From Aquirufa ecclesiirivi (GTDB lineage Bacteria > Bacteroidota > Bacteroidia > Cytophagales > Spirosomataceae): DNA of 64,000 bases. Position 1 is the stretch's first letter. Each line of letters starts with the position of its first letter. Of this stretch, positions 1-64,000 are shown in pieces. Where the stretch lies: NCBI RefSeq assembly GCF_011250515.1, contig NZ_JAANOP010000009.1, forward strand, positions 1-64,000. Reading direction: 5' to 3'. The notes beneath the pieces were generated by a model. It searched no databases, had not been told where the DNA came from, and was given only the letters and a program-made list of their open reading frames with translations. Position numbers and translations under genes: made by a program.

Positions 1-1
1 A

Positions 2-118
2 GCTACCATCAATGCTAATACCAAATGGTCAGGAAAAATGTTTGGTTGGAATACGGTTAGAAACGAATTAAATATTTACTTCGCAGATAGATTATTAAAC
101 AATGACACAGTTCATTGA
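2..118 (+). CDS. C-terminal fragment of an unidentified protein
   Basis: An open frame enters from the left edge and ends at the TGA at 116-118, giving the last 38 residues of a protein. The composition (Trp, Gly, Asn, Tyr, Phe mixed with Leu and Ile, ending NNDTVH) looks like real coding sequence. The piece is too short to assign to a family. It faces the minus-strand operon ending at 273 tail to tail, and the gap between them is filled by a 7-bp tandem repeat. The true start lies outside the window. Confidence 0.5.
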   Translation, partial: ATINANTKWSGKMFGWNTVRNELNIYFADRLLNNDTVH

Positions 119-170
119 GCACTCCCTTATAAACTCAAATGTCAACCTATATCAGGACAAAACACAAGAC

Positions 171-272
171 ATTCTTCATTCTACATTCTTCATTCTACAT
201 TCTTCATTCTACATTCTACATTCTTCATTCTACATTCTTCATTCTACATTCTTCATTCTACATTCTTCATTC
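171..272. repeat. 7-bp tandem repeat (ATTCTWC), about 14.6 copies
   Basis: Fourteen complete heptamers plus four bases, mostly alternating ATTCTTC and ATTCTAC. The array runs directly up to the stop codon of the minus-strand gene ending at 273. The same heptamer recurs at 5194-5313 and 20469-20566, in each case between two converging genes. Unlike those two loci, no inverted left arm is visible here. Confidence 0.95.
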
Positions 273-1115
273 CTAATACCTATAAAACCCTTCCCCCGAT
301 TTTTCGCCTAATTTTCCTGCATCTACATAGGTCTTCAATAGGGCAGCAAAGGATTTTGAATGGGCGTCAGGTAATTGGTGAGTGACATGCCAAGCCGTAT
401 CTAGGCCAATGGAATCCAAAATGGCAAAAGGACCCATGGGAACATGAAAATTCACCATCCATGATTTATCAATATCCTCAATGGTTGCCACCTCATTCAC
501 CAACAGTTTTCCAGCTGCTCCTAAGAAAGACAATAACATGGCATTAAAAATATATCCATGATTCTCTTTTTTGAGAACGACAGGTACCTGTTTTAGCTTT
601 TGACCAAAATCTTGTAATATTTCAATCACCTCTGCATCTGTACCAGGATGAGGCATGATATCCACAATTTTAGAATAAAATACATCATGAAAATGAAAGG
701 CGCAAAAACGACTTGGCCGACCCGTAAATGAAGCTAAAGAGGAGGGAAGTAAATAAGAAGTATTGGTAGTAAATATTGTTTTTTCAGGAGCAATTTGACC
801 CATTCTTGCCCAAACTTGTTGTTTGAGTGCGAGGTCTTCAGTTACCGACTCGGATATGATATCTGCCTCCGCTACTGCCTCCTCATCATCCAAGGTATAG
901 GATAATCTAGTGAATGCTTCGTCGATCGCTAATTGCGTATACAGTTCCGAAGCAATTAATCCTTTCGCTATCTTGGAAATCATCTTTTTGGATATAGTAA
1001 AGGATTCCTCTTTGATATCATATACTTTGACCCAATATCCCGACAATGCAGCTTGAAAGGCTATTCGGGTCCCTAAAGTACCTGCACCTAAAATACACAC
1101 CTGTTTGATTTCCAT
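273..1115 (-). CDS. 3-hydroxyacyl-CoA dehydrogenase family protein
   Basis: This predicted cytoplasmic NAD-dependent enzyme has 280 residues and would oxidise a 3-hydroxyacyl-CoA to the 3-ketoacyl-CoA. The N-terminal Rossmann loop is visible as G10-x-G12-x-x-G15. A TNTS motif is at 117-120, and an HFH segment at 141-143 matches the family's catalytic-histidine region. The C-terminal helical domain covers about 185-280. Length is normal for the short, single-function form. It is the last gene of a minus-strand operon, one base after the kinase-like gene at 1117. In that context it may handle the 3-hydroxyacyl-CoA made by the upstream enzymes (inference). The exact acyl chain cannot be read from sequence. 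Confidence 0.88.
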   Translation of the reverse strand: MEIKQVCILGAGTLGTRIAFQAALSGYWVKVYDIKEESFTISKKMISKIAKGLIASELYTQLAIDEAFTRLSYTLDDEEAVAEADIISESVTEDLALKQQVWARMGQIAPEKTIFTTNTSYLLPSSLASFTGRPSRFCAFHFHDVFYSKIVDIMPHPGTDAEVIEILQDFGQKLKQVPVVLKKENHGYIFNAMLLSFLGAAGKLLVNEVATIEDIDKSWMVNFHVPMGPFAILDSIGLDTAWHVTHQLPDAHSKSFAALLKTYVDAGKLGEKSGEGFYRY

Positions 1116-1116
1116 A

Positions 1117-2142
1117 TTATATCCGATGGGTTAAAATACTTTGAACAGCCAATTTTCCACAAGCTTTAACCACATGAATCAAAGCTGCAAAGCGAGGATC
1201 TGGGGCAAAACCTTGGACATGCCTTTGGTAGATTTGTTGGGCTATCACACCCACTTTAAATAATCCGAAAGCATAGTAAAAATGTATCTTATCTAGATTC
1301 AATGAACTCCGTTGAGCATAATATTCAATTACCTCTGCACGGGTAAAATTACCCTCGGCATAGGATAAATTGAACATTTTTAAAATTTCAGGATCTTTGG
1401 CCTCCGCCCAATAAGCTAAAACCGTACCTAGATCCATTAATGGATCTCCCACAGTAGCCATTTCCCAATCCAACACCGCCTTAATCTCCGGTTGTTCAAA
1501 ATTCGATAAAACTAAATTATCGTATTTGAAATCATTGTGGATGAATCCTACATGCTCTAGTTCTGGAATATGTTGTTTTAGCCAACTGGCCAGATGGTCC
1601 ATATCCAAAATTTCCTCTGTCTCTGCCTTGGAATATCGATCCGACCAACCCATCACTTGACGACTTACAAATCCCTCAGGCTTTCCTAAATTTCCCAAAC
1701 CTGATTTCTCTAATTCCAATTGATGTAATTCCAATAAAACATCCAATGAAATAGCAGAAAGTTGTTTAAAAAAATGAGGCGATAGATGATGCCCTTCCGG
1801 CATTATATTGCGTAAAATAGGACCCTCTACATGTTCCATGATGAAAAAGGGTGCATCCCAAATGCTCTCGTCCTCACAACAGAGAATAGGTTTAGGTATT
1901 TTCTGATATCCTGCTCTTTCTAAGGCTTCCAAAATTCTAAATTCTCTGGCCATATCATGCGCTTTGGATATTTTCTTTCCCAAAGGTGGCCTCCGCAAAA
2001 CCCATTTTTTACCTGGGGCTTCTAATCCATAGGTCAAATTTGAGAAACCACCTTTAAATGGTTTTAATTGAATTTCTAATGCAGAAACCTGTAAATGGTC
2101 CGACAAATATTCCAATAAAGTTGGATTGCTTACATTAATCAT
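1117..2142 (-). CDS. Phosphotransferase family protein (ACAD10/11 kinase-domain type)
   Basis: A 341-residue member of the aminoglycoside-phosphotransferase/choline-kinase fold. The catalytic loop H202-N-D204-x-x-x-x-N209 and the metal-binding D225-W-E are intact, so an active kinase is likely. VLRRPP near residue 48 is typical of the subgroup fused to acyl-CoA dehydrogenases in ACAD10/11. Here it is a separate gene that overlaps the acyl-CoA dehydrogenase stop by 4 nt (2139-2142), which suggests coupled translation and a shared pathway. From family knowledge the substrate could be a 4-hydroxyacyl-CoA. That assignment is inferred from context; drug resistance is unlikely in this setting. Confidence 0.85.
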   Translation of the reverse strand: MINVSNPTLLEYLSDHLQVSALEIQLKPFKGGFSNLTYGLEAPGKKWVLRRPPLGKKISKAHDMAREFRILEALERAGYQKIPKPILCCEDESIWDAPFFIMEHVEGPILRNIMPEGHHLSPHFFKQLSAISLDVLLELHQLELEKSGLGNLGKPEGFVSRQVMGWSDRYSKAETEEILDMDHLASWLKQHIPELEHVGFIHNDFKYDNLVLSNFEQPEIKAVLDWEMATVGDPLMDLGTVLAYWAEAKDPEILKMFNLSYAEGNFTRAEVIEYYAQRSSLNLDKIHFYYAFGLFKVGVIAQQIYQRHVQGFAPDPRFAALIHVVKACGKLAVQSILTHRI

Positions 2143-3350
2143 CTAGCGCTGTAGGATTGAATGATTCGCTTCGCTAAAACCGTTTTATGAACTTCATCGG
2201 GTCCGTCATAAATTTTGGCTCCTCGCTCATGACGGTACCAAAATGACAAAAGCGTATCGTCCGTAATTCCTAAAGCTCCATGTACTTGAATCGCCTTATC
2301 TATCACCCGCATCAACACATTGGAAACATAAAATTTGATAGTAGATATATCTTCTTTTGCAGCCTTGGCTCCATATTTTTCAATCAAATAGGCTGTTTGC
2401 AAAACCATCAATCGAGAGGCTTTAATTTCTGCGGCGCTTTCCGCTATACCATGCTGTATGCTTTGTTGATCCGCCAAAACATGATTTGGGTTCAATTCCC
2501 TAGTCATTGCCCTTTTACAAGTCAATTCCAATACCCGTTCACAAATCCCTATCCAACGCATGCAATGATGAATTCTACCTGGACCTAGTCGTTCTTGAGC
2601 CAAGGCAAAACCTGATCCTGCTTCACCGATTAAATTTGACTTAGGAACCCGACAATCCTTAAATTCAATTTCACCATGGGATAAATAATCTTCTCCAACA
2701 TCGCCCATGATAGGAATATTTCGAATCAGGCGATAGCCCGGATTATCTAATGGAACTAAAATCATACTAGCCCGCTGGTAGGGATTGCTATGGTCAGGAT
2801 CTGTCACGGCCATCACAATAGTAAAATACGCCCCATCCGCAGAGGAAGTAAACCATTTATGTCCATTGATGACATAATCATCTCCAACTAATACGGCACG
2901 GGTAGAAAGATGAATGGGGTTACTTCCTGCATGTTCTGGTTCCGTCATGGCGAAACAAGAACGTATTTCCCCTCTTTGTAATGGATGTAGGTATTGGGCT
3001 TTCAAGTCTTCCGACGCAAATCGATGCATCAGTTCCATATTGCCAATATCGGGTGCCTGACAATTGAACACATAATGCCCTAAGGGACTTTGACCTAATA
3101 CTTCTGAAATCGAAGCAAACTCTAATAGACTTAATCCTAATCCACCTTCTTCTACTGAAAGATGCGGAGCAAATAAGCCCAATGATTTCGCTTTTTTTCT
3201 TAAATCACCTAACACGGGCAAATGAGCCTTAAATGACCCATAAATAGCACTTTGTTCCAAAGGTCTTAGGTGCTCTTTGACAAATTGTTGATAACGGGGC
3301 AAAAGAAGAGCCACTCGTTCAGACGTATATATAGCTGGTATTGATTCCAT
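2139..3350 (-). CDS. Acyl-CoA dehydrogenase family protein (ACAD10/11-like)
   Basis: A 403-residue flavoprotein of the acyl-CoA dehydrogenase fold. The FAD/substrate signature CFAMTEPEHAGSNP lies near residue 132, and the C-terminal segment reads YDGPDEVHK at 381-389. Ordinary members carry a catalytic Glu in the equivalent YEG motif. Asp382 here matches what I recall of the ACAD10/11 subgroup, which acts on 4-phosphoacyl-CoA. The gene is translationally coupled to the kinase-like gene downstream (4-nt overlap) and follows the SDR gene by 5 nt. The general family is secure. The substrate is an inference from the pairing. Confidence 0.87.
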   Translation of the reverse strand: MESIPAIYTSERVALLLPRYQQFVKEHLRPLEQSAIYGSFKAHLPVLGDLRKKAKSLGLFAPHLSVEEGGLGLSLLEFASISEVLGQSPLGHYVFNCQAPDIGNMELMHRFASEDLKAQYLHPLQRGEIRSCFAMTEPEHAGSNPIHLSTRAVLVGDDYVINGHKWFTSSADGAYFTIVMAVTDPDHSNPYQRASMILVPLDNPGYRLIRNIPIMGDVGEDYLSHGEIEFKDCRVPKSNLIGEAGSGFALAQERLGPGRIHHCMRWIGICERVLELTCKRAMTRELNPNHVLADQQSIQHGIAESAAEIKASRLMVLQTAYLIEKYGAKAAKEDISTIKFYVSNVLMRVIDKAIQVHGALGITDDTLLSFWYRHERGAKIYDGPDEVHKTVLAKRIIQSYSAR

Positions 3351-3355
3351 ATCGA

Positions 3356-4123
3356 TTAAATCGTAAATCCGCCATCGGCAGTCAAAACGGTACCCGTGGT
3401 ATAAGAAGATGCCTCAGAAGCCAAATAAAGTGCCGCTGCGGCTATTTCTTCTGGCTTTCCCACTCTTTTAATGGGTAGGTTTTTCATCATGTGTTTGAGT
3501 ATATGTTCATTGTCCCAAAGAGCTTCCGAAAACTTCGTCTTGATTAATCCAGGACAAATGGCATTGACTCGGATGCCGTGCTCTCCCCATTCCTTGGCAA
3601 ATACCTCTGTCATAGAAATTAAGGCCGCTTTACTGACACTATAAATTCCTAAGCCAGCCTCTGGAGATAATCCTCCAATGGAGGAAATATTAATCACTGA
3701 AGCGCCATCTGATTTTTTTAAATAAGGAAAGCATATCTTCATCAGTTGAAAAGGAGCTTTTAGATTCACATCTATGATTTTATCAAAGGCTTCTAAGCTG
3801 GTATCTTCCACAGGGCCAAAAACAGGATTGGTGGCGGCATTATTGACTACAATATCCAATTGCCCATAAAATTCGATGGTCTGATCGACCAGAGCTTGTA
3901 ATTCGTCCATGTGCCCCACATGGCAGGCAATAGCCTCCACCGACAATCCTTTTTCTCGGAGTTCTAGAGCCATTTCATCCAAAGATTCTTGCTTTCTACT
4001 ACTGATAACCACTTTAGCTCCTGCTTGGGCAAAAGCCTCCGCTATACTTAAACCGATGCCTTTGCTAGCACCTGTAATTAAAGCTACTTTTCCTTCCAAA
4101 GAAAATAAGGTAAATGGATGCAT
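3356..4123 (-). CDS. SDR family oxidoreductase
   Basis: A classical short-chain dehydrogenase/reductase of 255 residues. It has the cofactor motif T17-G-A-S-K-G-I-G24, NNAA at 94-97, Ser147/148, and the Y161-x-x-x-K165 catalytic pair. The ATG at 4123 is chosen over the in-frame ATG at 4258. The longer form would add 45 residues unlike the family and run into the divergent gene starting at 4235. It is the first gene of the minus-strand acyl-CoA operon (3356-273). It may interconvert a keto- and hydroxyacyl-CoA, as LvaD does in levulinate catabolism; that role is inferred only from the neighbours. Confidence 0.88.
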   Translation of the reverse strand: MHPFTLFSLEGKVALITGASKGIGLSIAEAFAQAGAKVVISSRKQESLDEMALELREKGLSVEAIACHVGHMDELQALVDQTIEFYGQLDIVVNNAATNPVFGPVEDTSLEAFDKIIDVNLKAPFQLMKICFPYLKKSDGASVINISSIGGLSPEAGLGIYSVSKAALISMTEVFAKEWGEHGIRVNAICPGLIKTKFSEALWDNEHILKHMMKNLPIKRVGKPEEIAAAALYLASEASSYTTGTVLTADGGFTI

Positions 4124-4234
4124 AAAATATTCATTTGTTAAGAAACAATTTAAGCATTCTAAGCTAGATTTGAATTGGCAATCAACGATTTTTTTTATCT
4201 TCCTATTTAATTCCCCATTTAAATCTTCATTAAC

Positions 4235-5200
4235 ATGAAACAAGTCATTTTTGAACAAACTGGATTACCGAAAGATGTACTTAAGCTGGTTGATGCTCCC
4301 ATGCCTGAACCCAAGGCGCATGAAGTTAGAATTCAGGTATTAGCCCGAAACATCAATCCTTCGGATATCATGTTTATTCAAGGATTATATGGAATACAGC
4401 CCCAATTACCTTGCAGTGCTGGTTTTGAAGCCATGGGGATCATAGAAACTACGGATAGTACATCTGTTTTTCCAGTTGGCACTCGGGTGATATTTACTAC
4501 CATAGGGACTTGGAAGGAATATGTTTGTGTCCCTGTCAATGCTGTGATTCCTGTGCCAGCTAACATGAGTAATGAAATGGCTTGTCAGGCATTTGTTAAT
4601 CCCTTAACGGCCTATGCCATGTTAGAAGCAAGTGGATTGAAAGAAGGCGATCATTTATTGATTACAGCTGGAGCATCTGCTTGGGGTAAATTGGTGATAC
4701 AAATGGCTAAACAAAAAGGGATTTGGGTAGCTGCAACGGTACGACAAGCCTCACAAAAGATGCATTTATACGATTTAGGAGCAGATTTAGTGATTGATAC
4801 TGAAAATGAAAAAGTTACACGAATCATCAAGGAACATGCCCCTAATGGGATTCAAGCTGTATTTGATGCAGTCGGAGGGACATTGGCTGCGCAGGCTTTA
4901 TCCTGTTTAGCTGTAGGAGGGACCCTGTATGTCTTCGGACTGTTAAGCTTGGAAAACATTCCACTCAATTCAGGCCTATTGATATTTAAAGATTTGACCG
5001 TTACAGGTTTCTGGCTTAGCAGCTGGATGGAAAATGCTAGTCCTGAAACACGAAAAACAGCCATTAAGACTGTTTTTGAGCACTTGAGTAAAGAAAGTAT
5101 CCAAGTTGACCTTGCCAGTACCTACCCATTAGAAAATTTCCAAGAAGCTATCCGTGCTTATGAAACTCCGGGGAGGAATGGGAAGGTTCTTTTAATGTAG
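4235..5200 (+). CDS. Zinc-independent MDR oxidoreductase (enoyl/quinone reductase-like)
   Basis: A 321-residue medium-chain dehydrogenase/reductase without the zinc-binding cysteines of alcohol dehydrogenases. The N-terminal GroES-like domain contains NINPSDIMFIQG, and the nucleotide-binding domain has GASAWGKLVIQMAKQKG around residue 147. This pattern fits 2-enoyl thioester reductases and NADPH:quinone reductases. It is divergent from the acyl-CoA operon across a 111-bp gap, so a role in the same lipid or hydroxy-acid metabolism is possible. The stop codon is the last TAG of an AATGTAG heptamer belonging to the repeat that follows. Confidence 0.8.
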   Translation: MKQVIFEQTGLPKDVLKLVDAPMPEPKAHEVRIQVLARNINPSDIMFIQGLYGIQPQLPCSAGFEAMGIIETTDSTSVFPVGTRVIFTTIGTWKEYVCVPVNAVIPVPANMSNEMACQAFVNPLTAYAMLEASGLKEGDHLLITAGASAWGKLVIQMAKQKGIWVAATVRQASQKMHLYDLGADLVIDTENEKVTRIIKEHAPNGIQAVFDAVGGTLAAQALSCLAVGGTLYVFGLLSLENIPLNSGLLIFKDLTVTGFWLSSWMENASPETRKTAIKTVFEHLSKESIQVDLASTYPLENFQEAIRAYETPGRNGKVLLM

Positions 5201-5313
5201 AATGAAGAATGTAGAATTAATATTTACTATTGACTGAAAAGAATTACATAATGTACCTTTATTCCTGATTCTACATTCTACATTCTACATTCTACATTCT
5301 ACATTCTACATTC
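5194..5313. repeat. Inverted 7-bp repeats between convergent genes; likely bidirectional terminator
   Basis: The left arm (5194-5217) holds AATGTAG, AATGAAG, AATGTAG. The right arm (5268-5313) holds six ATTCTAC heptamers plus ATTC. The arms are reverse complements, with one mismatch in the AATGAAG unit, so a long AT-rich hairpin with a loop of about 50 nt can form. The TAG stop of the + strand gene lies in the left arm, and the minus-strand gene's stop begins immediately after the right arm. A transcription-termination role is inferred. Confidence 0.85.
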
Positions 5314-6501
5314 TTACAACATCGACATCACCGCATCATCCCCTTGCAAGGCATTGGCTGGGATAGGATGCTGCGCATTGAAAACGCGTAATTCTTGATT
5401 TGTTAAAATCACTGATTTGTTTTCATCCACTTCACCTCTTTTATTTAAAACGAGGTTCATATCCATGCCTAAATGCTTGGCTAAAAATGGATATAAAGCC
5501 ATGCGTTTATTAACGCCATAATCATGTACATCTTTGGCTAAATGTACATTTTCAACCATGGCTTCTTTTTGAAATAAGGAATAAATATGCTTGAAGTAAG
5601 GATATTCTACATGGGGAGTATTCTTCGTCCAATCTGCACCATCAGAAATTAATAACATAGGCCTAGGTGCCGTTAAAGACGCTATTTCCACATTGTTGGT
5701 TTGGTAATCTCCCTTCTTGTGGATTGGCATGCCACTTTCGCAATTACATCCTCCAAAGAAATGAGCTGAAACCATCACGCATGGCACAGCTACTTTAATT
5801 CTTTTATCGAGAGCAGCCAATAAAAATGTTTGAGTGCCTCCACCTGATTCTCCTGTCATGGCTATACGTTCAGGATCCACTTGAGGTAAATTCAACAAAA
5901 AATCCAAAGCTCGAGTACCATTAATGGTTTGTAATTTTAATGATTTCTTGATTTGATGCGAGCACTGTTGAGAATCACCATAACCTAGCATATCATAAGC
6001 AAATACGATAGCACCCATGCGGGCAAGCGTAGCACATCTCCTTTGAGTTTGCTCTCTAAATCTTCCTTCTGCTGCACCGTCATGTCCATGAGTACATAAT
6101 ATTCCTGGGTAGCTTTTGCCGGCTACTAATTCAGCAGGACGATAAAGATTGCCAGTTACATAAAAACCAGGAATGCTTTCAAAAGCCACATTTTCAATGG
6201 AATATCCATTGTATACTTTTTTACTGTGTATGATAGGAGCAGATTTAGGCGCTGGGGGCATTTTGTTTAACTCCATACCCGCTTTAATTTGCTTAATGAT
6301 TAGTTCTGAACGCTTATTCCACGCTTTAAGATTAGCTGGTTTATGTTGCTCTAAAAAGGCTTTTCCTTGGGCTTCTGTAAAATAGCCTCCTCGACAAAGT
6401 TCGGGTTCATCGATAGCTTTAGCCCACGAGGTTGATGGAAGACAAAATGCCCCAACTGTTAGACTGGCAGATTGTAAAAAATGTCTACGTTTGATGTTCA
6501 T
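5314..6501 (-). CDS. Exported alpha/beta hydrolase (acetyl-xylan-esterase-like)
   Basis: A 395-residue protein beginning with a twin-arginine-type leader (KRRHFLQS, then a hydrophobic stretch ending SWA near residue 27), so it is probably exported folded. The hydrolase domain has HGHDG near 138-142, which may form the oxyanion hole, and the nucleophile elbow G-E-S219-G-G-G. Candidate Asp and His are in ISDGADW (about 288) and DVHDYG (about 326). The fold matches the dienelactone hydrolase/acetyl xylan esterase group found in Bacteroidota polysaccharide-degrading loci. No glycoside hydrolase is adjacent, so the substrate is unknown. It is followed downstream by the 7-bp repeat hairpin. Confidence 0.82.
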   Translation of the reverse strand: MNIKRRHFLQSASLTVGAFCLPSTSWAKAIDEPELCRGGYFTEAQGKAFLEQHKPANLKAWNKRSELIIKQIKAGMELNKMPPAPKSAPIIHSKKVYNGYSIENVAFESIPGFYVTGNLYRPAELVAGKSYPGILCTHGHDGAAEGRFREQTQRRCATLARMGAIVFAYDMLGYGDSQQCSHQIKKSLKLQTINGTRALDFLLNLPQVDPERIAMTGESGGGTQTFLLAALDKRIKVAVPCVMVSAHFFGGCNCESGMPIHKKGDYQTNNVEIASLTAPRPMLLISDGADWTKNTPHVEYPYFKHIYSLFQKEAMVENVHLAKDVHDYGVNKRMALYPFLAKHLGMDMNLVLNKRGEVDENKSVILTNQELRVFNAQHPIPANALQGDDAVMSML

Positions 6502-6521
6502 GGTATAATAGGTTTAAAATT

Positions 6522-6902
6522 CTATTTTGCTTTATTCATGTTGATTTGGAGTTCCATTTCATGTACACGATACTGGATCATGTCACGAATTAGTTCCTTG
6601 GGTAAAGGTTGAGTCATAGGAAATTGTATGGTGCCTTTGGACATGACATATTGCTTAGATTGGTCTTGAAAGGCTTCAATACAGCCAGCATGTGGAAATA
6701 AACTTATGTGCTCTTTAAATGCACCAAAATAGGCTACAATTTTACCTTTCCATTTGAAGGCAGGCATATGGTAGGAAATCACTTCAACGGCTTCTGGGAT
6801 TAATTGCTTCATGATCTTCCTAATCTCATGTAAACGAACATGTTTATCCAAATCTTGAGATTCAATGTACTGGTCAATGGATTGAAAATTGAATTTATCC
6901 AT
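6522..6902 (-). CDS. DUF1801/YdhG-like protein
   Basis: A small 126-residue protein with the features of the DUF1801 (YdhG, frataxin-like) family: an N-terminal helix (IDQYIESQ), then VEVISYHMPAFKWKGKIVAYFGAFKEHISLFPH, then FPMTQPLPKELIRDMIQYRV. Length is typical. Some relatives are annotated as iron chaperones, but the biochemical role is unsettled. It lies 20 nt upstream of the esterase on the same strand and could be cotranscribed with it. No motif indicates a specific ligand. Confidence 0.8.
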   Translation of the reverse strand: MDKFNFQSIDQYIESQDLDKHVRLHEIRKIMKQLIPEAVEVISYHMPAFKWKGKIVAYFGAFKEHISLFPHAGCIEAFQDQSKQYVMSKGTIQFPMTQPLPKELIRDMIQYRVHEMELQINMNKAK

Positions 6903-7043
6903 GTTTAAATTTTTCCAAAATGTAAAGAAAAAAATAATGCTATCTAGTAAATCTTGAGAATTATCATTTCAAAATAGATTCAAATTGACTTGGGTAATCT
7001 ATATTTACTTTATTCAATTAAAATCATTAAATATGCAATTTAT

Positions 7044-9089
7044 ATGAATTTTCTATTCAAAAAGATAAAAGACCAAAAGTCAAGAGTCGCTGATTACAGC
7101 ATTTCATTCATACGTTTAACACTAGTTTGGCTACTTTCTATCTTTTTCTTGAGTCTTTTAGAAATCACAATAAATAGCTTAAGTAAACAATTTCCCTCTA
7201 AAATATTTCAGGTAATAGCTTTTGCATTTGTTAGTGATTTCAATTTTTGGATTTCCTATCTTTTTAGTTTGTATTTCTTTTATTTATTCATTTCCTATAT
7301 ATCTTTTAGTTTAGCCAATCTACTAGCTAAACTTGGACTCCTCTTATTTTTTGGTCTACAATTGGCTTTAATGGTGTATTTCTACACGACTTCTGTGCCT
7401 TTAGGATCTGACTTATTCAGTTATTCGTTGAGAGATATTTTTCTTATAATAAGCGCATCCTCAGGTTTTAGCAACTCCGTTATATTTATATTTTTGGGAC
7501 TATGGGTATTATTATATATTACAATTCAATTTCTGCCAAAAAGGGTGAAGGTGTCCCCCCGAATGGCCCTATTATTTCCAGCAGTTTCTATATTTTTCTA
7601 TTTTATTCCAAGTAAATCAACCACGTTTCACCTAGGTTCAGAATATGAAAACAACCTAACTATTAATAAAACTGCCTTTTTTTTATCTGCTAGTGTTGAT
7701 TATATTTTTCCCTCATTTGATGAAATTGATATCTATGCTGATAGTTATATTGGTGATTATGATGGTATGGATTCTAATAAGAGTCAAACGACCTATCCAT
7801 TTGAATATGAGTATCCTTTTTATCATAGTAACCAAGCTCCAGATGTATTATCACCATTTTTTCAACCCATAAAAAGTCAACCCAATATTGTCATCATTTT
7901 GGTAGAAGGATTGGGGAGTGCGTTTTCAAATGAAGAGGCCTATTTAGGCAGTTTCACTCCATTTTTAGATTCATTGGCTAACAAAAGTCTCTATTGGAAA
8001 AACATGCTAAGTGCAGGAGGAAGAACATTTGCCGTTCTTCCCTCCCTCATGAGTTCTATGCCTTTTGGTAAAAATGGTATTTTGGAAATGGCCCCTAATA
8101 TGCCTAGTCATCTTTCTTTATATAGCATATTAAAAAGAAATGGGTATCAAACTTCTTTTTTTTATGGCGGTAATACTGAATTTGATAACATGAAATCCTA
8201 TTTAATCAAAAATCATGTTGATCAAATCATAGAAGAAAAATCATTCCCTGATGGATATACCAAATTGCCTGTTACCTCTCAAAATTTCACTTGGGGCTAT
8301 TCTGACGACCAATTATATCGATTATACTTTGAGAGGAAAAATAAATCAGTTAATAAAAAACCAGAACTTAATGTGATTTTGACCGTCGCTACTCACGATC
8401 CATTTCTCATTAAAAATCAAGAAAAATACATTGATATGGCAAAGCTTAGGATTGATAAATTAAGTCTTGGTGCGGAAAAAAAAGCAGAAAACAACAATTT
8501 CTTACATCAATATTCCTGTATCATGTATGCTGATGAATCCTTAAAAAAATTCTTTCAGGAATATGCAAAGCGATCTGACTATAACCAAACCATTTTTATT
8601 ATTACAGGAGATCACCGTATGCCTGAAATACCCATGAGTACCAAGATTGATCGATACCATGTTCCGCTGCTGATTTATTCACCCATGTTAAAGCGAAATG
8701 CTCAATTTGCATCTGTATCCACACATTTTGATATTATTCCTAGTGTACTTTCCTTGTTAGGGAAACAAACAAATATAAAACTTCCTAAGGCAGGAAATAG
8801 CTGGATGGGAGATGGATTAGATACCTTTAGAGTCTTTAGAAATATTCACCAATTTCCCCTGATGCAAAATAAATCTACCTTAATAGATTTTATCATGAAT
8901 GAATATCATATGAATGGAAATAGTCTATTCAAAATCACTGAAAATATGGATGAGAGTCCAATTAGTGATGAAATTAAACTAAAACAATTACAAGCAGAAT
9001 TTAATCGTTTTAAAGAGAAAAATGCAAAAGTCAAACCCGGATTTAAACTAGTTCCAGATTCATTAATCAGTCGATATGGAATTAACTGA
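7044..9089 (+). CDS. LTA-synthase/sulfatase-family membrane phosphotransferase-like protein
   Basis: A 681-residue inner-membrane protein. Several hydrophobic segments fill about residues 15-190 and a large extracytoplasmic domain follows from about 280. That domain has the alkaline-phosphatase-superfamily layout of LtaS-like enzymes: VEGLGS with Glu288, GGRTF with candidate catalytic Thr328, PSLMSSMPFG, THDPF, and ITGDHRMPE near the end. The ATG at 7044 is preferred to the TTG at 6990 because membrane segments and basic residues follow it. Known relatives transfer phosphoglycerol or phosphoethanolamine to glycans or lipids. The acceptor here is unknown. Its last 27 nt overlap the oppositely oriented gene ending at 9063. 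Confidence 0.8.
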   Translation: MNFLFKKIKDQKSRVADYSISFIRLTLVWLLSIFFLSLLEITINSLSKQFPSKIFQVIAFAFVSDFNFWISYLFSLYFFYLFISYISFSLANLLAKLGLLLFFGLQLALMVYFYTTSVPLGSDLFSYSLRDIFLIISASSGFSNSVIFIFLGLWVLLYITIQFLPKRVKVSPRMALLFPAVSIFFYFIPSKSTTFHLGSEYENNLTINKTAFFLSASVDYIFPSFDEIDIYADSYIGDYDGMDSNKSQTTYPFEYEYPFYHSNQAPDVLSPFFQPIKSQPNIVIILVEGLGSAFSNEEAYLGSFTPFLDSLANKSLYWKNMLSAGGRTFAVLPSLMSSMPFGKNGILEMAPNMPSHLSLYSILKRNGYQTSFFYGGNTEFDNMKSYLIKNHVDQIIEEKSFPDGYTKLPVTSQNFTWGYSDDQLYRLYFERKNKSVNKKPELNVILTVATHDPFLIKNQEKYIDMAKLRIDKLSLGAEKKAENNNFLHQYSCIMYADESLKKFFQEYAKRSDYNQTIFIITGDHRMPEIPMSTKIDRYHVPLLIYSPMLKRNAQFASVSTHFDIIPSVLSLLGKQTNIKLPKAGNSWMGDGLDTFRVFRNIHQFPLMQNKSTLIDFIMNEYHMNGNSLFKITENMDESPISDEIKLKQLQAEFNRFKEKNAKVKPGFKLVPDSLISRYGIN

Positions 9090-10265
9090 TGATTTAACAT
9101 TTAGAAGACTTGCATCATCAAGAATTTGATTCATTAATGGGCGATAAAATTCCCAAAAAAAACTCCTTCTTTCCATAGGATTATTATCATTATAGAATAA
9201 AAATTTAAAGGCGTCGATACCCTTAAAATAGGATAGGTTCATTTGAACAGGATTATCGCAAAAATCACCTGAAAAATAATAAAAGGGAGCAAAACCCGAT
9301 TTGGCTTTTATGACAGCAGGAAATGTTCTTGGAATACCGTATTTCTTCAACTCAGCTAATCCTAAAGCATTGGTTTTTAAAACAAATTGGGATACAACCT
9401 CATTCATATGTGTATCAGGTACAATCACATCAAACCAAAATGGATATTTCATCTCCTGGGGCAAACCATATTTTATCTGACCCAATTCCCCACTTTCAAT
9501 AAATGGAATAGGATTGTTTAAATGATTTTGATCTTCCAAAACAACCACTTGCCCATTTTCCTCATGTACAAAAGCTATTCCCGACTTTTTAAAATTCCAT
9601 TTGATGGAGTGAGTGGAATTATAATTTTTTATCATCCAAGGAGGTAATTCCAAATTCACAGTTGTATCTAAATTATCAAAAAACCTCGCAGTCCAACCTG
9701 ACCAGCGCATACCAAACATGGATTCAAATTTTTCTCGATTCTCCTTTGTTGTCGGAGAACCAATCGTATTAAATTCTGCGACTACCAGTTTTTTCTTATT
9801 CTTCATCAACTGAAGAAACTCTAAATCTTGTTTACTTAATCCTCCATAAAGCATTCCAAATCCAACAGTCTCACCGACACTTTTGTGATACCACTCTTGT
9901 TTATAAATCCCATAGGTATCGGTAAAATAAGTCATAACAGCGTCTTCACTTAATTGCTTTAATTGATTCGATGAAAATCTTTCTAATCCTTTGATTTTAA
10001 ACTGTTCATTATCTTTAGGAAAAAAACCAAAATAGTCGTGGTCAATTTTATAGAAATCCGAACTTGTTTTAGTCAAGCGCTTTTGATTCAATAACCAAAA
10101 CAAACTGATATGCTCATTTCCATCCTTGCTTGAGGAAGATTTATCTATGATTACTACATTCCATACGATTTTAGGGGCAAAAAACCATAGGATGAACATG
10201 ACTAGTGGAATAAGCCAGATTGGGCTAAAAAACCAAAAAATCTTACTCTTTAGTATTTTAGCCAT
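9063..10265 (-). CDS. Unknown membrane-anchored protein paired with YaiO
   Basis: A 400-residue protein with one hydrophobic segment at about 9-30 (IFWFFSPIWLIPLVMFILWF), followed by a soluble, probably periplasmic domain. I see no catalytic motif I can name. Aromatic patches such as PFYYFSGDFCDNP and FWFDVIVPDTHMNE suggest a carbohydrate-related or structural domain, but this is a guess. It starts 5 nt after the stop of the YaiO-type gene, so the two probably form an operon and act together at the envelope. Its last 27 nt overlap the LTA-synthase-like gene on the other strand. Confidence 0.6.
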   Translation of the reverse strand: MAKILKSKIFWFFSPIWLIPLVMFILWFFAPKIVWNVVIIDKSSSSKDGNEHISLFWLLNQKRLTKTSSDFYKIDHDYFGFFPKDNEQFKIKGLERFSSNQLKQLSEDAVMTYFTDTYGIYKQEWYHKSVGETVGFGMLYGGLSKQDLEFLQLMKNKKKLVVAEFNTIGSPTTKENREKFESMFGMRWSGWTARFFDNLDTTVNLELPPWMIKNYNSTHSIKWNFKKSGIAFVHEENGQVVVLEDQNHLNNPIPFIESGELGQIKYGLPQEMKYPFWFDVIVPDTHMNEVVSQFVLKTNALGLAELKKYGIPRTFPAVIKAKSGFAPFYYFSGDFCDNPVQMNLSYFKGIDAFKFLFYNDNNPMERRSFFWEFYRPLMNQILDDASLLNVKSSVNSISTD

Positions 10266-10270
10266 GAGTT

Positions 10271-11509
10271 CTAAAATCGACGAATATATCCAACACCCAA
10301 TTCAATGAAATTACCTCTTGTATCTTTTTGATATTCTTGATTGGTCCAACCAGCTTTTAAGTTGATTACATGAAATGATTTAATTGATCGCCGATAAGCC
10401 AAGGTCAATCCATTTGATTGAAATTTATATGACGAAGCATTGATTAATACAACATTTCTTTGATCATCTGGGGAAAGTCCAGTACTCAGGCCTAAACTTA
10501 AAAAGTCATCTGTTCCACCCACATAATATCGAGTAGTGAAAGTAAATGATTGTCCAACTTGTCCAGATGATGGAGTAAGATAAGTCCTCAAATTAAACCA
10601 AAATGATTTGACGTATTTTCCCAAAGAAGCTGTATAAATCCAAGTATTATCCCCGAACTGTAAATAGCGAAATCCAGCCTCTGCTTCATAACTTTTAGGT
10701 AAATTAGCATACAGAGAAAATCCAGCCCTAGTCTGTGGAAAAACGCCTAAATTGGGAGAATATCCTGCACTTATATAGGCCATAAATGTATCAGAAAGGC
10801 GTGGGTAAGCATCTACTTCATATTGAACACCATGGCTATTAAAACGATTGGCATAATTAATTCTTCCAATTATCGATCCAATGCTTGTTTGTCGACTATA
10901 ATCTAAACTAGTCAAATGCCAAGGGTCAGCAAATTGCTTATCAAAGGAAACAAAGCCATAATTAACACCAATCCTATTGGCTGAACTATTTTCCCTTATT
11001 CTGGCAGCTAATGCACGGGCTTCAGTTTGTTTGGGATGCATATTTATTACCTCCGAAATAACTTGGTCTGCCTCAGCCCATTTATTTAAATCATTGAGAA
11101 ATTTGGCTTTCAAAATGGCTAATTCTACTGAAGAAGGGAAATAACTTAATCCTTGATTACTTAAAATTAGTGCTTTTTCCGAATTGTCATTCCAAAATTC
11201 AAGGTTTGCATAAGCAATATAAACATCCTCTACATCCGCTTTTTGTTGAATAACTTGTTGGAAGACCATTCTAGCACTGTCGATTTGTTTATCCCAAGTG
11301 TATAGTCTCCCTAAAAAAATACGAATATCTAAGTAATCTGGAGACTTTTGTATGGCCGATTTGGCTAATTGCTTGGCTAATGTATAATTCTTACTCTCAA
11401 ATGCGGCAGTTCGAGCTTGGCTATATAATTCCTCTGTATTCTGCGCAAAGGAAGTTAACGAAGAACAAAAAAATATGAAAAATAAAGAAATGTATAATTT
11501 TATAGACAT
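10271..11509 (-). CDS. YaiO-family outer membrane beta-barrel protein with TPR domain
   Basis: A 412-residue exported protein. It has a Sec signal peptide (about 1-22, ending SFAQ), TPR-like helical repeats at about 25-170, then a C-terminal YaiO-type beta-barrel (about 180-412) rich in alternating aromatic and polar strands and ending in RRF. YaiO proteins are outer-membrane components often encoded near exopolysaccharide machinery. The following membrane-anchored gene is translationally close (5 nt), and an LTA-synthase-like enzyme faces them. This suggests a small envelope-glycan module (inference). The function of YaiO itself is not settled. Confidence 0.85.
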   Translation of the reverse strand: MSIKLYISLFFIFFCSSLTSFAQNTEELYSQARTAAFESKNYTLAKQLAKSAIQKSPDYLDIRIFLGRLYTWDKQIDSARMVFQQVIQQKADVEDVYIAYANLEFWNDNSEKALILSNQGLSYFPSSVELAILKAKFLNDLNKWAEADQVISEVINMHPKQTEARALAARIRENSSANRIGVNYGFVSFDKQFADPWHLTSLDYSRQTSIGSIIGRINYANRFNSHGVQYEVDAYPRLSDTFMAYISAGYSPNLGVFPQTRAGFSLYANLPKSYEAEAGFRYLQFGDNTWIYTASLGKYVKSFWFNLRTYLTPSSGQVGQSFTFTTRYYVGGTDDFLSLGLSTGLSPDDQRNVVLINASSYKFQSNGLTLAYRRSIKSFHVINLKAGWTNQEYQKDTRGNFIELGVGYIRRF

Positions 11510-11577
11510 ACAGGAACGAAAATTGCATTTCTATAAAATTATAAAAAAAAGCGATAAAAAAGTGAATAGGAAGTATT

Positions 11578-11638
11578 ATTAGGGGTTAGGGATTTTTATT
11601 AGGGATCCTGGGATTAGGTGGTAGGGATTAGGGGTTAG
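11578..11638. repeat. G-tract repeat region (TTAGGG-like), possible G-quadruplex
   Basis: This part of a 179-bp intergenic gap holds at least six runs of three or four G on the + strand. The 12-mer ATTAGGGGTTAG occurs exactly twice (11578-11589 and 11627-11638). A partly complementary segment (AACTAAACCCC, about 11665-11675) could pair with the second copy. No gene is visible in 11510-11688. Confidence 0.7.
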
Positions 11639-11688
11639 TTGTTTGGAATGCTCATTGAACGGCTAACTAAACCCCACTAGCTAATAAT

Positions 11689-12540
11689 TTAAAAATTATC
11701 ATTTACCATTAATTTATCGTCTTTCCCCGTAGAAAAAGCTTTACTGTAATCAATCCCTTGGTGCTGATTAGCAATGTATTTAATGCCTTGTAACAGATGA
11801 TTTCTATACAATGGGTTCTTATAATCTGTTTTGGCATGTCCTAAGGTAGTTACCCAAACATGCCCTCCTTGGAAATTTTGGTACCAAACTGCTGGAAAAT
11901 AATCCCCAAAAGTACCTGCATTTTTAAGAATTAAATCCGATTGTTTTTTATCTAAGGTGCTAACATCGTGCATCATTAATACTCGAATGCCTGGATACAT
12001 TTCTCTCCCAAAATAACATTCATCTTCCTTGGTCCAAACACGAGGAATTCCTTCCATGGATGGATGCTTAGGATCAATATTGATTAAAGAAAATGATTGA
12101 AAATTAGCGTGCCATGTGAATGTTTCCCCTACCATCATTTTAAACCAAGCCCACTTTCTTTCCGTACCTGTCACTGAATGAACACCTACAAAACCTCCTC
12201 CAGCTTCTATGTAGCGCCTAAATGCCACCCGCTGCTCATCATTGGCAAACACATCATTGTTGGTGCTTGTGAAAATGAGCATGGAATACTTTTTCAAATT
12301 AGCCTCCGTAAAAACGCTTGGATCATTTGACACATCTACTGTAAACTTATTTTCGGCCCCCAATTCTTGAATGCTAGCTACTGCAGAAGGAATATTATCA
12401 TGCACATAGCCTACACCGTTTTTGGTATACACTAAAACCCGACTATTCTTTAATTTATTTTTTTGAGCCCAAACAGGAGAAAGTAGGGTACAAAACACGA
12501 AAGCGAGTAACAAAAGGCGATGGTAGAAGGAAATTTTCAT
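11689..12540 (-). CDS. Secreted ThuA-domain protein
   Basis: A 283-residue exported protein. The signal peptide is about 1-25 (FYHRLLLLAFVFCTLLSPVWAQ), and the ThuA/trehalose-utilisation fold follows, a class-I-glutamine-amidotransferase-like fold. Characteristic pieces are RVLVYTKNGVGYVHDNIP, the GGFVGVHSVTGTE segment and WYQNFQGGHVWVTTLGH. The ATG at 12540 is chosen because it begins the signal peptide; the in-frame ATG at 12588 would add an untypical leader. ThuA-like proteins are common in Bacteroidota sugar catabolism and some bind or modify disaccharides, but the reaction is not established. It follows the M28 peptidase on the same strand. Confidence 0.85.
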   Translation of the reverse strand: MKISFYHRLLLLAFVFCTLLSPVWAQKNKLKNSRVLVYTKNGVGYVHDNIPSAVASIQELGAENKFTVDVSNDPSVFTEANLKKYSMLIFTSTNNDVFANDEQRVAFRRYIEAGGGFVGVHSVTGTERKWAWFKMMVGETFTWHANFQSFSLINIDPKHPSMEGIPRVWTKEDECYFGREMYPGIRVLMMHDVSTLDKKQSDLILKNAGTFGDYFPAVWYQNFQGGHVWVTTLGHAKTDYKNPLYRNHLLQGIKYIANQHQGIDYSKAFSTGKDDKLMVNDNF

Positions 12541-12616
12541 ATTATTTTTTAATCCATGAACTACGCTTAAAACCCAAATGCACTTCATTTTTACTCAAAA
12601 TTGAACGATTAAAAAA

Positions 12617-13990
12617 TTATGGATTGGTACCATGCTGGTCTATCAAATAAATAATAGCCGCCATATTAACAGCACCTAAATGTAATTCACGTTTATTCAC
12701 ATTTTCAAATACATCCGTTTTGGCATGGTGTAAATCAAAATACCGTTGACTGTCTGGAATTAAACCTGACAAAACAATCGACGGGTTTACTTTCACCAAA
12801 GGCCCAATATCGGCTCCTGTACCTCCTAAAGTCAGTTCACCACCAAAAGGCTTAAACAGGGGAGACCACGTTTGAAATTTCTTCCATTGCTCTTTAGAAC
12901 AAGTAATTCCAATGGATCGAGGTGTGAATCCTCCTTCATCACTTTCTAAGGCAAAAATATGTTTCTCTTGATTTAATTTCGCTTGATTAGCATATTCATT
13001 TCCTCCCCGCATGCCATTTTCTTCATTGGCAAATAAAACAAAGCGTATGGTCCTTTTAGGACGATACTGGATCGCTTTCATGGTTCTAAGAATCTCCATC
13101 GTTTGTACGATCCCCGCGCCGTCATCGTGCGCACCTTCATTGATATCCCAACTATCCAAATGACCGCCAACGGTAATGATTTCATCTGGAAACTCGGAAC
13201 CTTTTAGTTCAGCGACAACATTATTTTCATCCGCATCTGGTAAAAAATAGCCATAGGTTTGTAACTGAACGCGAACGGTCGACTTTTTACTCAATTCATA
13301 TAGTTCTTTGGCATCTTCAGGCCCTAAAGCTAATGCCGGGATTTTAGGATAAGCCTCATCATAGGCCATACTTCCCGTGTGTGGCTCATTGTCGGTAGCC
13401 GTACTCAAAGAATGAATCATAACGCCCACAGCTCCATATTTGGCGGCGCGACTAGGACCTACCCGACGAAAAACACCGGACTCAGCATAAGCTTTAAAAG
13501 TTTGGAACTTGGTCGGGTCAAAAACACTATGGAAATAAACAACTTTACCTTTGATATCATCTTTGCGTTTTTCCATTTCGTCAAAACTCGCAAATGCGAT
13601 CACATCGGCTTCAATTAATCCATTAGAACCCATAGAATTACCCAAGGCGAGGGCTTTCATAGGACGAATTTGTGCTTTCCCATTCAATCCCACGATTGCA
13701 GCAAAATCATTTCCTCCACGCTTCCAATTGGGCGTTTTTACTGCTTGAAAATAGACTTTATCTGCTTGAAATTCTTCTAGACTTTTTTTACCCCAAATGG
13801 CCGCATTTTGTTGCTGCGGCGATCCAGCTAATCGACCTCCAATTTGTTTAGTTAATTCCCTCAATTTATCATAGGCTTTTCCATGCCTCATGATTTCATC
13901 AGCCATTTTCTTAATCGTCAAGCTATCTTGAGAAGATTGGGCATTTGCAAAAAAAGGAACAGTGAAAAGTAAAATAAGTAGTTTGCGCAT
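12617..13990 (-). CDS. Secreted M28-family zinc aminopeptidase
   Basis: A 457-residue exported peptidase with a signal peptide at about 1-18 (RKLLILLFTVPFFANAQ). A protease-associated-type insert is followed by the M28 catalytic domain. Metal-ligand and catalytic motifs are visible: GGHLDSWD, GAHDDGAG, FANEENGMRG, ESDEGG, and a late HH in DLHHAKTD. Two zinc ions are expected for this family. The ATG at 13990 directly precedes the signal peptide; the in-frame ATG at 14029 adds an unlikely leader. It probably works in the periplasm or outside the cell on peptides. The ThuA gene starts 76 nt downstream. Confidence 0.9.
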   Translation of the reverse strand: MRKLLILLFTVPFFANAQSSQDSLTIKKMADEIMRHGKAYDKLRELTKQIGGRLAGSPQQQNAAIWGKKSLEEFQADKVYFQAVKTPNWKRGGNDFAAIVGLNGKAQIRPMKALALGNSMGSNGLIEADVIAFASFDEMEKRKDDIKGKVVYFHSVFDPTKFQTFKAYAESGVFRRVGPSRAAKYGAVGVMIHSLSTATDNEPHTGSMAYDEAYPKIPALALGPEDAKELYELSKKSTVRVQLQTYGYFLPDADENNVVAELKGSEFPDEIITVGGHLDSWDINEGAHDDGAGIVQTMEILRTMKAIQYRPKRTIRFVLFANEENGMRGGNEYANQAKLNQEKHIFALESDEGGFTPRSIGITCSKEQWKKFQTWSPLFKPFGGELTLGGTGADIGPLVKVNPSIVLSGLIPDSQRYFDLHHAKTDVFENVNKRELHLGAVNMAAIIYLIDQHGTNP

Positions 13991-14207
13991 GGAAGAATTC
14001 GTTTGTTGAGATATAAATCTAAAAAACAATCAGGAATAAATTGACCTGCCTTTTTAATTCCAACTTGTGAAATTTTGGTCATGGGTAGACCTCAAGCAAT
14101 CATTCGTTTACTTTTAGGAATTACAAAAGAAAAATTCGCAGGAAAAAAATAGTAAATTGAAGCGTTAAAAATGGACAAAACCCTTTAAATACCTAATCCT
14201 TTCCAAC

Positions 14208-15317
14208 ATGAAGTATATTATTTTACTTGCATTAGCCAGTTTTTCACTTTTGGGCCAAATTGAAAAAAAAGATGTTGGACCCTTAAATGGTGGTACTTAT
14301 CAAATCCTAATACCTAACAATTGGAATAAAAAATTGGTCATGTATGCCCATGGATACCAATTTCAAGGTCAAAAACCTCAAGAAGCCAATGTCGGATTAG
14401 AAAAACGATTACAAGTTTTTCTAGACCGTGGTTTTGCCATTGCTGCTTCGGATTATCCTGCGGTAGGCTTTGTGATGCCTGAAGGTATTGATGCGACAGA
14501 AGAATTAAGACAAGCATTTATCAAAAACATGGGAAAACCTGATTCTACCTTTATGGTAGGGCATTCCATGGGAGGGGGGATTACTTTGGGAACCATGGAA
14601 AATTTTGGTGAAAATTACCATGGGGCTCTTCCATTATGTCCATTAGCTTCTAGACCTTATCTTCAATGTAGGAAGGAATATGATATGTATGCGACTTTCA
14701 ATGGCCTTTTTCCTGGCATTATACCCAGCCTGAAAGATATATTTGATGTTCATTCACAAGTAGGATATGTCAATCTATCTCAAGCTGGTCCCAAAATTGG
14801 TCAGATCATGAAAGCCATCATGGAGAAAGATTCAATCTTGGCTAAAGCCTTTGCCAAAAGATTTGATTTGAAATTAAAAGACCTAGGGGGATCGCTGTTT
14901 TTCAATCAAAACGTATTAAGAGATATTGCGGTCAGGTTAGGAGGAAACCCATTTGATAACTTACAAACGGTATATTCTGGTTTTCCAGATGACCTATTGA
15001 CCAACCAAGTAGCAGAAAGATTAGCCGCTTCAAAAAACCCGAATCAATTATTTTCCCGTTATGATCGTACAGGAAACATCAATAAGCCAGTTTTATTGGT
15101 ACATACCATTTATGATCAATTAATTCCTCCAAATTATGCTGTGGTGAATTATGAAAACATGGTGCATCAACAACAAAAAGATCAGTTTTTCACCGTTAAA
15201 TATACCAACGGACAAGCTCATTGCGCCTTTACTCCTCAACAAATGGCTACTTCATTTGATTTATTGAGAAATTGGGCAAAAAATGGCGTGAAACCACAAG
15301 GAGGATTTTTAAAATAA
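14208..15317 (+). CDS. Secreted alpha/beta hydrolase
   Basis: A 369-residue protein with a short signal peptide (KYIILLALASFSLLGQ) and an alpha/beta-hydrolase fold. The segment KLVMYAHGYQFQGQ resembles an oxyanion-hole strand, and the nucleophile elbow is G-H-S-M-G-G at about 119-124. A late histidine in NGQAHCAF (about 345) is a plausible third member of the triad. The substrate is not indicated. Its stop overlaps the start of the MFS gene (TAATG at 15315-15319), and a zinc alcohol dehydrogenase follows. The three genes therefore form an operon that probably releases, imports and oxidises a small molecule (inference). Confidence 0.8.
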   Translation: MKYIILLALASFSLLGQIEKKDVGPLNGGTYQILIPNNWNKKLVMYAHGYQFQGQKPQEANVGLEKRLQVFLDRGFAIAASDYPAVGFVMPEGIDATEELRQAFIKNMGKPDSTFMVGHSMGGGITLGTMENFGENYHGALPLCPLASRPYLQCRKEYDMYATFNGLFPGIIPSLKDIFDVHSQVGYVNLSQAGPKIGQIMKAIMEKDSILAKAFAKRFDLKLKDLGGSLFFNQNVLRDIAVRLGGNPFDNLQTVYSGFPDDLLTNQVAERLAASKNPNQLFSRYDRTGNINKPVLLVHTIYDQLIPPNYAVVNYENMVHQQQKDQFFTVKYTNGQAHCAFTPQQMATSFDLLRNWAKNGVKPQGGFLK

Positions 15318-16522
15318 TGGAGAATCCAATCAAAATACATTCGAATGGCCCCATGTCGGGATTTCAAATTTTAATGGTAGCCCTTTGTTTTTTCATGAAT
15401 TTCAATGACGGAATAGATGTATTAATCGTATCTTTTTCTAGTTCTGAAATCATTCGAGAGTTTGGTTTATCCAAAACAGAAATGGGCTATATTTTCAGTG
15501 CAGGCTTAGCAGGTATGACCTTGGGCTGTTTTTCATTAGCCCCCTTGGCAGACAAATACGGTCGAAGGAAAATCTTTTTAATATCCTTGCTTATGATCAG
15601 CCTTGGGATGTTTGGGGTGGCATTTGCACAAGCTTATTTACCTATTTTGGCTTGGCGTTTTTTAACAGGATTGGGCATAGGAGGTATTTTACCTACCATA
15701 GCTACTACTGCGGCAGAATATTCCAACGATAAATACCGAGATTTTAATGTAGGCATAATTCAGGCAGGATGGCCCATTGGAGCCATTTTAACGGGCCTCA
15801 TTTGTGCTGATTTAATTCCGATCAAAGGATGGCATTATGCCTTCTTTCTTGCAGGTTGTTTTTCAGCCATGATGACCATTTTGGTGTTCTTTGTCATGCA
15901 AGATTCAGAAGAATTTCAAACAAAAAAAATAGAAGAACAAGGGGTCAAAGTATTGTTAACAGAAGAATTAAAACCCAATACTTGGCGACTCTGGTTAGCT
16001 GCCTTTTTTGGCTTTATGACCTTGTACACCGTGATGAGTTGGGTTCCTACCATAGCCAAAGATTCAGGAATGCCTTTTGAATTAGCAACTTATGTGGGTA
16101 TTTCACTTAATATTGGCGCAGCTATAGGCTCTTCGTCCATTGGTGCTTTGGGTTCCAAATTTGGATTGAAGAAAACTCATTTTATTTATATGCTTGCGGC
16201 CTTTATTGTTATGCAATTATATGCTTTTTTACCTTTAAATACAGTCATCATATTCGTATTAGTGATGTTTATTGGTGTATTTGCTCAAGGCGGATTCAAC
16301 GGAATTTGGCCTATCTTATCCCGTATTTATCCCACTTCCATTCGTGCTACGGGAGTTGGGTATACGGTGGGTATTGGTCGATTAGGCGCCATTTTAGGCC
16401 CTGCTGTCTTCGGAATTTTAGCGGATAATCAAGTGAGCAATACCGTATTGTTTGTTTTATTTTCTTTACCACTATTGGTGATGGGTTTCATTATTCGAAC
16501 CTTACCTTCCAACAAATTATGA
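15317..16522 (+). CDS. MFS transporter, aromatic-acid/proton symporter type
   Basis: A 401-residue inner-membrane transporter with 12 predicted helices. The MFS signature between helices 2 and 3 is visible (LADKYGRRKIF). The AAHS-like helix 4 segment (RFLTGLGIGGILPTIATTAAEYS) points to the PcaK/MhpT group, which imports organic or aromatic acids with protons. The ATG at 15317 overlaps the upstream stop. The alternative upstream start at 15272 would overlap the hydrolase by 46 nt and add an untypical leader. The 3' end overlaps the alcohol dehydrogenase by 4 nt (ATGA), so the cluster is tightly coupled. The actual substrate is unknown. Confidence 0.87.
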   Translation: MENPIKIHSNGPMSGFQILMVALCFFMNFNDGIDVLIVSFSSSEIIREFGLSKTEMGYIFSAGLAGMTLGCFSLAPLADKYGRRKIFLISLLMISLGMFGVAFAQAYLPILAWRFLTGLGIGGILPTIATTAAEYSNDKYRDFNVGIIQAGWPIGAILTGLICADLIPIKGWHYAFFLAGCFSAMMTILVFFVMQDSEEFQTKKIEEQGVKVLLTEELKPNTWRLWLAAFFGFMTLYTVMSWVPTIAKDSGMPFELATYVGISLNIGAAIGSSSIGALGSKFGLKKTHFIYMLAAFIVMQLYAFLPLNTVIIFVLVMFIGVFAQGGFNGIWPILSRIYPTSIRATGVGYTVGIGRLGAILGPAVFGILADNQVSNTVLFVLFSLPLLVMGFIIRTLPSNKL

Positions 16523-17511
16523 AAGCAGTCGTCTTAGAAAAACCGAATTATATTCAAGTACAAAATCTGGAAAAACCAGTTCCTAAAGCGAATGAAATAC
16601 TGATTCGTTTGAAGTCAACAGGGATTTGTGGGTCTGATGTGCATTTATTCTTAGGCGATCGATTATTGCCTGTACCTACGGTATTGGGTCATGAAGGACT
16701 AGGAAATGTTGAGGCTATCGGATCTCAGGTTAGAGGTTTTCAGATAGGTCAAAGAGTCGTTATAGAGCCCAATATTCCCTGCGGTTCATGTCGTTTTTGT
16801 CAAAAGGGCAGAGGAAATATTTGTCCAAATAAACAAGTCATAGGAGTTAATTCCCCCGGTTGTTTTGCAGAATACATCTGTTTGGACGCTGATTTTTGTT
16901 GGAAATTACCTGATTCCATTTCGGATGAAGATGCGGTGTGCATTGAACCTTTGGCAGTTGCTGTACATGCTTTGAAAGTAAGTTCTGTTAGCTCAAAAGG
17001 CCCTATAGCCATATTTGGATTAGGAGCTATTGGTTTATTGTTATGTCAATTAGCGCTGACAAAAGGCTACCAAGTTTGGGTAAAAGACTTAAATGAAGAC
17101 AAACAAAGCTTGGCTGTTGCCATGGGAGCAGGCATATTGCCTGCAGAAGGATTGGAATCATTTTTATATGATCAAGAAGTGGCAGCTATATTTGATTGTG
17201 TCGGTGTAGCTAAGGCCACCAATTTAATCTTAGAAACTGCACCTAGAGGCTCAGAGATCATCTTAGTTGGACTAGCCAATGAATCAGCACAGTTTGTACC
17301 TTTAAAAATCGCGAGAGAAGGAATTTCCATTTTACCTTCTATCATTTACGATCATCCCAACGACTTTGCAGAAACCATTGACTTGATAGCAAAGGATAAA
17401 ATTCATCCGGGTCAAATTATTTCTGGCCGTTTTCCTTTGGATAGGATAGAGGAAGCTATGGCTTTGGCTGTGAGTGGAATAGCTACGAAGATTGTTTTGG
17501 ATATAGAATAA
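16519..17511 (+). CDS. Zinc-dependent alcohol dehydrogenase (MDR family)
   Basis: A 330-residue zinc-binding medium-chain dehydrogenase. Catalytic zinc ligands are seen as Cys37 (GICGSD) and His58-Glu59 (GHEG). The structural zinc cysteines are at 88, 91, 94 and 102. The NAD-binding Rossmann motif is at about 165 (IFGLGAIGLLLCQ). The sorbitol/threonine-dehydrogenase branch is likely, with a polyol or hydroxy acid as substrate. It is the last gene of the hydrolase-transporter-dehydrogenase operon, starting in the ATGA overlap at 16519. No local regulator gene is adjacent. Confidence 0.88.
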   Translation: MKAVVLEKPNYIQVQNLEKPVPKANEILIRLKSTGICGSDVHLFLGDRLLPVPTVLGHEGLGNVEAIGSQVRGFQIGQRVVIEPNIPCGSCRFCQKGRGNICPNKQVIGVNSPGCFAEYICLDADFCWKLPDSISDEDAVCIEPLAVAVHALKVSSVSSKGPIAIFGLGAIGLLLCQLALTKGYQVWVKDLNEDKQSLAVAMGAGILPAEGLESFLYDQEVAAIFDCVGVAKATNLILETAPRGSEIILVGLANESAQFVPLKIAREGISILPSIIYDHPNDFAETIDLIAKDKIHPGQIISGRFPLDRIEEAMALAVSGIATKIVLDIE

Positions 17512-17558
17512 GGATTAAATCTTCCATCAATTACCATTTCAGGTTATTTTCGAAGGAG

Positions 17559-17771
17559 TTAACAGCAATTCATTCCTTGTTGGATGGGAGGACATAAAAC
17601 AGTTCCATAGCTACAAAACACAGAGCAATCTCCTGACTTAGGTTTTAATCGTTCTCCACAAAAAGTACAAGCATTGAAATATTGACAGGCATTTTCTGGC
17701 ATGATTTCAGGAGCCTGTTTGGCAAAATGCGGGCAAGTGATGGTGGATTCTAACAAGAAGGCTTGAAGCAT
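17559..17771 (-). CDS. GDCCVxC-family small cysteine-rich protein (variant GDCSVFC)
   Basis: A 70-residue protein with nine cysteines. It matches from memory the small conserved family named for a GDCCVxC motif, some members of which carry selenocysteine. Recognisable parts are the start LQAFLLESTITCPHF, a central pair of cysteines, and CSYGTVLCPPIQ near the end. Here the motif reads GDCSVFC, so the second cysteine is serine (codon TCT). The function is unknown; metal or thiol chemistry is plausible. The ATG at 17771 is chosen because the frame further upstream runs through the tRNA-Lys terminator and into the 3' end of the tRNA. Confidence 0.75.
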   Translation of the reverse strand: MLQAFLLESTITCPHFAKQAPEIMPENACQYFNACTFCGERLKPKSGDCSVFCSYGTVLCPPIQQGMNCC

Positions 17772-17793
17772 ATTTGTTTGATTAGCCCAAAAC

Positions 17794-17822
17794 AAAAAAA
17801 CCTTGCCAAATTGACAAGGTTT
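17794..17822 (-). terminator. Rho-independent terminator after tRNA-Lys
   Basis: Read on the minus strand, an AAACCTTG/CAAGGTTT stem closes a loop of about 9 nt and is followed by a run of Ts. It begins just after the tRNA 3' end. The next start codon (17771) is only 22 nt further, which leaves no room for a separate promoter. Confidence 0.85.
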
Positions 17823-17834
17823 CTTAATTAGAAG

Positions 17835-17907
17835 TGATCCCGCTGGGATTCGAACCCAGGACCCATACATTAAAAGTGTATTGCTCTACCAACTGAGCTA
17901 CGGAATC
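17835..17907 (-). tRNA. tRNA-Lys (anticodon TTT)
   Basis: The 73-nt gene folds into a standard cloverleaf. The acceptor arms GATTCCG and CGGGATC pair with one G-T. The D arm is GCTC...GAGC, the anticodon stem ATACA/TGTAT is perfect with loop CTTTTAA, and the T arm contains GGTTCGAATCC. The CCA end is not encoded. A -7-like element (CAAAAGTA on the + strand, 17985-17992) lies upstream. Confidence 0.97.
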
Positions 17908-17984
17908 ATCAAGCTTACGCTTGTATATTAATTGACCCACTCTGGAGTCGAAATGAAGTTTAGCCACTGGCCAACTTCTGTTTG

Positions 17985-17992
17985 CAAAAGTA
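17985..17992 (-). promoter_or_regulatory. Candidate -7 element for tRNA-Lys
   Basis: On the minus strand this reads TACTTTTG, an exact TAnnTTTG match. A TTTG candidate for the -33 element exists at 18017-18020, but the 24-nt spacer is longer than usual. The predicted leader would be about 70 nt. Confidence 0.35.
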
Positions 17993-18041
17993 GAACATTT
18001 TCCCCTTATTGCGGTGCAAAACTAGTACGGTTTTTCGAATT

Positions 18042-18779
18042 ATGCAAGTCTACCATCTAAATAAAATTATATTTTTTGCACTTTTTTCTTTCTGTATTTG
18101 GCAACCTGCTTATAGCCAAATAGATAGAAATCAATTGACCCTGGCAGATTCTCTGTTTAAAAGCAATCGATTGTTGGAAGCAGAAAAAATTTATTTGCCC
18201 ATCGTTGAAACCCAACGCAGCGAAAATGAAACTATCCGATTAAAATTAGCCTACATCGCCAAAGCCAAAAATGATTGGTTACAAGAATTATATTATTTAT
18301 CCAGTTTACAAGCGGAGCAAGATCGACCGGCAATTGCCAAACGCTTGCAAGAAATAGGGGATAGGCAAGGTTTATCTGGTTTTCAAATCAATCTCATGGA
18401 CCAGTTTCTTTGGATTTATTTTACTTATTTCCCATATCTGATGGGATTTTTGTTTGCTTTGGCCTTCTACGTAGTTGGTATTCTAAGCTTCAAAAAAGTC
18501 AAAAAGATGAAGATCAAAGCTTATAGCTTGTATTATCTAGGGTTTTACCTATTATTTTTAGCTTGGTTCGCCAATTTTCCTGCTTTGCTTCAATACGGCA
18601 TAATTACCAAGGAAAAAGCCTATTTGAGAGATTTTGCCTCATCTGCAGCACCTGTTAAACAAATGCTAAAAAAAGGAAATCGAATTATCCACTGGCAGAA
18701 AAAGGATATCTGGGTAAACTGCTATTTCGAAGGAGAATTGGGTTATGTGAAAGCAGATGATTACTTACCAATCAACTAA
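18042..18779 (+). CDS. TPR/SH3-like membrane protein (BatE-like)
   Basis: A 245-residue protein. It has an N-terminal signal or anchor (about 8-25), a helical TPR-like stretch (about 30-105), two membrane segments at about 124-149 and 160-180, and a C-terminal SH3-like tail (WVNCYFEGELGYVKADDYLPIN). This architecture resembles BatE-type proteins of Bacteroidota, but the rest of a Bat operon is absent, so the name is tentative. The ATG at 18042 is taken as the start since it opens the hydrophobic leader. Its stop codon interlocks with that of holA on the opposite strand (4-nt overlap at 18776-18779). Confidence 0.7.
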   Translation: MQVYHLNKIIFFALFSFCIWQPAYSQIDRNQLTLADSLFKSNRLLEAEKIYLPIVETQRSENETIRLKLAYIAKAKNDWLQELYYLSSLQAEQDRPAIAKRLQEIGDRQGLSGFQINLMDQFLWIYFTYFPYLMGFLFALAFYVVGILSFKKVKKMKIKAYSLYYLGFYLLFLAWFANFPALLQYGIITKEKAYLRDFASSAAPVKQMLKKGNRIIHWQKKDIWVNCYFEGELGYVKADDYLPIN

Positions 18780-19825
18780 AGATTAAAAATCTCGAAACTC
18801 AAGTCGAGAATGATTTCTCGCTCTTTGTCACTGTTTCCTATCACACCTTTTATTCGTAAATCGGCATTTTTAATGGCTTCTATGATACGAACGACCTTTC
18901 CTAGAGGGTAATTACGTTTAGCCAGAGTGTAATCCTTGACAAAGTAAGGATTGACTCCAATGGCGCTGGCCATTTCTCCCTCGGAGATTGCTCCCAAATC
19001 ATGAACTTGTAAAACCTTGGCAAAGAAATTAAATAACATGATCAACATGGGTGCCGCAGGGTTCTGTTTAGTATTATCTGCAAAATAAAAGGCAATTTTC
19101 TGACCCTTTTCGCTATTTCGCTGAATGATGGCTTTTTGAAATTCAAAGTAATTATATTCTCTACTGATCCCAATGTACTTTTCAACTTCATCTAGGCCTA
19201 TTTCTTTGCCTTGTGGGACGTTCACGATCAACTTATCGGCCTCATGTGCCATTCTCTTCAAATCTGTCCCTACAAAGGAAACCATTAATTCTTGGGCATT
19301 CGCCTGGATATGCAAAGAATGAGAACCCAAATAATCTTTTAACCAAACTCCAAGACGATCTTCAGAAATTTTCTTCGAAGCTACAACCACCCCCTTTTTA
19401 TCTAGAGGCGCTAAAATTTTGGATTTATCCGTCAATAATGTTTTGAGTGTAAAAACGAGGATGGTTGAATCCGTTGGTCTTTCACAATAGTCTACCCAAG
19501 CTTTCCAATCGGAATTCCCTTTGTCTTTGGCATCTGTTTTCCCTTTGGCCATCGCTTCTAAAAAGACGGCTTCTTTCACAATAATAACTTGTTTGTCCGA
19601 CATCATGGGAAATCTTCGAGCATAGGATATTACCTCACCTAAAGATTGGTCTTTGCCATACATGACAAACTGATTAAAACTCTGCTGATCTGGACTCAAC
19701 ACCTTATTTTCAAAAGCATCCACCACTTGATCTATAAAAAATGGTTCATCTCCATGTATCAGGTATACAGGTGCCATTTTTTGTTGTTTGATGTCTTTTA
19801 ATACGTCTTGAGCACTTTTTTGCAT
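18776..19825 (-). CDS. holA: DNA polymerase III subunit delta
   Basis: A 349-residue protein with the fold order of HolA: an N-terminal AAA+-like region starting VYLIHGDEPFFIDQVVDAF (about 20-38), then a middle domain and the C-terminal collar domain. In the clamp loader, delta opens the beta sliding clamp. The segment YARRFPMMSDKQVIIVKEA (about 69-87) is typical. Length agrees with other HolA proteins. A promoter with TAnnTTTG spacing lies at 19853-19881. The gene is monocistronic and converges on the TPR/SH3 gene with interlocked stop codons. Confidence 0.9.
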   Translation of the reverse strand: MQKSAQDVLKDIKQQKMAPVYLIHGDEPFFIDQVVDAFENKVLSPDQQSFNQFVMYGKDQSLGEVISYARRFPMMSDKQVIIVKEAVFLEAMAKGKTDAKDKGNSDWKAWVDYCERPTDSTILVFTLKTLLTDKSKILAPLDKKGVVVASKKISEDRLGVWLKDYLGSHSLHIQANAQELMVSFVGTDLKRMAHEADKLIVNVPQGKEIGLDEVEKYIGISREYNYFEFQKAIIQRNSEKGQKIAFYFADNTKQNPAAPMLIMLFNFFAKVLQVHDLGAISEGEMASAIGVNPYFVKDYTLAKRNYPLGKVVRIIEAIKNADLRIKGVIGNSDKEREIILDLSFEIFNL

Positions 19826-19852
19826 GGAAATCTTGGAATTTAAATCGAATTA

Positions 19853-19881
19853 CAAAGCTAATCAAAAGCTTTTGATCCAAA
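19853..19881 (-). promoter_or_regulatory. Bacteroidota-type promoter of holA
   Basis: The minus strand reads TTTG (19881-19878), a 17-nt spacer and TAGCTTTG (19860-19853), which matches -33 TTTG / -7 TAnnTTTG. The predicted start of transcription is about 20 nt before the ATG. Confidence 0.65.
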
Positions 19882-19947
19882 AATATTAATCAAGGAGCAT
19901 CAAGCTTTACAAATTAATCCCGTAGGTTTGCTGCAAAATAGAACAAT

Positions 19948-20463
19948 ATGCAGATTAAACCGAACTCCGTTGTATTCATTTCTTACCAATTATCCTTCCC
20001 AAATGAAGAAGGTGAGCCAGAAGTGGTAGAAATTGTCGACGAAAATGAACCTATGGTATTCATCCATGGATTAAGTGGATTGCCTGAGGCTTTTGAAAAT
20101 AATTTAAATGGCCTTTCCGTAAACGATACCTTTGATTTTACCATTCAGGCGGAAGACGCTTATGGTGTCGTTGACCCAAATGCTATTATAGAATTACCGA
20201 AATCCATCTTTCAAATTGAAGGCCAAGATACCAGTGATATGTTGAAAGTTGGGAACTTCATCCCCATGACGGACGACCAAGGAAACCGCATGCAAGGTAT
20301 GGTGGTACAAGTAGGTACTGAAAATATTACCATGGATTTCAATCATCCATTGGCAGAAAAGGACTTAATGTTTAGTGGAAAAGTAATTAAAGTGAGAGAA
20401 GCTACTGCTGAAGAAATTGCTCATGGCCATGTTCATGGTGAAGGTGGGGTTCATCATCATTAA
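19948..20463 (+). CDS. SlyD-like FKBP-type peptidyl-prolyl isomerase
   Basis: A 171-residue cytoplasmic protein of the SlyD group. The FKBP core is split by an insert-in-flap chaperone domain. Visible segments are VFISYQLSF, MVFIHGLSGLPEAFENNLNGL, FTIQAEDAYGVVDPNAI and MDFNHPLAEKDLMFSGKVIKV. The C-terminus is histidine-rich (HGHVHGEGGVHHH), as in metal-binding SlyD proteins, so nickel or zinc binding is plausible. A possible -7 element (TAGGTTTG, 19923-19930) lies 17 nt before the ATG without a clear -33. The gene ends next to the third 7-bp repeat hairpin. Confidence 0.9.
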   Translation: MQIKPNSVVFISYQLSFPNEEGEPEVVEIVDENEPMVFIHGLSGLPEAFENNLNGLSVNDTFDFTIQAEDAYGVVDPNAIIELPKSIFQIEGQDTSDMLKVGNFIPMTDDQGNRMQGMVVQVGTENITMDFNHPLAEKDLMFSGKVIKVREATAEEIAHGHVHGEGGVHHH

Positions 20464-20468
20464 TTAAA

Positions 20469-20566
20469 AATGAAGAATGTAGAATTAAGAATTAAGAATT
20501 TTTATAGTTCCCAAAATTCATTCTACATTCTTCATTCTTCATTCTTCATTCTACATTCTACATTCT
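20469..20566. repeat. Inverted 7-bp repeats between convergent genes; likely bidirectional terminator
   Basis: The left arm (20469-20485) reads AATGAAG AATGTAG AAT and is followed by two AATTAAG units. The right arm (20520-20566) is a heptamer array of ATTCTAC and ATTCTTC. A perfect 17-bp stem can form between 20469-20485 and 20520-20536 with a 34-nt loop. The stop codon of the dCMP deaminase (CTA on the + strand, 20565-20567) lies in the last heptamer. The heptamer is the same as at 171-272 and 5194-5313. Confidence 0.85.
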
Positions 20567-21032
20567 ATTGCAACTCCATTTCAGCATAAGCCATCACTTC
20601 TACGCCAAATTTGCGTAAAAAGTCTACACCTTCATCGGAAGGAAGTCCTTTATAGGCAGCATAAGAATTTAGGTAGATTACTCGCTTAATTTTCATGCTA
20701 TAAATGATTCTGGCGCAGGAAATACAAGGGGATAGGGTCACATAAATCGTTGAACCTTCCACATCAGCACCATTTTTGGAGGCATACAAAATCGCATTTT
20801 GTTCAGCGTGTAAAGCCAGAGAACAAGAACCCTTGGAATCTCTTGGGCAACCCACTTCACCAAATTCATCATCGCAGTTGTGAGTACCAGCAGGTGGACC
20901 ATTATAACCTATGGATATAATTCGAGTTTCTTTGGTGAGAACACAACCTACTTGGGCTCGGGTACAATGCGATCTCAAAGCTAGGTTTTGAGCTAATTCC
21001 ATGAAAATCGCATCGAATGGTGGTTTATTCAT
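20565..21032 (-). CDS. Deoxycytidylate (dCMP) deaminase family protein
   Basis: A 155-residue zinc deaminase. The zinc and proton-shuttle motif LHAEQNAI (His-Ala-Glu) and the second zinc motif SPCISCA (P-C-x-x-C) are intact. IGYNGPPAGTHNCDDE is the substrate-loop pattern of dCMP deaminases, which make dUMP for thymidylate synthesis. The extra cysteines in GEVGCPRDSKGSC also fit. The ATG at 21032 gives the family's usual N-terminus; the in-frame ATG at 21068 adds 12 unlikely residues. The region upstream is the hairpin-rich repeat block rather than a recognisable promoter. Confidence 0.92.
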   Translation of the reverse strand: MNKPPFDAIFMELAQNLALRSHCTRAQVGCVLTKETRIISIGYNGPPAGTHNCDDEFGEVGCPRDSKGSCSLALHAEQNAILYASKNGADVEGSTIYVTLSPCISCARIIYSMKIKRVIYLNSYAAYKGLPSDEGVDFLRKFGVEVMAYAEMELQ

Positions 21033-21158
21033 AAAGGCTAAAGAATCGGTGAAGCAAATTGACCACAAATATCCAATTAATTTTTCATTTGAATAGTAGT
21101 GGGCCTACTTTATATATTTTCTGTTAATATATCAAATTAGGGGATTTTCCATTTAAAA

Positions 21159-21237
21159 GTGCCTTCGAGGGAATCAGGCAATTAAGGCATTTCAACGAAA
21201 TTAAGGTTTCAAATGTGCCTTCGAGAGCCTCAGGCAC
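21159..21237. repeat. Two hairpin units outside the long direct repeats
   Basis: At 21215-21237 there is a perfect unit: 5-bp arms GTGCC/GGCAC around a 13-nt core TTCGAGAGCCTCA. At 21159-21181 there is a decayed copy with the same arms and core TTCGAGGGAATCA. Both are in the same orientation as the first unit of the 240-bp repeats that follow. Confidence 0.9.
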
Positions 21238-21270
21238 CAGTAGCACCACTAAATGTCTAAGATCATGCAA

Positions 21271-21510
21271 GTGCCTTCGAGAGCCTCAGGCACCTTTGGT
21301 ATATAGCTGGTAACTGAGGTTCTTGAATTTAACTAAAGTACTCGAAGGTGGCTGAGGCTCTTGAAGCCACCGCATGAAAAAAAAATTTATCCCGAATTCT
21401 CAATAGTTATCCGAGACTATTTAGGTTTGAAAAGCGCCCTTCCAAAGATGCCTTCGAGAGCCTCAGGCACCTTTGGTATATAGCTGGTAACTGAGGTTCT
21501 CGAAGCCACC
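21271..21510. repeat. 240-bp direct repeat, left copy
   Basis: This copy is about 97% identical to 21888-22127 (eight mismatches counted by eye, no gaps). It contains alternating hairpin units. Forward units with arms GTGCC/GGCAC are at 21271-21293 and (TGCC/GGCA) 21449-21469. Reverse units with arms GGTGGC/GCCACC or similar are at 21347-21371 and 21486-21510. A decayed reverse unit is at 21309-21333. No gene is visible in it. Confidence 0.95.
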
Positions 21511-21593
21511 TTGCAACTAATTGATAATTTTAATCTCGAGCAAAAACAAAAAATCCATTTTATTAATTTTCCAATAAACCTAACCGAATTAAC

Positions 21594-21881
21594 ATGAATG
21601 GATACATGTATATTTTAAAATGTTGTGATGACAGCTTTTATTGTGGTAGCACAATTAACCTTCTAAAAAGAGTCAAACAACACCAAAAGGGTAAAGGTGC
21701 GAATCACACAAAAAATAGGTTACCAATCACCTTAGTTTATTTTGAAATTTTCCCAAGTATTTATTTGGCATTTCAGCGTGAAAAACAAATTCAAAAATGG
21801 AGAAGAGACAAAAAAGAAGCACTCATTAAAGGAGAGACAAACATACTACCTGAACTAGCAATTGCATTTCGGGATATATAA
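21594..21881 (+). CDS. GIY-YIG nuclease domain protein (YhbQ-like)
   Basis: A 95-residue single-domain GIY-YIG protein. The two signature strands are present as Y4-M-Y6-I-L and Y16-C-G18-S-T. R26 and H30 lie on the first helix, E63 in QREKQIQKW is the expected metal ligand, and a K-K-E-A-L-I tail follows. All expected catalytic positions look intact. The gene lies between two 240-bp direct repeats, 83 bp after the left copy and 6 bp before the right one. A link between the nuclease and the repeats is therefore likely, similar in logic to RAYT-REP pairs (inference). The cellular target is unknown. Confidence 0.9.
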   Translation: MNGYMYILKCCDDSFYCGSTINLLKRVKQHQKGKGANHTKNRLPITLVYFEIFPSIYLAFQREKQIQKWRRDKKEALIKGETNILPELAIAFRDI

Positions 21882-21887
21882 CAACAG

Positions 21888-22127
21888 GTGCCTTCGAGAG
21901 CCTCAGGCACCTTTGGTATATAGCTGGTAACTGAGGTTCTTGAATTTAACTAAAGTACTCGAAGGTGACTGAGGCTCTCGAAGCCACCGCATGAAAAAAA
22001 AATTTATCCCGAATTCTCAATAGTTATCCGAGTCTATTTAGGTTTGAAAAGCGCCCTTCCAAAGATGCCTTCGAGAGCCTCAGGCACCTTTGGTATATAG
22101 TTGGTGGCTGAAGTTCTCAAAGCCACC
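21888..22127. repeat. 240-bp direct repeat, right copy
   Basis: Second copy of the repeat at 21271-21510, starting 6 bp after the GIY-YIG stop codon. Units are at 21888-21910 (forward), 21926-21950 (decayed reverse), 21964-21988 (reverse), 22066-22086 (forward) and 22103-22127 (reverse, arms GGTGGC/GCCACC). It ends 3 nt before the T-run of the tRNA-Met terminator. Confidence 0.95.
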
Positions 22128-22129
22128 AC

Positions 22130-22162
22130 AAATAAAAAAAGACAAATCTTTCGACTTGTCTT
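22130..22162 (-). terminator. Rho-independent terminator of tRNA-Met
   Basis: On the minus strand a 10-bp stem (AAGACAAGTC/GATTTGTCTT, one G-T pair) is closed by a GAAA tetraloop and followed by seven Ts. It starts 8 nt after the tRNA 3' end. Confidence 0.93.
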
Positions 22163-22170
22163 TCTAATTG

Positions 22171-22244
22171 TAGCGGGGAGCAGAATCGAACTGCCGACCT
22201 TTGGGTTATGAATCCAACGCTCTAACCATCTGAGCTACCCCGCC
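22171..22244 (-). tRNA. tRNA-Met (anticodon CAT)
   Basis: The 74-nt gene has acceptor arms GGCGGGG/CCCCGCT, a D arm with GCTC...GAGC, an anticodon loop TTCATAA on stem TTGGA/CCCAA, and a T arm containing CAGTTCGATTCTG. CCA is not encoded. The acceptor begins with a G-T pair rather than the unpaired start of an initiator, so the elongator is most likely. A CAT-anticodon isoleucine tRNA cannot be excluded from sequence alone. Confidence 0.95.
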
Positions 22245-22255
22245 AAATTGCGTTG

Positions 22256-22287
22256 CAAAGGTAGCAGAAAGCGATTAGAGTCACAAA
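22256..22287 (-). promoter_or_regulatory. Promoter of tRNA-Met
   Basis: On the minus strand TTTG (22287-22284), a 20-nt spacer and TACCTTTG (22263-22256) fit the Bacteroidota consensus. Transcription would start a few bases before the tRNA 5' end at 22244. Confidence 0.8.
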
Positions 22288-22320
22288 TAATTTCTTAATA
22301 TTGATTAATTTTGTGGCAGA

Positions 22321-22351
22321 TTTGGGATTTAGCTTAGAAATAATACCTTTG
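22321..22351 (+). promoter_or_regulatory. Promoter of the START-like/LptF-G operon
   Basis: TTTG at 22321-22324, a 19-nt spacer and TACCTTTG at 22344-22351 match the -33/-7 consensus exactly. Transcription should start near 22358, before both candidate start codons (22380 and 22407). The element is back to back with the tRNA-Met promoter. Confidence 0.8.
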
Positions 22352-22379
22352 CTAATAGCGGGTTAGAATCACGTGTGTC

Positions 22380-22799
22380 ATGCCTAATCCATTAATAGAT
22401 AAAAATATGCCAGCAAACAATTTTGAGTTTGAATACGAGGTAAAAGCCTCACCAAAAGTACTTTACACTTATTTAAGTACCGCTTCAGGACTTCAACAGT
22501 GGTTTGCAGATAAAGTCACGGTTCCCAATGCGAGCACCTTTCACTTTTACTGGGATGACGAAAATCATCCTGCCGTATTAGTTCAAAGTAAATTAAATAA
22601 ATTTGTTCGATTCGAGTTTTTAAATCCCAAAGATGAAAGTTCCAAAGGGTTTATCGAACTCAAGTTGGAGGTTAGTGAACTTTCCAATACCACCTATTTA
22701 AAAGTGACCGATCGTGCATCAACTTTTAAATCAGACGATGATGCTGCCGAACTTTGGGATTATCTTTGCGATAAATTAAAAGAAATCGTCGGGAGCTAA
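22380..22799 (+). CDS. START-like (SRPBCC/AHSA1-type) domain protein
   Basis: A 139-residue single-domain protein of the SRPBCC ligand-binding fold. The opening FEFEYEVKASPKVLYTYLSTASGLQQWFADKV is the standard beta-helix-beta pattern, and the last helix is DDAAELWDYLCDKLKEIV. The ligand is unknown. An in-frame ATG at 22407 would give a 130-residue protein closer to typical relatives; both starts follow the promoter at 22321-22351. The LptF/G-type permease gene begins 1 nt after the stop, so the two are cotranscribed. Confidence 0.85.
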   Translation: MPNPLIDKNMPANNFEFEYEVKASPKVLYTYLSTASGLQQWFADKVTVPNASTFHFYWDDENHPAVLVQSKLNKFVRFEFLNPKDESSKGFIELKLEVSELSNTTYLKVTDRASTFKSDDDAAELWDYLCDKLKEIVGS

Positions 22800-22800
22800 T

Positions 22801-24261
22801 ATGCGTAAAATAGATAAACTAGTCCTCAATGCCTTTTGGGGGCCATTTGTTCTTACTTTTCTTATTGTCATTTTCATTTTCCTATTACGATTGGTCCTAT
22901 TTTACTTTGCCGATCTATTTGGAAAAGACCTAGGTGCGACCGTTTACGTCGAACTATTCTTCTATTTTTCCCTCATTACCGTTCCTCTGGCCATGCCATT
23001 GTCCATTTTGTTATCCTCGCTGATGACATTTGGAAAATTGGGTGAAAATTTTGAATTAACTGCCCTAAAAAGTGCTGGCATTTCCATTTTTCGCATTTTT
23101 ATACCCATTTTTGTTACTACTATTCTCATCAGTATCTTCATGTTTTGGTTTGTCAATGTAGCCCTCCCTTGGGCCAATTTGAAAGGGTGGAGCCTTTTAT
23201 ATGACATCAAAACCACTAAAACTACCCTAAATATCAAAGAAGGAATATTTTACAATGACCTTCCAGGTTATTCCATCAAGGTGGCTAAGAAATTCCCAGA
23301 CAATAAAACACTAAAGTCGCTCATCATCTATGACCACACTGGAAATGATGGAAACCGACATGTCACCGTGGCTGATTCCGCCCAGATGTACACTATTTTA
23401 GACAGAAAATACCTAATTTTTGAACTATTTAATGGCAAAGATTATATCGAAGATGCTGACAGAGGACCTGGAAATGATTTATCCGAACTAGCCGTTCATA
23501 GCTTTAAACGCAGTAAAATTGTGATGTCCTTATCTGGTTTTGATTTACAAAAAACGGAAGAAAATCAGTTTGCTCATCACCAAATCATGCGCAACAACAA
23601 TCAATTGGCAGATGATGCTGATTCTTTGTCGAGGAACATTAGCAATATGAAAAAAGGCTTTTCCTTGGCTTCAAGCGTATATTATGTCTATTTCCGTAAA
23701 CCTGTAGGCGCTTCACTAAGAAGCATGAATCACAATACCAAATGGATAGGGCCTAAAATCGCAGAAAAGACTAAAAATAGCAAAGATTATAGACCCATGG
23801 AGGAATTGGCCAAACAAGAAGTCCAAAATTTAATTGCTTTCGGACAAACCAATGAAGTCAACTTAGCCGAACGTGTCACCGAATTAAAAAAGACCGATTT
23901 GGAATGGCATCATAAATTCACCAATTCCTTGGCAGTATTGGTGATGTTTCTCATTGGCGCTCCCTTAGGGGCCATCATCAAAAAAGGCGGATTTGGTATC
24001 CCTGTTGTAGTAGCTGTATCCTTCTTTATTTTGATGTATATCCTAACCCAGCAAGGTGATAAAATGGCTAAGGAAGGGAAGGTGTTGGTTGAAATCGGAG
24101 CTTGGATCTCGAATGGCATTCTGGCACTGATTGGGGCTTATTTCTTGAACATCGCCTTAAAAGACTCCCGACTATTTGAATCTGACTTCTACAAAATCCT
24201 GTGGGATCGAATAAAAACCTATTGGGAGAATCGCAGGAACAAGATATCATCCAAAGCATAA
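22801..24261 (+). CDS. LptF/LptG family permease (YjgP/YjgQ)
   Basis: A 486-residue inner-membrane protein. Three hydrophobic helices are at about 15-120 and a periplasmic domain lies in the middle. Three further helices fill about 370-460 (WHHKFTNSLAVLVMFLIGAPLGAIIKKGG is the family's conserved region). LptF and LptG form the membrane part of the lipopolysaccharide export ABC transporter with LptB. Only one of the two genes is here, so F or G cannot be decided. It starts 1 nt after the START-like gene, and rpsO follows with its own promoter. Confidence 0.9.
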   Translation: MRKIDKLVLNAFWGPFVLTFLIVIFIFLLRLVLFYFADLFGKDLGATVYVELFFYFSLITVPLAMPLSILLSSLMTFGKLGENFELTALKSAGISIFRIFIPIFVTTILISIFMFWFVNVALPWANLKGWSLLYDIKTTKTTLNIKEGIFYNDLPGYSIKVAKKFPDNKTLKSLIIYDHTGNDGNRHVTVADSAQMYTILDRKYLIFELFNGKDYIEDADRGPGNDLSELAVHSFKRSKIVMSLSGFDLQKTEENQFAHHQIMRNNNQLADDADSLSRNISNMKKGFSLASSVYYVYFRKPVGASLRSMNHNTKWIGPKIAEKTKNSKDYRPMEELAKQEVQNLIAFGQTNEVNLAERVTELKKTDLEWHHKFTNSLAVLVMFLIGAPLGAIIKKGGFGIPVVVAVSFFILMYILTQQGDKMAKEGKVLVEIGAWISNGILALIGAYFLNIALKDSRLFESDFYKILWDRIKTYWENRRNKISSKA

Positions 24262-24270
24262 GATCTACCA

Positions 24271-24302
24271 TTTGGAATTTCTCTTTAAAATTCCTACTTT
24301 TG
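24271..24302 (+). promoter_or_regulatory. Promoter of rpsO
   Basis: TTTG at 24271-24274, a 20-nt spacer and TACTTTTG at 24295-24302 fit the Bacteroidota consensus. The predicted start is near 24309, giving a leader of about 30 nt. Confidence 0.78.
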
Positions 24303-24338
24303 CAAATTAATTTTTCACATTTTAAAAACTGGTAAAAG

Positions 24339-24614
24339 ATGTATTTGTCACCCGAGAAAAAACAAGAAATTTTTGAAGCAAAAGGGAAAGCAAAGTCAAA
24401 AATCGATACTGGTTCTGCTGAATCGCAAATTGCGTTATTTACATTCAGAATCAATCATTTGACGGAGCACCTTAAGAAAAACAAAAAAGATCACAGCACT
24501 CGCTTAGGTCTTTTGAAATTAGTTGGTAAGCGTCGTCGTTTACTTGATTACTTAACTCGTACTGATATTTCACGTTATCGTGCTATCATCGCTGAATTAG
24601 GTATTCGTAAATAA
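24339..24614 (+). CDS. rpsO: 30S ribosomal protein S15
   Basis: A 91-residue protein with the complete S15 pattern: [49 protein letters not shown]15 binds the central domain of 16S rRNA early in small-subunit assembly. As in many bacteria it precedes pnp, the polynucleotide phosphorylase gene. It has its own promoter at 24271-24302, and a strong terminator-like hairpin at 24623-24656 stands between the two genes. Expression of pnp may therefore depend on readthrough. Confidence 0.98.
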
Positions 24615-24622
24615 GATTAATT

Positions 24623-24656
24623 GCAGGGTTTCATGTCATGAAGCCCTGCTTTATTC
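24623..24656 (+). terminator. Terminator-like hairpin between rpsO and pnp
   Basis: Stem GCAGGGTTTCA/TGAAGCCCTGC (one G-T pair) around a 5-nt loop, followed by TTTATTC. pnp starts 75 nt later. No clear TAnnTTTG element is seen in between, so partial readthrough is possible. Confidence 0.75.
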
Positions 24657-24731
24657 ATTGCGGTACAGTTTGAATCATCAAACAAACATCTTTATTCTAC
24701 GCATAGGGCGTAGCAATTTATTCAAAAACGT

Positions 24732-26879
24732 ATGTCATTTAACATTATTACGAAACATATTTCAATGCCTGACGGCAAGGAAATCCAAATCGAAACTGGC
24801 AAATTAGCCAAACAAGCCGATGGAGCCGTTGTAGTCAAATCAGGAAATATGATGTTGTTAGCTACCGTAGTAGCCAACAAAGAGGCCAAAGAAGGAGTAG
24901 ATTTCCTTCCATTATCTGTTGATTATCAAGAAAAATTTGCGTCCAATGGGCGTATTCCTGGTTCTTTTCTAAAAAGAGAGGCGCGCCTTTCTGATTATGA
25001 AATCCTCATCTCTCGTTTGGTAGATCGCGCTTTGCGTCCAACTTTCCCAGATGATTATCATGCAGATGTACAAGTATTAATCAACTTAATCTCCGCAGAT
25101 TCAGAAGTATTACCAGATGCATTTGTAGGTTTAGCCGCTGCTGCAGCTTTAGCAGTATCAGACATTCCATTTAATGGACCTATATCTGAAGTACGTGTTG
25201 CGAAAATCAACGGAGTATATAAAGTAAATCCAAGCGTTAGCGAATTAGTAGGTGCTAGCCTAGAATTAATCGTTGCAGCCAACGCAAACGACATTTTGAT
25301 GGTAGAAGGCGAAGGAGATGAAGTTTCAGAAGCAGAAATGATCGAAGCTCTACGTATCGCTCACGATGCCATTAAATTACAATGCCAAGCATTGAATGAA
25401 TTAACTGTCGCTTGCGGAAAAACTGAAAAACGTACTTACTCACATGAATCACACAACGAAGAGTTACGTGCTGAACTGTGGAAAAACTACTACGAAAAAT
25501 ACTTAGCCGTAGCTAAACAAGCGAACCCAAAGAAAGACGAACGCAAAGCAGCTTTCAAAGCGATTGTTGACGAGTATATCGCAACATTGCCAGAAGATCA
25601 CTTAGTGAACCTTTCTATGGCAAAAACATATTTACACGATATCGAAAAAGAAGCAGCTCGTCAATTAGTATTGCAAGAGCGCTACCGTTTGGATGGACGT
25701 AAATTGAACGAAATCCGTCAAATAACTTGTGAAGTAGATTATTTACCTACTCCTCACGGTTCTTCCGTATTTACACGTGGAGAAACACAATCTCTGACTA
25801 CCGTAACTTTAGGTACTAAGATGGATGAGCAAATCATCGATCAACCTATGACACAAGGTTATAATAAGTTCATGTTACACTACAACTTCCCTGGATTTTC
25901 AACTGGTGAAGTGAAGCCAAACCGCGGCGTAGGTCGTCGTGAGGTAGGTCATGGTAACTTAGCGATGCGAGCTATCAGAAAAGTACTTCCTAAAATGGAA
26001 GACTTTCCTTATACCTTACGTATAGTTTCCGATATTTTAGAATCCAATGGTTCATCTTCTATGGCAACCGTTTGTGCGGGTACCTTAGCCTTGATGGATG
26101 CTGGAGTAAAAATCAAAGCTCCTGTTTCAGGTATTGCGATGGGTTTAATCTCTGATTCTAAAACAGGTAAGTATGCCGTTCTTTCCGATATCTTAGGTGA
26201 TGAAGATCACTTAGGGGACATGGACTTTAAAGTAACGGGTACCGAAAACGGTATTACAGCTTGTCAAATGGACATTAAAGTTCAAGGACTTTCTTACGAA
26301 GTATTAGTTGAAGCTTTATCTCAAGCTAAAGAAGGACGTTTACACATCTTAAACGAGATGAAAAAAGCGATTCCTCAAGTGAGAGAAGATTTCAAACCTC
26401 AAACTCCTCGTGCTACAGTAATCAAAATCATGAAAGACCAAATTGGTGCGGTAATCGGGCCAGGTGGTAAAGTAGTTCAAGATATACAAAAGCAATCAGG
26501 TGCTACAGTAACGATTGAAGAAAAAGAAGACGGTGGTTATGTTAGCGTATTCTCTGCGAATGGCGCTGCTATGGATCATGCCGTTCGAATGATCAAAGGT
26601 ATCGTGACTATTCCTGAAGTAGGTGAGGTATATGACGGTAAAGTGAAAAACATTCAAGCTTTTGGAGCTTTCGTGGAATTTTTACCTGGTAAAGATGGTT
26701 TACTTCATATCTCTGAGATTTCTTGGGATCGCATCGAAACCATGGATGGCGTTTTCAAAGAAGGAGACAAAGTGAAAGTAAAATTGGTCGAAGTAGACAA
26801 GAAAACAGGAAAATTCCGTTTATCTGCTAAAGTGTTATTACCAAAACCAGAACGTAGCTCAGAAAATTCTGACAACTAA
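24732..26879 (+). CDS. pnp: Polyribonucleotide nucleotidyltransferase (PNPase)
   Basis: A 715-residue phosphorolytic 3'-to-5' exoribonuclease. Two RNase PH domains (about 10-230 and 320-545) flank an all-helical linker. A KH domain with [15 protein letters not shown] follows at about 570, and then an S1 domain from about 635. Full length, with the active second RNase PH core ([25 protein letters not shown]) intact. It is a central enzyme of mRNA turnover. The rpsO-pnp order is widely conserved. It ends just before a hairpin that reaches the rpoD start region. Confidence 0.98.
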
Positions 26880-26890
26880 TATGTTATTTC

Positions 26891-26925
26891 ATGGGTTATA
26901 TGTTTTATATAACCCATTCATTCTT
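26891..26925 (+). terminator. Hairpin between pnp and rpoD
   Basis: A perfect 10-bp stem (ATGGGTTATA/TATAACCCAT) with a 7-nt loop is followed by a T-rich tract. Its end is only about 12 nt before the rpoD ATG at 26938, so no room is left for a standard promoter downstream. Confidence 0.65.
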
Positions 26926-26937
26926 TTGTAAGCCCCT

Positions 26938-27801
26938 ATGAGACAGCTAAAAATTAGCAAACAGATTACCAACAGGGAGAGTCAATCACTCGACAAATAC
27001 CTTCAAGAAATTGGCAAGGTGGATTTGTTGACCCCAGACGAGGAAGTAATCCTCGCTCAAAAAATTAGAGATGGGGACCAATTATCCTTAGAACGTCTCA
27101 CGAAAGCCAATTTACGTTTCGTCGTTTCAGTGGCAAAACAATATCAAAACCAAGGTCTTAGCCTAGGAGACTTAATCAACGAAGGTAACTTAGGTCTGAT
27201 TAAGGCTGCTCAGCGTTTTGATGAAACTCGTGGATTTAAATTTATTTCTTATGCTGTATGGTGGATTCGTCAATCTATCCTACAAGCATTAGCTGAACAA
27301 TCTAGAATTGTACGTTTGCCTTTGAACCGCGTTGGTTCATTGAATAAAATTTCAAAAACCTTTTCTGAACTAGAACAAAAATTCGAACGCGAACCTTCTC
27401 CCGAAGAATTAGCCGAAGTTTTAGAAATTTCGACCGGCGAGGTAGTTGATACTTTAAAAATATCAGGTCGTCACGTCTCTATGGACGCACCATTTGTTCA
27501 AGGAGAAGAAAATTCCCTTTTGGACGTACTAGAAAATGATTCTGAAGACAAACCTGATTCTGGTTTGATCAATGATTCACTTCGTAGAGAGGTTCAACGT
27601 GCTCTTTCTACCTTAACACAACGTGAAGCCGATGTGGTGACCTTGTATTTTGGATTGAATGGAGAACATGCCATGACTTTAGAAGAAATTGGAGAAAAAT
27701 TCAATTTAACGCGTGAACGTGTAAGACAAATCAAAGAAAAAGCGATTCGTCGTTTACGTCACACTTCGAGAAGTAAAGCACTGAAAACATATCTTGGATA
27801 A
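26938..27801 (+). CDS. rpoD: RNA polymerase primary sigma factor (RpoD/SigA)
   Basis: A 287-residue sigma-70 factor. It has region 1.2 ([20 protein letters not shown]), region 2 ([40 protein letters not shown] and [12 protein letters not shown]), region 3, and region 4 ending in the helix-turn-helix [28 protein letters not shown]. The missing region 1.1 is normal for the Bacteroidota primary sigma factor, which recognises TAnnTTTG promoters like those marked in this window. It follows pnp by 58 nt and is followed by a strong terminator that abuts menD. Confidence 0.97.
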
Positions 27802-27804
27802 TTT

Positions 27805-27831
27805 TAAAAAGCCTCTAACGAGGCTTTTTTT
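27805..27831 (+). terminator. Rho-independent terminator of rpoD, abutting menD
   Basis: Stem AAAAGCCTC/GAGGCTTTT with loop TAAC, then a T run ending at 27831. The menD ATG is at 27836, so a promoter cannot fit between them. Confidence 0.92.
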
Positions 27832-27835
27832 ACCT

Positions 27836-29524
27836 ATGGCCTTTCCCTCTGGACTTGTAGAACTGATCGAGACCCTTAGCCAACATGGTGTAGAGCAGGC
27901 TGTTATATGCCCTGGATCTAGAAATGCACCCATCATGCTGGCGATTAGTCGTAACTCGGCAATTCAATCATTTTCTATTAGTGATGAACGTTCCGCTGGC
28001 TTTTTTGCCTTAGGTTTAGCCCTTCATTCGAAAAAGCCTGTCATCCTTTGTTGTACCTCGGGTTCAGCTGCTTTAAATATGGCTCCTGCCATGGCAGAGG
28101 CCTATTTTCAAGAAGTTCCACTGATTGTATTAACCGCAGATCGTCCTCAAGAATGGATCGGTCAATGGGATGGACAAACCATCTATCAAGAGCGAATTTT
28201 TGGATTACATGCCAAACAATATTTTTCTTATTCTACTCAAGCAAACGAGTCTCCAGATGAAATTTGGTACCGAAATAGAATAGCCAATGATGCTTTTTGG
28301 TCTGCATTTTCTTCTCCACAAGGTCCAGTACAGATTAATATTCCTATTAAAGAGCCATTTTACCCAGAAAAAGGAGAAGCTCTTCCGATCGCTAAACCAA
28401 GTAGAAAAATTCAGAAATGGATTGCTCCTAAATCCTTGGATATAGCTACCAAAACATTCATCCAACGACAAATTAGTATTTCATCTAAAATCGTAGTAAC
28501 AGTAGGTCAATTACAACAAAGTCCTGCCATTCAATCGGCTGTAGCTGCTTTAATGAAGAAAGGAATTCCCGTTTTAGCTGATTCCATAGCCAATTTATCT
28601 GGTATAGCCTTTGATAGCCATGATTTGATTCTCGCTAACTCGAATATGTGGGAAAGCCTCCAACCTGATCTACACATTCACCTAGGAAAAAGCTTTGTGA
28701 CGAAAAGAATCAAGCAATTTTTAAGGTCAAATGATCATAAACAAGAATGGCAAATAAATTCACATCCCTATGATCTTATCTCGGATCCTTTCAAAGGTGT
28801 GCAACATATTTTTGAAATTGATGAAGTAGACTTCTTGAATGAATTAGTTCTACTGAACTTTTCAGAAAAACAACAAACCTATTTTCAGGCATGGAAAAAG
28901 GCAGATGAAGTCGTTTCTACAAAACGATCAACTAGCATTAATGAATGGAATGAATTGGGTATTTTCCAAAAAATTGCCCAGAATTTACCTCCATACAATG
29001 CTGAAATACACGTAGCTAACTCACTAGCAGTCAGATACTTAAATTGGGTGAATTTTGTTCCAAAAGGCCTTGAGGTATTTGCAAACAGAGGCACTTCAGG
29101 TATAGATGGATGTTTGAGTACAGCCGTAGGAGCAGCCCAAGGCAATCCTAATTTAGTGATTTCCATCATAGGTGATGTCGCTTTTCACTATGATAAAAAT
29201 GCCCTTTGGAACTCATATGTTCCCAATAACTTAAGGATTATCCTGATGAATAATCAGGGTGGGGGCATCTTCAGAAATTTAGAAGGAGCCAAAGACCTAC
29301 CTGAATTGGAAGGATTCATGGAAACTCAGCAAGTATTTCATGCTGAAAATACAGCTAAGGACGCAGGTATCAATTACATCCATGTAAAAAATAATGATGA
29401 ATTACTCCATGCTTTAAGGCACTTTTTCCAGGAATCAGAAAAGGCTCAATTAATGGAAATTGAAAGTAATTCTAGCATCAATGCTGCCGCTTTAGCCGAA
29501 TATATGGCCTTATTTAAGGGCTAA
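27836..29524 (+). CDS. menD: 2-succinyl-5-enolpyruvyl-6-hydroxy-3-cyclohexene-1-carboxylate synthase
   Basis: A 562-residue thiamine-diphosphate enzyme of menaquinone synthesis that joins isochorismate and 2-oxoglutarate. The N-terminal cofactor-activating Glu51 is seen in SISDERSAGF. CPGSRNAP (25-32), TSGSAALNMAPAMAEAYFQEVPLIVLTADRP and the C-terminal diphosphate-binding IIGDVAFHYDKNAL...NNQGGGIFR are all present. The ATG at 27836 matches the family start; an upstream frame would read through the rpoD terminator. The last 15 nt overlap the oppositely oriented TPR lipoprotein gene. Confidence 0.96.
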   Translation: MAFPSGLVELIETLSQHGVEQAVICPGSRNAPIMLAISRNSAIQSFSISDERSAGFFALGLALHSKKPVILCCTSGSAALNMAPAMAEAYFQEVPLIVLTADRPQEWIGQWDGQTIYQERIFGLHAKQYFSYSTQANESPDEIWYRNRIANDAFWSAFSSPQGPVQINIPIKEPFYPEKGEALPIAKPSRKIQKWIAPKSLDIATKTFIQRQISISSKIVVTVGQLQQSPAIQSAVAALMKKGIPVLADSIANLSGIAFDSHDLILANSNMWESLQPDLHIHLGKSFVTKRIKQFLRSNDHKQEWQINSHPYDLISDPFKGVQHIFEIDEVDFLNELVLLNFSEKQQTYFQAWKKADEVVSTKRSTSINEWNELGIFQKIAQNLPPYNAEIHVANSLAVRYLNWVNFVPKGLEVFANRGTSGIDGCLSTAVGAAQGNPNLVISIIGDVAFHYDKNALWNSYVPNNLRIILMNNQGGGIFRNLEGAKDLPELEGFMETQQVFHAENTAKDAGINYIHVKNNDELLHALRHFFQESEKAQLMEIESNSSINAAALAEYMALFKG

Positions 29525-30265
29525 TTCCTTATTGATTTTCTCTAAATTCTTCAAAAATAAGGCATTGTTAGGCTCTATTTCCAATGCTTTACGCACCCAC
29601 TTTTCGGCCAACTTCCACTGCCTTCTTTCGATTTCCAAATAACCTAAATTATTGTAAATCAAGTGCTTATATTTTCCCTTGGTAAGAGCACGTCGAAAAG
29701 CTGTTTCTGCTAAATCCAACTCACCCATCGTCTGTAGCACCACTCCCTTATTAATCATGGCTTCCACCAAATTACTATCTAATTGAATGGCCTTATCATA
29801 AGAAGCCAAAGCTTGATTATTGGTTTCCATTTCAAAAAAAATATCACCTTGTAATCGATGACAAGCCGATGAGTCTGGAAAAAGCTTCACTAATTTTTGT
29901 GCCTCCAACGCTGCCTCATCTAACCGTTTCATATTTTGAAGCATTTCCACCTTTTTAAATAGGGCAGGAGCAAATTGAGCATCCAGTGAAACGGCTTCTG
30001 AAAAATCAGTTAAGGCTTCCTCATTTTTTTCCAATTGCTCATAAATCAAACCTCGATTATAATAGGCGTCCGAAAAATCCTTTTTCTTTAATATGGCTTC
30101 ACTATACCATTTAATTGCCTCAAAGTATTCTTTTTCCTTAAACTTTTGATTTCCTCTCAAAAAAAACTGAGTCGCCTCTTTTTTCTCTTTTTCAGCATCA
30201 CAAGAAAATAACCCGACAAAAATCAGCAGGCAAAAGAACGAGCTTAATCGATTCGTTGAAAACAT
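29510..30265 (-). CDS. TPR-repeat lipoprotein
   Basis: A 251-residue predicted lipoprotein. The signal peptide ends in a lipobox (VGLFSC, Cys22), followed by Asp-Ala. About six TPR repeats then run to the end, with typical pairs such as AYYNRGLIYEQLEKNEEALTDFSEA and MINKGVVLQTMGELDLAETAFRRAL. It is probably an envelope protein-protein interaction scaffold. No enzyme domain is present. Its stop lies inside menD (15-nt tail overlap). The gene is monocistronic and diverges from the cyclophilin gene. Confidence 0.88.
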   Translation of the reverse strand: MFSTNRLSSFFCLLIFVGLFSCDAEKEKKEATQFFLRGNQKFKEKEYFEAIKWYSEAILKKKDFSDAYYNRGLIYEQLEKNEEALTDFSEAVSLDAQFAPALFKKVEMLQNMKRLDEAALEAQKLVKLFPDSSACHRLQGDIFFEMETNNQALASYDKAIQLDSNLVEAMINKGVVLQTMGELDLAETAFRRALTKGKYKHLIYNNLGYLEIERRQWKLAEKWVRKALEIEPNNALFLKNLEKINKELALK

Positions 30266-30355
30266 GAGGTGGCTTAAGTTTAGTCAATTAAAAGAATTCA
30301 ATTTAAATAATTCAAATTTCATTCGCATCTTTGTGCCTCAAAATTAAATGAAATT

Positions 30356-30796
30356 ATGGCATACGCAGAAATGTTGACCGATAAAGGGTTAATGAAAATT
30401 GAATTTTATGAGGAAGATGCTCCCATTCACGTGAAAAACTTCATTGATTTGTCCAATAAAGGATTTTATGATGGAGTAACATTTCACCGAGTAATTGCTG
30501 ATTTTGTGATTCAAGGAGGAGATCCAACAGGAACAGGTGCAGGTGGTCCTGGATATTCTATTCCCTGCGAATTAACAGGAAATAATCAATTCCATGATCG
30601 TGGTGTATTGTCAATGGCTCACCGTGGACCCAATACAGGTGGTTCTCAATTCTTCATCTGTCATTCAAGAAACAATACAGCTCATTTAGATCGCAAGCAT
30701 ACTTGTTTTGGAAAGGTGGTTGAAGGTTTAGAGGTGATTGATTTAATCCGTGAAGGAGATAAAATCCAAAGTATCAAAATCGTAGAAGAGGCTTAG
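30356..30796 (+). CDS. Cyclophilin-type peptidyl-prolyl cis-trans isomerase
   Basis: A 146-residue cytoplasmic cyclophilin without a signal peptide. The active-site pattern FHRVIADFVIQGGDPTGTGAGGPGYSI and GGSQFFICHSRNNTAHLDRKHTCFGKVVEG are complete, so an active isomerase is expected. A weak -7-like CATCTTTG is at 30326-30333. A 78-residue gene follows after 3 nt in the same operon. Confidence 0.93.
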   Translation: MAYAEMLTDKGLMKIEFYEEDAPIHVKNFIDLSNKGFYDGVTFHRVIADFVIQGGDPTGTGAGGPGYSIPCELTGNNQFHDRGVLSMAHRGPNTGGSQFFICHSRNNTAHLDRKHTCFGKVVEGLEVIDLIREGDKIQSIKIVEEA

Positions 30797-30799
30797 AAT

Positions 30800-31036
30800 A
30801 TGCATTTCATCAAAGAAATTCCCCACGAATCCATGCGAATTTCCTTGTTTGAATGGAACTCCAAATACATTGTGAAGTTTGAAGCGCCTAATTTAGAACA
30901 GAGCTACAAATTTTCTGTTTTGGACTTTTCCTCTCAAAAAGAAATAGAGGAGCTGGCATCCAGCTCCTCCTTTCAAACGTATGTCCTGAATAATTTCCAT
31001 TCCATGTATACCGAAATGGGCAAACATATCAATTAA
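30800..31036 (+). CDS. Small unidentified protein
   Basis: A 78-residue soluble protein I cannot assign. The sequence has alternating charged and hydrophobic stretches (MRISLFEWNSKYIVKFEAPNLEQSYK) that suggest a small alpha/beta fold. It begins 3 nt after the cyclophilin stop and is probably cotranscribed. Its stop codon interlocks with that of the M61 peptidase on the other strand (4-nt overlap at 31033-31036). Codon use looks like the neighbours, so it is probably a genuine conserved hypothetical. Confidence 0.65.
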   Translation: MHFIKEIPHESMRISLFEWNSKYIVKFEAPNLEQSYKFSVLDFSSQKEIEELASSSSFQTYVLNNFHSMYTEMGKHIN

Positions 31037-32832
31037 TTGATTTTACCCAACCACTTCATTCGCAATGCTTTTTGACTTTCAGTCAAATTTGTCATCGAAC
31101 TAATTTTATAAGCTGCCAAATTGGATTTACCCACTGGTATAGCTAAAGTTCTTTCTAAACCATCCCGACGAACCGTAAACAAAATAGTATCACCTACTTG
31201 TTTGTCTTTCAAGGTCTTATCTACACTTTCAAAAGTTTCCGCATTCACTTTTAAAACTTCATCTCCTACATTCAAGCCGTGATCGTAAGCTGTACTTCCT
31301 TTTAAGACTGTTGAAATTTTCCCAGCTGTAACGGTAAATCCTACGTAAGGAGTCGTTTTTCCTAGGTTTGCATCTGTCCATTCATATCCTACTTCATGCA
31401 GTAAATTGGCATAATCCGGTTTCATTGTCCCATAAACCAATTGCTGGAAAATAGTTTTAGCCGATGTACCTGCGACAGATGAAAAGGCATTTTCTAATTC
31501 CGCATCCGTAAATCCCCTTTGTTGTTTCAAATAATAATTTTGGTATAAATAACGGAATACATCGTCTAAATTCGCTTTACCTTGGCTATGTTTAATTATC
31601 CAAAGATTCAATACCGTTCCAAGCACAGATCCCTTGGAATAATACGATACCGTGGAATTTCTACTATTTTCATTAGGACGATAGTATTTAATCCAAGCAT
31701 CCCATGAAGCTGATGCGGCTGATTCTACTTTATTTCCAGGTGTATTTTCTACCGATGTAATTTCATCAGCAACTCCTTTTAAATAAGCGTCTGTATTGGT
31801 TTGACCAGAACGTTGCAATATCAAAGCTCCGTAATAGGATGTCATCCCTTCAGACAACCATAAATTATGCGTGTAATTTTCAATTTCATAATCAAATGGT
31901 CCTAGAGCCTTCGGACGAATACGCTTCACATTCCATAAATGGAAATATTCATGAGATAATAAACCCAAGATACCATGGTAACCATTTTCTGTTTCATAGG
32001 CAGTACGAGCAACTTGACAAGTAGTAGAATACAAGTGCTCCAAACCACCTGATCCTTTTTGTAAGTTATGGATAATGAATAGATAATGATCACAAGGATG
32101 TTGGCCAATCACGCGAGCCGCTTCTTCACACATTTTCTTCACATCCGCAATGAATTTGGTTGTGTCTACCTTAGCAGGACCATAAAAGGCAATTTGATGT
32201 GGAATATTTCCAACCTTAAATTCAAACACTTGATGATTTCCTATCTCAATCGGGGAATCAATTAGCTCATCCAAGTTTTTAGCCTCATAGGTTTGAGCTG
32301 CCGTTTGTTTCAAAGCGGTAGAAATCTTTTGAAATGATTTATATGGATTAATTTGAACCGACTGAGCTTGTTGAGAAAACTCATTGACATATAATAATAC
32401 AGAGGCAGGATTGATATAGCCATGTGTATCATCTAAGAAAGAAGTTCGAACAGATAACTCAAAGGCATATACGTCATAAGAAATACTTACTTGCTTTTGA
32501 CCTTTAGTCAAATACACACGCCAAGTATTTTTATTGATCTTCTCCACAGGAACAGTTGTTCCGTTTTTTACTGTGGTTAAAGACTCTACATTACGCGCAA
32601 ATTCTCGAATCAAATAGGAGCCAGGAGTCCAAGCTGCCATTTTAAAATCCACATAGGGCTTGTTCCAAAGCCTTTGACTTAGGTCTACGCTAGTTTTGAC
32701 TTGAAAGTAATGAGTGTGCGGTGCTGGCATACTAATTTCATGCCGAAGAACAGGAGTGGCGCCAAAGCCTAAAAGGTTGATTCCCAACAAAAGTGTGGCG
32801 AACACAAGAGAATTTAATGTGAATTTTATCAT
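31033..32832 (-). CDS. M61-family metallopeptidase with PDZ domain
   Basis: A 599-residue exported peptidase. The signal sequence is about 1-25 and is followed by the M61 N-terminal beta domain. The catalytic zinc motif is H294-E-x-x-H298 (SHEYFHLWNVKRIRP), with the third ligand Glu328 in LSEGMTSYYG. A PDZ domain fills about 495-580 (GSTAYDHGLNVGDEVLKVN). The family includes glycyl aminopeptidases and is frequent in Bacteroidota. Length and motifs are normal. The gene is monocistronic; its start region diverges from the large TPR operon at 33014. Confidence 0.92.
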   Translation of the reverse strand: MIKFTLNSLVFATLLLGINLLGFGATPVLRHEISMPAPHTHYFQVKTSVDLSQRLWNKPYVDFKMAAWTPGSYLIREFARNVESLTTVKNGTTVPVEKINKNTWRVYLTKGQKQVSISYDVYAFELSVRTSFLDDTHGYINPASVLLYVNEFSQQAQSVQINPYKSFQKISTALKQTAAQTYEAKNLDELIDSPIEIGNHQVFEFKVGNIPHQIAFYGPAKVDTTKFIADVKKMCEEAARVIGQHPCDHYLFIIHNLQKGSGGLEHLYSTTCQVARTAYETENGYHGILGLLSHEYFHLWNVKRIRPKALGPFDYEIENYTHNLWLSEGMTSYYGALILQRSGQTNTDAYLKGVADEITSVENTPGNKVESAASASWDAWIKYYRPNENSRNSTVSYYSKGSVLGTVLNLWIIKHSQGKANLDDVFRYLYQNYYLKQQRGFTDAELENAFSSVAGTSAKTIFQQLVYGTMKPDYANLLHEVGYEWTDANLGKTTPYVGFTVTAGKISTVLKGSTAYDHGLNVGDEVLKVNAETFESVDKTLKDKQVGDTILFTVRRDGLERTLAIPVGKSNLAAYKISSMTNLTESQKALRMKWLGKIN

Positions 32833-33013
32833 GGAAATGTAAATATGAAAGGTTGATTAGGTGTAGGATGCAAAGATAGGAAAATCGGCTTAATCAAACT
32901 AAAATTGGCCATTGTATCCCCAATTTAGCCTAAATAAATTGGACTGGTGCAACAATTAATTGGAAGAAAAATCGTATTATTGTAGTAATTGAGAATGCTG
33001 TAATCTTCTACAA

Positions 33014-36000
33014 ATGAGAAAACAAAATCGTACGCTTTGCTGGATTCCAGCTATTTTATTTTTCATGCTTTCTTGGTCGGTGGTAGCACAACAAACCTTG
33101 AGTTTCGGGGATCAAACGCTCCACTTTCGACAAGCCAAAGAATATTTTGATTCAAAAAATTATGTAGCGGCGAAGGAAGAGTTTTCTGCCTATTTGGCGA
33201 GTTTGGAACCTCTAAATAATGAGCAAGCTGGTCAGCGAGTTTTAGCAGAATATTACATGACCATGTGTACACTTTACATGAGTCAGCCTGAAGCTGAAAT
33301 TGTTGCCGACCGTTTTGTAGCTAATTATCCTGAACATCCTCAAGCTGTTAAATTAATGCGAGGAATTGGAAGTTTCTTTTACGATAATGGAGATTACAAA
33401 AAAGCCATCAAATACTTAAGTAAATCTTCCGATACCAATTTAGAGGCCAAATTCAAATTAGCAGTTTCCTATTATCAATTGAAGGATATTAGAGAGGCCT
33501 TACCCTTATTCAATGAAATTAAAGTAGAGCCAGAAGAGGAATTCGCCTTTGCAGCAGCATATTATGCGGGTGTTATCAATTTTGGTGAAAAACGCTTCGG
33601 TGAAGCCAATACTGACTTCAAAAAAGCCGAAGGTTCTAGTCGTTTTAGAAAAGATATTCCCAATTGGATAGCCATGTGTTATTTTCATGAAGGAAAATTC
33701 AATGAGTTGTTAAACTATGCTGAGCCCATCTTAAAGCAGAAAAAAGCAGGCTATAATTTAGACGAATTATCTCTTTTAGTTGCAGAGGTGCAGTTTAAAC
33801 TAGGTTATTTTGAAAAAGCGGCGATTAGTTATAGTTTGTACAAAAAACTAAATCCCACTAAAATCACTTCAGAGATTCAATATCGTTTTGGTTACGCTTT
33901 ATACAAAACCAATAAATTCAATGAGGCTTCGGATGAATTAAAAGCCTTAGCTAGTAAAAAAGATACATTGGCTCAATATGCTGCTTTTACTTTAGGTTTG
34001 GCACAATTGAAATCTGGAAATCTGGAAGCTACTCTGCAGGCATTTGGTCAAGCCAAAGATTTATCATTCAATGCTCAAATTCAAGAAGAAGCCTATTTCA
34101 ACTTTGCTAAGGTACTATTAGACTTAGGAAAGGCGAGTGAAACCATTTATGCTATTCAAGAATTCAACAAAAAATATCCCAACAGTAAGTTTACCGAAGA
34201 GTCCACGGAATTGGTGGCAGATGCATTTATCCATTCCAATAATATTCAAGCGGCTTTGGATTATTTGAAAGGTCTAGCCAACCGAAATGCCAAATTAAAT
34301 GCCGCTTACCAAACCTTGACCTATAATTTAGGTGTAAAGGCCTACAATGAGAATAAGTTTGATCAGGCTTTAGAATTGTTCCAAACCTCTTCAGAAAACC
34401 CAGAGAGTGCTGATTTGAAATTTCAAGCTTTATTTGGGAAAGGAGAGGCCTTGTCTCAACAAAAGAAATATGAGCAAGCCATTCAAGCATATACTCCTTT
34501 GTTGATTGGTACGCCTCCAGTAGCCAAACCGAACGATTTCCTACAAAAAGTTCGTATGGGTTTAGCTTATGCCTATTTCAACATCAAAGACTTTAACAAG
34601 GCCAATGTGCTGTTTAAAGCCTATGTAGATCGCTTGAAATTGAGTCCAGATGCCAAAAACAATCCGACCATTTTAATTCGTTTGGCCGATACCTATTTAG
34701 TTTCTAAAAAATACGATGATGCCTTAACTTATTACAATCAAGCAATAGACTTGGCTAAAACAGAAAAGGATTATGCACTATACCAAAAAGGTGTGACCTT
34801 GACTTATTTGAATCGTGATACTGAGGCGAAAGCAAGTTTCAAACAACTAAGAACTTCTTTTCCGAATTCTAAATATGTAGATGATGCGGCGTTCCAAGAA
34901 AATGTCATATCCTTCAATACGAATAAATACAAAGAAGCGATTGCTGGATTCACGGATTTAATCGAAACGAATTCAAAGAGTCCCTATTTTACACAAGCAT
35001 TATTGAAGCGTGCACAATCTTATGCCAATACCAATCAGCATGAGTTATCCATTGTGGATTATAAACGCATCATTCAGGAATTCCCTACCGACAAAACGGC
35101 TAAAGATGCCTTGGTTGGCCTTCAAGAAGAATTAAACGAAGTAGGTAGACCAGAAGATTTCGGACAATTATTAGGCAACTTCCAAAAAAGTAGTCCAGAT
35201 GAAGCAGAAAATGTGGATTTAGAATATCGAGCGGCTAAGGGTATTTACCTCGGTGAAAAATACGACAAAGCCATTGCTCCATTGAAAGCATTCATTGAAA
35301 AATATCCAAATAATGAAAATTTAGTGGAAGCTACCTTCTTAATTGCTGATGCCGCATATCGTACCAATAACAAAACAGAGGCGTTGGTTTATTACAAAAA
35401 GATGGTTGAACAAAATGTCCATCCACAGATCAACAAAGCCATACAACGTAGTGCGGAAATCGAATTAGAAAATAAAAATTATTCCGCTTCTGCTACTTTG
35501 TATCACTTGTATAAATCCAAATATACCGGAGCTAAAGATCAATTAGTAGCAAATAATGGCTTGTTGAACACCTTCTTGGAGGCGAATATGTTGGATTCTG
35601 CTGCTTACATCACAGATGAATTAATTCAATTAAAAGAAATCAGTGAAGAAGAAAAAGCAAAATTGGCTGAAAAGATGGCCGCGACCTTTGAAACGGGTGG
35701 AGATGTCATCAACCAAAGAAATTGGTTGGGTATCACGATTAATTTGGATAAAAATGACATTGGCGCTTTAGCACAATTAAAATTGGCGAGTCTTTTGTAT
35801 AAAGAATCTAAATTCAAAGAGTCGAGCGATATGATTTTAGATAAATTCAGAAATGTATTTTCGGAAGCTTCCGATGCCATTTTAGGTAAAGCTTATATCT
35901 TATTGGCTGATAATTTTATCGCTTTAAAGAATATCCCACAAGCTAGAGCTACCTTAAAATCCATTGTAGATAACTCAAGTGACGCAGAAGTTATCCAAGC

Positions 36001-36037
36001 AGCCAAAACTAAATTAGAAAGCTTACCCTTAAAATAA
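33014..36037 (+). CDS. Large secreted TPR-repeat protein
   Basis: A 1007-residue protein with a signal peptide (about 1-26, ending VVAQ), then helical tetratricopeptide repeats over nearly the whole length, e.g. FRQAKEYFDSKNYVAAKEEFSAYL and QKKYEQAIQAYTPLL. It has no enzyme domain and is probably a periplasmic or outer-membrane-associated scaffold. It opens an operon with an outer-membrane barrel (6 nt downstream), an HU-CCDC81/SPOR protein, a TonB-like protein, folC and trmB. The context suggests an envelope complex, but the job of this TPR protein is not known to me. Confidence 0.85.
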   Translation: MRKQNRTLCWIPAILFFMLSWSVVAQQTLSFGDQTLHFRQAKEYFDSKNYVAAKEEFSAYLASLEPLNNEQAGQRVLAEYYMTMCTLYMSQPEAEIVADRFVANYPEHPQAVKLMRGIGSFFYDNGDYKKAIKYLSKSSDTNLEAKFKLAVSYYQLKDIREALPLFNEIKVEPEEEFAFAAAYYAGVINFGEKRFGEANTDFKKAEGSSRFRKDIPNWIAMCYFHEGKFNELLNYAEPILKQKKAGYNLDELSLLVAEVQFKLGYFEKAAISYSLYKKLNPTKITSEIQYRFGYALYKTNKFNEASDELKALASKKDTLAQYAAFTLGLAQLKSGNLEATLQAFGQAKDLSFNAQIQEEAYFNFAKVLLDLGKASETIYAIQEFNKKYPNSKFTEESTELVADAFIHSNNIQAALDYLKGLANRNAKLNAAYQTLTYNLGVKAYNENKFDQALELFQTSSENPESADLKFQALFGKGEALSQQKKYEQAIQAYTPLLIGTPPVAKPNDFLQKVRMGLAYAYFNIKDFNKANVLFKAYVDRLKLSPDAKNNPTILIRLADTYLVSKKYDDALTYYNQAIDLAKTEKDYALYQKGVTLTYLNRDTEAKASFKQLRTSFPNSKYVDDAAFQENVISFNTNKYKEAIAGFTDLIETNSKSPYFTQALLKRAQSYANTNQHELSIVDYKRIIQEFPTDKTAKDALVGLQEELNEVGRPEDFGQLLGNFQKSSPDEAENVDLEYRAAKGIYLGEKYDKAIAPLKAFIEKYPNNENLVEATFLIADAAYRTNNKTEALVYYKKMVEQNVHPQINKAIQRSAEIELENKNYSASATLYHLYKSKYTGAKDQLVANNGLLNTFLEANMLDSAAYITDELIQLKEISEEEKAKLAEKMAATFETGGDVINQRNWLGITINLDKNDIGALAQLKLASLLYKESKFKESSDMILDKFRNVFSEASDAILGKAYILLADNFIALKNIPQARATLKSIVDNSSDAEVIQAAKTKLESLPLK

Positions 36038-36043
36038 TATAAG

Positions 36044-37741
36044 ATGAGATTCAATCGAACAGCTAAACAAGTACTATTCACTGCTACATTCGGACTCTGC
36101 TTAGGCGCATTTGAGGGTTTTGCCCAGAAAAGGGAAGGCTCCATCCAGGATGAGGCGATTGAAGTAGAAAAAACCAGAAAAATAGAATTACAACCACAAG
36201 TTTCGCGTGGATTTGACCCATTAATGGAAGCCCAAGATTTACGGAAGGATCGTAAAATGAAATACGATTTAGTAGATCGGAAATGGGAGGGAACATCTTT
36301 ACCCAAAATCAATAATTCGATCGTTGACCCTAGAGAAGGTGATGAATTAACATCCTCTTATGGACCAAAGTTTAAAAATGTATTCAAAGTTGGAGCTGGA
36401 AATTATGGCCATACCTTAATGAATGCTCATTTTGGATTTACTCCCAATGAAAATTCCTTTCATGGTTTATACATTAACCACGACGCGAATCGCAGAGGTC
36501 CTGTTGCCACCAGTTTCTCGGGTAGAAATGAAAATGAGATTAAAATTTATAGCAAAACATTCACGCCATCTTATTTGCTAAATGGCTCAATCGGCTATAA
36601 AAGGGTAGAGGCCAACTGGTATGGCAGACCAGAAGAGCAATTCAATAACATAGCCAATGGTACCTTTGGTATTTATTACGATCGCTTTAACTATGTCGGA
36701 AGTATCTCTAGTGCTAAAAAAGATGCGAAATTCGACTATATAGCTACTTCTGGATTAACGATGATGTCCAGCTCTCAAAATGAACGTGAGTGGTTATGGG
36801 ATAGTAAAATTCAAACGGTTTTAACGATCAACGATAATTTGTCGGCCCATTTTTCAGGCGATATGACCATGAGCGAATATGCTAGCTTGGAAAATAACCG
36901 CAGAGAGCTTTATCGAGTTAAACCAAGTTTCTTTTATAAAAATGATCGCGTATCCGTGCATGCCGGTATCAACGTGGTTAATGAAAAGGATAAACTTAAA
37001 GGTTTAAACACGACTAGTCTATTTCCAGTCGTGAAATTAGATTACAAAGCGGCTAATTTTATTCACTTTTTTGCAGGTTTAGGTGGAGATACCTATTTCA
37101 ATACCTTGAGTCAAATGGCTTCACAAAACCCCTGGTTGAGAAATCAAATCGATTTACGAAATACAGCTCAAACAGCGAATATATTTGGTGGATTTAAAGG
37201 ATCTAATGAGCGTAGCTTCGATTTTGAATTTAAATTCATGTATTCAGAATTTAAAAATTTATCCTTTTTTGTACCTAGTACAGCTGATAGCTCCAAATAC
37301 ACCGTTATCTATGCAGGCGATTTGAAAAATGCACAGGTTTTGAATTTCTCGGGACAATTTAATTACCAGTTGAATGAAAGATTCTTGTCAGTTTTGAAAT
37401 ATGATATTAATCAATATGAGAATTTAGGTAGTTTGGAAAAGGCCTACCACCGTCCAGCCATGAACATTTCCTTCACCAATTCCATCACATTCAAAGATAA
37501 AATCATCATTTCCCCAGATGTATATTACATGAATGGGCTTTATGGTTTAAATCCTAGAACCAATACAGCGGTGGCTATGAAGGATATCATAGATTTGAAC
37601 TTAAAAGTGAATTATTTAATCACTAAAAAGTTTAATGCGGCGGTGAGTGCCAATAATTTACTTGGAAAAAATTACGAAAGGTATTTATTTTACCCTTCAC
37701 AAGGCTTAAACTATACAGTAAGCGTTGCTTATTCATTCTAA
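36044..37741 (+). CDS. Outer-membrane beta-barrel protein (TonB-dependent-receptor-like, no plug)
   Basis: A 565-residue exported protein with a signal peptide at about 1-28 (ending GFAQ). A charged N-terminal linker (about 30-105) is followed by many amphipathic strands, and the protein ends in aromatic YTVSVAYSF, the usual barrel C-terminus. A plug domain as in classical TonB receptors is not obvious, and length is below that of a full receptor. It lies between the TPR gene and the HU-CCDC81/SPOR gene in one operon that also encodes a TonB-like protein. The ligand is unknown. Confidence 0.72.
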   Translation: MRFNRTAKQVLFTATFGLCLGAFEGFAQKREGSIQDEAIEVEKTRKIELQPQVSRGFDPLMEAQDLRKDRKMKYDLVDRKWEGTSLPKINNSIVDPREGDELTSSYGPKFKNVFKVGAGNYGHTLMNAHFGFTPNENSFHGLYINHDANRRGPVATSFSGRNENEIKIYSKTFTPSYLLNGSIGYKRVEANWYGRPEEQFNNIANGTFGIYYDRFNYVGSISSAKKDAKFDYIATSGLTMMSSSQNEREWLWDSKIQTVLTINDNLSAHFSGDMTMSEYASLENNRRELYRVKPSFFYKNDRVSVHAGINVVNEKDKLKGLNTTSLFPVVKLDYKAANFIHFFAGLGGDTYFNTLSQMASQNPWLRNQIDLRNTAQTANIFGGFKGSNERSFDFEFKFMYSEFKNLSFFVPSTADSSKYTVIYAGDLKNAQVLNFSGQFNYQLNERFLSVLKYDINQYENLGSLEKAYHRPAMNISFTNSITFKDKIIISPDVYYMNGLYGLNPRTNTAVAMKDIIDLNLKVNYLITKKFNAAVSANNLLGKNYERYLFYPSQGLNYTVSVAYSF

Positions 37742-37742
37742 T

Positions 37743-38780
37743 ATGACCATCAATAACTCCATAGTTACATTAATTGAAACATTACTCTATGAGCATGACT
37801 GCATCATCATTCCTAATTTTGGGGGTTTTGTTGTCAATGTGAAAGATTTTGAGTTCAATACTAAGGAGGAAAAAATATACCCCAGAAAAAGGTGGATTGC
37901 CTTCAACGAAAGACTACGGTCTGATGATGGTGTTTTAGCGACAGCCTGGGCAAAAAAGGAAAGAATCAGTCATAAGATAGCTTTTGACCAAATCAGTCAA
38001 TTTGGTCAATCACTAAAAGATTCATTGAAATCTGAACCAATTATCGTTTTACCTAAATTAGGAACATTTAGTTTAACTGCTGAATCAAAAATTTCTTTCC
38101 TTCCTAATCCTGAACAAAATTTTGATTTAAGTCAGTTTGGTTTATTGCCTGTAGGTTTACCCTCAGCTACAAAAATTTCAAAGCCTGTTTTATTGGAGAA
38201 CCCCATTGAAAAGTCCTTGACTTTGCATGAAGAAATAAGTGAGGAAACAATAGAAGAAGAGGAATTGGTACCCAGCAGAATCAGTACGAAAGTTTATGTA
38301 TATGCACTTCTAGCCTTTTTATTAGGAGGATTAAGTGCCTATTATTTAACGGAACCAAATTCGCGTTATGTTAATAGCTCATTGAGTCCATTTACGATTA
38401 AAATCAAGAAAGAGAAAAATACTCCAACTATCTCAAAAAGCCAGTTGCCAATTCCTGAGGAAAAGACAATTGCCACTGATTCAAGTATTCAAGCAAGTCC
38501 CCAAGAGCCTTCTATTGAAGATATAAAAACTCCAGTTAACCATGAATCCAATTCCGTTTTCTTGGTTGCAGCCAGTTTTCAAACACAGGCAAAAGCAGAA
38601 TTAGCTCTAAGTGAATTAAAGTCCAAGGGATTTGATCAAGCTGTCATTTTACCAAAATCAGCAGATGCAATTCATTTTCGTGTAAGTATTGGCACAGAAG
38701 CCAGTATGGAAGCAGGATATAAAAAGGCGGCTGAAATTAAAAGTCAAAAGAAATTAGACATTTGGGTGTATAAACCATAA
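37743..38780 (+). CDS. HU-CCDC81 and SPOR domain membrane protein
   Basis: A 345-residue protein. The N-terminal region (about 1-130, with HDCIIIPNFGGFVVNVKDFEF and VLPKLGTFSLTAESKISF) matches the Bacteroidota HU-CCDC81 double domain. A transmembrane helix is at about 191-209 (VYVYALLAFLLGGLSAYYL), and a C-terminal SPOR domain covers about 270-345 (FLVAASFQTQAKAELALSEL). SPOR domains bind denuded peptidoglycan, so it may link a cytoplasmic assembly to the septal or lateral wall. The ATG at 37743 begins 1 nt after the barrel gene's stop. Confidence 0.85.
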   Translation: MTINNSIVTLIETLLYEHDCIIIPNFGGFVVNVKDFEFNTKEEKIYPRKRWIAFNERLRSDDGVLATAWAKKERISHKIAFDQISQFGQSLKDSLKSEPIIVLPKLGTFSLTAESKISFLPNPEQNFDLSQFGLLPVGLPSATKISKPVLLENPIEKSLTLHEEISEETIEEEELVPSRISTKVYVYALLAFLLGGLSAYYLTEPNSRYVNSSLSPFTIKIKKEKNTPTISKSQLPIPEEKTIATDSSIQASPQEPSIEDIKTPVNHESNSVFLVAASFQTQAKAELALSELKSKGFDQAVILPKSADAIHFRVSIGTEASMEAGYKKAAEIKSQKKLDIWVYKP

Positions 38781-38784
38781 GGAT

Positions 38785-39678
38785 ATGAATAGCGTTCTAG
38801 CACAAAAAGAACTAGAGAAAAAAAATCAGTTAAAGGCATTAGCACTCACGATCTTAATCAATGGTGGGCTTTTGTTGATTTTCTGGACTTTGAATATTTG
38901 GTCTGGTGATGAGGTAAAAATGGAAATTCCAGCTGGTGGATTTGAAGTTAACTATGGAAATACGGATGAAGGGGGAGGAAATGTTCAAACCCACAATCAA
39001 GCCAATGACTTACCTGATGAAGTAGAATCTAAACCAGCGGATAAAAAAGTAGAACCTAAGAAAGAAATTGTTAAAACTACACCGACTAAAGAAAGCCCCT
39101 TATTAAGCTCAACAGTAAAAAGTACGGTTAAAATTGCTGATAAACCAGCTGAAAAATTGTCTGTTCAGCCTCCGAAAACCGTAGTGGAAGAACAACCTAA
39201 AATTGATGAATCTGCTTTATTCAAAAAGAAATCCAGTAGTAATGGAACCAGAGGAACTAGTGATGCTCCAGGAGGAAATTCCAATGGAAATGATAAAGGT
39301 AAAATAGGCGATAAGGGTCAATTAGATGGGGATATCAATAATTCTGCCATTTATTCAGGACAAAAGGGTAAAGGTGGGGGTAGTGGAGGTGGAATCGGTG
39401 GAGGAAATGGTGTAGCCTTAAATATGACGGGATGGGCATTAGCCTCTAGACCTCAAGTAAACGATGATTCAGATGAATCGGGTATCATTCGTTTTTCTCT
39501 AAAAATTGATGAAAGTGGAAATATCATTTCTTTACGAATCATTGAAAATACCTTATCGGCTTCTGTGGCTCAGAAATATAAAAGAGCAGTAGAAAAATTA
39601 AGTTTTAAGCCTACTTCTGGAGGTGAACGCCCAGAAGTATCCACTGGAACCATTGTATTTAAAATCAATTCGAAATAA
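38785..39678 (+). CDS. TonB-family energy transducer-like protein
   Basis: A 297-residue protein with a single N-terminal helix (about 17-35, ALALTILINGGLLLIFWTL). A Lys/Pro/Glu-rich linker (about 70-135) and a glycine-rich stretch (about 190-205) follow, and the C-terminal domain (about 210-297) resembles TonB C-terminal domains (IIRFSLKIDESGNIISLRIIE, LSFKPTSGG). Such proteins pass proton-motive energy from ExbB-ExbD to outer-membrane proteins. No exbB or exbD is in this window. The barrel protein two genes upstream is a possible partner (inference). Confidence 0.78.
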   Translation: MNSVLAQKELEKKNQLKALALTILINGGLLLIFWTLNIWSGDEVKMEIPAGGFEVNYGNTDEGGGNVQTHNQANDLPDEVESKPADKKVEPKKEIVKTTPTKESPLLSSTVKSTVKIADKPAEKLSVQPPKTVVEEQPKIDESALFKKKSSSNGTRGTSDAPGGNSNGNDKGKIGDKGQLDGDINNSAIYSGQKGKGGGSGGGIGGGNGVALNMTGWALASRPQVNDDSDESGIIRFSLKIDESGNIISLRIIENTLSASVAQKYKRAVEKLSFKPTSGGERPEVSTGTIVFKINSK

Positions 39679-39695
39679 TTCTATTACATCATCGA

Positions 39696-40994
39696 ATGGA
39701 TTATAAAGAAGTCATTGCTTTTTTATATAAGCAATTACCCGTGTTTCATCGGGAAGGAAAAAAAGCATTCAAACCCGGTCTTGGGAATATCCAACAATTA
39801 TGTGAACGTTTAGGAAATCCTCAAGATTCTTTCAAAGCATTGCATATTGCTGGCACCAATGGAAAGGGGAGTTCTTCCCATTTCATGGCATCTATTTTAC
39901 AAGAGCACGGATATCGAGTAGGACTTTATACCTCTCCACATCTACAATCTTTTACAGAGAGAATTAAGTTCAATGGGCAAAATGTCGCAGAGGATTGGGT
40001 CGTACAATTTGTAGAAAAAAACATTCAACTTATTCAGGATATCAAACCATCCTTTTTTGAGTGGACCGTGATAATGGCTTTCTCTTATTTCAAAGAACAA
40101 CAAGTGGAATGGGCTGTCATTGAAACAGGATTGGGTGGTCGACTAGATTCTACGAATATCATTCTGCCGGAAGCTTGTTTGATAACGAATATCAGTTGGG
40201 ATCATCAAGACATTTTGGGTGATAGCTTAGAGTTAATTGCTGGGGAAAAAGCAGGGATCATTAAACAAGGAGTTCCAATCTGTATTTCGGAGCGACAAAG
40301 TTTTTCTGAACAAATATTCCAAAAAAAGGCTCAAGAGATGTTTGCGCCTATCATTTTTGCTGAAGATAAAATACATTGGGATTCATATGTCAATGATCAG
40401 GACTTTCTACATCTTCGTGGAAAATCAAGTCAGCATAAAACTTTTGATATTATTTCTCCCTATACTGGTGAATACCAAGTAAAAAATATTGCTGGCGTTT
40501 TAGCTTGGTGCGAACAAATTCAAGAATTACATATTATTCCATTACAGTGGGATAAAATTTTGATTGGAATAGAGAAATCAAAAATAAATACCCAATTGCG
40601 AGGTAGATGGGAGATACTTCAAAAAAATCCTTGGATTGTAGCTGATACGGGACATAATGAAAGTGGTATTACCCAATTATTAACCCAGGTCAAGCAACAA
40701 AACCGAGGTCAATTGTGGATAATTTTGGGCATGGTTGCCGATAAAGATATTCATTTGGTGTTAACATTATTCCCCAAAGATGCCAATTATATCTTTTGTC
40801 AAGCACAAAATCCAAGAGCCCTTTCCGCAGAAAATCTTCAAAAAATGGCATTAGAGCATGGATTAGAGGGTATTTGTGAAAATAATGTAAATAAAGCTAT
40901 TGAAATAGCTAAACTTTCCAGCAAGGAAAATGATTTTATTTTAATTACGGGTAGCACCTATTTGGTTGCTGAAATAAATGTAGGTTTTGAGTAG
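39696..40994 (+). CDS. folC: Folylpolyglutamate synthase / dihydrofolate synthase
   Basis: A 432-residue Mur-ligase-like enzyme that adds glutamate to dihydropteroate and folates. The ATP-binding loop GTNGKGSSS is at about 53-61, YTSPHLQSFTERI follows, and the catalytic region ETGLGGRLDSTN is near residue 147. The C-terminal Mur ligase domain has ADTGHNESG at about 315. Length is normal. It is the fifth gene of the envelope operon and overlaps trmB by 8 nt. The folB gene for an earlier folate step is elsewhere in the window (56557-56919). Confidence 0.93.
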   Translation: MDYKEVIAFLYKQLPVFHREGKKAFKPGLGNIQQLCERLGNPQDSFKALHIAGTNGKGSSSHFMASILQEHGYRVGLYTSPHLQSFTERIKFNGQNVAEDWVVQFVEKNIQLIQDIKPSFFEWTVIMAFSYFKEQQVEWAVIETGLGGRLDSTNIILPEACLITNISWDHQDILGDSLELIAGEKAGIIKQGVPICISERQSFSEQIFQKKAQEMFAPIIFAEDKIHWDSYVNDQDFLHLRGKSSQHKTFDIISPYTGEYQVKNIAGVLAWCEQIQELHIIPLQWDKILIGIEKSKINTQLRGRWEILQKNPWIVADTGHNESGITQLLTQVKQQNRGQLWIILGMVADKDIHLVLTLFPKDANYIFCQAQNPRALSAENLQKMALEHGLEGICENNVNKAIEIAKLSSKENDFILITGSTYLVAEINVGFE

Positions 40995-41646
40995 AAGAAA
41001 AGAATACAAATACGATATAGCGATTCGTTCACCTTGGGTCATTCAGTCAGGTAAAGATTTTTTTGATTCCTGTAGAAATAAGTGGAATGAAATTTATTTT
41101 AAAAATTCGAATCCCATAGTAGTAGAACTTGGTTGTGGTCGGGGTGAATATAGTTTAGGTTTAGCTAAATTATTTCCGGAAAAAAATTTTATCGGAATTG
41201 ACATCAAAGGAGATCGGTTGGCAGCAGGTGCTAGACAAGCGGAAGCGGAAGGATTAACGAATGTCGTTTTTTTGAGAATTCATATCCAGCATTTACCTGA
41301 ATTCTTTGCAGAAAATGAGGTGGATGAAATCTGGATTACTTTTCCTGATCCGCGTCCAAAAGATCGGGATGAAAAGAAACGCCTGACTTTCCCTTTTTTT
41401 CTAAACAAATATCAAACTGTGTTAAAAAGTCAAGGGATTGTACATTTAAAAACAGATTCAGATTCCTTATTTGAATATTCCTTGGAACAATTAGATAAAG
41501 AACCTTGGCAATTACTCATTCAGACCTGGAATTTATATCAATCAGAATGGAATCAAGATCATTATGGGATCAAAACACGATTTGAAGAGCTTTTTTACCA
41601 AAAAGGATTTTCCATTAAATATCTTCGAGCAATTAATAACAAATAA
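40987..41646 (+). CDS. trmB: tRNA (guanine-N7-)-methyltransferase
   Basis: A 219-residue methyltransferase that makes m7G at position 46 of tRNA. The SAM motif VVELGCGRGEYSLGLAKLFPEKNFIGIDIKGDRL is at about 45-78, and the signature ITFPDPRPKDRDEKKRLT at about 118-135. The best start is a TTG at 40987, inside the folC 3' end (8-nt overlap), because the conserved N-terminus SRRKEYKY begins there and no ATG is nearby. The start may be weak and coupled to folC translation. A bidirectional terminator follows immediately. Confidence 0.92.
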   Translation: MSRRKEYKYDIAIRSPWVIQSGKDFFDSCRNKWNEIYFKNSNPIVVELGCGRGEYSLGLAKLFPEKNFIGIDIKGDRLAAGARQAEAEGLTNVVFLRIHIQHLPEFFAENEVDEIWITFPDPRPKDRDEKKRLTFPFFLNKYQTVLKSQGIVHLKTDSDSLFEYSLEQLDKEPWQLLIQTWNLYQSEWNQDHYGIKTRFEELFYQKGFSIKYLRAINNK

Positions 41647-41675
41647 AAAAGGGAGGTTTAAGCCTCCCTTTTTTA
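41646..41675. terminator. Bidirectional terminator between trmB and gap
   Basis: A perfect 12-bp stem (AAAAAAGGGAGG/CCTCCCTTTTTT) with a 6-nt loop TTTAAG. With A and T runs on either side it can serve trmB on the + strand and gap on the minus strand. Confidence 0.93.
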
Positions 41676-41692
41676 ATATAACATATGAAATA

Positions 41693-42709
<1,017 letters not shown>

Positions 42710-42793
42710 TTAAAATCAAAAATAGCCATTTTTCCTCAATTCTCAAAAATTGAACGATAAATATAAGTTTAATCGCACAGGAGGCACTTTACA

Positions 42794-42827
42794 CAAAAGT
42801 AAACAGGCAATTAAACATTTACCCAAA
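42794..42827 (-). promoter_or_regulatory. Promoter candidate of gap
   Basis: On the minus strand TTTG (42827-42824), a 22-nt spacer and TACTTTTG (42801-42794). The spacer is at the long end of the usual range. Confidence 0.6.
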
Positions 42828-43047
42828 TAGCTAAATATATGAATTTATTGAAAAAATTACTGGATACGTTTTTTATTCAAGCTTTTTTTGCATATTTACA
42901 TAAGCCAATCGCTCTGCATTCATAGAAGGGTAGGGGCGTGACAGAATGTCACTTGTCTTTTTAGCTAATTTCTAGCGCTGTTTCCACCAAATATAATTTC
43001 GAGCATATTATCAACTAACTGATAATCAACCATTTGACTTATTAAAG

Positions 43048-43075
43048 TTGAAGTTAAATTTTACTGCTATTTTTG
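43048..43075 (+). promoter_or_regulatory. Promoter candidate of dapD
   Basis: TTG at 43048-43050, a 17-nt spacer and TATTTTTG at 43068-43075. The predicted leader is about 100 nt. Confidence 0.5.
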
Positions 43076-43184
43076 CTATTTTGAGAAAGGTATTTCAATA
43101 TTCCTACAGATAATTCCTTTACCATATTGATTATGCAGGCATTTTCTCCGTTCTTTGTAGTATCAAATTTTGCATACATATTAT

Positions 43185-44003
43185 ATGAATTCATTAGAAA
43201 ATATCATTCAATCTGCTTGGGAAGATACTTCCTTGCGTCAAAACCCGGAAGTTGTACAAGCCATTGAAGAAGTAGTAGAAAAAGTCGACAAAGGAATCCT
43301 TCGTACGGCAGAACCACTAGCTGATGGAAGCTGGCAAGTGAATGAATGGGTTAAAAAAGCCATTGTGATGTATTTCCCTATTCGTCAGATGTCTGTTAGT
43401 GAAGTAGGCATATTTGAATACCATGATAAAATGCGTTTAAAATCAAACTACAAGGAATTGGGAGTTCGTGTAGTTCCGCCAGCTGTAGCCCGTTATGGTG
43501 CTTATTTAGCGAAAGGAACTATTTTAATGCCTTCTTATGTGAACATAGGTGCTTATGTAGATGAAGGAACCATGGTGGATACTTGGGCAACAGTGGGTAG
43601 TTGTGCTCAAATTGGTAAACATGTCCATTTAAGTGGTGGTGTAGGTATTGGCGGCGTATTAGAACCCCCTCAAGCTGCACCGGTGATTATTGAGGATGGC
43701 GCATTTATTGGTTCACGTTGCATCGTAGTTGAAGGTGCTCATATTGGCAAAAAAGCTGTTTTAGGAGCTGGTGTGACCATTACAGGTAGTTCAAAGATCA
43801 TTGATGTCAGTGGTCCAGAACCAGTAGAATACATTGGATATGTTCCTGAAAATTCTGTCGTTATCCCTGGTAGCATACAAAAGACTTTTGCAGCTGGCAC
43901 TTATGGTGTTCCATGTGCACTTATCATCGGAAAAAGAAAAGAAAGTACTGATTTAAAGACTTCCTTGAATCAAGCCTTACGAGAAAACAATGTAGTCGTT
44001 TAA
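43185..44003 (+). CDS. dapD: 2,3,4,5-tetrahydropyridine-2,6-dicarboxylate N-succinyltransferase
   Basis: A 272-residue acyltransferase of the lysine/diaminopimelate pathway. A helical N-terminal domain is followed by a left-handed beta-helix built from hexapeptide repeats (GAYVDEGTMVDTWATVGSCAQIGKHVHLSGGVGIGGVLEP). This last segment is diagnostic for DapD. The ATG at 43185 is preferred to a TTG at 43170, because it starts the typical N-terminal helix. Its terminator (44028-44052) touches the start codon of the next gene. Confidence 0.95.
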   Translation: MNSLENIIQSAWEDTSLRQNPEVVQAIEEVVEKVDKGILRTAEPLADGSWQVNEWVKKAIVMYFPIRQMSVSEVGIFEYHDKMRLKSNYKELGVRVVPPAVARYGAYLAKGTILMPSYVNIGAYVDEGTMVDTWATVGSCAQIGKHVHLSGGVGIGGVLEPPQAAPVIIEDGAFIGSRCIVVEGAHIGKKAVLGAGVTITGSSKIIDVSGPEPVEYIGYVPENSVVIPGSIQKTFAAGTYGVPCALIIGKRKESTDLKTSLNQALRENNVVV

Positions 44004-44027
44004 CGTCAGAAATTTGAATACCTTTAC

Positions 44028-44052
44028 ACCCGGCTAAACACCGGGTTTTTTT
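44028..44052 (+). terminator. Rho-independent terminator of dapD, touching the next ATG
   Basis: Stem ACCCGG/CCGGGT with a 7-nt loop, then seven Ts ending at 44052. The ATG of the CvfB-like gene is at 44053, directly adjacent. Confidence 0.9.
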
Positions 44053-44895
44053 ATGGAAAATGAATTAAAAATTGGGGAATATAATCGATTAAGAATCGTC
44101 AAAGAAGTCCCCTTTGGATTGTATTTAGATGGTTATGAAGATGAAATACTTCTACCTCTTCAGTATGTACCAGAAAGCTATGAAATTGATGGCTTTATTG
44201 ATGTTTTCATCTACCGAGACTCGGAAGATCGAATCATCGCTACGACTTTAAAGCCATTAGCTACGATTAATCAGTTTGCTTTCTTAGAAGTTAAACAAGT
44301 TACACCCATTGGCGTTTTCCTTGAATGGGGGCTCATGAAAGATCTTTTGGTTCCTTTTGGGCAACAATGGGAAAAGATGTCAGTTGGGAAGTCCTATTTA
44401 GTATATGTCTACCTAGACGCACAAACAGATCGTATTGTAGCTTCGGCTAGAATTGATAAGTTTTTATCCCAATTAGACGAGGTTGAAGAATTTACCATTG
44501 GACAAAAAGTACAAGCATTACCTTTTGAATACACGAACTTAGGAATCAAATGCCTTGTAAACAATTGTAAACTAGGTCAATTATTCAAAAATGAAATATT
44601 TACAAATGTTAAACTTGGTGAAATGTTAGATGTTTACATTGATAACATTCGCGAAGATGGTAAATTAGACTTACGAATAGAACCCGTAGGCATTCAACGA
44701 ATGGATTCACAAAGGGAAAAGATCATGGAGGCAATTACGCTACATGGTGGAACCTTAAACCTACACGACAAAAGCCCTGCTGAAGAAATATATGAGCAAT
44801 TAGGTATGTCCAAGAAAGATTTCAAAAAGGCTGTAGGTGGATTATACAAAAGTAAACTCATTATACTTGGTGACAATTGTATAATCAAATCGTAA
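44053..44895 (+). CDS. CvfB-like S1 RNA-binding protein (YitL family)
   Basis: A 280-residue protein with three S1-like OB domains (about 1-70, 72-140, 150-210). A C-terminal winged helix follows (EEIYEQLGMSKKDFKKAVGGLYKSKLIIL, about 237-270). This is the CvfB/YitL architecture; the Staphylococcus protein binds RNA and affects virulence factors. The role here is unknown but probably RNA-linked. The start codon is immediately behind the dapD terminator, so expression probably depends on readthrough from dapD or on a promoter inside dapD. Confidence 0.88.
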   Translation: MENELKIGEYNRLRIVKEVPFGLYLDGYEDEILLPLQYVPESYEIDGFIDVFIYRDSEDRIIATTLKPLATINQFAFLEVKQVTPIGVFLEWGLMKDLLVPFGQQWEKMSVGKSYLVYVYLDAQTDRIVASARIDKFLSQLDEVEEFTIGQKVQALPFEYTNLGIKCLVNNCKLGQLFKNEIFTNVKLGEMLDVYIDNIREDGKLDLRIEPVGIQRMDSQREKIMEAITLHGGTLNLHDKSPAEEIYEQLGMSKKDFKKAVGGLYKSKLIILGDNCIIKS

Positions 44896-44916
44896 ACATT
44901 TGTAACACAAATAAAT

Positions 44917-44947
44917 TTTGCTTTTGTCTTTTATAAATTTACCTTTG
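44917..44947 (+). promoter_or_regulatory. Promoter of the XRE-family regulator
   Basis: TTTG at 44917-44920, a 19-nt spacer and TACCTTTG at 44940-44947 match the Bacteroidota consensus exactly. The leader would be about 20 nt. Confidence 0.8.
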
Positions 44948-44972
44948 TAACTCCAATTGATTATTTACAAAG

Positions 44973-45485
44973 ATGAATTTAAGTCAAAAGATAGAATTGT
45001 TAATTCAGAGAAAACAAATCAGTTCTTCTCAATTTGCCGACAAGATAGGAATACCACGCAGTAGTGTGTCCCATATCTTGTCGGGCAGAAATAAGCCTAG
45101 CTTAGATGTTGTTCAGAAAATTCTCAAAGCTTTTCCAGAGTTGACGGCAGAGGAATTGTTATTTGATGATCGACTACTCTCCGTGAATTCATCGCCTAGC
45201 CAGAAAATTGAAGTAAGTAGCATTAGTCCTTCTCTTTTTGATGCTCCAGAAGTAAGCCCTTTAGAATCGGATAAAAATTCTTTAGCTGAGTCAACCATCG
45301 TACAATCAAATCTCAGGCGAAATAGAGAAAGTACTAAAATCAGTAGTGGAAATGCTAGTTCCATCAATTCTCCAGGTACAACTCCGAGTCTACCCGTTTC
45401 CAATACTCATTTAACTAAAAAGATTGAGCGAGTGATCATCTTTTACTCGGATGGATCATTTAGTGAAAGTAAACCTAGCGAGTGA
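44973..45485 (+). CDS. XRE-family helix-turn-helix protein with disordered tail
   Basis: A 170-residue protein. Residues 1-60 form a clear Cro/XRE helix-turn-helix (ISSSQFADKIGIPRSSVSHILSGRNKPSLDVVQKIL). The remaining part is rich in Ser, Pro and Asn and probably disordered, with a short end motif IERVIIFYSDGSFSESKPSE. Single-domain regulators of this type are common in Bacteroidota, but the target is unknown. It has a good promoter of its own and lies directly before the DnaA-box cluster, so a link to replication control is conceivable (speculative). Confidence 0.85.
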   Translation: MNLSQKIELLIQRKQISSSQFADKIGIPRSSVSHILSGRNKPSLDVVQKILKAFPELTAEELLFDDRLLSVNSSPSQKIEVSSISPSLFDAPEVSPLESDKNSLAESTIVQSNLRRNRESTKISSGNASSINSPGTTPSLPVSNTHLTKKIERVIIFYSDGSFSESKPSE

Positions 45486-45561
45486 TGAAAACGACAAGAA
45501 AATAATTTCCTGCTATTTAGTTCATCTTTTGTAGTTAACAATTAGAAGCTCTCTGATTGAC

Positions 45562-45792
45562 TTATCCACGACTTATCCACATTCGTGCACAATTGTATTT
45601 TAGAATTCTTTATTTCGATCCAATCTGAACAAAAATTCGTGGATTTTAGAAAATTCAGGCATTTTAAATAGGACTTATCCACATGAAACTGTGGATAAGA
45701 CGTGGAAATGTGTACAAAAGGAAACAGATGCAGCTACATCTTCCTTTCATTTCAAATTTAAAATAGAATATCGTAGTAGAGAGTGTGGATAA
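45562..45792. other. DnaA-box cluster (candidate oriC or DnaA-binding regulatory site)
   Basis: Five DnaA boxes lie in a 374-bp gap. TTATCCACG is at 45562-45570. TTATCCACA is at 45573-45581 and 45675-45683 on the + strand. The reverse form TGTGGATAA is at 45690-45698 and 45784-45792. The third and fourth form an inverted repeat. An AT-rich stretch (about 45797-45858) could unwind. Against an origin, strongly expressed genes on both sides (rpsO-pnp-rpoD to the left, gyrA to the right) would be read against the forks. A DnaA-titration or regulatory site is an alternative. Confidence 0.6.
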
Positions 45793-45859
45793 AGCTTCCA
45801 TTTTAGGGATTTACTTTAACCAATTATTTGACTAATTTTAATCTAATTAGATATACCCT

Positions 45860-46327
45860 ATGAAAAAAATCGATTCCTTAAATCAAGTTGCCTTATTTCA
45901 TGAAACATTTGGAGCTCCCATTTTGGCTCAACCTTGTATTCCCTCTAGTGATCGTTGTCAATTAAGGGTGAGTTTATTAGCTGAAGAATTAGAGGAATTG
46001 CAACAAGCCATTAAAGATCAAGACTTGGTAGAAATTGCGGATGCTTTATGCGACTTGCAATATGTGCTTTCTGGAGCAGTTTTGGAATTTGGATTAGGTG
46101 AAAAATTTGTCGATTTATTCAATGAAGTTCAGCGTTCCAATATGTCTAAGGCTTGTAAAAGCTTAGAAGAAGCCGAAAAAACAGTGGAATATTACTTCTT
46201 AAAAGATGGCACAGAAGCTGAAATAAAAGAGGAGCATGGTCTTTGGAAGGTATATCGTAAATCCGACAATAAGGTATTGAAATCAATCGCTTACTCACCA
46301 GCTAATTTAAAAGATATCCTTGGATGA
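45860..46327 (+). CDS. MazG-like nucleoside triphosphate pyrophosphohydrolase
   Basis: A 155-residue all-alpha NTP pyrophosphatase (MazG/phosphoribosyl-ATP pyrophosphohydrolase-like). The metal-binding pattern is visible as LLAEELEELQQAI (E-E-x-x-E) and EIADALCDLQYV (E-x-x-D-A-x-x-D). Family members clean up non-canonical or excess nucleotides. A C-terminal extension (about 100-155) matches a known subgroup of this length. It starts just after the DnaA-box cluster and overlaps the response-regulator gene by 4 nt (ATGA at 46324-46327), so the three downstream genes form an operon. Confidence 0.85.
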   Translation: MKKIDSLNQVALFHETFGAPILAQPCIPSSDRCQLRVSLLAEELEELQQAIKDQDLVEIADALCDLQYVLSGAVLEFGLGEKFVDLFNEVQRSNMSKACKSLEEAEKTVEYYFLKDGTEAEIKEEHGLWKVYRKSDNKVLKSIAYSPANLKDILG

Positions 46328-47004
46328 TACGAATCTTACTCATAGAAGATGAACCCAAAACAGTACAATCCTTGAAAAGAGGCTTGGAAGAAAATAACTA
46401 TGAAGTAGAGGTGGCTTACGACGGACTCATGGGTAAGCAATTAGCCACTAGAAATACATATCAGCTCATTGTCTCAGACATCATCATACCTGGAATCAAT
46501 GGAATAGAACTCTGCAAAGAACTGAGAAGCTTGGGAATCCAAACTCCCATATTAATGTTGACTGCCTTAAGTACTACCGACGACAAGTTGATTGGCTTTG
46601 AAGCAGGTGCCGACGATTATCTGGCGAAACCATTTGATTTTAAGGAGTTTATGGCGCGTGTCAAGGCACTCATCAAGCGTTCCAATCAAACTCTAGTGGA
46701 TTCTCAAGTCCTAAAATTTGCAGATTTAGAGCTCGATTTAACCAGTAAATTAGTCACTCGATCCGGACAAAAGATCAATCTTACCGCCAAGGAATTTCAA
46801 TTGTTGGAATACTTCCTAAAAAACCAGGAAAAAGTGATTTCAAAAGCAGAAATTGCGGAAAATATTTGGGAAGTTGAAGATGAAAATTCGTCCAATCTTA
46901 TTGAAGTATATGTGAATTATTTACGAAAAAAAGTAGACAAAAATTTTCCTAGTAAATTGATTCATACGCAATTTGGTATGGGTTATATACTCCGACAAGA
47001 ATAA
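46324..47004 (+). CDS. OmpR/PhoB-family response regulator
   Basis: A 226-residue two-component regulator. The receiver domain (1-120) has acidic E9-D10, the phosphorylation site D52 (IVSDIIIPG) and the K in LAKPF near 102. The C-terminal winged-helix DNA-binding domain (about 130-224) ends VYVNYLRKKVDKNFPSKLIHTQFGMGYIL. It is cotranscribed with the MazG-like gene (4-nt overlap) and with the histidine kinase 6 nt downstream. The arrangement resembles CusR/QseB-type systems; the signal is unknown. Confidence 0.93.
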   Translation: MIRILLIEDEPKTVQSLKRGLEENNYEVEVAYDGLMGKQLATRNTYQLIVSDIIIPGINGIELCKELRSLGIQTPILMLTALSTTDDKLIGFEAGADDYLAKPFDFKEFMARVKALIKRSNQTLVDSQVLKFADLELDLTSKLVTRSGQKINLTAKEFQLLEYFLKNQEKVISKAEIAENIWEVEDENSSNLIEVYVNYLRKKVDKNFPSKLIHTQFGMGYILRQE

Positions 47005-47010
47005 GAAAAC

Positions 47011-48384
47011 ATGCAGATACGTTCCCGATTGACATATCAATTTACCTATTTGGTGTCAGCGATATTATTCGTATCCTATTTAATTATCTATATTTTCTCC
47101 CAACAGAATTACAAAGAGAATTTTTATTCTCGTTTAAGGCAAAAAGCCAATACTGCCGCAGAACTCTTGGTCAATGTTAATCAAGTGGATTCCAAGTTAT
47201 TACGCATCATCGACCGAGCTAACCGCGATATTCTATTTCGCGAAAATATCATGGCTTATGATACCTGCAATGAGCGTATTTATCGTTCAAATGATACCAT
47301 TTCCTTTCATATTGATGTAAACCGAGTTAAGGAAGTTCGAAGAAAAAAAGAAGTACGTTTTGCTCATGAAGATATTGAGATATTAGGTACTGTTTTTGCA
47401 ACTCCAGAAGGCCGAATCGTCGTTTTTGCGGGTGCAGTGGATCAATATTCCGCTGAAAATGCCAAAGACCTAAAAAACATTCTTATCGCCTTATTTTTAT
47501 TATTTGTGTTCATTGTGGTGATTTCAGGTTGGTTTTTTGCTGGAAGAGCAGTTAATCCCATTTCAGAAGTTATAAAACAAGTTGACCAACTTTCACCCAA
47601 ACGATTGGAAGAAAGGCTGGAATCCTCTGATTCTGAGGACGAAATAGGGAAGATGGTATCTACGATCAACCGGCTATTGGAACGCATTGAGAATGCCTTT
47701 AAACTGCAAAAAACCTTTATTGCTAATGTATCTCATGAACTTAAGAATCCATTGACTAAGATTTCATCTCAATTAGAGGTAAGTCTATTAAAAGAAAGAG
47801 CGGCTGAAGATTATAAAGAAACAATTGCCTCAGTATTAGAAGATACACAGGAATTAGCAGCCATTACGGAATCCTTGTTGGAATTAAATAAAATTAGCGT
47901 ATCGGATTACCAGGCTGGTTTTCAAATAATACGTATTGATGAAATTATTTGGGAAGCTAGAAGCTTAACTCAAAAACTCAACAGCCACTATAAAGTAAGC
48001 ATTGATACCTCATTCATGCCAGATGATGAAGAAGAATTGATGATTCGGGGCGATGAGAAATTGATTCTCACAGCGATTAAGAACTTAATGGAAAATGCCT
48101 GTAAATTCAGTCCTAAGCACTGTGCCTTTGTGGGATTGCGCGTTTACCATAACACCATCAATATTCGTGTGAAAAACGAAGGAAAAGGCATCCCTAAATC
48201 AGACCTACCTTTTATTTTTCAACCCTTTTTCCGAGGTGAAAATACCGCTTCATCTAAGGGCTATGGTATTGGACTTTCTTTAGTGGAGCGCATCATTCAC
48301 TTGCACAACGGCAGTATTCAGGTTCAATCCAATCCAAATGAATGGACGGAATTTACAATGTCTTTACCGCAGACAAAACCGTGA
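47011..48384 (+). CDS. Membrane sensor histidine kinase
   Basis: A 457-residue sensor kinase. Transmembrane helices at about 12-30 and 157-178 enclose a periplasmic sensor of about 125 residues. A HAMP domain (about 178-232) and a HisKA domain follow, with the phospho-accepting H242 in NVSHELKNPLT. The ATPase domain has N in KNLMENACKFS, then GKGIPKSDLPFIFQPFFRG and GYGIGLSLVERI. It is the partner of the response regulator immediately upstream. The sensor domain has no motif that names its signal. The gene ends before the 56-bp palindromic satellite. Confidence 0.93.
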   Translation: MQIRSRLTYQFTYLVSAILFVSYLIIYIFSQQNYKENFYSRLRQKANTAAELLVNVNQVDSKLLRIIDRANRDILFRENIMAYDTCNERIYRSNDTISFHIDVNRVKEVRRKKEVRFAHEDIEILGTVFATPEGRIVVFAGAVDQYSAENAKDLKNILIALFLLFVFIVVISGWFFAGRAVNPISEVIKQVDQLSPKRLEERLESSDSEDEIGKMVSTINRLLERIENAFKLQKTFIANVSHELKNPLTKISSQLEVSLLKERAAEDYKETIASVLEDTQELAAITESLLELNKISVSDYQAGFQIIRIDEIIWEARSLTQKLNSHYKVSIDTSFMPDDEEELMIRGDEKLILTAIKNLMENACKFSPKHCAFVGLRVYHNTINIRVKNEGKGIPKSDLPFIFQPFFRGENTASSKGYGIGLSLVERIIHLHNGSIQVQSNPNEWTEFTMSLPQTKP

Positions 48385-48507
48385 GGAAATGATACATGAT
48401 AATTTATAAATGGTGGTTTTAAAAGAATATGGTACTTGTTATATAATTTATATTATGTTAAATAGATTATTGATTTGTGTAAATGGTTTATTCTAATCTA
48501 TCCCTCT

Positions 48508-49055
48508 TATTAGCCTAGGATTTAAATCCTAGGCTAATATCAAATGTTTTTAGAATTGTGTATCACAAGCCCGGGATTTAAATCCCGGGCTCATTCATAT
48601 CAAATGTTTTTAGAATTACGTATCACAAGCCTTGGATTTAAATCCAAGGCTTGCAAGTTTAAAATTTCATATAAATCAGACTATTTACGAATTATGAATT
48701 ATATACAAAACCAACCATCAGCCTGGGATTTAAATCCCAGGCTGATATCAAATGTTTTTAGAATTACGTATCGCAAGCCTTGGATTTAAATCCCAGGCTG
48801 ATATCAGATGTTTTTAGAATTGCGTATTACAAGCCCGGGATTTAAATCCCGGGCTCATATCAAATGTTTTTAGAATTACGTATCACAAGCCTTGGATTTA
48901 AATCCAAGGCTCATATCAAATGTTTTTAGAATTGCGTATCACAAGCCCGCGATTTAAATCCCGGGCTCAAAACGAATTATAAACAAAAAGCCCAATCTAT
49001 TGATTGGGCTTTTTGCGCTTACATAAACAAGCCTAGGATTTAAATCCTAGGCTTG
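48508..49055. repeat. Palindromic satellite, nine units with a 56-bp period
   Basis: Nine palindromes share the centre GGATTTAAATCC and outer arms AGCC/GGCT. Unit positions (first A of AGCC) are 48512, 48568, 48628, 48720, 48776, 48832, 48888, 48944 and 49030. The 56-bp period is strict from the fourth to the eighth. The two bases between arm and centre vary but mostly stay complementary (TA/TA, CG/CG, TT/AA, TG/CA). Units five and eight each carry one mismatch. The intervals also share a conserved sequence (CAAATGTTTTTAGAATT). The gap 48385-49082 holds no gene apart from this. Confidence 0.95.
48985..49014. terminator. Terminator hairpin inside the satellite gap
   Basis: A perfect 13-bp stem (AAAAAGCCCAATC/GATTGGGCTTTTT) with loop TATT and A/T runs on both sides. 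It could end transcription of the TPR gene (minus strand, ending 49083) and any + strand transcript from the kinase. Confidence 0.88.
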
Positions 49056-49082
49056 CATATTTGAAATTTTAAAGAATCCTGA

Positions 49083-50525
49083 CTATTTATCTAATTCAGC
49101 CAATTTGCTTTCCATCTTAAGCTCACGATAAACTTGCTTTAAGATTTCTTTCAAATCTTCATCTTTCTTTGTAGAATAAGCCTTTTCAAAGAAAGGTAAA
49201 GCTTCATTGTATTTAGCCGAAATTTGAGCTTCTACAGCCTTTCCATCCTTCTTATAAGCTTCCATATCCATGGCATTTACTTTCTTCTTGATTTCTGCTG
49301 CTTCATTGTAGCGGAAAGCCCCCATTTGATACAATGCATCATAATAATTCGCATCAATAGCTAATGCTTTGGTATAAAAACCAGGTACTTCAGATTTCAA
49401 TGCATCGACTTTTGCAGTTAAATCAGCCAATTTAGCAGCATTTTGTGCGACATCTCCTACTTCTGCTTCTGCCTTTGCTAATTCACCTTTCAACTCCTCT
49501 AATTTTCCATTTTGCTCTTTAACAGTTCCGTCCAATTGTGAAATTTGAGCTGTAATAGCAGCTTTTTGCTTCGGTTGAGCTGTTTTTAACTTAGCCTTAT
49601 TACGTGTGATCTCCTCTACAAAAGCTGTAACCTGCTCTTTTTGAGCAGCAATCCTACGTTTTGCTTCATCCACTTTAACTGTTTTTTCTGAAATTTTACG
49701 AGCGTCTTCATTCAATCCATTGATTTTGTTTTCATACAATAAACCAATATTCAATAATGACATGGCATCCTTAGGGTCCGCTGCAATGGTTTTTTTCAAT
49801 TGATCAATCGCTTGGTCAATTCGATTGAAAGAAATCAACATATTGAATTTTTCATTCTTCAAATCCTTACTACCTGGATAAAGACCGATTCCTTGATCCA
49901 ACAAAGCTAAGGCTTTGTCTTCTTGCTTCTTACTTTTATAGATTTGAGACAAACCGTAAATAATGGCTACGTCCTTACCTCCTATTCCCATATAACGTTC
50001 GTAGGCTGTTTGTGCTACATCATCATTCTGGGACAATTGAGCAACAACACCTGTATACATGGCAGATGTTGTATCTTTTGGAGTCAATTCAGATGCTTTG
50101 GACATGTATTTCAAGGAATTTTTATAATCTTTCCCTTGATACTTAATAACTCCCATGTTCATCAATGCACTGTAAATTTTCTTGTCTTCAATCAATTTCT
50201 CCGCTTCTTTTGCTACGGAACCTTTTTTACCATCTTTGGTATCTAACTTAACCGCTTCATTGATGTATTCAATGGCTTTAAAAGCCGCATCCGCATCCGT
50301 CAAAGCAAACGTAGAATCTGGAAATGAAGCTACGTCAACATAAGCCAAAGCTCTATTTAACCATGATTTGGCCTTCGTAGGCGCTTTTTTTACCTCTTCA
50401 TCTGATTTCTTTACAGACTCTAAGATCGATTTTTTCTGAGCCTCTACCAAAGCCTTATCCGCTTGAGCGAAGGTCGAGCCCATGGCCATAGCCACAGTAA
50501 ACAGGGTTAAAACTAGTTTTTTCAT
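49083..50525 (-). CDS. Secreted TPR protein with coiled-coil insert
   Basis: A 480-residue exported protein with a signal peptide at about 1-21 (ending GSTFAQ). TPR repeats cover about 25-265, a charged coiled-coil is at about 265-365 (KTVKVDEAKRRIAAQKEQV and a Gln/Lys/Glu-rich stretch), and a final TPR-like part follows (YYDALYQMGAFRYNEAAEI). No enzyme domain is present. It is probably a periplasmic scaffold. It starts 15 nt after the gyrA terminator on the same strand, so expression depends on readthrough or an unseen promoter inside gyrA. Confidence 0.85.
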   Translation of the reverse strand: MKKLVLTLFTVAMAMGSTFAQADKALVEAQKKSILESVKKSDEEVKKAPTKAKSWLNRALAYVDVASFPDSTFALTDADAAFKAIEYINEAVKLDTKDGKKGSVAKEAEKLIEDKKIYSALMNMGVIKYQGKDYKNSLKYMSKASELTPKDTTSAMYTGVVAQLSQNDDVAQTAYERYMGIGGKDVAIIYGLSQIYKSKKQEDKALALLDQGIGLYPGSKDLKNEKFNMLISFNRIDQAIDQLKKTIAADPKDAMSLLNIGLLYENKINGLNEDARKISEKTVKVDEAKRRIAAQKEQVTAFVEEITRNKAKLKTAQPKQKAAITAQISQLDGTVKEQNGKLEELKGELAKAEAEVGDVAQNAAKLADLTAKVDALKSEVPGFYTKALAIDANYYDALYQMGAFRYNEAAEIKKKVNAMDMEAYKKDGKAVEAQISAKYNEALPFFEKAYSTKKDEDLKEILKQVYRELKMESKLAELDK

Positions 50526-50540
50526 GTGATTGATTAAATT

Positions 50541-50569
50541 AAAAAAAAGCCCGAATTTAACCTCGGGCC
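50541..50569 (-). terminator. Rho-independent terminator of gyrA
   Basis: On the minus strand stem GCCCGA/TCGGGC with a short loop, then eight Ts. The next same-strand start codon (50525) is only 15 nt beyond the T run. Confidence 0.88.
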
Positions 50570-50579
50570 GATAAAATTA

Positions 50580-53165
50580 TTATTCTTCTGTTAAAGTCTC
50601 ACCTTCAGCTCCTAAATCCTCACCTTCATTGCCCGCTTCTGGTGATGTTGGAATCGATTGATCTTCCACCACAGTTGCAATTGCATCAACTACTTCTGCT
50701 TCTTCGATTTCAGGCTCTTTGTCGATTTTGGTTACAGATGAAATCTCATCCGACTCATTCTTCAAACGAATCAACTTAACTCCTTGTGTATTTCTACCCA
50801 TCACGCGTAGCTCTGCAACACTCGTACGAATCAAAATACCCGCTTTCGTAATGATCATCAAGTCATTGTTATCATTAACTTCCTTAATCGCTACTAAATT
50901 ACCTGTCTTTTCCGTGATATTCAACGCTTTAACACCTTTTCCTCCACGATTCGTCAATCGGTAATCTTCTACCTCAGAACGCTTACCAAATCCTTTTTCA
51001 GATACCACCAACAACTGCTGTACCTCTGGATCTGATACGCAAACCATACCAACAACTTTCTCCGTTGCAATATCCTCATCAATCCAAATACCCTTCACAC
51101 CAGCGGCAGAACGACCCATTGGACGAACACGCGTTTCTTCAAAACGAACAGAACGTCCCGTATTCGTTGCAATGACAATTTGATTGTTTCCATTGGTTAA
51201 GGCTACATCCAATAATCGATCTCCTTCACGAATCGTAATGGCAATAATACCATTCTGACGAGGACGAGAATATGCTTCTAAACTTGTTTTCTTGATGGTT
51301 CCATCTTCTGTACACATCACAATGAAATTATTATCAATGTAATCTGGATCTGTGATTGATTTCACATTGATTACCGCACGGATACTATCTCCATTTTCAA
51401 TGTTCATCAAATTTTGGATAGGTCGACCTTTGGAAACTTTTGATCCTTCAGGTACTGCATACACCCGTAGCCAGAAACATTTACCTCGTTCGGTAAAGAA
51501 TAACAACCAATTGTGCATGGTAGCAGTAAACAAATGCTCCGTATAGTCATCGTCTTTCGTAGCCACAGCACGAGAACCTACTCCTCCCCTAGTTTGGGAA
51601 CGATATTCAGTAATTGGTGTACGTTTAATGTATCCTTGAGCTGATACGGTGATCAACATCTCATCATCCGCAATCATATCTTCGACCGAGAATTCATCGT
51701 CCGTCATGTTAATTTGCGTTCTTCGCTCATCACCATAACGCGTTTTCATATCGATCAATTCATCTTTGATGATTTGTAATTGTCGCTCTGGCTTCGCAAG
51801 GATATCTTCTAATTCCTCAATCAGCTTCATGATCTCAGCATACTCATTCATGATTTTCTCACGCTCCATACCGGTTAGACGCTGTAAACGCATCTCCAAT
51901 ATTGCTTTCGATTGTAAATCAGATAAGTTGAAAGTAGACATCAAGCCTTCTTGAGCCGAACTTGGATCTTTGGACTCACGAATCAATTTAATCACTGCAT
52001 CTAAATTATCTAAAGCAATGATGAAACCTTCTAAAATATGCGCTCTCTTACGAGCCTCGCGTAAATCGTATTTGGTACGTCGAACAATAATCTCATTTCT
52101 ATGCTCCACAAAATGATGAATCAAATCCTTTAGATTGAGCATCATAGGGCGACCCTTAACCAAGGCCACGTTGTTTACACTAAAAGAAGATTGAAGCGCT
52201 GAATGCTTGTATAAATTATTTAAAACAACATTGGCAACGGCATCGCGCTTTAAGTCAAAAACGATACGCATTCCTTGACGGTCAGACTCATCACGAATTT
52301 CAGAAATCCCATCAATGCGTTTATCATTCACTAAATCAGCACATTGCTTAATCAAAGAAGCTTTATTGACCATGTAAGGAATCTCAGAAATTATAATCTG
52401 CTCCTTTCCTGTTTTCGATGTATCAAAAGTCGCATTTCCACGAACGACAATACGTCCTCGACCCGTTTCAAATGCATTCTTAATGCCTTGAACACCATAG
52501 ATGGTACCACCTGTAGGAAAATCTGGGGCTTTAATATACTGCATCAATTCCATGATAGTGATATCACGGTTGTCAATGTACGCCGAAATTCCATCTACAA
52601 CCTCCGACAAATTATGCGGAGCCATGTTGGTCGCCATACCCACCGCGATACCCGAAGTACCGTTCAACAATAAATTAGGAATCTTAGCCGGCAATACAGT
52701 AGGCTCCTCTAATGAATCATCAAAATTGGGTTGAAAATCAACCGTTTCTTTATTTAAATCCGACAACATTTCATCGGCTATACGCTTTAATCTGGCTTCC
52801 GTATAACGCATCGCTGCCGGTGAATCTCCGTCGACCGATCCAAAGTTACCTTGACCGTCTACTAATGGATAACGCAATGACCAATCTTGGGCCATACGAA
52901 CCATGGTATCATACACCGAGGAGTCACCATGTGGGTGATACTTACCTAATACCTCCCCGACTATACGAGCTGATTTCTTATACGATTTATTGTAACTAAC
53001 TCCCAACTCCTCCATTCCAAACAACACCCTCCGGTGAACCGGCTTTAATCCATCACGAACATCGGGTAATGCACGAGACACAATAACAGACATTGAATAA
53101 TCAATGTACGCCCCTTTCATTTCATCTTCAATGTTGATAGGGATAATATTTGTAGATACTGACAT
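50580..53165 (-). CDS. gyrA: DNA gyrase subunit A
   Basis: An 861-residue type II topoisomerase subunit that cuts and rejoins DNA. The catalytic Arg120-Tyr121 pair is in [10 protein letters not shown]. The quinolone-determining region reads [11 protein letters not shown] with Ser82 and Asp86, which correspond to the sensitive-type Ser83 and Asp87 of E. coli. The C-terminal beta-pinwheel contains the GyrA-box-like NRGGKG near residue 742, and the protein ends in an acidic tail. Full length. No exact TAnnTTTG element is seen directly upstream. Its terminator lies close to the following TPR gene. Confidence 0.98.
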
Positions 53166-53720
53166 AAATTATGGTTTGATGCGTTGAACAACCTCAAAGA
53201 ATCAAGACAAAAAATGTTTGAATAATAGAGATTTCCAATAGCTACAAATATCATCAATTATGCCAATTTTTCCAAGATAAATCACAATAAATTGACAATT
53301 TTTAAGGCTACAAAAAAATGACTTTTTTGCCCATTTTTCAATCCAATTTTAACCCACAAAAGGTGAACAATTATCCCCTCTGTCCAGAGCTTAATTCTTT
53401 CCATTTTTAACCGCTTCTGCCGTGTATTTCCTTAAGGTATTGAGAATGAGAACACTCATCAGAAAAAATCATCTTAACCTTTTCATGACTGCATAAAAAA
53501 CAACTTGGCTCGAATTTGCTTCTAGCCCAATCAATCATTGGTATATCATCTTTTCTTTTGTAGTTTTGGAATTATTTATATCCAATCTAAATAATGTATT
53601 TTAAAGTTATAGGCTAAAAAAAGACATTGAACAACCTAGTATTAAATTTTACATCTCATTGACCAACAACTGAATACAAAAACATAGGCTTTTGATTACC
53701 TTTATGCACTTTCTACATTT
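53166..53720. other. 555-bp divergent gap between gyrA and the phosphatase gene
   Basis: No gene is visible on either strand. It contains the promoter candidate at 53538-53568, a short inverted repeat ATGAG-AACA-CTCAT (53446-53459), and several A/T homopolymer runs. The gyrA promoter must be here but no exact consensus was found. Confidence 0.5.
53538..53568 (+). promoter_or_regulatory. Promoter candidate upstream of the phosphatase gene
   Basis: TTG at 53538-53540, a 20-nt spacer and TAGTTTTG at 53561-53568. The start codon at 53721 would then have a long leader of about 145 nt. Confidence 0.45.
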
Positions 53721-55496
53721 ATGAACCTAAGAAAATCATCCTATAACGCCTATTTCCCGTTTATTGGGTATATCTCCTTACTAGTCATTTTAGGTTTCTC
53801 CCCTATTGCAACTGCTCAAAAAATCACTCGGTATCCTTACATTCAATTAGCACTATCTAATTCTGTTTTAATTCGGTACAGAACGGATCAAGCTACTATT
53901 TCTGAAATTAGCTTAAGTACCGATGGGAAAAACTTTAGCCCTAGTATCAAAAGCGCCATCCCTCAAACAGAACATAGTCTTTCTTTAACGGCACTTCAAC
54001 CAAGTACTAAATACTTTTACCGTGTTCATTTGGGAGAAAAAGAACTGTTAAGTGATTCTACCTACTTTTTCAAAACAGCTCCTAGCATAGGTTCCAAAGA
54101 AAAAATATCCATTTTCTCAGTTGGAGATATGGCTGCTGGAGAAACCCAAAAAAAGGTTTATAACGCCTATTTAAACTACCAAAAAAATAATTATACCAAT
54201 CTATTTATCAGTTTAGGTGATAATGTCTATTGCGGTGGAAGTGATGCTTGTTGGCAAGAAGAATTTTTTAGCCCTTACCATGCTGGTCGATTGTTGCGAC
54301 AAAGTGCTTTATTTCCTTCCACAGGAAATCATGATTACGATAATCAGCCTTTCCCCTACCAACAAGATGAGCCCCAAATGACTTATTTTCAAAATTTCAC
54401 TTTACCTAGTAAAGCTGAATTAGGTGGAGTACCCTCCTCCTCCGAAGCCTATTACTCTTATGATTATGGCAACGTCCATTTTGTCTGTTTGGATTCCTTT
54501 GCCTGGGGAAAAGACAATTTTCGGATTTTCGACCAAGTCAACAACATCCAATTAAATTGGCTTAAAGAAGATCTAAAAGCTACTAAACAAGATTGGAAAG
54601 TGGTTTATTTCCATTTTCCTGTATATACCAAAGGTACATACGACTCCGACGTCAACGCTGAAATCGTTAAACTTAGAGATTATTTAACTCGGGTATTTGA
54701 TGAATACGGTGTTGATTTAGTGATGTCTGGCCATAGCCATGTCTATGAAAGATCTAGACCATTAAAAGGACAATATGGCTTGTCTTCTGAGTTCTCCCCT
54801 GAAAAAAACTGGCCAATCAATTCGTCTGGCAGATATGATGGTTCAGATAAATCCTGTGCCTATATCTTCAACAACTCCGATCCCAGCAAAAAAGGCACAA
54901 CCTATGTAGTCAATGGTTGCGGAGGGCAAACCGCCACGCATCGCTTTAATTGGCCACATCCCGTGATGGAATTCTCTTTAGATAAACGTGGAGGTTCAAT
55001 GGCCATTGACATTGAGAATAATCGACTTGATGCTAAATTTATTGATGAAGACGGAGCCATTTTGGATCAGTTTACGATCATGAAAGAAGTCAATAAGGTC
55101 ACCAAACAAACCATCAATGCTTATGATCCGATTGAACTCAAGGCATCTTGGCCAGCTCCATCCAATTCATATAATTGGTCATCAGGTGATAAATCCCAGA
55201 AAATTAATTTAAGACCCTTAAAATCAAGTACCTACACGGTAACTGACAGCCAGAAATGCCTACAAGATCAATTTGAAATTACTGTTAATCCACCACTTGG
55301 AACTACAAAGTGGGAAGAATTACTATATCAACCTTTTGATTCATTAGAAATATTTGATCTACTAGGTAGAACGTGGAAATCCATTCAAAAAGAAGGTATT
55401 GTAGATCAACAAATCATGGATGGAATACCAAGTGGCCAATACATTTTGGAATACCAATACAAAGGAAAAAGATTCACCCTAAAATTAAACCATTAA
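53721..55496 (+). CDS. Secreted purple-acid-phosphatase-like metallophosphoesterase with T9SS-type tail
   Basis: A 591-residue exported enzyme with a signal anchor at about 14-33. An N-terminal fibronectin-like domain (about 37-120) is followed by a metallophosphoesterase domain. Its metal motifs are GDM (135-137), GDN (166-168), GNHD (202-205), a later FHFP and SGHSHVYER. The C-terminal 80 residues (about 510-591, LEIFDLLGRTWKS and GIPSGQYILEYQYKGKRFTLKL) resemble the sorting domain used by the type IX secretion system, so cell-surface export is likely. It probably scavenges phosphate. The stop interlocks with that of the LacI gene. Confidence 0.87.
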   Translation: MNLRKSSYNAYFPFIGYISLLVILGFSPIATAQKITRYPYIQLALSNSVLIRYRTDQATISEISLSTDGKNFSPSIKSAIPQTEHSLSLTALQPSTKYFYRVHLGEKELLSDSTYFFKTAPSIGSKEKISIFSVGDMAAGETQKKVYNAYLNYQKNNYTNLFISLGDNVYCGGSDACWQEEFFSPYHAGRLLRQSALFPSTGNHDYDNQPFPYQQDEPQMTYFQNFTLPSKAELGGVPSSSEAYYSYDYGNVHFVCLDSFAWGKDNFRIFDQVNNIQLNWLKEDLKATKQDWKVVYFHFPVYTKGTYDSDVNAEIVKLRDYLTRVFDEYGVDLVMSGHSHVYERSRPLKGQYGLSSEFSPEKNWPINSSGRYDGSDKSCAYIFNNSDPSKKGTTYVVNGCGGQTATHRFNWPHPVMEFSLDKRGGSMAIDIENNRLDAKFIDEDGAILDQFTIMKEVNKVTKQTINAYDPIELKASWPAPSNSYNWSSGDKSQKINLRPLKSSTYTVTDSQKCLQDQFEITVNPPLGTTKWEELLYQPFDSLEIFDLLGRTWKSIQKEGIVDQQIMDGIPSGQYILEYQYKGKRFTLKLNH

Positions 55497-56515
55497 TTCA
55501 GTTGGGTTGAGGATTCTCTCACGACTAAATTTGTCTTCAATACTTCGATTCGCGGGATTGATTCTCCTGTTTTATGTTCAATTTGCGCCAAAAGTAATTC
55601 CACAGAAATCCGTCCAATTTCATCCAATGGCTGAGAGACCGAAGTAATTGTTGGAGAAATCACCTGACAAATAGGTTCATTGTTGAAACTAACAATCTTA
55701 ACATCCTTAGGAACACTGATTTTTAATTCTTTCAAAGCCGTTAAAACTCCGATGGCTAAGCGATCCGAAACGACTAAAATTCCATCTGGCCGATTGTCAC
55801 TTTGCATGAGCAAATGCGTCTGAGATCTAGCTGTATCTTGGTAATAATCGGAATGTAGAATCAAACTAGGGTCTACTGACAATCCTGCTTCTTCCAGAGC
55901 ATGAATATAGCCCAATCGACGCTGATTACTAACAGAAACATTTTTGGGTCCCGCTAAAAATGCAATACGCTTGCACCCATTTTCAATCAAATGCTTAACC
56001 GCTTCATAGGCAGATTGCTCATTGTCCACCATGACTTTGGAAGCCTCAATTTCCTCACAATTTCGATCAAAAAACACCAAAGGGATTCCCCTTCTTTGCA
56101 ATCGGGTTAAATGTTCAAAATTGCTAGTTTCTCTAGAAAGAGAAATGATGATACCATCCACTTGCCCCCTGGATAAATTTTGAATATTGGTCAATTCTCT
56201 CTCGTAGGATTCCTGAGTTTGGGTAATCAGCAAACTGTAACCCGCCTTAATGGCCGCTTCCTCAATGTGCTTAATGACGGTAGAAAAGAAATAATACCCT
56301 AAATCTGGCACAATCAAACCCAGGGTCTTTGTTTTACTTTTTACTAAACTGGTGGCTAATAAATTAGGCTGATAATCCCACTCTTTGGCCAAATCCAATA
56401 CAAGTTTTTTCGTATCTGGATGAATATCAGGTAAATCCCGTAGGGCACGAGAAACGGTAGCCACAGAAACATTCAACTGCTTAGCAATATCCTTGATTGT
56501 TACTTGATGACGCAT
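55493..56515 (-). CDS. LacI-family transcriptional regulator
   Basis: A 340-residue repressor or activator. The N-terminal DNA-binding domain has the LacI helix-turn-helix and hinge (VTIKDIAKQLNVSVATVSRALRDLPDIHPDTKK). The periplasmic-binding-protein-like sensor domain runs from about 60 to 335 (LGLIVPDLGYYFFSTVIKHIEEAA, DGIIISLSRE, VSQPLDEIGRISVELLLAQI). Such regulators usually control sugar or polysaccharide uptake. No carbohydrate operon is adjacent, so the effector is unknown. It has a 4-nt tail overlap with the phosphatase gene, and folB is 41 nt upstream on the same strand. Confidence 0.92.
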   Translation of the reverse strand: MRHQVTIKDIAKQLNVSVATVSRALRDLPDIHPDTKKLVLDLAKEWDYQPNLLATSLVKSKTKTLGLIVPDLGYYFFSTVIKHIEEAAIKAGYSLLITQTQESYERELTNIQNLSRGQVDGIIISLSRETSNFEHLTRLQRRGIPLVFFDRNCEEIEASKVMVDNEQSAYEAVKHLIENGCKRIAFLAGPKNVSVSNQRRLGYIHALEEAGLSVDPSLILHSDYYQDTARSQTHLLMQSDNRPDGILVVSDRLAIGVLTALKELKISVPKDVKIVSFNNEPICQVISPTITSVSQPLDEIGRISVELLLAQIEHKTGESIPRIEVLKTNLVVRESSTQLN

Positions 56516-56556
56516 TCCGTTTGACGTTTTGTTTCTACCTGTTTTTAACCAAACTA

Positions 56557-56919
56557 CTATTCAAATGTTTTATTCCAATGAATGCAAGCATTACCTTTAC
56601 TTTGACCCAAGGGTGGATTTTCTTTTCTTAAGCTCAATTGCAAGGATTTAATGTGTGGCCATCGGTGAAAGATGGAATTTCCTATTTTTTCAACCAATGT
56701 TTCCAATAAATCAACTGGCACTTTCATGTTGTCTTGACAAATCTGATAAACCTGTCCATAATCCAAGGTTTGGTTTAAATCATCTTGTATGTCATTGGCT
56801 GATTCCAGATGAATAGTTACATCTAATTCATACCAATTACCCAATATTCTTTCCTCAGGAAAATAGCCATGATACGCATAAAAACGCAATCCTTGCCAGG
56901 CAACTTGATAAAAATCCAT
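56557..56919 (-). CDS. folB: Dihydroneopterin aldolase
   Basis: A 120-residue folate-pathway enzyme that converts dihydroneopterin to hydroxymethyl-dihydropterin and glycolaldehyde. The conserved start (LRFYAYHGYFPEERILGNWYELDVTIHL) contains the glutamate and tyrosine of the active site. LNQTLDYGQVYQI, LLETLVEKIGNSIF and a C-terminal SLRKENPPLG complete the fold. Length is normal. It starts 1 nt after the stop of the DivIVA-like gene, which suggests cotranscription. The later folate gene folC is at 39696-40994. Confidence 0.93.
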   Translation of the reverse strand: MDFYQVAWQGLRFYAYHGYFPEERILGNWYELDVTIHLESANDIQDDLNQTLDYGQVYQICQDNMKVPVDLLETLVEKIGNSIFHRWPHIKSLQLSLRKENPPLGQSKGNACIHWNKTFE

Positions 56920-56920
56920 A

Positions 56921-57838
56921 TTAATTTATTTCCCCAATTTTCCCTTGAGGCCCTGAAGATTTGGCATAAGCTTCCAATACCTTATTCAAAGTAGGTAGGC
57001 TATCGTCTGGAACTAATTGAGTGGGGTCTATTCCTTTTTTCTTGGAACTTGGCGAATTTTTGGGGCCTCGGGCATTCACGGGTTTCGCTGCTTGGCTTAT
57101 TACTGCCGACTTGGGCTTTCTTCCTCTTTTAGCAGGACTCTTTTTATCTGCAGTAGCTGAAATGGTAGATTTGGGTCTACCTACTTTTCCTTTGGGTTTC
57201 GCTTTTAACGTAGTTTTTTTAGCTTTATTTGCCTGTTTTGATACTGTTTTCGATTTGGGCGTCATCGGTTTTTTCACCTCAACCATCACTTTCTCTTGAG
57301 GCTCTTTCGGTTTGGTTAAAGTTTCATTGGAAACTGACCAGGTTTTAATTTGCTGTAAAGTCTTTTCTGAAATGCCCATCAATTGTTCAGCAACCTCTTT
57401 TTGTGCTTCTTGAAGGCCACGCAAGACACGCTCTTGTTCTTTGATGGTCTGGTTTGACTCTACTAATATTTGCTTGGATTCTCCTTCAGCTAGCAATTTA
57501 ATTTTAGCAGCTTCTTTTTCAGCCTGCTCAATCAAAAGGCTCGACTGCTTTTGAGCTTTTTGCAAGGCTAATTCAGCATCTTTTTCCGCTTTTACTTTCC
57601 AATTCAATTGAGCTTCTTCAGCCATTTGAACAGCCATCAGCATGGATGATTCTGCTTCTTTTAGTCGATTAAGTTCTTTCTCTAACTCTGCTATCTTGGA
57701 TTCTAATCGATCTCGAGATTGTTGAATGGATTGATGGTACTCCTCAATTCGGAATAAATAATCATTCACTTCAGAAACATCATATCCACGAAAGGATTTT
57801 GAAAAAGATGCTTCGGGTAGTTCGTATATATGCTCCAT
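56921..57838 (-). CDS. DivIVA-domain coiled-coil protein with AT-hook-like tail
   Basis: A 305-residue cytoplasmic protein. The N-terminus SFSKSFRGYDVSEVNDYLFRIEEY matches the DivIVA membrane-binding and dimer region. A long coiled-coil continues to about 165. The tail (about 190-270) is very rich in Lys, Pro and Ser and contains the AT-hook-like motifs GRPK (220-223) and RGRKPK (238-243). Such motifs bind the minor groove of AT-rich DNA. A DivIVA protein with a DNA-binding tail could connect the cell pole or division site with the chromosome (inference). It lies in an operon with folB. Confidence 0.75.
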   Translation of the reverse strand: MEHIYELPEASFSKSFRGYDVSEVNDYLFRIEEYHQSIQQSRDRLESKIAELEKELNRLKEAESSMLMAVQMAEEAQLNWKVKAEKDAELALQKAQKQSSLLIEQAEKEAAKIKLLAEGESKQILVESNQTIKEQERVLRGLQEAQKEVAEQLMGISEKTLQQIKTWSVSNETLTKPKEPQEKVMVEVKKPMTPKSKTVSKQANKAKKTTLKAKPKGKVGRPKSTISATADKKSPAKRGRKPKSAVISQAAKPVNARGPKNSPSSKKKGIDPTQLVPDDSLPTLNKVLEAYAKSSGPQGKIGEIN

Positions 57839-57862
57839 AATTGTGCTAAAATAGAAAAAAAA

Positions 57863-58762
57863 TTAATGAATCTTCCAAACTGAGATATTTTTATCATCGG
57901 ATGCCGAAACCAATTGATCCTCAAATGGAGTCCAAATTAGTTTATTAACCGAATTTTTATGCCCACCATATCGAGCGGCATCGATCACTTTAATTAAGGT
58001 CAAATCTTGGGCATCCCAAATCTTAATCGTTTTATCCATGCTAGCACTGGCAAACAAAGGCTTCTGAGGATGAAATGCCAAATCATGGATGGCATACATA
58101 TGGGCAATAACTTCTGATTCAGGCTGAAATTGATTTGTGATTTTATGTAAATTCCATTTCTTGATTCGGGCATCTTTCCCCACCGAAATAAGCACATTTT
58201 CCTGTTCCCAATACTGTACACCAAAGACACTACCTTCATGAGCCTTCCAAGCATATTCCAATTCAAAGTTCGAGTTGAAAATTCGAATATAGCCATCACT
58301 GTAAGCGGCAGCCACCCTATTTTGAGGCAATAACCGAAGGTTTCTGACGCTTTTCTCACTTGCCTTGATGTGTTTTACAATTTGCTTTGAATTTGCATCT
58401 ATTACGCTGATCAATCCATCTTGATGAGCTACCCAGACTTGCGTATGATTAAATAGAATATCAAAGATGGAATTAGCTCCCAATCCTATCGAAAAAATAC
58501 GCTCTTGATTAGACAATTGAATCCCATGAATTCCTTCAAAATTTTGCCCTACCCACAAAACCCCTTGTTCATCATGCTTCATGGCATAAACAGAACCATT
58601 TATTTGCGCAACCACCTTGCCCAAATCAGGTTTTTGTAAATTCCATTGAACGACCCATCCATCAGAACCTGCCGAATAAAATTCATGCGCTTGTTCCCCA
58701 AAGGCTAAAGAATAAATCGGTCCACGATGCCCTGAAAAGGTATCTATCCGTTCAATTTGCAT
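57863..58762 (-). CDS. WD40-repeat protein
   Basis: A 299-residue protein made of about seven WD40 repeats forming a beta-propeller. Typical repeat ends are seen as GSDGWVVQWNL, GKDARIKKWNL, SMDKTIKIWDA and SDDKNISVWKI. No signal peptide is present, so it is probably cytoplasmic and acts as a protein-protein scaffold. The ATG at 58762 is used because it starts directly before the first repeat; an in-frame ATG at 58804 adds an odd hydrophobic leader. It diverges from the PPTase gene and is followed 24 nt later by the DivIVA-like gene. Confidence 0.88.
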   Translation of the reverse strand: MQIERIDTFSGHRGPIYSLAFGEQAHEFYSAGSDGWVVQWNLQKPDLGKVVAQINGSVYAMKHDEQGVLWVGQNFEGIHGIQLSNQERIFSIGLGANSIFDILFNHTQVWVAHQDGLISVIDANSKQIVKHIKASEKSVRNLRLLPQNRVAAAYSDGYIRIFNSNFELEYAWKAHEGSVFGVQYWEQENVLISVGKDARIKKWNLHKITNQFQPESEVIAHMYAIHDLAFHPQKPLFASASMDKTIKIWDAQDLTLIKVIDAARYGGHKNSVNKLIWTPFEDQLVSASDDKNISVWKIH

Positions 58763-58816
58763 GATGTCTATATTTGAACACAAAAATGGTAATTTTGCGA
58801 GCAAATACGTTCAATC

Positions 58817-59446
58817 ATGCCTCAAATTTTCCCACTTCGTGAATTATGCTTTCCTGATTCTTCATGGATGATTTGGGAAATCACTGAAAATGAGGCCTAT
58901 TTTAATCAAATTCCAGATTCTTGGAAAATAACCCTTCCTTCCAATCATGCACTTGAGCTTAAAAGATTGGAATCCTTGGCTGCCCGATTTTGTCTCTGGC
59001 AATTAGTGAAAAACCAGATAGGACATGAACTTGTCTTAGTAAAATCAAGTAATAATCGTCCGTTTTTTCAAGATTCCGACTTGAAATTGAGTATTAGCCA
59101 CTCCTATCCTTATGTAGCCGCAGCTATCAGTAAACAGAAAAACATAGGAATAGATTTAGAAAAAAAAACTAGAAATATACAGAAAGTGGCCCCTCGATTC
59201 CTTTCCACTACCGAACTTGAATGGTCTGAAATGGACAGTAAAAAACTTTTGGCGGCATGGACAGTGAAAGAAGCTATTTATAAAGCTCAACATCAAGCTG
59301 GACTTGATTTCAGAAAGGAAATCAGTTTTGACTGCCAATTTCCCTTACAAAAAGGACATGTGCAAGTAGACCAAAAATCAACAGATTTTGATCTTTGGCA
59401 TGAAGAATTTCCTCAATTTGGGATAAGTCTTGCGATTCGAAATTAA
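58817..59446 (+). CDS. 4'-phosphopantetheinyl transferase superfamily protein
   Basis: A 209-residue protein of the Sfp/AcpT-like superfamily, which activates carrier proteins by adding the phosphopantetheine arm from CoA. The magnesium-binding motif G-I-D113-x-E115 and the catalytic W-T-V-K151-E152-A motif are intact. An ISHSYPYVAAAIS stretch near 93-105 also fits. No polyketide or peptide synthetase is adjacent, so the partner could be the fatty-acid ACP. The stop codon interlocks with that of the SirB1-like gene (4-nt overlap at 59443-59446). Confidence 0.88.
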   Translation: MPQIFPLRELCFPDSSWMIWEITENEAYFNQIPDSWKITLPSNHALELKRLESLAARFCLWQLVKNQIGHELVLVKSSNNRPFFQDSDLKLSISHSYPYVAAAISKQKNIGIDLEKKTRNIQKVAPRFLSTTELEWSEMDSKKLLAAWTVKEAIYKAQHQAGLDFRKEISFDCQFPLQKGHVQVDQKSTDFDLWHEEFPQFGISLAIRN

Positions 59447-60276
59447 TCCAAGGAATCAATGATTTGACTCAATTCATTTTTATGTTCCTCATCACCCGCT
59501 TTGTCGTAGGCCATGATTAAATTTCTTAGAACCCGACGAATGATTTCTAAGTTAGAACATGGATTATAATAAATTTCATTCGGAACTAAATTCAACTGAG
59601 CCAAATAATTATCAATATCTACCCGATTGAAAATCAAACCCTTATTGAATACATTGATATAGAACTGAACACCTTTTTGTTTATACGTTAACACAAACAG
59701 ATTAGGTAAATTCACGCCATAGACTGGAAAACCAAGTCGTTGGGCTATCCACATGTAAATCACGCACAGACTTATGGGATTGCCTTTTTTACTCTCTAAA
59801 ACAACATTAATGTACGAATTATTAGCCGCATGAAAGTTTTTGGTATTCGCTCCAAATTTTAATTGATCAAACATCACTCCATTTAAGACCTTAATTTGAT
59901 CCATGGGATGCAAATTTTCTCTGATTTGAGGCCAAACTTCAAAATAAAGCTGATCCAATTCTGTCTTTAATTGAGAAAAAGAATAATCAGGAAAACGATA
60001 AGTGGCCACAATCCACATTCCCTCCATGAGATCCATACCACCTGCCTCTTTCCAATGAGTCAGACGATTACGCATGGATTCCAACTGAAAATCATGAATT
60101 AGATTTTCTATTTTCTCTTGCAAAAGTGGATTTAAACTCAATTGCTCCCACTCAGATTCCAATACAGGAATAATGGAAGGCCCCAAGGTTCGAATCTGTT
60201 GCTCCACCAATTGTACGACCTCTGTATCACTGTCGTCGAGCAATTGTATCATGGCTTTGATAGCTGGTTCCTTCAT
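59443..60276 (-). CDS. SirB1/transglutaminase-like family protein
   Basis: A 277-residue protein. A HEAT-like helical N-terminus (about 1-60) is followed by the SirB1-type transglutaminase-like domain (YINVVLESKKGNPISLCVIYMWIAQRLGFPVYGVNLP, about 163-199). From memory, relatives have a histidine in the following segment (LPxHF). Here it reads LPNLF, so the presumed catalytic His is replaced by Leu. The protein may be a non-catalytic member. A good promoter is at 60294-60324. The function of the family is unclear. Confidence 0.8.
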   Translation of the reverse strand: MKEPAIKAMIQLLDDSDTEVVQLVEQQIRTLGPSIIPVLESEWEQLSLNPLLQEKIENLIHDFQLESMRNRLTHWKEAGGMDLMEGMWIVATYRFPDYSFSQLKTELDQLYFEVWPQIRENLHPMDQIKVLNGVMFDQLKFGANTKNFHAANNSYINVVLESKKGNPISLCVIYMWIAQRLGFPVYGVNLPNLFVLTYKQKGVQFYINVFNKGLIFNRVDIDNYLAQLNLVPNEIYYNPCSNLEIIRRVLRNLIMAYDKAGDEEHKNELSQIIDSLD

Positions 60277-60293
60277 AGGGTATTAATTTAAAT

Positions 60294-60324
60294 CAAAAAT
60301 AAGCACTAAGCTTCGAAATACAAA
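60294..60324 (-). promoter_or_regulatory. Promoter of the SirB1-like gene
   Basis: On the minus strand TTTG (60324-60321), a 19-nt spacer and TATTTTTG (60301-60294) match the Bacteroidota consensus. The start of transcription would be about 10 nt before the ATG. Confidence 0.75.
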
Positions 60325-60392
60325 CCGCTTACATGACAAGCCCTTACAATAAATGATGAGCCTATATATTTTTTTTCAAGAGAATATAAACC

Positions 60393-60400
60393 TAAATTTG
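60393..60400 (+). promoter_or_regulatory. Candidate -7 element for the galE operon
   Basis: TAAATTTG fits TAnnTTTG and lies 28 nt before the galE ATG. A clear -33 TTTG is missing at the expected distance. Confidence 0.4.
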
Positions 60401-60428
60401 CTAGCTCATTGAAGCATCAATTCAATAT

Positions 60429-61448
60429 ATGAATATTTTAATAACTGGAGGAGCGGGTTTCATAGGTTCTCATACCTATGTAGTCTTAAAAGAAAACGGC
60501 TTCACTCCTATTATCGTTGATAATTTTGCCAATTCCTCTGCTGAGGTCATTGAACGTCTCAAAACCATCACACAGGATGTCGTTATCTACATGGAAGGTG
60601 ATGTGAATGATGCTTCTGTCTACGATAATTTATTTCAAAAGTATAACATTGATGGAGTTATACATTTTGCTGCAGCCAAGGCGGTAGGAGAATCGGTGGA
60701 AAACCCATTGAAATACTACCGAAACAATGTAGCTGCCACCGTCCTCTTGTTGGAGAAAATGAATGAATACGGCATTAAAAACCTTGTTTTTTCCTCTTCC
60801 TGTACTGTTTATGGACAACCTGAAAGCTTACCTGTAACCGAATCGGCTCCTGTTCAACCTGCTGTTTCTCCTTATGGGAATTCCAAGCAAATATGTGAGG
60901 AAATCATTCGAGATAGTGTACATGCTCAAAATGCTCATTTAAAAGCTATTTCATTGCGCTATTTTAATCCAATTGGGGCTCATGAAAGTGCGTTAATTGG
61001 AGAGTTGCCATTGGGACCTCCTGCTAATTTAGTACCCTATTTAATGCAATCTGTCGCAGGTTTACGTGGCCCCTTGCAAGTATTTGGAGATGATTATCCT
61101 ACACCAGATGGTACAGCCATCCGCGATTATATCCATGTTTGCGATTTGGCAGAAGCACATGTAAAAGCTTTAACTTATTTACTTGAGCAACCTCAATCCA
61201 CTTATTATGATTATTTTAATATTGGAACGGGAACAGGTAGCTCGGTCATGGATGTCATTCATGCCTTTGAAAAAACAACAGGAAAAAAAGTACCTTACGA
61301 AATAAAACCTCGTCGATCTGGTGACATTACAGCTGTTTATGCTGCTACAGACAAATCCAAAGAGGTCCTAGATTGGTCAACGAAAAAAAGTTTAGAAGAA
61401 GCCCTAGCAGATTCTTGGAGATGGCAAGAAAAGCTTCTTAAATCATAA
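60429..61448 (+). CDS. galE: UDP-glucose 4-epimerase
   Basis: A 339-residue extended short-chain dehydrogenase that interconverts UDP-glucose and UDP-galactose. The NAD motif [11 protein letters not shown] is at 6-16, FAAAKAVGESVENPLKYY at about 80-97, the catalytic Ser122-124 in FSSSCTVYGQ, and Y149-x-x-x-K153. The loop IRDYIHVCDLAEAHVKAL is typical of GalE. It is the first of three cotranscribed nucleotide-sugar genes (rfbB 4 nt downstream, then rfbA). They probably supply sugars for lipopolysaccharide or exopolysaccharide. Confidence 0.95.
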   Translation: MNILITGGAGFIGSHTYVVLKENGFTPIIVDNFANSSAEVIERLKTITQDVVIYMEGDVNDASVYDNLFQKYNIDGVIHFAAAKAVGESVENPLKYYRNNVAATVLLLEKMNEYGIKNLVFSSSCTVYGQPESLPVTESAPVQPAVSPYGNSKQICEEIIRDSVHAQNAHLKAISLRYFNPIGAHESALIGELPLGPPANLVPYLMQSVAGLRGPLQVFGDDYPTPDGTAIRDYIHVCDLAEAHVKALTYLLEQPQSTYYDYFNIGTGTGSSVMDVIHAFEKTTGKKVPYEIKPRRSGDITAVYAATDKSKEVLDWSTKKSLEEALADSWRWQEKLLKS

Positions 61449-61452
61449 TTGT

Positions 61453-62508
61453 ATGAAAAAAATTGTCATAACCGGTGGTGCCGGATTCATTGGTTCACAT
61501 GTGGTGCGTTTGTTCGTTCAAAAATACCCTGAATACCAAATATTTAACCTGGATGCTTTGACCTATGCGGGGAATTTGGCCAATAATGAGGATATCGCTC
61601 ATTTACCAAATTATCACTTCATTAAAGCAGACATCACCGACGCCGACCATATCGATGCCTTATTTGCTGAACATCAATTCGATGGAGTATTGCACTTGGC
61701 GGCAGAATCGCATGTAGATCGCTCAATTTCAGATCCATTGGCTTTTGTTAAAACCAATGTCATTGGAACGGTGAATTTATTACAAGCTGCCAAAAAGCAT
61801 TGGGCAAATCAAATGGAAGGAAAGCGTTTTTACCATATTTCGACTGATGAGGTTTATGGTGAATTGCACAATCCAGAGGAATTCTTTTTGGAAACCACTC
61901 CTTATGATCCGCGTTCTCCCTATTCAGCCTCAAAAGCTTCATCTGACCACTTTGTGCGTGCTTTTCATGAGACTTATGGCTTGCCTACCGTCATCACCAA
62001 TTGTTCGAATAATTACGGGCCAAACCATTTTCCTGAGAAATTAATCCCCTTGATGATCCATAATATCCTCAATAACAAACCTTTACCAGTCTATGGGAAA
62101 GGCGAAAATGTGAGAGATTGGCTCTATGTGGTAGATCATGCTCGGGCGATTGATACCGTTTTTCACCAAGGAAAAATCGGTGATACCTACAACATTGGTG
62201 GATTCAATGAATGGAAAAACATCGATTTAGTGCATTTATTATGCCAAATTATGGATCAAAAACTTGGTCGTGCTGAAGGTACATCTAAGCAATTAATTAC
62301 CTATGTCACCGACCGTGCTGGCCATGATTTGCGTTATGCCATCGATGCCCATAAAATCATGAATGAGCTAGGTTGGGAGCCTTCTTTGCAATTTGCAGAG
62401 GGCCTAGAAAAAACAGTTGATTGGTATTTAAGCAATGAAAAGTGGCTCAAAGATGTGACATCAGGCGCCTACCAACAGTATTATCAAAACATGTATCAAG
62501 GAAGATAA
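61453..62508 (+). CDS. rfbB: dTDP-glucose 4,6-dehydratase
   Basis: A 351-residue NAD-dependent dehydratase that converts dTDP-glucose to dTDP-4-keto-6-deoxyglucose. The cofactor motif [11 protein letters not shown] is at about 6-16, and the catalytic Thr-Asp-Glu appears in [11 protein letters not shown]. The tyrosine-lysine pair is in [13 protein letters not shown], followed by [21 protein letters not shown]. These are diagnostic for RmlB/RfbB. The rfbA gene follows 1 nt after the stop. rfbC and rfbD, needed for dTDP-rhamnose, are not next to it. Confidence 0.96.
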
Positions 62509-62509
62509 A

Positions 62510-63370
62510 ATGAAAGGAATTATTCTAGCAGGCGGTTCAGGTACGCGTCTACATCCATTGACTTTGGCAGTAAGTAAGCAATTAATGCCTATTTACGACA
62601 AACCTATGATTTATTATCCCTTATCCATTTTGATGTTATCTGGGATACGTGAAATATTGATTATCTCCACACCTCATGATTTACCTCACTTTGAGAAATT
62701 ATTAGGAGATGGTTCACAAATTGGTTGTCATTTTGAATATGCAGTACAACCAGAACCGAATGGTTTGGCACAAGCCTTTGTCATTGGCGAAAAATTCATT
62801 GGAAAAGCAAAGGTGGCCTTGGTATTAGGCGATAATATCTTTTATGGTTCTGGATTAAGTAAATTGTTACAGGCCAACAATGACCCGGATGGCGGAGTCG
62901 TATATGCCTATTCAGTGAATGATCCTGAGCGGTATGGTGTAGTTGAATTTGATGCAGACAACAATGTATTGTCGATTGAAGAAAAACCCAATCAACCTAA
63001 ATCAAATTATGCAGTTCCTGGCTTATATTTCTATGACAATGAAGTGGTGGAAATTGCCAAAAACATTGCTCCTTCTCCCCGTGGTGAATATGAAATCACA
63101 GATGTGAATAAAGAATATTTAAAACGCGGAAAGCTTAAAGTAGGTATTTTAAACCGTGGAACGGCTTGGCTGGATACAGGTACATTTGCTTCTTTAATGC
63201 AAGCTGGACAGTTTGTTCAAGTTATCGAAGAAAGACAAGGCATGAAAATTGGTTGTATAGAAGAAGTAGCCTACCGTATGGGATATATTGAAGCTAAACA
63301 ATTAGAAGCCATCGCCAAACCATTGGTAAAAAGTGGATATGGACAGTATTTATTAAATCTGCTTCGTTAA
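62510..63370 (+). CDS. rfbA: Glucose-1-phosphate thymidylyltransferase
   Basis: A 286-residue nucleotidyltransferase that makes dTDP-glucose from dTTP and glucose-1-phosphate. The N-terminal nucleotide-binding loop [11 protein letters not shown] (about 8-18), [14 protein letters not shown] and GDNIFYGSG are typical, and length matches the short RmlA form. It is the last gene of the galE-rfbB-rfbA operon, 1 nt after rfbB. Its stop codon overlaps that of the chromate transporter gene by 4 nt (63367-63370). Confidence 0.96.
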
Positions 63371-64000
63371 GAAACGATTATTCCTGCCAATAAAGCAATG
63401 ACGAATAAGGCAATTGGAGGGAGCTTGGTCATTTGAGCTACCAAAAATGTCACAATCACAATACCGAATCCAATGAAATTCGCTTGTAAAATCATGGGAT
63501 GAATGAAGGTATAAACCGCCACGATGGTTAGTCCAACCGAAACAGATTGGATTCCAGGCAATGATGCTCGAATAAAGCGGTATTGCTTTAATTGCCCCCA
63601 AATTCTGTAAACGAAGAAAATAAGAAAGGTACCAGGCAGAAAAATACCTAATGCTCCGATGACACTGCCCGTCAGTGCCCCCAATATTCCATAATCTTTC
63701 ATCAGCAATACTCCAAGATAGGAAGTAAGTGCAAAAACGGGCCCAGGTAAAGTCTGAGATAGTGTCATCCCCGTAAGGAAATCATCTTCTCGGATGAGGT
63801 GTTTGAATTCTACAAATTCCGTAAATAAAACAGGCACTAAAACTTGTCCCCCGCCAAAAACCAAACTTCCGTTTCGGTAAAAATTCTCAAATATTCGAAT
63901 TGGATAATAATCCGTAAAATGTCCTAAAACAGCTAAAAAGAGAGCAAATCCCCAGAATAAATGAAAGTTTGCCCATGGAATAATCATTTTATGCTTATTC
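63367..64000 (-). CDS. Chromate transporter (CHR family), C-terminal part
   Basis: A membrane protein frame open to the right edge of the window; about 211 residues are visible. The segment [21 protein letters not shown] and [19 protein letters not shown] match the second CHR half of ChrA-type transporters. About five hydrophobic helices follow. An ATG at 63987 could start a short single-domain protein. No in-frame stop precedes it before the edge, and the segment before it looks like the linker between two CHR halves, so a two-domain protein cut by the window is more likely. Transport of chromate itself is unproven. Confidence 0.8.

Follow-up and report, generated by a model that had tools for sequence, protein, structure and literature searches.

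Hairpin repeats beside UPF0213-like GIY-YIG nuclease genes in Bacteroidota and some other bacteria

A nuclease gene among hairpins in Aquirufa ecclesiirivi

Contig NZ_JAANOP010000009.1 of A. ecclesiirivi (GCF_011250515.1, genome of 3.1 Mb) carries a small GIY-YIG gene between two direct repeats that are themselves built of short hairpins. Do the gene and the hairpins belong together, and if so, what does the one do to the other? We analysed positions 1-64,000 of this contig, the 64-kb window to which the coordinates below refer. The left (21268..21510) and right (21885..22127) copies of the direct repeat, both in plus orientation, are 243 nt long and 96% identical, and their starts are 617 bp apart. 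The gene between them (21594..21881, plus strand), an open reading frame matching PF01541 (E 5.8e-18), encodes a UPF0213-like nuclease of 95 amino acids. Only two PF01541 genes were found in the whole genome, this one and a 603-aa frame, presumably UvrC by its size. The left neighbour of the locus (20565-21068, minus strand) is a gene that we take to be deaminase-like. The right neighbour is a tRNA (22171-22244, minus strand), the sole match above the gathering score in an Rfam scan of 20400-22900. Other known RNA families were rejected for this region: the matches to microRNA families (E 0.003-0.4) were far under the gathering scores. At 20462-20566, between the deaminase-like gene and a presumably FKBP-like gene, we observed an AT-rich inverted repeat that contains tandem units of 14 bp (ATTCTACATTCTTC); similar AT-rich stretches occur at the matching position in the relatives' loci L142, L144 and L145.

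In an alignment of 43 GIY-YIG rows, Y6, Y16, G18, R26 and E63 are invariant. We take Y6, Y16, R26 and E63 of the window's protein to be the catalytic Tyr, Tyr, Arg and Glu of the domain. The original prediction, 240-bp repeats (21271-21510 and 21888-22127, about 97% identical) around a 95-codon GIY-YIG gene with intact catalytic positions, is thus confirmed, with the repeat as measured above. The nearest solved structures are those of the UPF0213 proteins BH0048 and EF2693, followed by SLX1. At the sequence level, 1zg2 and 1ywl were matched with E 1.5e-21 and 3.7e-17, and the homing enzyme 1mk0 only marginally (E 0.71). Foldseek, run with the AlphaFold model (pLDDT 94.7), placed two UPF0213 structures on top (E 3.5e-6 and 1.1e-3, only the first being below 0.001) and SLX1 at ranks 3-10 (E 0.008-0.12), with TM-scores of 0.54-0.65 in the first ten. 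On these matches the protein is classed as UPF0213-like; in fold, SLX1 comes second. UPF0213 presumably corresponds to COG2827 and includes YhbQ; NCBIfam gave no family for the two nucleases tried. The likeness to UPF0213 covers the GIY-YIG domain with its conserved Tyr, Tyr, Arg and Glu as well as the sequence and fold matches to 1zg2 and 1ywl. However, the one housekeeping-like locus seen, yazA in an operon, comes from a plasmid record of B. subtilis and lacks such hairpins. SLX1, a eukaryotic enzyme with the partner SLX4, shares the GIY-YIG fold but is not known to be tied to repeats. It cuts branched DNA, and a hairpin substrate would therefore suit an SLX1-like fold.

Twelve hairpin units, four of them degenerate, were counted by reading the sequence of 21159-22127, in agreement with the original count of about twelve units of one family. 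On the plus strand, hairpins with arms GTGCC/GGCAC are located at 21215..21237 (core TTCGAGAGCCTCA), 21271..21293 and 21888..21910, and hairpins with arms ATGCC/GGCAC at 21448..21470 and 22065..22087, all found by core search and arm alignment; a degenerate unit GTGCC..GGC (repeat family D2) occupies 21159..21179. The minus strand carries hairpins with arms GGTGGC/GCCACC (21347..21371, by arm alignment), GGTGGC/GTTACC (21486..21510, by arm alignment) and GGTGGC/GTCACC (21964..21988, by core search and arm alignment), the last two as read on this strand. Comparison with the relatives' locus added degenerate cores with lost arms at 21315..21327 and 21932..21944 and, together with sequence reading, a degenerate hairpin GGTGGC..GCCACC at 22103..22127, all three on the minus strand. 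Most plus units thus have GTGCC/GGCAC arms and the minus units GGTGGC/GCCACC arms, a few with one or two mismatches. An alternating orientation as in BIMEs had been proposed. The orientations within the window are mixed, and the likeness to BIMEs and REPINs in arrays and inverted pairs stands.

The 13-nt core is not restricted to this locus. It was found in 42 places of the genome (24 forward, 18 reverse), whereas the reversed pattern was found in none, and a chance origin of the repetition is excluded. Four arm pairs surround the genomic cores: GGTGGC/GCCACC, GTTGGC/GCCAAC, GCTGGC/GCCAGC and GTGCC/GGCAC. The paired fraction of arm cells is 0.822 for the 74 distinct units from A. ecclesiirivi, compared with a mean of 0.749 and a maximum of 0.778 after shuffling of whole arms; for 26 units from four relatives it is 0.907 (shuffle mean 0.769, maximum 0.841). 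The arms therefore do covary around a fixed core, as had been claimed. When folded as DNA, three oligonucleotides of the window's core type are predicted to form a single stem that is interrupted by a TC bulge of two bases and has GAG/CTC at its top (z between -2.0 and -3.3). A hairpin with a long core also folded better than shuffled sequences (z -2.6), and two hairpins with five-base cores folded no better than theirs (z -0.8 and -1.1). A neighbouring inverted pair in the window is predicted to be able to fold into a single long hairpin (z -4.84), a behaviour attributed to REPINs. The hairpins of this genome are mostly intergenic; at other loci of the study, hairpins also lie inside coding frames, in several readings. 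None of eleven other hairpin stretches fetched from it contains a GIY-YIG gene, because the genome has only one small GIY-YIG gene; this is expected of dispersed repeats.

The hairpin accompanies the nuclease gene across bacteria

The pairing of the GIY-YIG gene with the hairpin is real and widespread. The first sample comprised 69 loci, mostly from Bacteroidota, obtained by scanning GTDB genomes with only the protein as query and chosen regardless of repeats. In 48 of the 69 loci the motif TTCGA-N3..6-CTCAG occurs no more than 500 bp from the gene; three control motifs do so in 0-1 of them. Most of the other 21 loci contain variants visible by eye, in which the inner stem is long or the core is TCGA..CTCGG. 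We then used a general form of the hairpin, arm-TCGA-N2..40-CTC-arm', in which the arms are complementary, and a set of 98 loci: the 69, and 29 of the 30 loci from a search of 148 genomes, the window's own locus (L090) being left out. At a stem of at least 4 bp, this hairpin was found within 300 bp of 89/98 GIY-YIG genes (12 control motif pairs: 0-7/98), the other nine having none; at a stem of at least 5 bp it was found at 64/98 (11 controls: 0-5/98). The density of hairpins with stems of at least 5 bp is 2.81/kb near the gene and 0.035/kb beyond 1.5 kb. Since the general form was drawn by eye from the same loci, this enrichment depends to some extent on how the hairpin was defined; however, we judge the gap to the control motifs to be far too large for that derivation to explain. 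As to control genes, a hairpin lies within 300 bp of one of 21 Y1 transposase loci outside the genus (stem 4 or 5) and of 0/12 long GIY-YIG loci (stem 5).

Several features of the sample bear on these counts. Loci L087 and L039, both on contigs of 104,550 nt, are probably one contig; without L087 the count is 88/97. Fifteen loci fused to HsdR (14 read, and L087) are all positive, and their exclusion leaves 74/83. Several Aquimarina loci among the 98 are close relatives of each other, and MAGs outside Bacteroidota may owe their taxon labels to contamination. Homologues from phages and plasmids all have less than 60% identity. In six plasmid or phage loci, the gene is flanked by hairpins in three, namely Sphingomonas L286 and Methylobacterium L287 and L290, the hairpins of the latter two having outer stems of 4 bp; flanking hairpins are absent in L288, L289 and L291. 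Truncated or broken GIY-YIG frames were observed in L070 and L071 (methanotrophic symbionts of Bathymodiolus), L076-L079 and L081, some of them still adjacent to hairpins. The proposed link between nuclease and hairpins is therefore strongly supported and broader than first seen, being present at 89/98 related loci, mostly in Bacteroidota. Neither a core confined to this locus nor homologues that never have such repeats were observed; within the A. ecclesiirivi genome, hairpin copies are unlinked to GIY-YIG genes in the weak sense of the eleven stretches.

The link is also seen at the level of genomes. Of the 24 genomes with a strong nuclease match, 13 have at least five hairpins of one sub-pattern, which misses other hairpin types; of the 58 without a match, 6 do (Fisher 5.6e-5). 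Here a strong match is one with E 1.2e-27 or better, a cut set after viewing the list; the A. ecclesiirivi genome is included and 66 genomes with weaker matches are excluded. Hairpins without the nuclease also occur. The single-contig genome G060 has 124 hairpins CTTCGAN4-5CTCAGG, and G184 has 28; neither has a small GIY-YIG gene above the cut-off. Among the five hairpin-rich genomes of the subclade, A. ecclesiirivi included, three lack the nuclease. Several hairpins of G060 form inverted pairs 44-53 bp apart, resembling orphan REPIN-like elements.

The hairpin core type (GNNC, CNNG, five-base or long) follows the nuclease tree. It requires 25 changes on the tree, compared with a mean of 38.8 and a minimum of 33 after shuffling, none of 300 shuffles being as low. 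The tree used here has 90 rows, with the HsdR clade as one row and without nine truncated or broken members and L112, which has a very long branch; it is built from few columns and has many open forks. Part of the signal could come from vertical inheritance of whole loci. The type of the closing pair (T-A or C-G) was also considered, and it did not fit the tree significantly (in 21 and 30 of the 300 shuffles the number of changes was equally low).

Occupied sites, empty sites and in-frame inserts

The orthologous site of the window was compared in five close relatives. It contains no hairpin in G005, hairpin arrays without the nuclease in G016 and G025, two hairpins without the nuclease in G018, and arrays with the nuclease in G021, where some arm letters differ yet still pair. 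Among these relatives there are thus unoccupied, hairpin-only and complete sites. Six other hairpin loci (P1-P6) were compared with the relatives' stretches. No hairpins were seen in those stretches at P1, P4 and P6, except for one unit in G016 (P6) and one match with other arms in G005 (P4). P3 has 16 units in A. ecclesiirivi and one in G025, P2 is common to all four relatives where the locus was found, and P5 was located in a single relative, which has one unit there. Because relatives are missing for some of these loci and some of the stretches are short, part of the absences may be artefacts.

At L052, the gene, about 30 bases 5' of it and the hairpin 3' of it are common to L051 and L058, and the outer flanks differ. 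L052 and L058 also share a 1.2-kb stretch at a different relative place, and therefore rearrangement rather than transposition is possible. A search for exact insertion junctions at other array loci yielded homology blocks, with no clean junction or target duplication. The nearest flanking hairpins of 50 loci having them on both sides are oriented ++ in 16, +- in 15, -+ in 13 and -- in 6 cases; thus they are not plain terminal inverted repeats. Direct repeats of at least 20 bp span the gene at 31/88 GIY-YIG loci and at 7/37 control loci, which is only a moderate excess. The nuclease gene itself is under purifying selection, dN being below dS in 9/9 gene pairs.

In 14 loci (L030, L032, L033, L037-L039, L043, L047, L048, L050, L055, L056, L062 and L066) the nuclease and its hairpins are inserted in frame into HsdR of EcoAI type (family assigned from L032), just before the DECH-box helicase motif. 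The hairpins are translated, for example as STSSPT and VPEPVEG. These loci form one clade in a 71-row tree, which suggests a single insertion. The insert is absent from the 14 readable loci of 24 related HsdR loci, which have a loop of about 5-27 residues or align without an insert; L114-L119, L123, L125, L129 and L134 were outside this reading. L123, the contig of G165 that bears the nuclease, has a frame of 999 aa; the other related HsdR frames have 554-843 aa. In L039, hairpin-coded peptides within HsdR are tandemly amplified in frame (VPELVDS repeats). In L023:4001-5164, the GIY-YIG domain is continuous, via hairpin-coded linkers, with a presumably nucleotidyltransferase-like protein (387 aa in all).

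A candidate mobile system and its alternatives

The hairpins resemble REP, BIME and REPIN elements with their RAYT transposases: they are short, dispersed and mostly intergenic, form arrays and inverted pairs, have covarying arms, flank an enzyme gene and occur also without the enzyme. However, the flanked enzyme here is a PF01541 GIY-YIG protein, whereas RAYT is a Y1 HUH transposase, and GIY-YIG cleavage is not known to leave a covalent protein-DNA intermediate. In the GIY-YIG pairing the repeats do not flank a Y1 gene, as they do in REP/RAYT systems, although one hairpin subfamily of the genus with GTTGGC arms lies near a RAYT-like gene. Finally, the conserved letters found here are TCGA and CTC, whereas REPs carry a GTAG or CGTC tetranucleotide tag (PMC3733652).

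We consider it probable that the locus is a two-part mobile system of a REP-like hairpin and its cognate, structure-selective nuclease of UPF0213 type, and the best account we infer is that the hairpins are spread by the nuclease. Composed of an arm, a TC bulge, an inner segment from GA to CTC and the complementary arm, the hairpin would be a DNA element that folds when single-stranded, and the adjacent protein would be the nuclease selective for this structure. It may cut the extruded hairpin near the conserved TC bulge, after which repair or replication restart might copy hairpin units. Such copying would create tandem arrays on site and new copies elsewhere, and would carry along a nuclease gene lying among hairpins. 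If the flanking direct repeats recombined, the gene would be lost, and hairpin-only loci such as those of the relatives would remain.

The hairpins could instead be a target, pre-existing and spread by something else, into which a selfish GIY-YIG gene of homing type inserts. Hairpins without the nuclease in G016, G018, G025, G060 and G184 fit this reading, as does the window's own locus, hairpin-only in three relatives; insertion sequences that target REPs are reported (PMC1525189). The gene resembles those of GIY-YIG homing endonucleases in being compact and probably selfish and, in one clade, an in-frame insert in a host protein, but here the repeats are dispersed hairpins and the gene of the window is free-standing; no intron or intein was seen in 20400-22900. 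On the other hand, the HsdR insert came with its hairpins, and the other readable HsdR copies lack it; the segment common to L052 and L058 includes a hairpin; and homing into foreign repeats does not predict that the core type tracks the nuclease tree. We regard this explanation as unlikely, though it is the strongest of the competitors.

It is more doubtful still that a RAYT-type Y1 transposase spreads the hairpins and the GIY-YIG gene is a mere neighbour. Outside the window, the same genome has two near-identical RAYT-like Y1 frames of 175 aa (L013:3793-4320 and L013:5959-6486, at about 75.9 and 78.1 kb of C36). An array of GTTGGC-arm hairpins lies about 120 bp downstream of the first, and in G016 and G025 a hairpin with such arms is located no more than about 200 bp from the copy of this gene. 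Counts of GTTGGC-type arms in the stretches fetched are 24 for A. ecclesiirivi, 19 for G016 and 5 for G025, all with the RAYT-like gene, and 2 for G018 and 0 for G021, where it was not found. This proximity means that two enzymes may act on related hairpins and that the nuclease is maybe not the only mobiliser. However, tblastn found the RAYT-like protein at none of the 98 loci of the GIY-YIG set, both hairpins and nuclease are present in G021, where this Y1 gene was not found, and the hairpin-rich G060 has no Y1 match. The first RAYT-like frame is surrounded, by eye, by its own, different palindrome (GTTCGACATG..CATGTCGAAC), and the single hairpin among the 21 Y1 loci outside the genus points the same way, although that control is imperfect, as most of those genes are IS200-like rather than RAYT-like. 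Least probable, and to us remote, is a reading in which the hairpins act as RNA (as terminators or processing sites) or belong to the generic elements of the host, and the nuclease limits their instability and does not spread them. Their mostly intergenic position and the good folding of several agree with this, and SLX1-like enzymes are repair nucleases. Yet the hairpins occur in both orientations and inside coding frames, the Rfam scan of 20400-22900 found only the tRNA above a gathering score, and a protective enzyme need not adjoin its hairpins.

With the nuclease as the probable agent of spread, a wider claim can be made, for and against which we see the case as evenly balanced. There may be a large, ancient class of mobile TCGA..CTC hairpin DNA in bacteria, replicated by hydrolytic GIY-YIG nucleases of the UPF0213 fold, convergent with REP/RAYT and enzymatically unrelated to it. 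The enzyme would recognise the inner segment and the bulge, whereas the arms would be free to drift as long as they pair. The original prediction knew of no described system with this pairing, and none was found in the titles and abstract beginnings of the open-literature papers covered, a search that lay outside most subscription journals and all bioRxiv preprints. The hairpin motif strings do not occur in the literature searched, GIY-YIG is not mentioned in the available parts of open REP and RAYT papers, and the main text of the RepRanger paper, as far as available, mentions neither GIY-YIG nor RAYT. As far as this search goes, and provisionally, the pairing is undescribed.

If the proposed system is real, the short dispersed repeats of Bacteroidota and some other bacteria would have a cognate enzyme. 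Part of the nuclease family would also gain a role; the only solved structures close to this family are two entries from structural genomics. A 95-residue protein and short oligonucleotides would be enough to test the idea directly. Hydrolytic cutting would then be a second, independent way to spread hairpin DNA, beside the covalent chemistry of tyrosine transposases.
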